Positions 1 to 36,355 of a stretch of 36,355 bases of DNA are shown here, one piece after another (position 1 is the first letter of the stretch; each line of letters starts with the position of its first letter). This stretch comes from an uncultured Blautia sp. (GTDB lineage: Bacteria > Bacillota > Clostridia > Lachnospirales > Lachnospiraceae): the NCBI GenBank assembly GCA_946545425.1, contig CAMNNM010000004.1, positions 1 through 36,355 on the forward strand, in the 5' to 3' direction. The notes under the pieces are model-generated. The model was not told where the DNA came from. It worked only from the letters and a program-made list of their open reading frames with translations, and did not search any database. Made by a program: the position numbers and the translations under genes.

Positions 1-360
1 TGCTCCGCAGAACGGGCAGAACTGGAACGCCTTGTCCACTTCCTTGCCGCAGGTCGGGCAGATTTTCTTTCCTCTGCGGTCGGCAGCGTCCTTATTCAGC
101 GCGGCCACCTCGCCCAGTTTTTCCTGAATTTCCTCGCACATGGCAAGAATCTCGTTGTCATACTCCGCTGTTCCGGATGCATAACGTTCGAAAATAATCT
201 TGCCGATTTCGCCCATGATCTTCTTGATTTCGCGTTCTTTTGCAGATACTCCCGAGCGAAGCTTCTGATTCTCATACATGCTTCCGGCAAGGGTACCTGC
301 TTTCTGTGCAGTCTTTGAAAGCATTTCCGTCAGTTCGTTGAGCCAGTCATTGTTAGCCAT
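1..360 (-). CDS. Zinc-ribbon protein, C-terminus cut by window edge
   Basis: The frame opens with ATG at 360 behind a good ribosome site (AAAGGAG) and stays open for 120 residues to the window edge, so the end is missing. The first ~100 residues are mostly helical and charged, with no membrane segment. The visible end carries a zinc ribbon, two CxxC knuckles (CPTC and CPFC) separated by 12 residues. Such ribbons bind one zinc structurally and occur in many small cytoplasmic proteins of unknown role. I do not recognise a specific family. It follows the ClpX-like gene by 64 bases on the same strand and may be co-transcribed with it. Confidence 0.8.
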   Translation of the reverse strand, partial: MANNDWLNELTEMLSKTAQKAGTLAGSMYENQKLRSGVSAKEREIKKIMGEIGKIIFERYASGTAEYDNEILAMCEEIQEKLGEVAALNKDAADRRGKKICPTCGKEVDKAFQFCPFCGA

Positions 361-424
361 GTTTTTTCTCCTTTCAAGATCACTTAAAAAATGTCTGTTA
401 TACCCCGGTCCGGGGATTTTGTTT

Positions 425-1888
425 TCAGTCACACGCCAGCAGCGGCTGCCCCCGCAGTACGATGCGCGGTACGCCGTTTCCCTCGATATATTCTTTGGTG
501 ATCACTACCTGGCCGATGTTTTCATCCTTTGGAATCTCATACATGATATCGAGCATATATTTCTCAAGGATCGCCCGGAGAGCCCTTGCTCCGGTCTTTT
601 TTTCCATCGCCTTCCGGGCTACGGCCCGAAGGGCTTCCTTCTCGAACGAGAGCTTCACCTCATCCATGGAAAGCAGTTTCTCGTACTGCTTGAGGATCGC
701 GTTTTTCGGTTCCGAAAGAATATCCACCATCATGTCTTCCGTCAGGCCGTCCAGCGTAAAGATCACCGGAAGCCGTCCGAGAAATTCAGGTATCATTCCA
801 AAGGCTCTCAAGTCGTCCACCGTCACCTTTTCCAGAAGATGCGGATCGTTGTCATATTTGTCCTTCAGATCGGCGTAAAATCCGACGGAAGCATGCTTGT
901 TCAGCCGTTCTTTGATAATGGAGTCAAGATCCGGGAACGCTCCTCCGCAGATAAAAAGAATGTCTTTTGTATTGACCGTCTGCATCGGAACCATCGCGTT
1001 TTTGCTTCCCGCCCCTACGGGAACCTCGACCTCGCTTCCTTCCAGAAGCTTGAGCATTCCCTGCTGTACGGCTTCACCGCTTACGTCTCTCTGATTGGTG
1101 TTCTTTTTCTTGGCGATCTTGTCGATCTCATCCACAAAGATGATGCCGTGCTCTGCTTTTTCAACATCATTGCCGGCAGCCGCCAGAAGCTTTGATACAA
1201 CACTCTCGATATCGTCGCCGATGTACCCGGCCTCGGTAAGAGACGTTGCATCCGCGATGGCCAGCGGCACATCCAGGAGCCTGGCGAGGGTCTTGACCAG
1301 ATAGGTCTTTCCGCATCCCGTGGGCCCGATCATCAACATGTTGGATTTTTCGATCTCCACGTTATCCGAGGTGTCGGCACTGATCCGTTTGTAGTGGTTG
1401 TAAACAGCTACGGAAATGACCTTCTTTGCGTATTCCTGACCGACGACATATTCGTCCAGAGACGCCTTGATCTTGTGCGGCGCAGGAATCTTATGATAAT
1501 CAAACTGTTTCCTGATCTCTTCTTCTTTTTCCGGGCTCTTTTTCTCCTTTGGTTTCTGCTGTCCGAAAATGCCTCCCAGATCGACGAAGCTTACATTCGG
1601 CAGATTGAAAAGTCCGGAAAGGTTTCCAAGGTCAATCCCGTTCTTCGAAAGACTGCTGTTCATTGTCTCGAAGCTCTTCTGCATGCAGTCATTGCAGATG
1701 TTCAGATCGTTGGGCAGACTTATCATTCCGCCGCATTTCGACTCTGGTCTTCTGCACATAAAGCAGAAACGTTCGGGACCGTGTTTTTTCTCTCCGCTGT
1801 CGTCTCCGGACAGCGCATCCGTATCTGTCGCGGACTCTTCTTCCGGGGTGTTCCCGTCGTCAAGTCTCGTTTCCTCATAGTCGTTCAT
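425..1888 (-). CDS. clpX: ClpX-type AAA+ protein unfoldase
   Basis: 487 residues. The N-terminal zinc-binding domain has C42-x2-C45 and C65-x2-C68. The AAA+ core has a Walker A GPTGCGKT at 188-195, Walker B IIFVDEID at 249-256, a GYIG pore loop at 221-224 and a GARALR sensor-2 motif near the end. ClpX recognises and unfolds substrates and threads them into ClpP. The ClpP-docking loop, IGF in most ClpX, reads VGF at 335-337, so ClpP interaction is plausible but not proven. The protein is about 60 residues longer than typical ClpX, owing to an acidic N-terminal extension and a long linker (about 75-130) rich in Gly, Leu and Lys. It may be a paralogue rather than the housekeeping clpX, since neither clpP nor tig adjoins it. 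ATG at 1888 has an AGGAAGG site. Confidence 0.85.
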   Translation of the reverse strand: MNDYEETRLDDGNTPEEESATDTDALSGDDSGEKKHGPERFCFMCRRPESKCGGMISLPNDLNICNDCMQKSFETMNSSLSKNGIDLGNLSGLFNLPNVSFVDLGGIFGQQKPKEKKSPEKEEEIRKQFDYHKIPAPHKIKASLDEYVVGQEYAKKVISVAVYNHYKRISADTSDNVEIEKSNMLMIGPTGCGKTYLVKTLARLLDVPLAIADATSLTEAGYIGDDIESVVSKLLAAAGNDVEKAEHGIIFVDEIDKIAKKKNTNQRDVSGEAVQQGMLKLLEGSEVEVPVGAGSKNAMVPMQTVNTKDILFICGGAFPDLDSIIKERLNKHASVGFYADLKDKYDNDPHLLEKVTVDDLRAFGMIPEFLGRLPVIFTLDGLTEDMMVDILSEPKNAILKQYEKLLSMDEVKLSFEKEALRAVARKAMEKKTGARALRAILEKYMLDIMYEIPKDENIGQVVITKEYIEGNGVPRIVLRGQPLLACD

Positions 1889-1945
1889 TCTGTATCCTTC
1901 CTCTTTGGCTTTAGCTGCCGCAGATCTGCCGGGGCAGCTAGCTCC

Positions 1946-3355
1946 TTACTGGGGCCTGCTTCCCATGGTGACCTGGATGGTCTCCTCCTGGTATTTTCCG
2001 TAATAAGCACGGGAAATCACAACGTCCACCGTTTCTCCGGCTTCATAATACTGAAGCAGTTCGATCAGCTGCTCCGTACTTGTCACCTTCTGTCCGTCGA
2101 ATTTTACGATAATATCTCCCTTTTCGATTCCTGCGTCATAAGCCGCATACCCTTCAAACACTTCGATCACGAAGGCGCCGCTCGGCAGTCCGTACATGTA
2201 CATCATATCCTGGGATATATCCGCCATGGAAATACCAAGATAACCCGACTCCGATGCATCCAGCTTTTCTCTCGTCTTCCGGTTCATCAGCTCTTCCAGA
2301 ATCGGTACCGCGTTGTTGATCGGTATGGCATAACCCATCCCTTCTACCGCGCTGTCGGCGTACTTGGCGGAATTGATCCCGACCAGCTCGCCGCTCATAT
2401 TCAGAAGTGCTCCGCCGCTGTTTCCAGGATTAATGGCCGCGTCCGTCTGTATCAGGTTTTCCGTCTCTCCGTCGCTGGTCTTGATGGAACGATCCAGCGC
2501 GCTGATCCATCCGGAGGTCACCGACTGTCCATATCCCAGTGCGTTTCCGATGGCAACCACCTGTTCGCCGACTACCAGCCCTTCGGAGTCTCCGATGGTC
2601 ACAATTCTGATGCGCGACCGTGTTTCCTCGGGGACATCCGCTTTTTTTACCGCGACGACCGCAAGATCATTTCCCGAATCGGTACCTTTAATGATTCCGG
2701 AAACGGCACTCTTGTCCGTAAGATCCGAATCCTCCCAGTAAAAGCCGGATTCGGTCATGCTTGTATCGATCTCGGTGCCGTAGAAAAAAACGTTCAGCTG
2801 TTCGGCACCTTCCACCACGTGATTGTTGGTGGCGATCAGATATTCTTCATCATTTTCTCCCACAAGGATACCGGAGCCGCTTCCCTCATAGAGTCTCTTT
2901 CTCCCATATCCGAAATAATCCCGGATCTCCTGAACACTGACCGTGGTGATTGCCACAACGGACGGCATGGTAGCCGCCGCAACTGCCGCAACCGGTCCCT
3001 TATCCGCGCGCGCCGCCGTCACCTCCTGCGTTTCCGTCACAGACAGAGCATCCGCCAGGGCAGCAGGTTTCTGCATGGTCACCCGCTGTCTTTCGCCGGA
3101 GTCGTCCGTTTCGGGAAGCAGCGCCGTTCTTGCTGCCGCAGTATCCGGCTCTTCTTTATTCAATCCCCGCAACGCAAAACCGGCCGCAAACCCGCAGATC
3201 AGAGCCAGGCAGACTGCAAAAACCGTCAGGATCCGAAATCCCCCTCTGCCTTTTCTTCTGTACATCCGCTGCGGCGCGTTGCTGCCGGAATCCATACCAC
3301 GGTTACGCTCTTCATAGTATTCGTAATGCGGCAATCTGTTTCTTTCTTCTTCCAT
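1946..3355 (-). CDS. htrA: Membrane-anchored HtrA/DegP-like serine protease with PDZ domain
   Basis: About 469 residues. There is a cytoplasmic charged N-terminus, one membrane helix at about 44-66, a low-complexity extracellular linker, a trypsin-like domain and one C-terminal PDZ domain (about 370-470). Numbered from the alternative GTG at 3367, the catalytic triad is His183 (NNHVVEG), Asp234 (GNDLAVV) and Ser317 (NPGNSGGA). This is the usual Gram-positive HtrA layout, degrading misfolded proteins outside the membrane. The start is uncertain: a GTG at 3367 sits only 3 bases after AAAGG, and the ATG at 3355 sits about 12 bases after it; I chose the ATG. The gene lies 57 bases upstream of the ClpX-like gene and downstream of the glycosyltransferase, all on one strand. 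Confidence 0.9.
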   Translation of the reverse strand: MEEERNRLPHYEYYEERNRGMDSGSNAPQRMYRRKGRGGFRILTVFAVCLALICGFAAGFALRGLNKEEPDTAAARTALLPETDDSGERQRVTMQKPAALADALSVTETQEVTAARADKGPVAAVAAATMPSVVAITTVSVQEIRDYFGYGRKRLYEGSGSGILVGENDEEYLIATNNHVVEGAEQLNVFFYGTEIDTSMTESGFYWEDSDLTDKSAVSGIIKGTDSGNDLAVVAVKKADVPEETRSRIRIVTIGDSEGLVVGEQVVAIGNALGYGQSVTSGWISALDRSIKTSDGETENLIQTDAAINPGNSGGALLNMSGELVGINSAKYADSAVEGMGYAIPINNAVPILEELMNRKTREKLDASESGYLGISMADISQDMMYMYGLPSGAFVIEVFEGYAAYDAGIEKGDIIVKFDGQKVTSTEQLIELLQYYEAGETVDVVISRAYYGKYQEETIQVTMGSRPQ

Positions 3356-3442
3356 GATTGATTTCACGCACCTTTCCGAATCTGTTTCATTATCGAAAAG
3401 GATAGCATATAAATGTGATAAAAATGTGACTGTACGGACAAA

Positions 3443-4381
3443 TCAGACACGATCCCAGAATTTTTTATTTGCGGAAAGTCTTTTTACCATGGAACGCGGA
3501 AGCTTTTTCCATGCTTTTCCCAGTCGGTATGCAACATACCTGACCCCCGATACGAGAACGATCTCGGGAAGCGCTTCCGGATGAAAAGACCGGATGCTTT
3601 TTGCGGCAAGGGTCTTCACCAGCCTTACGCCTTCGCCCGTCCCCGGAGCGGAGTCGAACAGCCAGCTGTTCCGGGCATGGAATACGCCAATGTCAAAATT
3701 TCTTCTGAACTGCTCCGAAAGCGTATAATCATGGGAGTGGACAACGACCGCCTCCGGCTCGTAAATAATACGGTATCCATTGTGAATGATATCCGCCGCT
3801 GCCATCATATCCTCGCCGAAAATACACGGCCTGTCAAAACCGCCCGCTTCATCGAGCACGCTTCGCCGGTATGCGGCACACACATTGGAGCAGAAATATG
3901 CTTTGATTCCCTGCCCCGCCGCTGTTTCCATGCTGCTGACCTTGCCTTTTTCAGGATAATTAAACGCTCTTGTCTCCGCCTCCAGCCAGCTGCAGTTTTC
4001 TTTTGGCACCTGTCTTGCATAAACCGCGCCGGTAAGACCAGCCGGATCCTCGTCAAAATGCCGGCACAGCTTTTCGAGAAGATCTGCGCCTGCCGGGACC
4101 GCGTCCTGTGTCATGAAGACAACGATTTCTCCGTCACCGGACCGGTATCCGAGGGTTCTTGTTCCCCCGTGATCAAACTCGTCTTCCCCGATCTGGATCA
4201 CCCGAAGCGCCGGATATTTTTCTTCCAGTCCGGCATCCCAGTATTCTCTGCCCGTGTTTACGATTATGACCGCTTTGGGCTCTCGCGTCTGCCGGTAAAG
4301 ACAGTCCAGCATGGCGGAAAGCTTTTCCGTATCCGGTCTGTATGTCGGAATTACGATGTCAGGTCTTCCTGTAAGATTCAC
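3443..4381 (-). CDS. Family 2 glycosyltransferase, rhamnosyltransferase-like
   Basis: About 312 residues with a GT-A fold. It opens with DIVIPTYRPD near the N-terminus, has a nucleotide/metal region MTQDA in the place of the DxD motif, and a FGEDM acidic motif near residue 195. The C-terminus is basic, ending in KKLPRSMVKRL, which may help membrane association. The family transfers a sugar from a nucleotide donor to a growing lipid-linked or cell-wall glycan. Rhamnosyl transfer is a guess from overall similarity, and the donor cannot be read from sequence. I place the start at GTG 4381, 9 bases after AGGAGG; the in-frame TTG at 4387 is too close to that site. It follows the LytR-CpsA-Psr gene by 45 bases. 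Confidence 0.85.
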   Translation of the reverse strand: MNLTGRPDIVIPTYRPDTEKLSAMLDCLYRQTREPKAVIIVNTGREYWDAGLEEKYPALRVIQIGEDEFDHGGTRTLGYRSGDGEIVVFMTQDAVPAGADLLEKLCRHFDEDPAGLTGAVYARQVPKENCSWLEAETRAFNYPEKGKVSSMETAAGQGIKAYFCSNVCAAYRRSVLDEAGGFDRPCIFGEDMMAAADIIHNGYRIIYEPEAVVVHSHDYTLSEQFRRNFDIGVFHARNSWLFDSAPGTGEGVRLVKTLAAKSIRSFHPEALPEIVLVSGVRYVAYRLGKAWKKLPRSMVKRLSANKKFWDRV

Positions 4382-4426
4382 GGACAATATCCTCCTGTTG
4401 GTCGAATAGGCGTTTCCGGCGCATGA

Positions 4427-5623
4427 TCACTCAAACAGATCCTCTTCAAAATCCGGTTCTTCGTAGAATTCACCTGTAATATCGTATTCCGGCTCCTGGT
4501 ATTCTGCGTCATACCGCTCCGCCTCAGGGTATGTCGCCGAAGGGGCCGGGCTGCTGGTCGAAGACGCTCTGGTCTCAGCGATGTTCTGGATCTCCCAGCT
4601 CTTCTCTTCAACGTCAGAAGTCGGCGTATAGTCCGGCTCGCTGAACAGGAACTTATGGAGCGTGCTTACATTTGTGGTCAGATCTCTCGGAACAACGATA
4701 CTTCCCATATCCGAAAGTTCCGCAAAGTCATATGTCTCCGGGAATCCCGTATTGCCTGCCAGGCTGTATCCGATCATGGCAGGAATCAGCTGAAGGATCT
4801 CGGTTTTGGAAAGAGAGGTCTGAACAAGCGGAAATACTTCATCCATTATATCGAACAGCCGGGTCAGTCCCGCTGCCTTTGCCTCATCCACCAGAAGGCC
4901 GATCACAAAGCGCTGCCTTTCCGTACGCCCCATATCCAGACTGCTGGTATAACGGATCCGGCAGTACGAGGTCACCTGGACGCCGTTCAGATGGTAGGTA
5001 CCGATAATCTTCTCCTGATCATCGGGCGCCTTCTCCGGAAGCTCCACGGGGACATAATCTTCGCCGGTCTCCTCAGAAGTCTCGACGCAGTAATTGTTCA
5101 TATGTACGATTTCGGCATAGGACATGGGAATGTCCAGACCGCCGAAGCAGTCGACGAGCTTCGTCACCGCACTGAAATCCACCGCTACGAAATCACGGAT
5201 ATTCAGATCCAGATTTGTATTCAACATCGAGATCGCCTGCTCGGGTCCGCCATAGGCAAAAGCAGCGTTTGCTTTCGCATAGGTATCTCCGATATCCAGA
5301 AGCGTATCTCTGTAGACAGACGCCAGCCGCACTTCTTTTGTGCTGTTGTTTACACAGGCGATGATGATGGTATCGCTGTTTTCCCCTTCCATTTCGCTGT
5401 TCAGAACCCTGTGGTCCGTTCCGAAAATGGCGTAAGTGGAGAAGCCCTTCATCTGGGGCGCCTCAGCGTTTACCGTGATCTCTTCCTCGTGAAACTCAGG
5501 CTGTTCAATTTTCTGAAGCGATACCGTCGCTCTTCTGTAGATATACAGGCCGCCGATCAGGATCGCAAGACACAGCAGCTCCAGGAAAAATACAGCGATT
5601 CGAATCTTCGTGTTCTTTTTCAT
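4427..5623 (-). CDS. LytR-CpsA-Psr (LCP) family cell-wall glycopolymer ligase
   Basis: 398 residues. A short cytoplasmic Lys-rich start is followed by a membrane helix (about 9-29) and an extracellular LCP domain. Conserved LCP features are FGTD (67-70), the DTIII strand (84-88), VYRDT with Arg105 and the DMGRTERQR segment (230-238). LCP enzymes move lipid-linked glycopolymers such as teichoic acid or capsule onto peptidoglycan. The C-terminal ~50 residues form an acidic Tyr/Glu/Pro tail of unknown role. The gene begins 11 bases after the sugar transferase stop, so both are probably in one transcript, and the enzyme could attach the polymer begun by that transferase. Confidence 0.92.
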   Translation of the reverse strand: MKKNTKIRIAVFFLELLCLAILIGGLYIYRRATVSLQKIEQPEFHEEEITVNAEAPQMKGFSTYAIFGTDHRVLNSEMEGENSDTIIIACVNNSTKEVRLASVYRDTLLDIGDTYAKANAAFAYGGPEQAISMLNTNLDLNIRDFVAVDFSAVTKLVDCFGGLDIPMSYAEIVHMNNYCVETSEETGEDYVPVELPEKAPDDQEKIIGTYHLNGVQVTSYCRIRYTSSLDMGRTERQRFVIGLLVDEAKAAGLTRLFDIMDEVFPLVQTSLSKTEILQLIPAMIGYSLAGNTGFPETYDFAELSDMGSIVVPRDLTTNVSTLHKFLFSEPDYTPTSDVEEKSWEIQNIAETRASSTSSPAPSATYPEAERYDAEYQEPEYDITGEFYEEPDFEEDLFE

Positions 5624-5634
5624 ACAGTCAGTCC

Positions 5635-7038
5635 TTAGTAGGCATTTTTGTTGATAAATCCTTTAAATACAGTGAGCAGCATGATCTTGATGTCAAAGCT
5701 CACCGACCAGTTTTCGATATAATAGAGGTCATATTCGATTCTTTTCCGAATCGAGGTGTCGCCTCTGTAACCATTTACCTGCGCCCATCCGGTAAGACCC
5801 GGACGTACCTGGTGCTTTACCATGTATCTTGGGATTTCTTCCCGGAATTTTTCCACAAAAAACGGTCTTTCCGGTCTTGGTCCAACCAAGCTCATGTCTC
5901 CCTTCAGCACATTGAAAAACTGAGGCAGCTCATCGATGCTGGTATGGCGCATAAATCTTCCGACAGCCGTAACTCTCGGATCATCCTTTACCGTCCAGGC
6001 TTTTTTCTCTTCTTCGTAAGGCTGGTTCTGCATCGACCGGAACTTGTACATCATAAACTTCCTGTTATGCAGACCCACCCGCTCCTGCTTATAGATCAGC
6101 GGACCGCTGGATGTCGCTTTAATCAGAATGCACATGACAAGCATGACCGGCGAAGCCAGAATGATGCCGGCCAGCGCGCCGATCACATCTCCGCACCGCT
6201 TTACCATGGCGTTGAAGGTATTGTTCAGCGGAACATAACGGATATTGATGACCGGAAGCCCCTGGATGTCCTCCGTGTAGGGTTTTGTCGGGATAATGTT
6301 GTTGTAGTCGGGCACGAACTTCGTATGAACTCCGGATTTTTCACAGGAGCTGACGATTTCCTCAAGTCTGTAATACTGGTCCAGCCCCAGAGTGATCACG
6401 ATCTCGTCCAGGCTGCTGAGCGGCAGCACCACCAGCAGGTTTGCAATACTCCCGACAACCTTGATACCTTTGTACTCCTTACCCGCGGGCACCTCATCAT
6501 CCAGAATTCCACGGACGACATATCCCCACTGCGGGTTGCGCTTTACTCTGTCAATAAATTCTTCTGCCGCACGGCTGTAGCCGATCAGAAGCACCTGCTT
6601 CTGATTGAGCCCTTTTTTCCGCATATCCTTCAGGACATAGAACAGAATCAGACGTTCCATGCCTTCCAGTATGATATTGACGATGTAGAATATAAAAAAG
6701 GTAAGACGTGAGTAATCCTGCTCATTCAGAAGATACAGAAAAGCAATGATTCCCATTACTCCAAGCGTATTGGCCTTTATGATATTGCCCAGTACAAGTC
6801 TGCGTCCCTGCATTCTAAGCGTCGCATACAGGTCAAACGCCCGGTACAGAAGCAGATATCCCGGAAGGATCAGGACAAGGAGCATCAGAAAATCCGTGAG
6901 CGTTTTTGTTTCGACAGCGGAATACGCAAAAGGACCGCGGAACCTGATCGCCCATGCCAGCAGATAGGAAGCGGTGATGATTGCAAGATCGATCAGCATC
7001 TGGAGCCGGCTGAAATCACGTTCGTTATCGTTTATCAT
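5635..7038 (-). CDS. Polyprenyl-phosphate sugar-1-phosphate transferase (WbaP/WcaJ-like)
   Basis: 467 residues. Four hydrophobic segments lie at about 13-31, 48-66, 84-104 and 112-134. A Rossmann-like CoA-binding-type domain covers about 145-250. The C-terminal bacterial sugar transferase domain begins with a re-entrant helix (about 283-307). Catalytic-domain marks include YKFRSM (331-336), the Asp-Glu pair at 369-370 in SIDELPQ, and SLVGPRPE. The family loads the first sugar-1-phosphate onto undecaprenyl phosphate and so starts exopolysaccharide or O-antigen-like polymer synthesis; the sugar is not determinable. ATG at 7038 has GAGGTG 7 bases upstream. It is the first gene of the left block, so the leader at 7039-7181 is its regulatory region. 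Confidence 0.93.
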   Translation of the reverse strand: MINDNERDFSRLQMLIDLAIITASYLLAWAIRFRGPFAYSAVETKTLTDFLMLLVLILPGYLLLYRAFDLYATLRMQGRRLVLGNIIKANTLGVMGIIAFLYLLNEQDYSRLTFFIFYIVNIILEGMERLILFYVLKDMRKKGLNQKQVLLIGYSRAAEEFIDRVKRNPQWGYVVRGILDDEVPAGKEYKGIKVVGSIANLLVVLPLSSLDEIVITLGLDQYYRLEEIVSSCEKSGVHTKFVPDYNNIIPTKPYTEDIQGLPVINIRYVPLNNTFNAMVKRCGDVIGALAGIILASPVMLVMCILIKATSSGPLIYKQERVGLHNRKFMMYKFRSMQNQPYEEEKKAWTVKDDPRVTAVGRFMRHTSIDELPQFFNVLKGDMSLVGPRPERPFFVEKFREEIPRYMVKHQVRPGLTGWAQVNGYRGDTSIRKRIEYDLYYIENWSVSFDIKIMLLTVFKGFINKNAY

Positions 7039-7087
7039 TTCGCGCCACCTCAGTCGTATGCTGTAATAATTTCATACATTTATATGA

Positions 7088-7139
7088 TTATTCAGCACCT
7101 ATAAGCCCGGAATGCTGAGCAGACCGGGGTGCTGAATAA
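7088..7139 (-). promoter_or_regulatory. Leader stem-loop ahead of the polysaccharide genes
   Basis: A perfect 12-base inverted repeat (TTATTCAGCACC at 7088-7099, its complement at 7128-7139) encloses a loop with a smaller CCCGG/CCGGG pairing. It lies about 50 bases upstream of the sugar transferase and directly after the candidate promoter, so it would form at the very 5' end of the mRNA. No T-run follows it on the minus strand, so it is not a classic terminator. A role in mRNA stability or antitermination is inference. Confidence 0.45.
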
Positions 7140-7151
7140 GCACAATAAATC

Positions 7152-7181
7152 ATTGTATTAATCTTATAATATTTGTAACAA
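7152..7181 (-). promoter_or_regulatory. Candidate promoter for the polysaccharide genes
   Basis: On the minus strand TTGTTA (7176-7181) is followed after 18 bases by TACAAT (7152-7157). Both are one or two bases from the sigma-A consensus. Transcription would begin near 7145, just before the leader stem-loop. An alternative TTGATA-15-TATAAG pair overlaps it. Support is by sequence pattern only. Confidence 0.35.
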
Positions 7182-7221
7182 AATATCAACATGATTTTTA
7201 AAAGCCGGGATTTCTATGACT

Positions 7222-7398
7222 AAAAGAGACTGTGAAATAATCCGACGGGGACCGCTCCCGCTTGGTCCTCGCGCAGCGGCACATAAGAAAAACCGGACAT
7301 GTGTGATCCAGCGATTGTTCGCTGTTCCACACATGTCCGGTTTTTCAAGTGCCGGCGCTGCGGACGTCCCCTTACGGATTATTTTCACAGGCCACTTT
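7222..7398. repeat. Long imperfect inverted repeat, possible MITE relic or bidirectional terminator
   Basis: Two arms of about 70-80 bases pair imperfectly across this stretch. The core is a perfect 19-base repeat (7287-7305 with 7328-7346) reading GAAAAACCGGACATGTGTG, with an inner CAGCGA/TCGCTG stem and a TTGT loop. Outside it, GTGAAATAATCCG (7232-7244) pairs with GTGAAAATAATCCG on the other strand (7375-7388), and GGGGAC, CGCAGCG and AAAAG blocks also match with small gaps. The core has an A-run on the left and a T-run on the right, so it could terminate from both sides, including after the GH67 gene that ends at 7407. The extended outer arms are more than a terminator needs. Confidence 0.6.
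7287..7346. terminator. Strong intrinsic terminator core within the palindrome
   Basis: The 19-bp stem ends in five A:T pairs on both sides and gives a U-tract in either direction. It sits 61 bases past the alpha-glucuronidase stop codon on that gene's strand. It therefore likely ends the xylan operon before the polysaccharide promoter. Confidence 0.6.
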
Positions 7399-7406
7399 TC
7401 TTCATA

Positions 7407-9263
7407 TTATGGCCAGATTTTTCTTCCGTGTTCGTCCGGTATGCCTGACAGACGGTAAAAGAAGGTATTGATCACGTCTCTCCATTCCCGGGCGTTCAGA
7501 AGCTGCAGGTTCATTCGTTCTGCCGCTTCCTGTGCATCCGGTTCGGGAAGTGAAAGGTCTGCGAGGGTTTTCTGCATCTTCTGCACCTCGTCGAAGCCTT
7601 CAAAATGATCGTCATAGATGCGCTGTATCAAGGTCCTTCCGTCCCGCATCCGCCAGGTGTACGGCAGTCTGTGGAAGAACAGGAGGAGCTCATCCGGACA
7701 GGAGGAAGAGTCCGAATAAAGCGCCTTCTGTTCTTCCGGATACTGTTCTGTCAGTCCGGTTCCCGTTTTCGTTCGGTCCGTCCCCACCGCGTCCCGGTCT
7801 GCCCGGGTATAGGTTCCCCAGACGTCAAATTCATATCCGTACGGGCTGGGTCCGTAATGGGTTTCCGGCCTCATCATCCAGTCGAGTCCCAGTGTTGCGG
7901 TATATTTTTCGTAAGCAGAACGGCTCTTCATGAGCATGTCCGTAAGCGCGTCCTCCTGCTCTGACGGCAGGTCATAGGTCTGCCTCACCCAGCTGCGCAC
8001 GATTTCCGCCGGATTCACACCAGGATTCCATGCAAAACGGCCATAGGCATACAGATTCAATGCGGCAAAGGGATGTCCTGTCCAGCAGGCGTCTCTTCCC
8101 AGATTGCCCACTGCCGCCACAGCGTGAATCCGTTCCGTACCAACGCTGTCAAAGATCTCACGCCACAGCGCCGGCATGGCAAACAGGTCGATCTGCTGCC
8201 CCGTGTATTCCTGGGCCAGCTGCAGTTCACAGCCAAGGTGTGTGTTTTTCATGCCATAAAAAAGCGGTGACGCCGGTTCTCTTACCTGAAAATCGAAGGG
8301 ACCGTATTTGACCTGCAGGATCACATTTTCATCAAACTGCCCGTCCAGCGGATGATACAGATCATAGGCCGCACAGGGTCTGTCTGTGGAGGCGTCCCTC
8401 CAGTCCTGGGTGCAGTTATAGACAAATGCTCTCCATACAACCACTCCGCCATATGGCGCGACCGAACGCGCCAGCATGTTGGCACCCTCAGGGTGCGTTC
8501 TTCCATAGGTATTCGGTCCCGGCCTGTGCTCCGAATCGGCTTTGATCAGATATCCCGCCAGATCCGGTATGGCTTTCCACGCCCGCTCTGCAAAATTTTT
8601 CCACCACAGACAGACGTTTTCATCCAGCGGATCCGCCGATACAAGCCCCCTCTGAAGGGGAAGCGAGAAATCCACCGACACCATCAGCCGTACCCCGAAA
8701 GGCCTCAGAAGATCCGCAAAGGCGGCTGTTTCATCCAGCATGCCGTCCAGCAGATCCTGCGCCGGCACATGTACGTTTACATTATTGATGCACAGTACAT
8801 TGATGCCCACCGACGCCAGCATCCGGCCAAGCTGCCGGATCCGGGCGGGATCATAGGAATAGCGGTCCGCCTCGAACCATATGGATCTGCCGGCGTAGCC
8901 CCTTTCCACACTTCCGTCCATGTTGTCCCAGGAATCCAGCATGCGGAGACTCCAGTAAGGAGCATTCAGTCCCTCCGGCACCGGTACCTTTTCTGTCACA
9001 GACCCGGCCGCTGCATAGGTTCCGTACAAGACGCCCTTACTGCCGCCTTTGATCTGTATTTCTGATCCACCGGACTTCAGAATGTAAGCTTCCTCCGGGA
9101 GAGTTTCGTCCAGGACAGGTTTGAGGCGCGGAGCATCTTCTTTCCGGTTCCGGTTATAGATTTCCGCCTCGGCCTCCGCCGTATGGAAAGGACAGTCTGT
9201 TCCGGCGGGGGCCGGCTCCCCGAATTCTCTCAGCCATGCATATCGTGTCTTCCAGTTGTTCAT
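7407..9263 (-). CDS. aguA: GH67 alpha-glucuronidase, intracellular
   Basis: 618 residues, slightly shorter than the ~680 usual for the family. GH67 enzymes remove (4-O-methyl)glucuronic acid from the non-reducing end of aldouronic acids made from glucuronoxylan. Family signatures are the RMLDSWDNMDGSVERGYAG region (108-126), the general-acid Glu245 in KADSEHRPGP, and Asp301 and Glu329 in the block from YDLYHPLDG to DFQVREP; their 28-residue spacing matches the catalytic Asp/Glu pair known in the family. There is no signal peptide, so it acts in the cytoplasm on imported oligosaccharides. It is the last gene of the xylan operon, 21 bases after the esterase-GH43 gene. GGAGG lies 11 bases before the ATG. 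Confidence 0.93.
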   Translation of the reverse strand: MNNWKTRYAWLREFGEPAPAGTDCPFHTAEAEAEIYNRNRKEDAPRLKPVLDETLPEEAYILKSGGSEIQIKGGSKGVLYGTYAAAGSVTEKVPVPEGLNAPYWSLRMLDSWDNMDGSVERGYAGRSIWFEADRYSYDPARIRQLGRMLASVGINVLCINNVNVHVPAQDLLDGMLDETAAFADLLRPFGVRLMVSVDFSLPLQRGLVSADPLDENVCLWWKNFAERAWKAIPDLAGYLIKADSEHRPGPNTYGRTHPEGANMLARSVAPYGGVVVWRAFVYNCTQDWRDASTDRPCAAYDLYHPLDGQFDENVILQVKYGPFDFQVREPASPLFYGMKNTHLGCELQLAQEYTGQQIDLFAMPALWREIFDSVGTERIHAVAAVGNLGRDACWTGHPFAALNLYAYGRFAWNPGVNPAEIVRSWVRQTYDLPSEQEDALTDMLMKSRSAYEKYTATLGLDWMMRPETHYGPSPYGYEFDVWGTYTRADRDAVGTDRTKTGTGLTEQYPEEQKALYSDSSSCPDELLLFFHRLPYTWRMRDGRTLIQRIYDDHFEGFDEVQKMQKTLADLSLPEPDAQEAAERMNLQLLNAREWRDVINTFFYRLSGIPDEHGRKIWP

Positions 9264-9284
9264 AATCCGATTTTCCTCCGGAGA

Positions 9285-12053
9285 TCATCCGTGCAGCAGT
9301 TCAAAAGAAAGTATGCTCATCTCTCCCTCGCCGCGGCAGGTCAGATACAGTGCATGTACGCCGTTCAAGGTCCTGACGGAGCATTTCCGGGTTTTCCATA
9401 TGTTGGAATTTTCAACCGGGATCTCCCCCAGCGCTTCGCCGTCCCATTCGGTGCGGATTTCTATTTTACCGCGGAAATAGCCCTTCGTCTTTACCTGCAC
9501 GCCGGTGACGTCTTCCATCCTGAAGTATTTGAAGCCTGCACAGCAGCCGTTGCTCATGTGGGTCAGGTAGCCGTCTCCGCAGACGCCCTGGCCGTCCTGT
9601 ACCACACAGGGTGCATTTTTCTCCACATACATGGAATGACTGTCTGTAAACAGATTGCAGGCCAGGTATGCGGGATATTCCCCTTTGTCGCAAAGCGGCC
9701 CGTTGTTCAATCCGCAGGATGTCATCTCTGCCTGACGGATCTTTCCGTCAGGATCTGCGGTAAGTTTCTCCGCGCAGCCCTGCCGGCTGTACCATGTATC
9801 GTTGGTATGCCGGTGATAGAAAATATACCAGTCGTCTCCCAGCTGCACCATGCTGCCGTGATTGTTGGCCCCATACGCCATCGGAAGGACGGCCGGCTTA
9901 TAGCTGTCAATGTGCAGATCACAGTTGCTGATCAGAACCCCGCCGTAGGTATACGGCCCTTCCGGTTTACCGGAAACGGCATAGCACAGCTCATGCATCA
10001 CTTCGGAAGAATAGATGAAATAATACAGCCCGTCTTTTTTCCGGATCGAGGAGGCCTCGAAGAAGGCGTGTCCTTCAAATCCGGTCCCGCTGCTGTACTC
10101 ATATCCCGGCACCACGATGCGCGGCTCTCTGCGTACCGTCAGCATGTCCGGTCCCAGCACCGTCAGCATGGCTCCGGAGCGGCTTCTGTCTCCTTTCGGG
10201 CAGAAGCCCGTAAACAGATACGTATCCTCTCCTTCCGTGAGCACACCCGGATCGAACTGCGGTTCATCCCCTTCTTTTTCGCCAAGCAGGGTGCCGTCCG
10301 CATAATGAACATACCCCAGAAACTCAAATGGTCCTCCGGGGCGGTCCGATACGGCTGCCGATACGAAGCTTACCTGGTCCAGAACATAATACAGATAATA
10401 CCGGCCGTCCGGTCCAACCGTCACATCCGGGGCATACAGACACATACGCCCGTCAGGATTCAGCGGATCCTGCGTCTTTCTGTAGATGATTCCCTCGTAA
10501 TGCCAGTTTCCCAGGTCCGAAAGCGGTGCGGACCAGCACACATAATCTCCCAGACAGAAGGTCTGTCCGTTGAAAATATCATGAGACCCGTATACGTAAA
10601 CTCTGTCGCCGAAAACGTAGGGTTCTCCGTCCGGAACATATTCCCAGGAGGGCAGATAAGGATTGACCGCCTGTTTCTGTCCTGTATCGGCGAGCCGGAT
10701 ACCGCCCTGCTTTCCCGGAAGTGCTCCGGCGCCTGTAAATTCCATTTCGGACAGATCGCCGTTCTTTAAGGGCAGCCATCCGGGGAGCACTCTGCCATCG
10801 CTTCCGGTTCCGTTGGGATCGCCGTTCTTCACGAACAGTGCGAGGTAATCGCACATCTGTCTTGCAAGGTCATAGTGCCTTCCTTCATACGGACGGCTGC
10901 ATTTCGCAAGGGTCTCGAAAAAGAACCACAGGTCGCAGGAATGGAAGGTTCCCGGGTGGTCATCTCCCGGAATATCGGGACGGAAACGGTAATAATATCC
11001 TTTCTGAAGACATCCGTTTTTCTCCCGCGCGGCAAACGCCGCCTTTACGGATCTTTCCACGATGCTCTGCCCGTTCACGACAAATTCATCTTCGGTGTTC
11101 CCGGCCATGACAGGTACCGGTGCGCTTTCCCCTCGCATAAATATTTCCAGAGGATCTTCTTTTACCAGCACCCCGTCGCGTATCGGGAACATGCGGGGGT
11201 GTTCCTGTGCATAGGCGCTGTAACGGTCCCGAAGCGTTTCCGCGTCCATACCACGGGCCTTGGAAAGATCCATGCCTCCCAGCCATTCAAAAAACTCCGT
11301 GCCCCGCTTCTCGGCTGCGTTAAGGTCCAGCGGGCGGAAGATGTCCGCGTCTTCTTCGGGATGGCGTATCATGCCGCTCATGACGACCGCACCTTTGATC
11401 ATGGAACGGTTTTCCGAAATGGCCAGCTGATGCAGCACGCTCCCGCCGCCGGCTGACTGACCGGCTATGGTAATGCGTTCCGGATCTCCTCCGAAAGCAG
11501 AGATATTTCTATAGACCCAGCGAAGCGCTGCCTGCTGATCAAGAAGACCGAAATTGGAGGGCGCACCGGGCGCTTCCTTTGTAATCTCCGGATGGGCCAT
11601 ATATCCGAATACCCCCAGACGGTATGCCGCCGTGACTACCACGATGCCCCTTCTGGCCAGACGTTCGCCGTCAAACTCCATCTCGGCCGTATAGCCCCAC
11701 TGAAAGCCGCCCCCGAAAATCCAGAACAGGACCGGCATCCGCCCGGAGGAGCTTTGTGCAGGGGTCCAGATGTTCAGATACAGACAGTCTTCACTCATGG
11801 GGAGCTGCGGGTCCACATGCCATTCCCGGCAGTAAATATCGGTTCCCAGTCCCGGGATGTCCTGCATGGGAATCGGGCCGAAGGTATCGGCCATCCGGAC
11901 TCCCTCCCAGTTTTCGCATGGCTGCGGAGCCCTCCACCGGTTTTCTCCCACCGGAGGCGCCGCAAACGGAATACCCTTAAATACTGTAATACGAGGATCT
12001 GCTGCAGGGATACCCCGCAGCAGACCATTTTCGACTCTTGTCTCTCTTAACAT
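9285..12053 (-). CDS. Fused type-B carboxylesterase and GH43 glycosidase
   Basis: 922 residues in one uninterrupted frame. Residues 1-450 are a type-B carboxylesterase: EDCLYLN (89-95), the oxyanion FGGGF (113-117), nucleophile Ser200 in GQSAGG, acid Glu321 or Glu323 and His371 in GTFHS. After a short linker, residues 464-780 form a five-bladed GH43 domain with base Asp475 (VPDGEPY), pKa-tuning Asp543 (YAPDVT) and acid Glu666 (FFEASS). A beta-rich, CBM6-like tail follows. It probably strips acetyl or feruloyl esters plus xylosyl or arabinosyl units from imported xylo-oligosaccharides; exact specificities are inferred. There is no signal peptide. The start is ATG 12053, preceded by GAGGAG; the frame extends upstream into the permease gene but has no homology there. 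It begins 17 bases after that permease's stop. Confidence 0.9.
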   Translation of the reverse strand: MLRETRVENGLLRGIPAADPRITVFKGIPFAAPPVGENRWRAPQPCENWEGVRMADTFGPIPMQDIPGLGTDIYCREWHVDPQLPMSEDCLYLNIWTPAQSSSGRMPVLFWIFGGGFQWGYTAEMEFDGERLARRGIVVVTAAYRLGVFGYMAHPEITKEAPGAPSNFGLLDQQAALRWVYRNISAFGGDPERITIAGQSAGGGSVLHQLAISENRSMIKGAVVMSGMIRHPEEDADIFRPLDLNAAEKRGTEFFEWLGGMDLSKARGMDAETLRDRYSAYAQEHPRMFPIRDGVLVKEDPLEIFMRGESAPVPVMAGNTEDEFVVNGQSIVERSVKAAFAAREKNGCLQKGYYYRFRPDIPGDDHPGTFHSCDLWFFFETLAKCSRPYEGRHYDLARQMCDYLALFVKNGDPNGTGSDGRVLPGWLPLKNGDLSEMEFTGAGALPGKQGGIRLADTGQKQAVNPYLPSWEYVPDGEPYVFGDRVYVYGSHDIFNGQTFCLGDYVCWSAPLSDLGNWHYEGIIYRKTQDPLNPDGRMCLYAPDVTVGPDGRYYLYYVLDQVSFVSAAVSDRPGGPFEFLGYVHYADGTLLGEKEGDEPQFDPGVLTEGEDTYLFTGFCPKGDRSRSGAMLTVLGPDMLTVRREPRIVVPGYEYSSGTGFEGHAFFEASSIRKKDGLYYFIYSSEVMHELCYAVSGKPEGPYTYGGVLISNCDLHIDSYKPAVLPMAYGANNHGSMVQLGDDWYIFYHRHTNDTWYSRQGCAEKLTADPDGKIRQAEMTSCGLNNGPLCDKGEYPAYLACNLFTDSHSMYVEKNAPCVVQDGQGVCGDGYLTHMSNGCCAGFKYFRMEDVTGVQVKTKGYFRGKIEIRTEWDGEALGEIPVENSNIWKTRKCSVRTLNGVHALYLTCRGEGEMSILSFELLHG

Positions 12054-12070
12054 GAAAACTCCTCTGTATA

Positions 12071-12988
12071 TTATCCCTTTACGCTGCCCAGCGCCATACC
12101 GGTTACAAAGTATTTCTGCAGGAACGGGTATACCACTAGGATCGGTACCGTTGCGATGACCGTGATGGCACACCGGATGGTGATCGGCGTCGTCATACCG
12201 CTGGTGCTCAGTGCCTCTGCGGTTGCCTTGGCCGCATTGGCGGATGCCTGGGTGGTGGCCAGCTTCATCTTCAGAAGATACTGAAGGCTGTACAGATTTT
12301 TCTTGCCGCCGTTGTACAGATAGGTATCGAACCAGCTGTTCCAGCTTCCGACTGCCACAAAGAGAGCGACTGTCGCCAGAACCGGCTTGCACAGCGGAAA
12401 GATGATCTGCCAGAAGGCTCTCCAGTCTCCTGCACCGTCGATCTTTGCCGACTCGATCAGTGCATCCGGAAGCCCCGAAATATAGGTACGGATGACGATC
12501 ATGTTGAAGCAGGAAAACATGGTGGGAATAATGTATACCAGATAGCTGTTGGAAAGATGGAGTGTTTTGGAAATCAGCAGGTAATTCGGGATCAGACCGG
12601 CATTGATGTACATGGTCAGCACGACGATGACCGTGATGAATTTGCGCAGTACGAATTCCTTACGTGACAGTGCATAGGCCAGCATGCTGGTCCAGAACAG
12701 GTTCAGGAGTGTGATCAGCACGGTTTTGGATGCCGAGATCCACGCCGCGGTATAGACGGCTTTATCCGACAGAATGCTCTTGTAGCTTTCCAGCGAAAAT
12801 ACTCTGGGCCACAGTCCGATGTTTCCCCTGAGTGCATCCGTGCCGTCGTTAAACGAGTAGGCCACCGTATTCAGGACCGGATACAATGTGATAAACATAA
12901 GCAGGATCAGAAAGATGGCATTGACCACAGGGAAGACCCTGTCATGGTGGATCCTGTTTTCTTTTGGCGTTACAAATCCACGGTTCAT
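12071..12988 (-). CDS. lplC: Carbohydrate ABC transporter permease, LplC/MalG-type
   Basis: 305 residues with about six membrane helices, starting near residue 20. The cytoplasmic EAA loop reads ALIESAKIDGAGDWRAFWQI and contacts the transporter ATPase. It pairs with the preceding LplB-type permease to form the membrane channel for the solute delivered by the binding protein. No ATPase gene is present here; such CUT1 systems usually share a general MsmX-type ATPase encoded elsewhere. The gene starts 16 bases after the other permease's stop, with a strong GGAGG site. Confidence 0.93.
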   Translation of the reverse strand: MNRGFVTPKENRIHHDRVFPVVNAIFLILLMFITLYPVLNTVAYSFNDGTDALRGNIGLWPRVFSLESYKSILSDKAVYTAAWISASKTVLITLLNLFWTSMLAYALSRKEFVLRKFITVIVVLTMYINAGLIPNYLLISKTLHLSNSYLVYIIPTMFSCFNMIVIRTYISGLPDALIESAKIDGAGDWRAFWQIIFPLCKPVLATVALFVAVGSWNSWFDTYLYNGGKKNLYSLQYLLKMKLATTQASANAAKATAEALSTSGMTTPITIRCAITVIATVPILVVYPFLQKYFVTGMALGSVKG

Positions 12989-13004
12989 AACATTCTCCTC
13001 CTTG

Positions 13005-13961
13005 TCAGATCAATGTATTCTCATCAAGTTTCTTCGCTATGGTATTTGCAGCAAACAGAAGAATGATGGCGACAACGCTCTTGAACATACCTGCCGCGGT
13101 GGCGACGCCGTACTGCTGTTTTGAAATACCATATTTCAGGACGAAGATATCGATGGTCTGGGCATAGTCAGTTGTCAGGGACGACTGCAGCAGGTACTGC
13201 AGCTCGAATCCGGCTTCCATCAGATGTCCGATGTTCATGATCAGCAGGATGACAAACGTGGAACGAATGCCCGGAAGCGTGATATAACGGATCCTGGCGA
13301 ACCGTCCGGCACCGTCGATCTCCGCTGCTTCATACAGGCTCGGGTCTATGGCCGTCATGGCGGAAATGTAGATGATGGTATTCCATCCGACCTCTTTCCA
13401 TACATTGATCACGCCGACCAGCCACCAGAACAGTTTCTCTTCACCAAGGAAAAAGATCGGCTGTTTGATCAGGCCGATGCCCTGCAGAAGCTGGTTGATG
13501 GGGCCGTTGCTGGCGAAAATGTTCTGCGCCATACCGACGACGATAACCATACTGAGGAAATGCGGCAGATAAGTCACAGTCTGCACGGTACGCTTGAACA
13601 TGGTTTTTCTGACTTCATTCAGAAGGATGGCCAGGAGAATGGAGGTCACTGTGCCAAGCACCAGATTGATGACACTCATGGCCAGGGTATTCCGGATACT
13701 TTCCAGAAAGTCTCTTCTGCCGAACAGCCACTTGAAGTTATCCCATCCCACAAATTTGCTTCCGGTGATTCCCTTCTTCGGCGTATAATCCTGGAATGCG
13801 GTGATCCATCCCCACATGGGGCCATAGTTGAACAGCAGCACATATAACAGCATGGGAACAGCCATGATCACCAGCTGCCACTGCTTGCACAGCGTCTGAA
13901 AGAAACCCTTTTTCGGATGTCCTGCACCGGCATTAATGGTATTTGCTGCAGGTCTGCTCAT
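13005..13961 (-). CDS. lplB: Carbohydrate ABC transporter permease, LplB-type
   Basis: 318 residues. A basic N-terminus of about 28 residues is followed by six membrane helices, the first at about 30-50. The EAA loop is SLYEAAEIDGAGRFARIRYI. It belongs to the CUT1 subgroup that imports oligosaccharides. Its neighbours (binding protein, GH67, esterase-GH43) suggest aldouronates or other decorated xylo-oligosaccharides as substrate, which is inference. The ATG at 13961 is preceded by GGGGGA at 9 bases. It is separated from the binding-protein gene by a 115-base gap containing a strong hairpin. Confidence 0.93.
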   Translation of the reverse strand: MSRPAANTINAGAGHPKKGFFQTLCKQWQLVIMAVPMLLYVLLFNYGPMWGWITAFQDYTPKKGITGSKFVGWDNFKWLFGRRDFLESIRNTLAMSVINLVLGTVTSILLAILLNEVRKTMFKRTVQTVTYLPHFLSMVIVVGMAQNIFASNGPINQLLQGIGLIKQPIFFLGEEKLFWWLVGVINVWKEVGWNTIIYISAMTAIDPSLYEAAEIDGAGRFARIRYITLPGIRSTFVILLIMNIGHLMEAGFELQYLLQSSLTTDYAQTIDIFVLKYGISKQQYGVATAAGMFKSVVAIILLFAANTIAKKLDENTLI

Positions 13962-13998
13962 ACGGCAGTTCCCCCTTTCATCTGTTTTTCAAAAGAAA

Positions 13999-14029
13999 CA
14001 GGGGGAGAGAAGGTCATTCTCTCCCCCTG
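13999..14029 (-). terminator. Hairpin between binding-protein and permease genes (attenuator)
   Basis: A 13-bp GC-rich stem (13999-14011 with 14017-14029, CAGGGGGAGAGAA arm) with a 5-base loop is followed on the minus strand by a T-rich stretch TTTCTTTTG. The T-run is broken, so termination is probably partial. Such intercistronic hairpins are common after solute-binding-protein genes and raise their transcript level over the permeases. Confidence 0.6.
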
Positions 14030-14076
14030 AACCTTCATACCGGTTTCATAATACGGATGATGCCGTGAAAGGAGGT

Positions 14077-15753
14077 TTACTCGTTTTCAAGCACTTTCGC
14101 AGCCTCCTTCTGAACTGCTTCCCACATGAACTCGCCGAATACGGTAGCGGACGGGGTGATCTCTTCCACAAACTCATCCCACAGAGCGTCGAATTCTTCC
14201 GGATCGCACATGATCAGCTCGGGCAGATACTTGTCCTGGATATCCAGGAAGTCCTGATGATCGATGTCTACCGGTGAATAGTCGATCTGCCATGCCTCTC
14301 CGTACGGAGCCAGCTCGATAGGCGGATTTACGAAATCAGCAAATTTCTGGTAGCCGTAATGCTCAAGGAATTCCTTGTCATAGTCGTTCATCTGACCGAA
14401 TACGATCTCGGGCTGGTTGCCGACCTCCCAGCAGTTGCCTGCCAGATCGCCTTCCATGATGTATCCCTGTTTCTTCGGGCTGCTCTCGGTGAATGCCAGA
14501 GCCTTGTTGTGAAGCTTCCAGTTGTTGTTCTGGGTATTCTCGTACTGTTCCTTGGTCATCATCAGACGGCCGTCTTCGATGTAGTAGTCTTCTCCCTCAA
14601 CGCCCCAGTTGAAGAGCAGCTGCCATTCGTCGGACATCATTTCTTCCCACATTGCAACGATGCGCTCCGGGCACTCGCAGTTGACGGAGATACCAAAGCC
14701 GCGGCGTACGTTCGGAAGAGAACCGTTTACATAGTGCTCCTCGATTTCCTTGCCGTCCACATATTCGGGATCGTATACAAGACCAAGGGCGACATAGGTG
14801 TTCTTGTACATCTTCGCATCCTGCAGAGCGAAGGTAGCGTTGTTGAAGTCCCAGGTCTGGTCGAACATGCCGAGCACGGTGCCGCTGGACAGAGCTGCGA
14901 TGTACTGGTCATAGTTCATGACGAAGGTATCCTTGCTGATCAGGCCCTTGTGGAACTCTTCGTTCAGCTTCTTGTAATAGGGCTTTGCATAGGGCTTGTC
15001 GATGAAGGTCTCGGTATGGAAATCTTCGGAGTTGACATCTACCAGAACCTCGCCGTCGTTCGGACGTCCCATCAGGTGCTGTACCGGGTTGATCAGGCAG
15101 AAATGTCTCCAGTCTTCGCAGAGAATGTCGAAGCCGACGTAGGGTGTACCGTTCTCATCTGTCGGATTTGCTTCGATGAAGGCATCCAGAAGATCGAAAT
15201 ACTCGTTCAGAGTATGGATCTCGGGATATCCGCCCCATTCAAGAACCTGCTTCTGAATAAAGAACGCCGGTCCGTTTACCTGATTGACGATCTGCTCGCC
15301 ATCGGCAAGACCATAGTTCGGGATGATGTACAGAACATCGTTTCCGTCTTCGTCCTTCTCGATCAGACGGGCCTTCTGCGGTTCGATATGTGCCCACAGT
15401 CTCGGAGTCTTTTCGGGGGATACATAATCCAGCAGGTTGATAAGTGCGCCGTTCTGGATCAGAAGGTCTGCACTGTTTCCGCCGTCAAACAGATCCGGAT
15501 AATCTTCGCCAGCGATCATCATGCCGAGCTTTTCATCCAGGTCGCCTGCAAGGAACTCAAACTCAAAGGTAACACCGAATTCTTCTTCGATCTTTTTATA
15601 GATCTTGTTGTCGTCGGCCGGCTGATCGCCTGGATCTCCGCGGAATACGGTAAGGGTGATCGGTTCCTGAGCTTCCTCTGCCATAGCGGGAATCGATGCC
15701 AGGGGGGATGAAACCATAGCCAGTGCAAGAGCTGCTGCCAAAATCTTCTTCAT
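14077..15753 (-). CDS. Extracellular oligosaccharide-binding protein (LplA-like)
   Basis: 558 residues. A Sec signal peptide occupies about 1-25 with an Ala-Met-Ala cleavage site before EEAQEP. The mature protein is a large type of solute-binding protein typical of LplA-family systems in Clostridia and Paenibacillaceae, with many aromatic residues suited to sugar stacking. It would capture xylan-derived oligosaccharides for the two permeases. Unlike most Gram-positive binding proteins, it has no lipobox cysteine near the cleavage site. Either it is released or tethered some other way, or the signal remains uncleaved as an anchor. It is the first gene of the operon and has a strong AGGAGG site. 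Confidence 0.9.
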   Translation of the reverse strand: MKKILAAALALAMVSSPLASIPAMAEEAQEPITLTVFRGDPGDQPADDNKIYKKIEEEFGVTFEFEFLAGDLDEKLGMMIAGEDYPDLFDGGNSADLLIQNGALINLLDYVSPEKTPRLWAHIEPQKARLIEKDEDGNDVLYIIPNYGLADGEQIVNQVNGPAFFIQKQVLEWGGYPEIHTLNEYFDLLDAFIEANPTDENGTPYVGFDILCEDWRHFCLINPVQHLMGRPNDGEVLVDVNSEDFHTETFIDKPYAKPYYKKLNEEFHKGLISKDTFVMNYDQYIAALSSGTVLGMFDQTWDFNNATFALQDAKMYKNTYVALGLVYDPEYVDGKEIEEHYVNGSLPNVRRGFGISVNCECPERIVAMWEEMMSDEWQLLFNWGVEGEDYYIEDGRLMMTKEQYENTQNNNWKLHNKALAFTESSPKKQGYIMEGDLAGNCWEVGNQPEIVFGQMNDYDKEFLEHYGYQKFADFVNPPIELAPYGEAWQIDYSPVDIDHQDFLDIQDKYLPELIMCDPEEFDALWDEFVEEITPSATVFGEFMWEAVQKEAAKVLENE

Positions 15754-16025
15754 GTTCTTCCTCCTTTTTTGTGAAAAATACTTCAGTAACGATATTCACG
15801 GTTCACAACTTATGGCTTTATATTATCATCCAATTGACGTTATCGCTTACTAATTCTTGTGTTTTATTTTTTAATTCTTGCTAATATTCTGATATTTTAT
15901 TGTTATAATGTCGTTTTTCACAAGTATTTCGCCCGTATTTTAGGTACTTTTAACGACAAATTACGATACTCACACGAAATACTTTCAGCAACAATTGTGA
16001 CGCAGTTTTTATCCGGCGTAAAAAC
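15754..16025. other. AT-rich intergenic region upstream of the xylan operon
   Basis: No gene is seen. The stretch is much richer in A and T than its flanks and must hold the promoter of the binding-protein gene. The best minus-strand candidate is TTGTGA then 18 bases then TAAAAT (roughly 15890-15920), which would leave a leader of over 100 bases; the match is weak. Several short TTGTGAAAAA-like words occur in both orientations and might be regulator sites, but I cannot assign one. Confidence 0.4.
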
Positions 16026-16084
16026 AAAAAAACTGTGAAAATGAGCTCCGGCAGATTTCTGCCCGTCTCATTTTCACAGCTTTT
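16026..16084 (-). terminator. Intrinsic terminator of the carboxypeptidase gene
   Basis: A perfect 13-bp stem (CTGTGAAAATGAG at 16033-16045 with 16067-16079), with an inner GGCAGA/TCTGCC stem, is followed on the minus strand by seven T residues (16026-16032) and more T. It sits just after the stop at 16093. It is a textbook Rho-independent terminator. Confidence 0.85.
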
Positions 16085-16092
16085 GACCGCAT

Positions 16093-17550
16093 TTATTTTG
16101 ATTTGAGGATTTTTACAAGGCGCATGGCCAGAAACAGCATGAGCAGCGCTCCCGCGCCTGCAATCAGATAATAAGGAAGCACTTTATTTGCGGAGGAGTA
16201 TTCTTTGGCCTCCTCCAGATGAGCCGCTCCCGTAACCGCGATACTGTTGTCCTGCTCCGTTTTCGGAAGAGCAATGCCGGTTCCGATCGGTATCCCGCTG
16301 AACTGGTACTGACGGTCCAGTGTTCCGTCTTCCAGCATGGTATCGGTCCATGTGATCTGGTCCTGTCCTGCTTCCTTGGGAACCAGGATCACGCCGCCTG
16401 ATTTTACCGAGAAATCATTTCTGCCAAGATCCAGCAGTTCAAAATTATCAAAGGCATAATTGAGAAGCGTAACAGATTCGTTATCTGTCTCCTCTGCACC
16501 GCCCCGCATGACCACGCTGATCACCCGCATGTCATCCTTTACGGCACCGCAGGCCAGTACGCTTCCGGAGTCCTCCGTATACCCTTCCTTTCCGCCGATG
16601 CAGAATTCATAAAACTCAGGAGTTGCAGGATCGATCAGGGTCAGATTGCTGGAAAGAACCCTTTGGCCTCCCGAAACATTGGTCGGGGGGATCGTATATG
16701 TCTTGGTTGACGAGATCGTCTGGAAGGTTCTGTCGGCCAGCGCCGCTTCCGTGATCAGCGCAAGATCGTGGGCCGTTGTGACCTGCTGCGGATCCGGAAG
16801 GCCCGTGGGATTGGTGAATACCGTATTGGTGCAGCCAAGCTCCTTTGCCTTGTCATTCATCATTTTGACAAAGTGCTCCACCGATCCGCCCACATATTCG
16901 GCCACCTGAAGCGAAATCTCGTTGGCCGATGCAAGCGTTATGGCGTAAAGGCACTGCTCCATGGTGAATTCTTCATCCACCTGGGAAGAAATGGTCGTCG
17001 CTCCGTCCACTACTCCGGCCATGCCCGTGGAGGTCATGGTCACAATGTCTTCCAGCGAACTGTTCTCCAGTGCTACCAGGCATGTCATGATCTTGACCGC
17101 ACTGGACGGATACAGCGGTACGTCGGCATTCTTGGAATACAGGACTACATGGGAGGATTCTTCCATCACGAAAGCGGCGCCGGAAGTGATCGCAGGACCC
17201 TGGGGCCAGCCTTCGATCGCGTTTGTCGTGATCGTATCTCCAAGATCCATCGGAGCGGCAGGTTCTTCGGATTCTTCTGTGCTTTCTTCTTCATAATCGT
17301 AAGAATCGTCATAGTAGGATTCTTCATAGTCCGATTCAGAATAATCTGTTTCAGAAGAATCCGTTGTGTCGTATTCCGTATCGCTGTCTGAACCGGAGTA
17401 CTCGGTATCGTCCGTTTCATAACTGACGTATTCTTCTTCCTCGTAATTGTATTCTTCAGTCTCCTCGGCAGGAATGTTGGAAAAAGGAAGACAGCAAAGA
17501 ACCGCAGCCACAGTAAGAAACCGTATTCCTTTTTTCTGAAACTTTTTCAT
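16093..17550 (-). CDS. dacA: D-alanyl-D-alanine carboxypeptidase, peptidase S11, with acidic tract
   Basis: 485 residues. It has a signal peptide (about 1-28), then an acidic Tyr/Glu/Asp/Ser-rich stretch (about 29-97), the S11 penicillin-binding domain (about 118-370), a beta-rich C-terminal domain and a terminal membrane helix (about 457-480). Active-site motifs are SAVK at 150-153 and SAN at 208-210. The third motif, KTG in most of the family, reads KEG at 321-323. It trims the terminal D-Ala from peptidoglycan stem peptides outside the membrane. The ATG at 17550 lies behind GGGGAG, and that is why I prefer it to the upstream in-frame TTG at 17565. It has its own promoter and terminator and so is probably monocistronic. 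Confidence 0.92.
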   Translation of the reverse strand: MKKFQKKGIRFLTVAAVLCCLPFSNIPAEETEEYNYEEEEYVSYETDDTEYSGSDSDTEYDTTDSSETDYSESDYEESYYDDSYDYEEESTEESEEPAAPMDLGDTITTNAIEGWPQGPAITSGAAFVMEESSHVVLYSKNADVPLYPSSAVKIMTCLVALENSSLEDIVTMTSTGMAGVVDGATTISSQVDEEFTMEQCLYAITLASANEISLQVAEYVGGSVEHFVKMMNDKAKELGCTNTVFTNPTGLPDPQQVTTAHDLALITEAALADRTFQTISSTKTYTIPPTNVSGGQRVLSSNLTLIDPATPEFYEFCIGGKEGYTEDSGSVLACGAVKDDMRVISVVMRGGAEETDNESVTLLNYAFDNFELLDLGRNDFSVKSGGVILVPKEAGQDQITWTDTMLEDGTLDRQYQFSGIPIGTGIALPKTEQDNSIAVTGAAHLEEAKEYSSANKVLPYYLIAGAGALLMLFLAMRLVKILKSK

Positions 17551-17614
17551 TTGTGAACTCCCCAAATCTATATTGATGCGGAAACAAAAACAGTTTCCAT
17601 AAAATCACTTTCGT

Positions 17615-17643
17615 AGTATATCACATCTTCTCATTCCTTGCAA
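17615..17643 (-). promoter_or_regulatory. Sigma-A promoter of the carboxypeptidase gene
   Basis: On the minus strand TTGCAA (17638-17643), a 17-base spacer and TATACT (17615-17620) form a good vegetative promoter, with a TG one base upstream of the -10. The start would be near 17608, giving a leader of about 58 bases. Confidence 0.6.
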
Positions 17644-17709
17644 AAAAATCACTGCAATGTTAATATAACTGTAATAGTTATAGCAAACATCATCTTTACT
17701 GACGTTTTC

Positions 17710-17715
17710 TATAAT
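17710..17715 (+). promoter_or_regulatory. Candidate -10 box for the plus-strand glycosyltransferases
   Basis: A perfect TATAAT lies 38 bases before the ATG at 17754, in the divergent intergenic region. No convincing -35 is found 16-18 bases upstream, so activity may need an activator or the site may be fortuitous. Confidence 0.35.
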
Positions 17716-17753
17716 ACAACACTTCGTACAGTCGCCCTGAAAGGGAATAAAAT

Positions 17754-19619
17754 ATGTCAAAACCCGGAACCAGAGGGAAAATCGCATGGTCTTCCCTGTT
17801 TCACAGATTATCACCGTACATGATCCGCAAAGGACTTCTATATCTGAAACATTACGGGCCGGAGGAATTTCTGATCCGCCTTCGGGACCGCTTTGAACCG
17901 GAGGAGGTTCCCTACGCCCAGTGGTATCCCGAATACGTAAAGCACAGACAGCTGTCCCGGAAGAGTGCCCGTCCCAGGGTACCGGAAGACGCTCCGCTGA
18001 TCAGTATAGTAGTCCCTGTTTTTCACACACCTGCCCGGTATCTGAACGAGATGCTGGATTCCGTTCTTTCCCAGACCTGCGGGAACTGGGAGCTGATCCT
18101 CGTAAATGCCTCACAAGATGATGCCGGAGTGAATCAGATCCTGCAGGAACGGTCCGCCCGGGATGCGCGCATACGTGTCATTTCAAAAGAGAAAAATGAA
18201 GGGATCGCCGGAAACACCAATTCCGGGATCGATGCCGCAAGAGGCGTTTTTATCGGATTTCTGGATCACGATGATGTTCTGGAGCCGGATACGCTGCAGT
18301 ATGTGTCAGAAGCGGCCGCCGCATTTCCGGACTGCGACCTGCTTTATACGGATGAGGACAAAATCTCTCAGAACACCGCCGAGCATTTCCAGCCGAACCT
18401 GAAATCGGACTTTAACCCCGATCTGCTCCGCTCCAACAATTATATCTGCCATTTTCTTGTCGTCCGTGCCTCCCTTGCAAGGTCGGTCGGAGGAATCCGC
18501 GAAGGTTTCGAGGGAGCGCAGGATTACGATTTCATCCTGAGATGTACGGAAAAAGCCCGCCGGATCGTTCACATTCCGGAAATACTGTATCACTGGAGGG
18601 TCCACAGAGATTCTACGGCCGATAATCCGCTGAGCAAACCTGAAGCGTATCTGTCCGGAAAAAAAGCAATAGAAGAACACCTGCTGCGTACAGGACTGGG
18701 CGGCGAGGTCAGCGAAACATCCTATCCGGGCTTTTACCGGGTAAGGTATCCGCTTCCGGAACAGCCTCTGGTTTCGGTGATCATACCCAACAAAGACCAG
18801 AAAGACCACCTGCAGACGTGTCTGGATTCTCTTCTCGAGAAAACCGCTTATCCGAATTACGAGATCCTGGTGATCGAGAACAACAGTACGTCGGAAGAAA
18901 TTTTCCGGTACTACAAATCTCTCTCCGAAAATCCGAGAATCCGTCTGCTCCGCTGGAAAAAGCCCTTCAACTATTCCGCCATCAATAATTACGGCGCCCG
19001 CAAGGCGAAGGGAGACTATCTTCTGTTCCTGAATAACGATACGGAGATAACCTCACCGGACTGGATGGAAGAAATGCTGCGTGTCTGCCGGCGGCCTGGA
19101 ACCGGAGCTGTCGGGGCAAAGCTCTTTTACGGAAACGGAACCATTCAGCATGCCGGATGCGTGATCGGAATGGGCGGCGTTGCTGGCGCCATGTTCGTCG
19201 GAATGGACGGGCGCAGATCCGGTTATCTTCACAAAGCCTCGATCATCCAGGATATGAGCGCGGTCACCGCCGCCTGCATGATGACTCCCAGAAGTCTGTT
19301 CATGGAGCTGGGCGGTTTCGAAGAAAAGCTGGCTGTGGCGTTCAACGACATGGATTACTGCCTGAAGGTACGAAGTGCGGACCAGCTGGTCGTTTATGAC
19401 CCCTATGCCTCTCTGAACCATCTGGAATCCGTCACCCGCGGGCCCGAGGACTCCAAAGAAAAGATCCGGCGTTTTCAGAACGAAATTGAATATATGAGAA
19501 GCCGCTGGACAGATATCCTGAAAAACGGTGATCCTCTCTACAACAAAAACCTGTCTCTCAAAAAATGGAACTATTCTCTGAAGCCCTTTTATGGCAGCGG
19601 GGAAGGGAAGGAAGCATGA
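17754..19619 (+). CDS. Glycosyltransferase with two tandem family 2 domains
   Basis: 621 residues. The first GT-A domain (about 81-285) has SIVVPVFHTP and the metal-binding DHDD at 171-174. The second (about 338-560) has SVIIPNKDQK and the NNDT motif at 427-430. Tandem GT2 proteins of this kind occur in surface polysaccharide clusters and may add two different sugars or make alternating linkages. No membrane helix is seen, so it is presumably cytoplasmic and works on a lipid-linked acceptor. Ribosome site AAAGGGA precedes ATG 17754. It overlaps the next glycosyltransferase by four bases. The sugars are unknown. Confidence 0.9.
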   Translation: MSKPGTRGKIAWSSLFHRLSPYMIRKGLLYLKHYGPEEFLIRLRDRFEPEEVPYAQWYPEYVKHRQLSRKSARPRVPEDAPLISIVVPVFHTPARYLNEMLDSVLSQTCGNWELILVNASQDDAGVNQILQERSARDARIRVISKEKNEGIAGNTNSGIDAARGVFIGFLDHDDVLEPDTLQYVSEAAAAFPDCDLLYTDEDKISQNTAEHFQPNLKSDFNPDLLRSNNYICHFLVVRASLARSVGGIREGFEGAQDYDFILRCTEKARRIVHIPEILYHWRVHRDSTADNPLSKPEAYLSGKKAIEEHLLRTGLGGEVSETSYPGFYRVRYPLPEQPLVSVIIPNKDQKDHLQTCLDSLLEKTAYPNYEILVIENNSTSEEIFRYYKSLSENPRIRLLRWKKPFNYSAINNYGARKAKGDYLLFLNNDTEITSPDWMEEMLRVCRRPGTGAVGAKLFYGNGTIQHAGCVIGMGGVAGAMFVGMDGRRSGYLHKASIIQDMSAVTAACMMTPRSLFMELGGFEEKLAVAFNDMDYCLKVRSADQLVVYDPYASLNHLESVTRGPEDSKEKIRRFQNEIEYMRSRWTDILKNGDPLYNKNLSLKKWNYSLKPFYGSGEGKEA

Positions 19620-20578
19620 TGCCCGAAGTATCGGTAATCATCCCGAATTACAACGGGATCCAATATCTGAAACGAGTGCTTGAAAGCCTGCGGCTGCAGA
19701 CTTTCACTGATTTTGAAACAATTCTCGTGGACAACGGGTCCACAGACGGCAGCGCGGAATTTGTCGAAAAGGAATTTCCGGAAGTACGGCTGATCGCTCT
19801 GCCGGAAAATACAGGCTTTGCCTGCGGCGTCAACGTGGGAATCCGTTCCTGCAGTTCGAAATTTGTAATTCTCCTGAACAATGACACGGAGGCGGATCCC
19901 TGCTTTGTCAAAGAAATGGTTGAAGGCATCAGACGGCATCCCGGCGCCTTTTCGTGCCAGGCCAGGATGATACAGTTTTCGGACCGCACGAAGCTTGACG
20001 GAGCCGGCGACTGCTATTCGATTCTTGGCTGGGCCTATGCCAGAGGAAAAGACAGCCCTGCCGGCGCCTTCCTGCAGGAAGAACAGGTCTTTTCCGCTTG
20101 TGCAGGCGCGGCAGTCTACAGAAGAAAGCTTCTGAAAAAAACAGGGGTTTTTGACGAAGAACATTTTGCCTATCTCGAGGATCTGGATATCGGCTACCGG
20201 GCCCGCATTCTCGGATATGAAAACTGGTATCTTCCCAAAGCCGTTGTCTGTCATGTGGGCAGCGGAACCAGCGGATCCCGGTATAATCAGTTCAAGATCC
20301 GCTATTCATCACGAAACAACATTTACATGATCTATAAAAACATGCCGTTGCCGCAGATCATCCTGAACCTGCCGTTCCTCGCTGCCGGCTTTGCCGTCAA
20401 GCTTTTATATTTTACGGCAAAGGGTTTTGGTAAAGAATATCTTGCCGGGATCAAAAACGGATTTGAGATCAGCAAGCCAGAAAAGAAGGTAAAGTACCGA
20501 AGAAGGAATCTGAAGAACTATCTGCAGATTCAGAAAATGCTCTTTCAGGGAACGCCCGGGGCTGTCCACAGAAAATAA
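19616..20578 (+). CDS. Family 2 glycosyltransferase
   Basis: 320 residues. The GT-A domain opens with VSVIIPNYNG, then VDNGSTDGS and the metal motif LLNNDTEAD. A hydrophobic stretch near 260-285 (ILNLPFLAAGFAVKLLYF) may bind the membrane surface. The ATG at 19616 overlaps the stop of the previous gene as ATGA behind GGGAAGGAAG, showing translational coupling; an ATG immediately follows at 19619 and could also serve. Partnership with the tandem transferase in one polymer pathway is likely. Donor and acceptor cannot be told. Confidence 0.88.
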   Translation: MMPEVSVIIPNYNGIQYLKRVLESLRLQTFTDFETILVDNGSTDGSAEFVEKEFPEVRLIALPENTGFACGVNVGIRSCSSKFVILLNNDTEADPCFVKEMVEGIRRHPGAFSCQARMIQFSDRTKLDGAGDCYSILGWAYARGKDSPAGAFLQEEQVFSACAGAAVYRRKLLKKTGVFDEEHFAYLEDLDIGYRARILGYENWYLPKAVVCHVGSGTSGSRYNQFKIRYSSRNNIYMIYKNMPLPQIILNLPFLAAGFAVKLLYFTAKGFGKEYLAGIKNGFEISKPEKKVKYRRRNLKNYLQIQKMLFQGTPGAVHRK

Positions 20579-20667
20579 AGCATACCACGGCCTCTGCTTA
20601 CTGCAGGCAGCTGAAACATCGCAACAATGAACATGTGTCTAATGCAGAATCATGGAGGTTTTATTTT

Positions 20668-21144
20668 ATGTTCAGAAAAATGCGGCGCTTTAAACAGCAG
20701 ATTCCGGAGGAACAATGCATCAGGGTCCTGAAGGAACAGCCCCGGGGCGTATTGTCCGTTCTGGGTGATGACGGCTATCCCTATGGAATTCCCATGAATC
20801 ACTGGTATTCCGAAACAGACGGCCACCTCTACTTTCACGGAGCCGTAGAAGGCCACAAGCAGGACGCCATCGCCCGCTGTGACAAAGTCAGCTACTGCGT
20901 CTACGATGAAGGCTTCAGAAAAGAAGGAGAATGGGCTCTCAATATCAACAGCGTTGTGGTCTTCGGACGCATGCGCATCGTGGAAGACGAACAGAAGCGA
21001 ATCGAAATCTGTACCAATCTTTGCAGGAAGTTCACAGATGATGAGAAATACCTTCAGCGAGAATTAAAAAACGCGCTTCCCCGCGTACGCTGCCTGGAGC
21101 TGATTCCGGAGCATATGACAGGGAAGCTTGTGAATGAATCATAA
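20668..21144 (+). CDS. NimA-like FMN-binding split-barrel protein
   Basis: 158 residues. It belongs to the pyridoxamine 5'-phosphate oxidase-like split-barrel family: RGVLSVLGDDGYPYGIPM on strand 1-2, then HLYFHGAVEGHKQDAI, where the family binds FMN phosphate. Members include nitroimidazole reductases (NimA) and many flavin reductases of unknown substrate. I start at ATG 20668, 9 bases after GGAGG; an in-frame GTG at 20635 has no such site. It is the last plus-strand gene before the microcompartment operon that converges on it. Substrate is unknown. Confidence 0.85.
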   Translation: MFRKMRRFKQQIPEEQCIRVLKEQPRGVLSVLGDDGYPYGIPMNHWYSETDGHLYFHGAVEGHKQDAIARCDKVSYCVYDEGFRKEGEWALNINSVVVFGRMRIVEDEQKRIEICTNLCRKFTDDEKYLQRELKNALPRVRCLELIPEHMTGKLVNES

Positions 21145-21203
21145 TCGTAACAAAAATGTTCCGGACATCACGGATACAACGGGGGCTTTTTAACTATACG
21201 TAT

Positions 21204-22256
21204 TTAGATCTCTTCTCTCAGAATCTGAGGCAGTACGGACAGTCCGTACTCCGCCAGATGATGATCTTCCTCTCCGGTTCCTCCGCTTACGCCCAGTCCG
21301 CCGATGATCATTCCCTCATGGACCAGCGGCACTCCGCCGCCGAAGATAACGATCTTTCCGCCGTCCATCTTGTCCACGCCGTAGAATGTTCCGCCCGGTT
21401 GTGCGATACGGCTCAGCTCCATGGTGGACATCTTTACCGCGACGGAGGTATAGGCTTTTTTCATCGCCACATCAAAGCTTACCAGAAACGCGTCGTCCAT
21501 CACATGTACCGCGACAGGGTTTCCCTGCGGATTGCATACCGCGATCACGGCTGCTTTTCCTTCGCGCTTCGCTTCTTCCTCAATCTTTTCAATCAGGCGC
21601 TTCGCAATTTTCAGATTCATTCTGGCCGGAAGGCCGATCCGCTTCATGACCTCGGCCACCACGGCGTCGCTGGCAGATCCTGCTGCCGGAGCAGCGCTGT
21701 GTACTTCTGTCATCACTGGTTCGTCCTGATCCTTTCCCGTAAGTCTGCCTTCTCTTCTTGCATCCGTATATCTGGCAAGGATATACAGATAATCCGCAAG
21801 GCGGTTCAGGTACTGCCTGCTGCCCTGGTCGCTGCCGAATTTCACGGTTACGGAGGCAAGCGCCCGTTCTGCCCTGCGGCAGACTGTGCGTGCGATGTCC
21901 AGCTCGGCCGAAAGGCGGCAGCCGCCCGGAAGGATAAATTCCTTCGGTCTGTCAAACAGACCCTCCATCCGGTCGATCTCACTTTCCAGAATTTCGGTTT
22001 CATCCGGTTTGACCCGGTATTCCTTGTTATAAGGATCCGCGATCCCGGCCATAAGAAGGATCAGCGATCTCTGGACCTTTTCGAGGATCCGCACCGTATC
22101 GGGCTGATCCTTCAGCATAACCTTTACGAGACCAAGATGGCTGGTCAGCTCATCCACAGTCCCCACAAGATTGATCCGGTCATCCGCTTTGGATACATTC
22201 CCGGAACGGATCAGATTCGTGATCCCACGGTCCCCGTTTTTTGTATAGATACTCAT
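21204..22256 (-). CDS. pduO: PduO-type ATP:cob(I)alamin adenosyltransferase with GlcG/DUF336 domain
   Basis: 350 residues in two domains. Residues 1-190 are the adenosyltransferase: TKNGDRGITNL for ATP, VGTVDELTSHLG, RTVCRRAER and LNRLADYLYILARY are the family blocks. Residues about 215-350 form the GlcG/HbpS-like (DUF336) domain that ends PduO in enteric bacteria, with GGGVPL and GGLGVSGGTGEEDH. It makes adenosylcobalamin for the diol dehydratase, and it may act in or on the microcompartment. The start is ATG 22256, with AGGAGG, overlapping pduH as ATGA. It is the last gene of the operon here. No strong terminator is visible in the 59 bases to the convergent gene. Confidence 0.93.
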   Translation of the reverse strand: MSIYTKNGDRGITNLIRSGNVSKADDRINLVGTVDELTSHLGLVKVMLKDQPDTVRILEKVQRSLILLMAGIADPYNKEYRVKPDETEILESEIDRMEGLFDRPKEFILPGGCRLSAELDIARTVCRRAERALASVTVKFGSDQGSRQYLNRLADYLYILARYTDARREGRLTGKDQDEPVMTEVHSAAPAAGSASDAVVAEVMKRIGLPARMNLKIAKRLIEKIEEEAKREGKAAVIAVCNPQGNPVAVHVMDDAFLVSFDVAMKKAYTSVAVKMSTMELSRIAQPGGTFYGVDKMDGGKIVIFGGGVPLVHEGMIIGGLGVSGGTGEEDHHLAEYGLSVLPQILREEI

Positions 22257-22600
22257 TGGCTGCCTCCTGCGAGGGATCGGAACGGCATTTTTTTGACCGC
22301 CCTGGCGCTGTTCGCACCAAGATCCCGGCACTGCCGAAGCGTCGGCTGAATCAGTTCAAATACATTATGTCCTTTGGGAAGAGGCGACATCTGCATCGCG
22401 GCCTGCTGCCCCGTGATCCCGATTCCGCTTCCCAGCATGGACTCTGCTGCCGCCTGATGTGCCAGCTCGTCCACGTCTCCGTTTCCGGAAACGATCTGAA
22501 AAAGAACGCCCTCTTCTTCAATTCCCGCGCATATCTCTTTTAAAAGATCCTTGTCCGGATGATCCGTATAGATCATGATCGAAGGTCTGTTTACAATCAT
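22253..22600 (-). CDS. pduH: Diol dehydratase reactivase small subunit
   Basis: 115 residues, close to the ~120 of PduH/DdrB. It begins RPSIMIYTD after four residues, and has the family block GIEEEGVLFQIVSG that mimics the dehydratase beta subunit fold. With PduG it swaps damaged cobalamin out of the inactivated dehydratase at the cost of ATP. It overlaps pduG (ATGA at 22597-22600) and pduO, so the three are translationally coupled. Upstream extension of the frame into pduG has no family similarity and was excluded. Confidence 0.9.
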   Translation of the reverse strand: MIVNRPSIMIYTDHPDKDLLKEICAGIEEEGVLFQIVSGNGDVDELAHQAAAESMLGSGIGITGQQAAMQMSPLPKGHNVFELIQPTLRQCRDLGANSARAVKKMPFRSLAGGSQ

Positions 22601-24420
22601 CTGTCTTTTCCCGCTCCCAGATACGAAAGAAGAAGTCCTGTGGCCACCGCGTTTCTCGGACCCTCTGTTCCCCGGATATTTCCGCGGCCGCACACGATCC
22701 GGTATTCCGAAAGTGCCTGCGTAAGCATTTCAGGGATCTCGAAATCCTCCGCCGAGCCTCCTACCAGCACCACGTTGGGAATCTTTCTCAGATCATGATC
22801 CGGCGCGACGGCAGTCAGCGCACGGATCGCATTGCGGACAAAGACCTTTCGTTTGGCATCCCGCCTGACATCCATGATTTTTTCCATCGTGATGTCTTCC
22901 TCGATCCGAAGCATCTCGCCCGGCGCAAGAAGAACGACTCTTCCAAAATATCTGGGATCAATGGATTCTTCAAAGAACCGCATGGCCCCGTTTTCCAGCC
23001 TCATATGGAAAAGGCTCTCCACCTTGCCCATAGGATATTTTTTGATCTGCTCCGCCGTCTGCCGGCTTTCAAGACCCAGCTCGGTACGGATCAGCATGGT
23101 GACCAGCTCTCCTGCGCCGGCCTGGTGCGTTGTACGTACCGTGCCGTCCGCTTCGAGGACAGCTGCGTCGGTGGATCCGCCGCCCATATCCAGGATGGCC
23201 AGCGGAAGCCTGGTGCCCGGGGTGGTCATCGCTCCGAGGGATGCCATGACAGCCTCCACGCCTGCAACGACAGCCTTGACATGAAGTTCTTCCTCCAGTC
23301 TTTCCGCTATCTTCTGCATGGGCAGATGTCTTGTCCTTACCATGGCCGCTATGCCGACTGCCTTCTCCATGCAGGTCTCGCCTGCAAGAGCGCCGGGGAT
23401 CGTCACGGGCGCAAGGGTATCGACCGCCAGAATATCCGTGATCCGGATCTCTTCTCCGCCGTCTCCGGCCACATCCGCCATGCCGGTTCTGATCCGTTTA
23501 AACATGTTTCCGACATTGGTATTGTTCTGTCCTTCGATGTCCCGGATCTCTCCGGCCGCAGAACGTTCCTCCATGATCCTGTCGGCGCCGGCGTCGATAT
23601 TGACGGTTCTGTCCGTATCTCCGTGAAAGGTGATCTCTCCGGCCGGCAGCACATTTTCCTGTATATTGCCGTGCGGAGTCCGTATCACCACAGCACTCCG
23701 GTTTCCGATCAGACTCTTTGCAATGGGCGTCACCATTCTGGTTTCCTCTGCGTTGAGCCCGAGAAGCGTCGCGATCCCATAGGGATTCGAAAGCATCCGG
23801 ATCGAAGTACCCGGAAGCGCCACCTCAATGGCAGCCATCTTTCCTTCCGGTATCTGCCGGATGTGCCGGACTTCGTCCACGATGGGGATCCGGATCGAAA
23901 GGCGGTTTTCCACAAGCACCGCTTCGTCCGCCTGAAGGATCAGACCTTTGATATCCAGCTCCGGGATGAACTGGTTCAGCCTCGAGGCAGCCTCCTCATA
24001 GGAGAATCTGCTGTCTACGGCAACAATATAGGGGACTCCCGGCTTTCCCCTCCACAGGTTTTCCAGAAAGATCAGTTCACCGACCGCTTCCCCCGCGCCT
24101 GCCGGCGTGGACGGATCGTGACCGATCATGGAGGATTCCGTGATGATCGTCTCTGTTATGGTCTCCATCGCGGTGTCTCCGATGACCGGAGCCGCTTCAT
24201 TCAGACGCACCAGAGAAAGGGCGGACAATGGAAGATTCACTGCACCGAGTGCATCCAGCAGGGCCTGCTTTATGCCGAATACGTTCGGCAGCGTCCCCTT
24301 GGTGCCCGTAGTCATGCGGGATGCCCCGGAGACAAACCGAAAAGACCCGTTTTCACGGATCTCCCCGATACAGACCTCTGTTGTCGAATTTCCGATATCA
24401 ACGCCCGCGATCAGTTTCAA
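22597..24420 (-). CDS. pduG: Diol dehydratase reactivase large subunit (ATPase)
   Basis: 607 residues, about the same as Salmonella PduG (610). It is an Hsp70/actin-fold ATPase: IAGVDIGNSTTEV at the N-terminus is phosphate-loop 1, and LDMGGGSTDAAV (about 425) is the second phosphate motif. With PduH it releases inactivated cofactor from PduCDE. The start is TTG at 24420, overlapping the pduE stop as TTGA and preceded by GAGG at 6 bases; the family's conserved N-terminus begins exactly here, which supports this unusual codon. Neither start nor sequence suggests breakage. Confidence 0.93.
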   Translation of the reverse strand: MKLIAGVDIGNSTTEVCIGEIRENGSFRFVSGASRMTTGTKGTLPNVFGIKQALLDALGAVNLPLSALSLVRLNEAAPVIGDTAMETITETIITESSMIGHDPSTPAGAGEAVGELIFLENLWRGKPGVPYIVAVDSRFSYEEAASRLNQFIPELDIKGLILQADEAVLVENRLSIRIPIVDEVRHIRQIPEGKMAAIEVALPGTSIRMLSNPYGIATLLGLNAEETRMVTPIAKSLIGNRSAVVIRTPHGNIQENVLPAGEITFHGDTDRTVNIDAGADRIMEERSAAGEIRDIEGQNNTNVGNMFKRIRTGMADVAGDGGEEIRITDILAVDTLAPVTIPGALAGETCMEKAVGIAAMVRTRHLPMQKIAERLEEELHVKAVVAGVEAVMASLGAMTTPGTRLPLAILDMGGGSTDAAVLEADGTVRTTHQAGAGELVTMLIRTELGLESRQTAEQIKKYPMGKVESLFHMRLENGAMRFFEESIDPRYFGRVVLLAPGEMLRIEEDITMEKIMDVRRDAKRKVFVRNAIRALTAVAPDHDLRKIPNVVLVGGSAEDFEIPEMLTQALSEYRIVCGRGNIRGTEGPRNAVATGLLLSYLGAGKDR

Positions 24421-24812
24421 GCAAGGATTCCTCTTTTCTCATATACTTCGGCGGCTTCCAGAACCAGCTTCGCGCAGTGCGGAGCATGATACTTTTCCAG
24501 AAGGTCCTGCGCCAGCATCAGCAGCTCCTTTTTGGTAGACCGGTTCGGCCGGAGCTGATTGTACATTTTCAGGATCACATCGTCCGGAACATTCACAAGC
24601 TCGGATGCCCGGTCAAAATTTGCCTTCATCTGGGGATTGTCATCTTCCAGAGCTACGTTGCCCTGCCGCTTCAGCATCTCGGAGGAGATCTTGATATCCT
24701 CTGAGCTTACATTTCCTCTTCTTACCTCTTCAAGGGTGATCTGCGACAGTTTTTTGCCGGTTCTGGAAGTGATCGTATCTGCTTCATATTTTCCCAGCGG
24801 ATATCTGCTCAT
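24417..24812 (-). CDS. pduE: Propanediol dehydratase small (gamma) subunit
   Basis: 131 residues. YPLGKYEADTITSRTGK at the start and PDDVILKMYNQLRPNRST, ending in AAEVYEKRG, match PduE/DhaB-gamma throughout. It is about 40 residues shorter than enteric PduE, lacking the N-terminal extension that in Salmonella includes a signal-like helix. Forms the alpha2beta2gamma2 dehydratase with PduC and PduD. ATG 24812 overlaps the pduD stop by four bases, with GGAGGG upstream; a longer in-frame start lies within pduD and was rejected. Confidence 0.92.
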   Translation of the reverse strand: MSRYPLGKYEADTITSRTGKKLSQITLEEVRRGNVSSEDIKISSEMLKRQGNVALEDDNPQMKANFDRASELVNVPDDVILKMYNQLRPNRSTKKELLMLAQDLLEKYHAPHCAKLVLEAAEVYEKRGILA

Positions 24813-25492
24813 TGTACGCCCTCCCATTCGATCATGCCCTTTTCAGGATCCAGCTGCTCGGTCTCGATAATATGCATCAGCGCAGCCTTTACCTGGAACT
24901 TTGCACGTACCATCGGATCGTTTTCGCTCTCGATGGGCGTAACCCGCTCGCCTTTCGCATAGCGTGCGGCATTCCTGCCGATCTTGCGGTAGGTCTCGGG
25001 CGTCATGAGCGGCGCCTGGGGAAACAGCTCCAGATTGGTCAGGGGATAAAGATCCTTCTGATGAATGACCGTGGTCCCCTTGGACTGGATGCCGATTCCG
25101 ATGCCGGAGCCGGAAAGCTTTGCCGACTGAAGCGCCATGAAACCCACGTCCGAGGTATCCAGAACCTTGACGACCCTGGAGACCATGCCTTCCTCCTCGA
25201 TTCCGGCCCTTACGTTTCTCAGCACCTCATCGAGAGGGATTCCCGTTATCGTTGAACGGATTTCGGTCTGGAACGCGGCGCCGACACCGATCACGATTTC
25301 TTTCGGATCAGTTCCCTTTACCGCTTTGACAACGTTTGTATAATGATGCTTCGGCCGCATCCGGGTTCTTCCGGAAAGTGACTGCACGGATCTGTCCGCC
25401 GTTTTCGTTTCCGGAACGGAAGCACCCTGTTTCTGCAGCTGTTCAATAACTGCTCTGGTGATCGCCTGGACAAGCTGTTCGTTCATTTCCAT
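24809..25492 (-). CDS. pduD: Propanediol dehydratase medium (beta) subunit
   Basis: 227 residues. Family blocks are ITGIPLDEVLRNVRAGIEEEG, DVGFMALQSAKLSGSGIGIGIQSKGTTVIH and LELFPQAPLMTPETYR. The first 18 residues (MEMNEQLVQAITRAVIEQ) form an amphipathic helix closely like the PduD helix that directs the enzyme into the Salmonella microcompartment. This extension is taken as evidence for a lumen-located propanediol-type dehydratase rather than a free glycerol dehydratase. GGAGG lies 9 bases before ATG 25492. It starts 13 bases after pduC. Confidence 0.93.
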   Translation of the reverse strand: MEMNEQLVQAITRAVIEQLQKQGASVPETKTADRSVQSLSGRTRMRPKHHYTNVVKAVKGTDPKEIVIGVGAAFQTEIRSTITGIPLDEVLRNVRAGIEEEGMVSRVVKVLDTSDVGFMALQSAKLSGSGIGIGIQSKGTTVIHQKDLYPLTNLELFPQAPLMTPETYRKIGRNAARYAKGERVTPIESENDPMVRAKFQVKAALMHIIETEQLDPEKGMIEWEGVQ

Positions 25493-25505
25493 TTTCTTGT
25501 CCTCC

Positions 25506-27170
25506 TTACAGATCGTTCACATCGATCCGGTGCGGGATCGCCTTGATCTCTTCCCACCGCTTTCCGGATACGCGGTATCCGGTTCCCGGCCCCAGATAAT
25601 CGTTGGGCGTGTTGACTCCGGACATTACCTGGAACTGATCGTCCAGGATCGCCGCGGTATGCATGTAGTCTCCGATCACACGCTGCTTGAGCATGTTCAG
25701 GATGCTTTCGGCCAGCTCCTCGAAGCCGGATTCCGCAAGCGCCCTTACCACGTCGACTCCCGTGATCCCGCGCTTCATCATGTCGTCCGCCGAAAGAAGG
25801 TCCGCTGCCACGTCACGTTTCAGGGTATCGTGGCTTCCATGGGCATAGGTTACGGCTTCCACCTGCTCATCCGTCACCTCAGTAAGCCCCAGGTATCGGA
25901 AGACGGCCTGAACCGCCTTTCCGGCAAGTCTGCGGACACGGATGACTTCCTCTTCCGTCACGGGCCGGAGCCCGCCGTCCACCTGCATGTCCCTCTGCAG
26001 GACATTATAATCGTCAAAGTCCTCCGCATCGAAATTCGATCCGGCGAACATGTTATCGTAATTGGGTTCTGCCGCATAGCCCGAGAAAATAAAATCCGTG
26101 CCGGGCATGAACTGCAGCATGGTTCTTGCCGTTCTTCTCATATCGGAATTGGAAAAGCTCTGATCATTGGAGGAAGCGCATTCCAGTCCCAGTAGCGCGG
26201 CGACCAGATTTTCTCCGATCACTTCCCGTATTCCGGAGGGCACGCTGGCCGTAACGCCGATGCAGCTGACCGATCCGTTCTGAATTCCCTGTGTTCCCGC
26301 GCCCTTTGTCATGAACAGACACCGGCACTCCAGATACAGCATGGACTTCTTTTCACTGGATCCCATCAGCACCTCGGAGCCCGAACCGGAAGTGAACCTC
26401 ACCTTCAGTCCGCGGGATGCGTAGGCCGAGCTTAAAAACGCCTTGGAATACGGCGTATCGTCTCCGTCGATGAAAACCTTCTCGGTTCCGTATACGGAAA
26501 GGGTCTCCGCATAGGTCGTAAGACCCCGGATTCCCAGCTCCAGCTCAGTCGCTTCCTCGACCGCGCACTGGGTGAGGACGCCTTTTCTTCCTGCCTGGGA
26601 ACCGATCAGAAGCGCGATCGCATTAAACGGAGCGTACCGGGCAACGCCGGTCGTGGTTTCCTCCTCGCTGAAGCCTCTGAGCGCTCCCTCTGCGGCGTCC
26701 GCCGCGATCTGAACCGGATCGTCCTTCAGATTGGTGATATGCGCCTGATTGCCGGGAACCTTTCTGGCCCTCATCTTCTGCATGCCCATCATCAGTTCGA
26801 CGACATTCAGATAATTGATGATCTCTGCCATCTTTGCAGGCGTGATCCCGGAGATGATCTTCAGGATCTCCTTTCGCGGAGTCACGATATCCACGATCTT
26901 TCTGGCGATCTCAAGCGAGGGGATTGCCATGGATTCCTCGGCGCGGTCCGCACGGATCGCGTAATCCGCGATAAACTGATCGATAAAGTCAAAATCCTCG
27001 CGCTTTTTTCCGTCCAGCTCGGTGATCACACCGTTTTCGACTTTAATCGAAGGCGCGGGATCATACGGACTCTTCATGGCGATGAATCCCATCTCGGGCC
27101 ATTCGTCGATAAATCCGTCTTTGTTTACAGCTCTTTTGTCCAGTGCCTCAATTCTTTTGGATCTCTTCAT
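25506..27170 (-). CDS. pduC: Propanediol dehydratase large (alpha) subunit, B12-dependent
   Basis: 554 residues, the same length as Salmonella PduC and similar along its whole length (MKRSKRIEALDKRAVN at the start, VARYAPFNAIALLIGSQ, LTQCAVEEATELELG, FTSGSGSEV, NGSVSCIGV, LECASSNDQSFSNSDMRRTA, NYDNMFAGSNFDAEDFDDYN). It forms the TIM barrel that binds substrate under adenosylcobalamin and dehydrates 1,2-propanediol to propionaldehyde (or glycerol to 3-hydroxypropionaldehyde). It is B12-dependent, not the glycyl-radical type. I take ATG 27170; an in-frame TTG two codons upstream is less likely. It lies 21 bases after pduQ. Confidence 0.96.
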   Translation of the reverse strand: MKRSKRIEALDKRAVNKDGFIDEWPEMGFIAMKSPYDPAPSIKVENGVITELDGKKREDFDFIDQFIADYAIRADRAEESMAIPSLEIARKIVDIVTPRKEILKIISGITPAKMAEIINYLNVVELMMGMQKMRARKVPGNQAHITNLKDDPVQIAADAAEGALRGFSEEETTTGVARYAPFNAIALLIGSQAGRKGVLTQCAVEEATELELGIRGLTTYAETLSVYGTEKVFIDGDDTPYSKAFLSSAYASRGLKVRFTSGSGSEVLMGSSEKKSMLYLECRCLFMTKGAGTQGIQNGSVSCIGVTASVPSGIREVIGENLVAALLGLECASSNDQSFSNSDMRRTARTMLQFMPGTDFIFSGYAAEPNYDNMFAGSNFDAEDFDDYNVLQRDMQVDGGLRPVTEEEVIRVRRLAGKAVQAVFRYLGLTEVTDEQVEAVTYAHGSHDTLKRDVAADLLSADDMMKRGITGVDVVRALAESGFEELAESILNMLKQRVIGDYMHTAAILDDQFQVMSGVNTPNDYLGPGTGYRVSGKRWEEIKAIPHRIDVNDL

Positions 27171-27191
27171 AACCAATCACCATAATCTGTC

Positions 27192-28343
27192 TCAGCCCTG
27201 CCAGAGCCTCGTATAAATGTTTATGATGTCTTCTTTTGTCGGAACTCTGGGATTTGCCGGAGTACAGCTGTCCCTCAGGGCAGCCTCGGCCATCCGGTCG
27301 ATGGCGCCGAAATATTTGTCCGGCGTGATCGTCCCCATCTCAGAGATCGTCATGGGTATATCCATCTCTTTCAGCATGAACTGGATCCAGTTCACCAGAG
27401 AATTGACGGACATTACTTTGTTATAGCTGGAAAGCCCCAGAATATGGGCTATATTGGAATACCGCTTTACTGCCGGAAGATATTCCTTCTGGCTGCGGCT
27501 TTTTTTATTGATATCGGCGTTAAATTCAACGACGTAGGGAAGGAGCATCGCATTCGCGCGGCCGTGGGGAACGTGGAAAACCGCTCCCAGCTGATGGGCC
27601 ATGCTGTGCGTGATGCCAAGCCCGGCTGTATTAAAGGACAGACCGGCAAGGCAGGAGGCGACATGCATTTTTCTTCTTGCATGCATGTCGTTGCCGTCCA
27701 GATAGGCTCTTAGAAGAAAAACGCCGCAGATCTCAATAGCTTTTTCCGCAAGCGCCGCCGAAAATTCATTATGATTGATACTCACATAGGATTCCAGAGC
27801 ATGTGTAAAGGTATCCATTCCGGTGTCCGCCGTAACAGAAGGCGGAACGGAACGCACCAGCTCGGCATCCAGGATCGCCTCGTCGGCGGTAAGCGAATCG
27901 GAGATCAGAGGGTACTTCACTTTTGCAGCCGTATCGTTGACAACCGCAAAGGAGGTGACCTCGGACCCCGTCCCGCTGGTAGTGGGTACTGCAATCAGTC
28001 CTACTTTTCCGTAGGGGTTGATCTTCAGTGCAAATTCACGGATGGCTTTCGAAGAATCGATCGCCGAACCGCCGCCCACGGCCACGACCGCGTCCGGCTG
28101 ATAGGCCAGAAATTTTTTCACGCCTTCTGCGATCTTGTCAACCGGCGCATCCGGCACCACATCGCTGAAAAGGTCGTACTCTTTGCCGGCGCTTTGAAGC
28201 GGCTCCGTGATCAGATCGATCATGCTGCTCTTCGCGATGAACGGATCCGTAATGATCAGGATTCTTTTATATGGAATTTCCTTAAGACGTCCCAGCGCAT
28301 TTTCACCAAAATGGATCGCTGTCCTCATCTCAAATGTTTTCAT
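27192..28343 (-). CDS. pduQ: Iron-containing alcohol dehydrogenase, propanol dehydrogenase-like
   Basis: 383 residues of the group III alcohol dehydrogenase family. NAD-binding GGGSAIDSSKA is at 90-100. Metal ligands by family spacing are Asp177, His181, His246 and His260 (TGMDTFTH and ITHSMAHQ to HVPHGRAN). It likely reduces propionaldehyde to 1-propanol, recycling NAD+ in the compartment, and could also reduce lactaldehyde. I start at ATG 28343 (MKTFEMRT), which has GGAGCAGG just upstream and matches the PduQ N-terminus; an in-frame ATG at 28358 is also possible. It follows the regulator by 41 bases and precedes pduC by 21. Confidence 0.9.
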   Translation of the reverse strand: MKTFEMRTAIHFGENALGRLKEIPYKRILIITDPFIAKSSMIDLITEPLQSAGKEYDLFSDVVPDAPVDKIAEGVKKFLAYQPDAVVAVGGGSAIDSSKAIREFALKINPYGKVGLIAVPTTSGTGSEVTSFAVVNDTAAKVKYPLISDSLTADEAILDAELVRSVPPSVTADTGMDTFTHALESYVSINHNEFSAALAEKAIEICGVFLLRAYLDGNDMHARRKMHVASCLAGLSFNTAGLGITHSMAHQLGAVFHVPHGRANAMLLPYVVEFNADINKKSRSQKEYLPAVKRYSNIAHILGLSSYNKVMSVNSLVNWIQFMLKEMDIPMTISEMGTITPDKYFGAIDRMAEAALRDSCTPANPRVPTKEDIINIYTRLWQG

Positions 28344-28384
28344 TTCCTGCTCCTGCATTTGGCCTGCTTACCTGTTATCCCGTA

Positions 28385-29164
28385 TCATGCCGGAGAATCC
28401 GGATACAGGCAGCGCACCTCATTTTGATCAAAATATTCCATCCAGCCGTTGTCAGGCCGTTTATCCGTGATCACCAGATCGACTCCTGCGGATTTCAGAC
28501 CTCCCGTAACCGCAAAGGCTGACTGATCAAATTTCGTACAGTCTGCCATAAGGACTCTTTTTCTGCTGGATTCCAGCATGGCCAGCTTGGTTCCCGAAAA
28601 GACTTCCTGAGACTCCATCATTCCCTGTATCCGGTTAATCGCCTTGCAGGATACAAAAGCCCAGTCCATATAAAAGGAACGGATCATCGATTCACATTTG
28701 CTTCCGTGAAAGCAAAGATAGCCTTTCTGTATCGCCCCGCCGGCCGCATAGACGGACCATCCGGTCACATCCCCCAGCTCGATCAGGATTTCTACGGAAT
28801 TTGTCACAATCGTGAGCTTTTTACGGTTTTTCAAAGCTCTGGCCAGAAAGATCGCCGTTGTGCTTGCGTCCAGAAAAAGATGATCCCCGTCGTTCACGAG
28901 GGAAGAAGCGATTTCTGCCATCTTCTGCTTGCCGGAAGCGTTTTTGTTTCTCCGGATATTGAATGGAAGCTCTATGGAAACATCCTCGTTCAGAACGGCG
29001 CCGCCGTAGCTTTTTACGGCAAACCCTTCTCTCTCCAGACGTTCCAGGTCTCTTCGGATCGTTTCCTCCGAAACCTCGTAAAACTGACTCAGTTCACTGA
29101 CAATTACCCTTTTTTCGCTGTGAAGCTTCTCCAGAATCTCTCCACGCCTCTCTGCTGCCAGCAT
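28385..29164 (-). CDS. DeoR-family transcriptional regulator
   Basis: 259 residues. A winged helix (1-56) contains VSELSQFYEVSEETIRRDLERLEREG, the DeoR DNA-binding signature. The C-terminal DeoR sensor domain (about 75-240) resembles sugar-phosphate isomerases and normally senses a phosphorylated sugar intermediate. In fucose and rhamnose operons such regulators often sense the ketose- or aldose-phosphate, so this one may control the microcompartment operon; that is inference. It lies inside the operon, between pduT and pduQ, in the same orientation, rather than at its edge. GGAGG precedes ATG 29164. Confidence 0.92.
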   Translation of the reverse strand: MLAAERRGEILEKLHSEKRVIVSELSQFYEVSEETIRRDLERLEREGFAVKSYGGAVLNEDVSIELPFNIRRNKNASGKQKMAEIASSLVNDGDHLFLDASTTAIFLARALKNRKKLTIVTNSVEILIELGDVTGWSVYAAGGAIQKGYLCFHGSKCESMIRSFYMDWAFVSCKAINRIQGMMESQEVFSGTKLAMLESSRKRVLMADCTKFDQSAFAVTGGLKSAGVDLVITDKRPDNGWMEYFDQNEVRCLYPDSPA

Positions 29165-29201
29165 GGTATTACCTCCGTTCTGGCGGGACTGGATTCCCTT
29201 C

Positions 29202-29750
29202 TTAAAGGATCGTATCCATCATTCTGCGGTCAGGATGCGCAATGACAGAGGAATCCAGATACATTCCCTTGGCTGCCACCAGCTCTTTCGCCCTGCGGAT
29301 CGACGCCTCCACGGCCGATACTTCGCCCGTGATCAGCATGTACGATTTTCCGCACATTCCTTTGGCCAGCCGAAGCTCGATCAGATCGACGATCGCTGTT
29401 TTTGCAGCCTGATCCGCGGCCTCGATCAGGGAAGCCACGTCGTAGGTTTCAAGGATTCCAAGGGCGCTGATCTCCTCCACATGGGTCGCCCCGTATATCG
29501 CCGGAAAGATCGACTCATGCGGATTGCCCAGCACAAAGCTGTCGATGCAGCTGGACTCATTGCTGTTGACGGCGGTTTCGACAGCCGCCTGTACCGCAGA
29601 AAGATCTCCTGTTATAATCGCAACATATTTACCCGGGCACACAGTCTGTGCCTCAATGATCTCGACTTCTGCGGTCTTGACCATCGCGTCCGCCGCGGTG
29701 ATCCCGGCTGCCGTAGTCTTAAATTCAATCATACCGATGGCTCTGCTCAT
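29202..29750 (-). CDS. pduT: PduT-like tandem-BMC shell protein with iron-sulfur site
   Basis: 182 residues with two BMC domains (about 1-90 and 91-182), which trimerise to give a pseudohexamer. The start MSRAIGMIEF and Cys38 in the VCPGKY loop match Salmonella PduT, whose Cys38 from three chains binds a [4Fe-4S] cluster in the central pore. It is thought to pass electrons across the shell, probably with PduS. The ATG at 29750 lies behind AAAGGA; a longer frame into pduS was rejected. It follows pduS by 16 bases. Confidence 0.93.
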   Translation of the reverse strand: MSRAIGMIEFKTTAAGITAADAMVKTAEVEIIEAQTVCPGKYVAIITGDLSAVQAAVETAVNSNESSCIDSFVLGNPHESIFPAIYGATHVEEISALGILETYDVASLIEAADQAAKTAIVDLIELRLAKGMCGKSYMLITGEVSAVEASIRRAKELVAAKGMYLDSSVIAHPDRRMMDTIL

Positions 29751-29766
29751 GATCTGTACGTCCTTT

Positions 29767-31092
29767 CTATTCAGCTGCAATGACAATATGACGGTCTGTA
29801 ACCTCGGTGACTTTTCCGTCTATTGACGCGTGAATTCCGACACTGAGGCCCTGAGCAGGTTCAGCGATCATCTGTCCCCGCTTCACATGCTCTCCCGCCG
29901 AAACAACAGCATGGGCCGGAGCTCCGATATGCTGGCTGAGAAGGATTGTCACCTTCTTTACCGGGACAAGTCTTTCGTCAAGGGGTGCCTCTTTGTCGTA
30001 CTTCGAAAGTCCGAGTCTTGCCATCAGGCGTTCTTCCGGCACCTTTCTGTATTCCCGTGACTCCCGTACCGGAACGGCCTCCACTGCAGGCGGTTTTATG
30101 CCGCCTTTCCGAAGGCCGGCTTTCATGTCGGCCAGCAGCGTTCTGGGCGCCAGGCTCTGCGGACAGGAAAACATTTCGCATACGCCGCAGGAGCTGCAGA
30201 AGCTTGCATTGATATACGGATTCATATCCTGGAAATCCGCATTGGATGCAGCTCTCATGAATCTTGCAGGATCAATGGGATGTCCCAGCGCATGTCTCGG
30301 ACACAGATCCGTGCAGGTGTTGCACTGGCAGCAGATGGATGCCGCCCTCTTTAAATCTATAGAAGCTTTTCGATTCTTCTTTGTAACGATCGTATGATCC
30401 TTCGGGAGGACCAGGATCGCATTTGTCGTTTTCGTAACCGGATCGGATCCCGATCCGATCCTTCCCATCATCGGCCCGCCCACGAAATAGACAGGATCCT
30501 CGCAGGTCAATGCGCCTGCCTGTGCCACTGCCTCGTCAAGCGTCGCTCCAATGGGCATACGCACAGTAACCGGGTTGGACACTTCCGCCACGACAGAAAT
30601 GAATTTATCTTCCACCGGCTCATTGAATTCCACTGCGCGATATACATTAAACACCGTCTCCACATTGAACACGGCTACGCCCTGCTCTATGGGAAGACCG
30701 CCCGGCCGTACCACCCGTCCGGTTGCTTCATAAATAAGAACCACCTCGTCTCCCATCGGATATACTTCCTGGAGAAGATGGATCCTCATGTTCGGAAATT
30801 CTTCGATATGCTGTCTTAAGGCGTCAATGGTCTTTTTATAAGACTCCTTGATGCCGATGACCGCCTCTTTGGCTCCCACCGTTTCGGCGATCATATAAAA
30901 GGTTTTCATGATCTCATAGGCATGCTGTTCCAACACCTGCCTGTGAAGCTTCAGCAGAGGTTCGCATTCCGCGCAGTTCAGCAGAATAATCTCTGCTTTA
31001 TCTGTCAGCTTGGCGTAAGTAGGAAATCCGGCACCGCCGGCGCCGACCACACCGCACCTTTGTATTATATTCTGTAATTCCTTGATATCCAT
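29767..31092 (-). CDS. pduS: PduS cobalamin reductase, RnfC-like iron-sulfur flavoprotein
   Basis: 441 residues. The N-terminal RnfC-like flavin/NADH domain has VGAGGAGFPTYAKL. Two ferredoxin-type cysteine clusters follow: C254-x2-C257-x2-C260-x3-CP and C299-x2-C302-x2-C305-x4-CP. A beta-sandwich (SLBB-like) domain lies between the flavin part and the clusters, and a C-terminal barrel-sandwich segment ends the protein. PduS reduces cobalamin for PduO, and is thought to contact PduT. The ATG at 31092 has only a weak GGGGA site. It follows pduN by 24 bases. Confidence 0.93.
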   Translation of the reverse strand: MDIKELQNIIQRCGVVGAGGAGFPTYAKLTDKAEIILLNCAECEPLLKLHRQVLEQHAYEIMKTFYMIAETVGAKEAVIGIKESYKKTIDALRQHIEEFPNMRIHLLQEVYPMGDEVVLIYEATGRVVRPGGLPIEQGVAVFNVETVFNVYRAVEFNEPVEDKFISVVAEVSNPVTVRMPIGATLDEAVAQAGALTCEDPVYFVGGPMMGRIGSGSDPVTKTTNAILVLPKDHTIVTKKNRKASIDLKRAASICCQCNTCTDLCPRHALGHPIDPARFMRAASNADFQDMNPYINASFCSSCGVCEMFSCPQSLAPRTLLADMKAGLRKGGIKPPAVEAVPVRESREYRKVPEERLMARLGLSKYDKEAPLDERLVPVKKVTILLSQHIGAPAHAVVSAGEHVKRGQMIAEPAQGLSVGIHASIDGKVTEVTDRHIVIAAE

Positions 31093-31116
31093 GCTGAGGT
31101 CCCCGCTGTATATTTG

Positions 31117-31389
31117 TTATTCTTTGATCCAGTCCTGCCCGTCATCGACAATACCGACGATCGCCGCGTCCACCGGCGCATTGTCCATTCCGCAGCCTAT
31201 GCGGGCCGCGCTGCCCTCTGCGACCAGTACATACTCACCGATTCCCGCTCCGATGATGTCAATCGCGACAAGGCGTGCCTGATCCCCTTTCATATGATGG
31301 ATCGGCTCCACGATCATAAATTTGTTTCCGATAAGTTTTTCACTTTTTCTTGTGGAAACGATACTTCCCACTACCTTGCCCAAGAACAT
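31117..31389 (-). CDS. pduN: BMC-P vertex pentamer protein, EutN/CcmL/PduN family
   Basis: 90 residues in the EutN/CcmL beta-barrel fold. MFLGKVVGSIVSTRK at the start and LVAIDIIGAGIGEYVLVAEGSAAR carry the family pattern. Twelve pentamers of this protein cap the vertices of a closed shell. It is the only vertex protein visible. The ATG has GGAGGG at 5 bases. A 104-base gap with a hairpin separates it from pduL upstream. Confidence 0.95.
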   Translation of the reverse strand: MFLGKVVGSIVSTRKSEKLIGNKFMIVEPIHHMKGDQARLVAIDIIGAGIGEYVLVAEGSAARIGCGMDNAPVDAAIVGIVDDGQDWIKE

Positions 31390-31446
31390 AACACCCTCCA
31401 GAGCTGCATTCTGCTTTTCTTATCATCTGCAGATATTCAGCCTCAG

Positions 31447-31471
31447 GCCCGGAATGCATGGCATTCCAGGC
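31447..31471 (-). other. Intercistronic hairpin between pduL and pduN
   Basis: An 11-base stem (GCCCGGAATGC with GCATTCCAGGC, one G-T wobble) has a 3-base loop in the only gap of ~100 bases in the shell region. No T-run follows on the minus strand, so it may protect or delimit an mRNA end rather than terminate. It could adjust the ratio of vertex to lumen proteins. Confidence 0.4.
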
Positions 31472-31493
31472 TCTGATTGCTGAATCACTTCCG

Positions 31494-32138
31494 TTATTTA
31501 ATAATGGTAACCGTATTTCCCGTTTTGATCTGCGCTGCGTTGGCTTCATCCGTATCGATGTGCATCTCAAGGGTAAAGCTCTCGTCCACGCGGATCTTGA
31601 CATGATTGAAGATAGTGCCGCGCTCATTGTCAGCCTTCACGGAAACAATATCTCCGTCCTTCACTCCGGCAGCTTCGGCGTCCTTCGGGGACATATGGAT
31701 ATGGCGCATCGCAACGATGCATCCTTCCTTCAGATACAGCGCGCCCTTCGGGCCTACCAGCGCCACTGCCGCGCTGCCCTTGATGTCGCCGGATTCGCGG
31801 ACCGGCACATTCATGCCCAGCTTGATCGCATCTGTTGCGGAAACCTCAACCTGCGACGCCTTGCGGACAGGTCCGAGGATCCGGACATTTTCAATTGCGC
31901 GAAGCTTGAGGCCCACGATGGTGACCGTTTCGTTCGATGCAAACTGACCGCCCATCAGGTCCTTTTTCTTCGTCAGCTGATATCCCGGTCCGAAAAGGAC
32001 CTCGACATGCTCCTGAGTAAGGTGCACGTGTCTTGCCGAAACACCGATCGGTACAATGAAGCCGGTGTCTTTTTCTTCATGGCTGCCGATTGCCTGAATT
32101 ACCATTCTGGTAATCTGTTCAATACTGCTTGCTTCCAA
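31494..32138 (-). CDS. pduL: PduL phosphate propanoyltransferase
   Basis: 214 residues. Two PduL beta-barrel domains carry zinc-binding motifs: VSARHVHLTQEH (His37, His39, Glu43) and MRHIHMSP (His146, His148). It exchanges CoA for phosphate on propionyl-CoA, regenerating CoA inside the compartment and giving propionyl-phosphate. The first ~18 residues form an amphipathic helix (SSIEQITRMVIQAI) like the targeting helix of other PduL proteins. The start is TTG at 32138, 5 bases after AGGTGG; an ATG at residue 12 would cut the helix, so TTG is preferred. Confidence 0.95.
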   Translation of the reverse strand: MEASSIEQITRMVIQAIGSHEEKDTGFIVPIGVSARHVHLTQEHVEVLFGPGYQLTKKKDLMGGQFASNETVTIVGLKLRAIENVRILGPVRKASQVEVSATDAIKLGMNVPVRESGDIKGSAAVALVGPKGALYLKEGCIVAMRHIHMSPKDAEAAGVKDGDIVSVKADNERGTIFNHVKIRVDESFTLEMHIDTDEANAAQIKTGNTVTIIK

Positions 32139-32173
32139 GAATCCACCTGCTTTCTTTCGTCAGAGACGAATGA

Positions 32174-32452
32174 TTATTTCAGAACCGGAAGGATCTTCTC
32201 TACGTCATTGTGCGGTCTCGGGATTACATGAGTAGCGATCAGCTCGCCAAGTCTGGATGCTGCAGCAGATCCTGCCTCAACAGAAGACTTAACAGCGCCG
32301 ACATCGCCGCGGACCATGACAGTTACAAGTCCGGATCCGATCTTCTCGGTTCCGACAAGAACAACGTTTGCAGCCTTGCACATCTGGTCAGCTGCCTCGA
32401 TTGCTGCGGTAAGTCCTCTGGTCTCAACCATTCCCAATGCTTCCTGTGTCAT
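32174..32452 (-). CDS. pduA: BMC-H hexameric shell protein, PduA-like (copy 2)
   Basis: 92 residues, one BMC domain, start [14 protein letters not shown]. The pore loop reads KIGSGL (37-42), as in PduA, whose pore passes propanediol but holds back propionaldehyde. It differs from the copy at 32817-33092 at about 10 positions. Ribosome site GAGGAGG is just before ATG 32452. In hexamers it would tile the facets of the shell. Confidence 0.95.
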
Positions 32453-32487
32453 GAATTTTTCCTCCTCATTCATAATGAAAATTGTTT

Positions 32488-32799
32488 TTATTTGGTGAAT
32501 TGATTTCTGAAATCTTTATCCCACCGGCTCCGGCTGATGTTTACGAGCCGTACGATCTCCTCGTGGGGGCTTGCGATGACCGCGTAGTTGACAGGTTTCT
32601 TTACTGCCTTGTGAGCAGCCGCCTCGACTGCTTCCGTTACGGCCGCCACGTCTCCTTCCACAATGATGGTTACCAATCGTCCGCCCAACCTGCGTTCCCA
32701 TGATACGAGACTGACGTCTCCCGCCTTGCACATGATGTCCAGGGCGTCCAGTGCGGCAACAACGCCGGAAATTTCAATAAATCCTAAAGAATTGCTCAT
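32488..32799 (-). CDS. BMC-H shell protein with RLGGRL pore and basic C-terminal tail
   Basis: 103 residues. One BMC domain, [20 protein letters not shown]. The pore loop is RLGGRL (37-42), which places arginine where PduA has a serine, so it likely favours anionic solutes. The last ~15 residues add a basic tail ([14 protein letters not shown]) after the family's normal end. It lies between the two near-identical PduA-like genes. Good GGGAG ribosome site. Confidence 0.93.
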
Positions 32800-32816
32800 G
32801 AGCGAACTCCCTTGTT

Positions 32817-33092
32817 TCAGATGGTCGGAAGGATCTTCTCCACATCGTTATGCGGTCTCGGAATTACGTGGGTAGCTACCAGCTCTCCGAGTCTTGAAGC
32901 CGCTGCGGATCCTGCTTCTACAGAAGCCTTTACAGCTCCGACATCTCCACGGACCATGACAGTCACCAGTCCGGATCCGATCTTCTCAGTTCCGATCAGA
33001 ACGACCTCTGCTGCTTTGGTCATGGCATCTGCCGCCTCGATGGCAGCGGTAAGTCCTCTGGTCTCGACCATTCCTAATGCTTCCTGTGACAT
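32817..33092 (-). CDS. pduA: BMC-H hexameric shell protein, PduA-like (copy 1)
   Basis: 91 residues, [14 protein letters not shown] start, pore loop KIGSGL (37-42). About 90 percent identical to the copy at 32174-32452, with changes at positions 2, 23, 25, 29, 33, 56, 72 and the end. It is the first gene downstream of a good internal promoter (33120-33148), with AGGAGG before ATG 33092. It is likely the most abundant facet protein if that promoter is active. Confidence 0.95.
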
Positions 33093-33119
33093 GATCTTTG
33101 TCCTCCTGAAAAAAATAAT

Positions 33120-33148
33120 ATAATATGATTGACGCTATCGTTTGTCAA
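33120..33148 (-). promoter_or_regulatory. Internal sigma-A promoter upstream of the shell genes
   Basis: On the minus strand TTGACA (33143-33148), a 17-base spacer and TATTAT (33120-33125) match the vegetative consensus at all but one base. The -35 lies within the last codons of the preceding BMC-H gene (Phe-Asp-Lys). Transcription would start near 33112, about 20 bases before the ATG at 33092 and just ahead of its AGGAGG. Confidence 0.6.
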
Positions 33149-33449
33149 AAGCGCTGATCTTCAGCATCTTTTCCGTTCCCTCCTCGGGGTTCGGAATGAT
33201 GTAGTGCTGCACAATACCGGTCATGGCTGCGGCTTTCTGCATTCCTGCCTCCATGGCAGCCTCAACGTCCGCGACCGAACCGCGGTATTTGATGCAGACA
33301 AGAAGCGGAACCGGCAGAGCATCTGCATTTGCAGGTTTATTCTTATCAAACACTTCGAGGTGGACATTGGCGGCCTTGCAGCCGGCGTCTGCCGCACAGA
33401 AGGCGGTGACCAGTCCGTAAACCTCAAGAATTCCCACAGCTTCTGCCAT
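33135..33449 (-). CDS. BMC-H shell protein with a lengthened pore loop
   Basis: 104 residues. MAEAVGILEVYGLVTAFCAAD starts a BMC fold. Between the second strand and the next helix, where PduA has KIGSGL, it has a longer segment (about 36-49, DKNKPANADALPVP), so its pore entrance must differ. The C-terminus IIPNPEEGTEKML retains the family pattern. Its place as first shell gene after the alcohol dehydrogenase resembles the layout of fucose/rhamnose microcompartments. Strong AAAGGAG site before ATG 33449. Confidence 0.9.
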   Translation of the reverse strand: MAEAVGILEVYGLVTAFCAADAGCKAANVHLEVFDKNKPANADALPVPLLVCIKYRGSVADVEAAMEAGMQKAAAMTGIVQHYIIPNPEEGTEKMLKISAFDKR

Positions 33450-33465
33450 GTCTTGTCTCCTTTAC

Positions 33466-34701
33466 TTACTTGTTGATGTACGGCGGCAGGATAACGGCGA
33501 TCTTCAGACCCTTCATGGCAAGATTGGTCCTCAGCGCTTCGTTGATGTCCTCCAGCGGGAACTTATGTGTGATCAGCTCTGACATCGGAAGGCCGATTCC
33601 CTTTGCTCTTCTCAGGAAATCGAATGTCGTCGCGTAATCGCGGAGGGTGTAGACCCAGGATCCCACAAGGGAGATCTCTTTGGAGCAGAGATCGAAATGC
33701 GGATTGATGGTCGCGTCACCGCCGTTGATGAAGAAGCCAAGCTCACAAAGTCCGCCGCCGTTGCGGATGAACTTGTAGATGTTGGCATGTGCCTTCGGAT
33801 TGCCGGTGCACTGGAAACCGAAATCGGCCAGATGACCTCCGAACGCTTCCTTCACTGCGCCTGCAAGAGCCTCAATGCCCTGATGATCCGCAAAATTGAC
33901 GGATACGTTAGCGCCCATTCTCTTGGCAAAGGCAAGACGCTGCTCGTTGCCGTCCACTGCGCAGATATTCTCGATACCCATGGTGCGGAGCACTGCGATG
34001 CAGATCAGGCCGATGGGGCCGCAGCCCTGAACAACGACTCTGCTGTTGAAGCGGAGGATATTGGTGAGCTTTGCTCTCTCAACCGCATGAACAAGCACTG
34101 CGCACGGCTCGATGAGGATACGGGAATCCAGATCCAGATCGCTTACGTTGAAGAATGTGGAACCGAACCCGCCGCCGCGGATGAAAATGTAATCGGAGAA
34201 CCAGCCATTCAGATGAACGTCGTCATCCGGAAGAAGTCCGTATACGTCTGCTCCGCCTACGTTCTTTTTGTTCAGGTCGAACATGGTGATCTCGGGATCA
34301 TCCTTGAAGATCATGCAGGTAACGACCTTGTCGCCGACCTTGACCGGCTTGCCGGCGGTATCGGTCTTGACGTTCTTTCCCATCGCCACGATCTCGCCGG
34401 TGCCTTCATGTCCGAGGGCAACCGGGATCAGATCGAAGGGATCTCTCTTGAATTCGTGCGCGTCTGTTCCGCAGACGCCGCATCCTTCTACTCTGACAAG
34501 AATATCATCATCGCCAAGGGGCGGGATCGGATATTCTTTCACTTCAAAATGCTCTTTTTCCGTAAGAACCGCCACATGGGCTGTCTTCGGGATCGATCCG
34601 GGAGCAGCTGCGGCAACAGGTGCGGCAGCGGGTGCATTTCCGGCCATTCCGGAGAGGACCTGTCTGACGATCTCTTCAATATTTACACTGTTGATATCCA
34701 T
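33466..34701 (-). CDS. Zinc-type medium-chain alcohol dehydrogenase with encapsulation helix
   Basis: 411 residues. The first ~18 residues (VNIEEIVRQVLSGM within) form an amphipathic helix, followed by an Ala/Pro linker to about residue 38, the typical design for enzymes packed into microcompartments. The catalytic domain has the zinc motifs GCGVCGTDAHEF and LGHEGTGE and the NAD-binding QGCGPIGLIC. The structural-zinc cysteine cluster of classical members is not evident. It may reduce lactaldehyde or propionaldehyde, or oxidise a sugar-derived alcohol; its natural substrate is unknown. It lies between pduP and the shell genes, 16 bases after pduP. GGAG precedes ATG 34701. Confidence 0.88.
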   Translation of the reverse strand: MDINSVNIEEIVRQVLSGMAGNAPAAAPVAAAAPGSIPKTAHVAVLTEKEHFEVKEYPIPPLGDDDILVRVEGCGVCGTDAHEFKRDPFDLIPVALGHEGTGEIVAMGKNVKTDTAGKPVKVGDKVVTCMIFKDDPEITMFDLNKKNVGGADVYGLLPDDDVHLNGWFSDYIFIRGGGFGSTFFNVSDLDLDSRILIEPCAVLVHAVERAKLTNILRFNSRVVVQGCGPIGLICIAVLRTMGIENICAVDGNEQRLAFAKRMGANVSVNFADHQGIEALAGAVKEAFGGHLADFGFQCTGNPKAHANIYKFIRNGGGLCELGFFINGGDATINPHFDLCSKEISLVGSWVYTLRDYATTFDFLRRAKGIGLPMSELITHKFPLEDINEALRTNLAMKGLKIAVILPPYINK

Positions 34702-34717
34702 GGTCTGTTCTCCTTCA

Positions 34718-36106
34718 TCAGCGAATGCAAAGCGCGTCGGACATGATGCAGTGTCTCTTCTTTACGAAGGAGCTGGCATCCGTAAGACCGTCGCCGGTAC
34801 GGCTTGCGATCGAGAAGGTGCAGTAGCTCTCTCCTCCGAAGCCCAGGGCCGCATAGGACGGGCCGTTCTTCACAAGGATCGTCGTATCGATTGCTTTCGC
34901 GTATCTCGTAATTCTGTCTACGTTTTTGGAATGAATATGTGCGGAATGATGATTGCCGTGTTCAAGCCATACGGCCTTCTCAAGCGCATCATCAAAGTCC
35001 TTCGCACGGACGACGCCGAGGATCGGCATCATCAGCTCGGTCGTGATCAGCGGATGCTCTTTTTCACCCTCGAAGACGATGCAGCGGATATTTGCCGGTG
35101 CATTGACTCCGATCATGGCAAGAAGCGCTTTTGCGCTGCGTCCGACGCACTTGCGGTTGAGCTTTCCGCCTGCCAGGCATACATTCACAAGCTTGTCCTG
35201 TTCCTCTTTGGATGCCAGGTAGCAGTCATTATCGTTGATCAGATAATGCATCAGCTCGTCCATTACGGAAGAAACACAGACGATTTCCTTCTCTGCGATG
35301 CAGGGAAGATTGTTATCGAAGGTACAGCCGTTGACAATGTCCCTGGCTGCCTTTTCGATGTCGGCGGTCTCGTCTACCAGTGCAGGCGGATTTCCCGCGC
35401 CGGCTCCGATGCCGCGCTTTCCGGATGACAGTACTGCGGTAACGACGCCCGGGCCGCCGGTAGCCACGATGAGCTGAATATCTTTATGCTTCATCATGAT
35501 GGAGCTGGTCTCCAGAGTCGGTTTTTCAACGGTAACCGCAATGTTGTCCGGACCGCCTCCCTCAAGGGAAGCTTCATTTACCAGATTGATGGCAAAGATC
35601 GTGGTCTTGGTAGCACCGGGATGCGGATTGAATACGACCGTATTTCCGGCTGCCAGCATTCCGATGGTATTGCAGAGAACCGTCTCGCTCGGATTGGTGC
35701 TGGGCGTGATGGCGCCGATGACGCCCCAGGGACCCATTTCGATCAGGGTAAGACCTCTGTCGCCCGAGAAGGCTCTGGTCGTGATGACCTCGGTTCCCGG
35801 TGTTTTGTCTGCTACCAGGTGATGCTTGATGATCTTGTCGCCGACGTTGCCCATTCCCGTCTCATCGACGCCCATGCGGGCAAGGATTTCGGCGTTTTCT
35901 CTGATTTTCCTGCGGATAATGCCAATGATCTTCTCACGTTGATCCATGGACATCCTTTTCACGACAGTCTCGGCCTTTTTTGCTGCCTCGATGGCGTCGT
36001 TCATATCTTTAAAGATACCATGTTTTCCGCCGGGAGCATCGGCAATCTGCATTTTAGCCATGACTTCCTGTACAATTTCCTGTACCATGCTGTCACTGAT
36101 CGGCAT
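34718..36106 (-). CDS. pduP: CoA-acylating propionaldehyde dehydrogenase
   Basis: 462 residues, matching the 464 of Salmonella PduP. Acylating-dehydrogenase blocks are GVIGAITPSTNPSET, GAGAGNPPALVDETAD and the nucleophile Cys near residue 269 in NNLPCIAEK. It ends RHCIMSDALCIR, as in the family. It converts propionaldehyde and CoA to propionyl-CoA with NAD+. The N-terminal helix SMVQEIVQEVMAKM followed by a Gly-rich linker is an encapsulation peptide. I take ATG 36106, 9 bases after GGAGG; the ATG at 36115 directly abuts that site and is too close. Confidence 0.95.
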   Translation of the reverse strand: MPISDSMVQEIVQEVMAKMQIADAPGGKHGIFKDMNDAIEAAKKAETVVKRMSMDQREKIIGIIRRKIRENAEILARMGVDETGMGNVGDKIIKHHLVADKTPGTEVITTRAFSGDRGLTLIEMGPWGVIGAITPSTNPSETVLCNTIGMLAAGNTVVFNPHPGATKTTIFAINLVNEASLEGGGPDNIAVTVEKPTLETSSIMMKHKDIQLIVATGGPGVVTAVLSSGKRGIGAGAGNPPALVDETADIEKAARDIVNGCTFDNNLPCIAEKEIVCVSSVMDELMHYLINDNDCYLASKEEQDKLVNVCLAGGKLNRKCVGRSAKALLAMIGVNAPANIRCIVFEGEKEHPLITTELMMPILGVVRAKDFDDALEKAVWLEHGNHHSAHIHSKNVDRITRYAKAIDTTILVKNGPSYAALGFGGESYCTFSIASRTGDGLTDASSFVKKRHCIMSDALCIR

Positions 36107-36126
36107 AAACTGCATCCTCCTTTGAT

Positions 36127-36355
36127 TTATTTAAGGCCAAGCTGAGCCATAACCTTTTTGGTGATGTCTGCTACGAGATCGGCATCCGCCGCTTTTGCAG
36201 AAGCGCTGTGTCCGCATTCGCCGCCGCAGTTATGGCAGTTCATGCCGTCCTTGTTCTGGCAGAGGTTTGCCGGATGTTTGCCCGGAAGGCCCATCTGTCT
36301 GCGGATCTGATACAGTCTCTGAACGGTAGCCTTGTCGAATTCCTTCGGGCCGCCG
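36127..36355 (-). CDS. C-terminus of a microcompartment enzyme, possibly a class II aldolase (partial)
   Basis: Only the last 75 residues and the stop (36127-36129) are in the window. The N-terminus lies beyond the right edge. The visible part has a helix EFDKATVQRLYQIRRQMGLPG, a cysteine-rich stretch NLCQNKDGMNCHNCGGECGH, a short linker and a final amphipathic helix (DLVADITKKVMAQLG) of the encapsulation type. It sits just upstream of pduP. In fucose/rhamnose microcompartment operons as I remember them this place holds the fuculose-phosphate aldolase, so that is my leading guess, but the catalytic domain is not visible. An identity from this fragment alone is uncertain. Confidence 0.55.
   Translation of the reverse strand, partial: GGPKEFDKATVQRLYQIRRQMGLPGKHPANLCQNKDGMNCHNCGGECGHSASAKAADADLVADITKKVMAQLGLK

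Follow-up and report, generated by a model that had tools for sequence, protein, structure and literature searches.

A candidate internal sigma-A-type promoter between two shell genes of a fucose/rhamnose microcompartment operon in Blautia

Internal promoters that divide operons into sub-operons are common in Clostridia (PMC5171806, PMC9045289). In C. phytofermentans, which belongs to the same family as the bacterium considered here, transcription start sites show TTGACA and TATAAT hexamers and many sub-operons exist (PMC5171806), and among related clostridia promoters are generally poorly conserved (PMC9045289). Fucose and rhamnose induce the whole microcompartment locus of C. phytofermentans, and glucose shuts it off; its description mentions no internal promoter, the word 'promoter' being absent from the text (PMC3557285). 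More generally, our literature search found no paper on such promoters in the operons of microcompartments or carboxysomes, an absence that is weak evidence. For microcompartment biology and engineering, it is an unsettled practical matter how cells set the ratio of shell to cargo when the genes for both share a long operon.

In this report, we analyzed a promoter-like site in a window of 36,355 bases (the whole stretch of DNA studied), whose microcompartment genes all lie on the minus strand, in the order given in Table 1. Aldolase, aldehyde dehydrogenase, zinc alcohol dehydrogenase, BMC-H, PduL, EutN, PduS, BMC-T and DeoR genes follow one another as in the GRM5-type operons of C. phytofermentans and Roseburia inulinivorans (PMC3557285, PMC4207490); unlike these, the operon of the window has four BMC-H genes, designated H1 to H4, and continues into an iron alcohol dehydrogenase and PduCDE-G. 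The window holds the GRM5 gene set, the class II aldolase being present only as a C-terminus, and its contig ends short of the place of the glycyl-radical diol dehydratase and activase; these two are found at the head of a syntenic operon in a relative (L117), followed by the aldolase (PF02901, PF01228, PF04055). On the strength of the gene order in the window and of the L117 operon head, the locus is assigned to the fucose/rhamnose (GRM5) type, with a terminal B12 diol dehydratase module. Split at the site, the operon has a single BMC-H gene in its proximal part, and the remaining shell genes and many enzymes in its distal part.

Some features of the locus stand apart from the site. The Blautia operon ends in iron alcohol dehydrogenase and PduC-D-E-G (27192-22597), while the L117 operon is headed by a candidate glycyl-radical diol dehydratase together with its activase (L117:3981-7381), so that both types of diol dehydratase may occur in one fucose/rhamnose operon; PduC is present in 33 of 64 genomes of the genus, and a similar co-location in C. 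methylpentosum has been called surprising (PMC6620236). The true start of H4 is probably 32452 and not 32473, as a ribosome site is missing ahead of the outer ATG and the inner one is closely preceded by GAGGAGG. Another contig of the genome holds a further small locus, in which two BMC domains occur (G000:C81:7275-7799). An Rfam scan of the window returned no RNA family.

Table 1. Microcompartment genes of the window and elements of the candidate promoter, in minus-strand order
Feature	Position	Strand	Basis or remark
Class II aldolase, C-terminal part (fuculose/rhamnulose-phosphate type), cut by contig end	36127..36355	-	homologous to C-terminus of L117 PF00596 gene
Acylating aldehyde dehydrogenase (ALDH), upstream of site	34718..36115	-	NF011927
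Zinc alcohol dehydrogenase (ADH), upstream of site	33466..34701	-	profile match
H1, BMC-H shell gene, 104 aa, upstream of site	33135..33449	-	PF00936
-35 hexamer TTGACA	33143..33148	-	within last H1 codons
-10 hexamer TATTAT	33120..33125	-	17-base spacer
Predicted transcription start (T)	33113..33113	-	inferred from -10 position
Shine-Dalgarno AGGAGG of H2	33102..33107	-	sequence
H2, PduA/EutM-like BMC-H, first gene past site	32817..33092	-	PF00936 E 4e-30; EutM model E 7e-36
H3, BMC-H	32488..32799	-	profile match
H4, PduA-like BMC-H, 90% identical to H2	32174..32473	-	profile match and sequence comparison
PduL phosphate propanoyltransferase	31494..32138	-	PF06130
EutN/CcmL-type pentamer (BMC-P)	31117..31389	-	PF03319
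PduS/RnfC-like electron transfer protein	29767..31092	-	profile match
PduT-like tandem BMC protein (BMC-T)	29202..29786	-	downstream of site
DeoR-family regulator	28385..29164	-	downstream of site
Iron-containing alcohol dehydrogenase	27192..28358	-	downstream of site
PduC, B12 diol dehydratase large subunit	25506..27176	-	downstream of site
PduD, medium subunit	24809..25492	-	downstream of site
PduE, small subunit	24417..24827	-	position and synteny with relatives
PduG, dehydratase reactivase	22597..24420	-	downstream of site

The sequence-only reading that drew attention to this region had described a near-consensus TTGACA-17-TATTAT, its strand unstated, at the end of one BMC-H gene and ahead of a PduA-like gene. 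Direct reading and a scan both find it, on the minus strand, and the profile matches of H1 and H2 bear out the identity of the flanking genes. The hexamers carry 11 of the 12 bases of the sigma-A/sigma-70 consensus (five of six in the -10) and are separated by a spacer, AACGATAGCGTCAATCA, whose 17 bases are the optimal length and fall within the 16 to 18 range; an extended -10 (TG ahead of TATTAT) is absent. The -35 is composed of coding bases: it sits in ...GCT TTT GAC AAA CGA TAG, the last codons of H1 (Ala-Phe-Asp-Lys-Arg-stop), across those for Phe-Asp-Lys, and the -10 falls in the 42-base gap between H1 and H2, the ATG of the latter being at 33092-33090. Transcription is predicted to start seven bases past the -10, which would give a leader of 21 bases containing AGGAGG, in agreement with the start about 20 bases from the ATG proposed earlier. 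Start regions favor, although this does not strictly define them, a purine some 7-9 bases downstream of the -10, and here none is present 6-11 bases past it; instead, a tract of seven T (33115-33109) spans the predicted start and, judged by its bases, is a poor initiation region. No convincing intrinsic terminator lies between H1 and H2, and the predicted RNA fold of their junction is not special (z -1.26).

In the window, this is the only match of at least 11/12 on either strand, and Markov simulations of the window predict 0.20-0.27 such sites for both strands. Simulation of the local 88-base region gave p = 0.0011, which overstates the surprise since the site was picked as the best of the window, and which becomes about 0.02 over some 20 gene junctions. 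This local value and the low number expected per window, together with the enrichment of promoter-like sites at the junction in two sets of relatives, indicates that the site is more than chance in its place.

That enrichment was measured with a sigma-A model whose weights come from general knowledge and are untrained, applied to the 100 bases that precede the start of each gene in the window and 80 relatives, near-duplicates being removed. Scores of at least 11 were obtained at the H1-H2 junction in 12 of 64 distinct regions (window included), versus a pooled 10 of 314 for its five neighbours (Fisher 3e-5; shared ancestry among the relatives makes this and the other Fisher and binomial values optimistic). 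The neighbours contributed 0/53 (ALDH-ADH), 3/63 (ADH-H1), 0/64 (H2-H3), 1/65 (H3-H4) and 6/69 (H4-PduL), and the difference from H4-PduL alone is not significant (p 0.07). On the antisense strand, only two of the 64 H1-H2 regions reached this score. Fourteen of the 64 scored above 95% of the dinucleotide shuffles made from them, the neighbouring junctions also being mildly above shuffles (28/314 at p <= 0.05). The enrichment is repeated in a second set of 60 loci, drawn from 397 genomes of the family, each genus being represented by one or two species; junctions resembling the first set were dropped: among the 53 remaining junctions, from other genera, eight H1-H2 regions scored at least 11, versus 8/259 elsewhere (p 0.0018) and 1/53 on the antisense strand. 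The sequence of the site, its rarity and this enrichment across relatives are direct observations. With the same model, the window site (15.3) is on a par with the sequences presumed to be the main promoters at the head of the operon in L117 (15.9) and L121 (17.8).

A promoter at the junction is not a feature of every relative: some five in six lack a strong site there, and in several the gap is merely 12-13 bases long. At the H4-PduL junction (window 32174-32138), sites scoring at least 11 are somewhat frequent in relatives (6/69 and 3/50), and a second internal start may precede PduL in some species.

Base composition brings in the main rival explanation, in which there is no promoter. Of the six junctions, H1-H2 has the gaps richest in AT (GC 0.37 versus 0.45-0.49), and many relatives, whether they have the hexamers or not, share a T-rich leader with CAGGAGGA right before the ATG; a role in translation is for these reasons the principal competitor. 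The AT-rich, unstructured, T-rich leader would help ribosomes to load on the abundant shell gene H2, shell dosage would be set by translation through the strong Shine-Dalgarno sequences of H2 and H4, whose ribosome sites surpass those of the other shell genes, and the hexamers would have arisen by coincidence, from codons for Phe-Asp-Lys and from AT-rich DNA. Yet H4, so similar to H2 and likewise endowed with a strong ribosome site, shows no enrichment of promoter-like sites; nor do the dinucleotide shuffles and the antisense strands, and the local p value speaks against coincidence. We regard this explanation as possible, if on balance improbable.

The history of the site in relatives lends this rival some support. 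In the close relatives, the site is not kept at the orthologous position, a supporting rather than a defining property of promoters, and conservation of the exact site in sister species was therefore rejected: in L034 and L036 the gap is down to 28 bases and the -10 is gone, L059 retains TTGACA but lacks the -10, and L039 has a shifted version, TCGACA-16-TATTAT (10/12), so near the ATG that its transcript would lose the ribosome site. Moreover, TTGACA is found at the tail of H1 in 12 of 82 relatives, seven of which have no -10, showing that the codons alone produce the hexamer. A -10 located 16-18 bases from the H1-tail hexamer is nevertheless found in 5/12 relatives with TTGACA, versus 3/69 without it (p 0.0014). 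Other versions occur at the junction: several Blautia have TTGCA(T/G/C)-17-TA(A/C)AAT directly past the H1 stop, sites of the TTGCA-17-TA(A/C)AAT type are present in L040, L045, L047, L056, L057 and L060, L043, L044 (B. massiliensis GD8) and L046 have TTTACA-17-TATGAT, and L105 to L107 have TTGACA-18-(T/C)A(A/C)AAT; in Blautia sp. Marseille-P3087 (L082), by comparison, the site is weak. The lineages with TTGCA-17-TA(A/C)AAT and with TTGACA-18-(T/C)A(A/C)AAT retain their hexamers although the spacer has diverged, which speaks for a promoter. Turnover of the site does not exclude function, because promoters are poorly conserved among related clostridia (PMC9045289). Separately, in L056, L057, L058 and L107 short inverted repeats lie in the gap that follows H1, ahead of the H2 ribosome site (for example, GTAACTGT...ACAGTTAC in L107 and GTAACCGT...ACGGTTAC in L058), which are possibly mobile palindromes or leader hairpins.

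An inverted repeat is also present at the window site itself, where TTGAC-N10-GTCAA covers the -35 and part of the spacer (33148-33129) and is the only copy in the window. The promoter could in principle be regulated, either through this repeat acting as an operator for DeoR or another repressor, or through the T tract, which coincides with the expected start and might make initiation UTP-sensitive by slippage. However, the window contains 53 inverted repeats of the same size, the motif is within chance, and it is missing from L039, L059, L034 and L036; the repeat was rejected as an operator, and we consider a regulated promoter of either kind highly improbable.

The explanation that we favor, with a probability of roughly 0.57, is that the site is a functional, lineage-specific internal sigma-A-type promoter of the fucose/rhamnose microcompartment operon, and the best reading of the relatives is that H1-H2 is a junction where internal promoters recur. 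Initiation, the sigma factor, the length of the transcript and the physiological effect are what we infer from the site. RNA polymerase with the housekeeping sigma factor would bind TTGACA-17-TATTAT, open the AT-rich gap and start near the predicted position, yielding a second, shorter transcript. This would comprise H2-H3-H4-PduL-EutN-PduS-PduT; DeoR is a probable further member, and the B12 diol dehydratase genes are possible ones. Transcription of the distal genes would thereby be boosted relative to, or uncoupled from, that of the proximal part (aldolase, ALDH, ADH and H1, preceded in a relative by the glycyl-radical dehydratase and activase), and the site probably permits separate transcription of the operon's second half. 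A broader proposal, which we find rather doubtful, is that in Lachnospiraceae an internal promoter has come and gone repeatedly at this one junction, between H1 and the PduA-like H2, where it would serve as an evolving control of the ratio of proximal (aldolase, glycyl-radical) to distal (shell, PduL, B12 dehydratase) functions. Once mapped, an internal promoter here would offer, for gut Lachnospiraceae, a simple, testable answer to the question of shell to cargo ratio, with its patchy presence in relatives providing natural controls.

A narrower purpose for such a promoter had been suggested together with the site, namely that a separate start would allow more BMC-H facet protein than enzyme to be made. 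Building a microcompartment shell takes many hexamers, and the site lies directly ahead of H2, with three BMC-H genes (H2 to H4) downstream. The first half of the suggestion holds up, a separate start at this junction being plausible from its score and from the enrichment in two sets, but the second is not implied by the gene order. H1, also a BMC-H gene, sits upstream of the site along with aldolase, ALDH and ADH (and, in a relative, the glycyl-radical dehydratase), and H4 is followed in the same orientation, with short gaps, by PduL, PduS, the DeoR regulator, the iron alcohol dehydrogenase and PduCDE-G. An excess of facets requires an internal transcript end after H4, and no convincing terminator was found between the shell genes and the downstream enzymes; the dosage idea is therefore only partly supported. 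As the genes are arranged, the site would raise the distal half of the operon, not facets over enzymes. Array data from C. phytofermentans also go against it: ADH, H1 and the two shell genes that follow are induced to much the same extent (72.7-, 74.7-, 80.6- and 73.7-fold), and induction falls over the genes after those (49.4-, 37.2-, 31.7-, 25.6- and 2.1-fold), with no rise at the shell genes (PMC3557285), although this comparison is indirect because an H2 copy seems to be missing from that operon (Table 1 of PMC3557285). Facet excess as the role of the promoter, a special case of the functional promoter that we favor, thus appears unlikely.

A functional promoter here would have its closest parallels in the separate hbd start of the butyryl-CoA synthesis operon of C. 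beijerinckii (PMC9045289) and in the sub-operons of C. phytofermentans (PMC5171806). As in these cases, the candidate is a promoter of the housekeeping type in a gap between co-directional genes of an operon, and its position varies among related species. The parallel cases differ in that their starts were mapped by 5'-end sequencing (and for hbd also by Northern blot), whereas the window site is known from its sequence alone, and in that the -35 of the window site lies within the coding end of the preceding gene. We therefore present the site as a candidate microcompartment-operon case of the known internal promoters, and not as a new kind of element.
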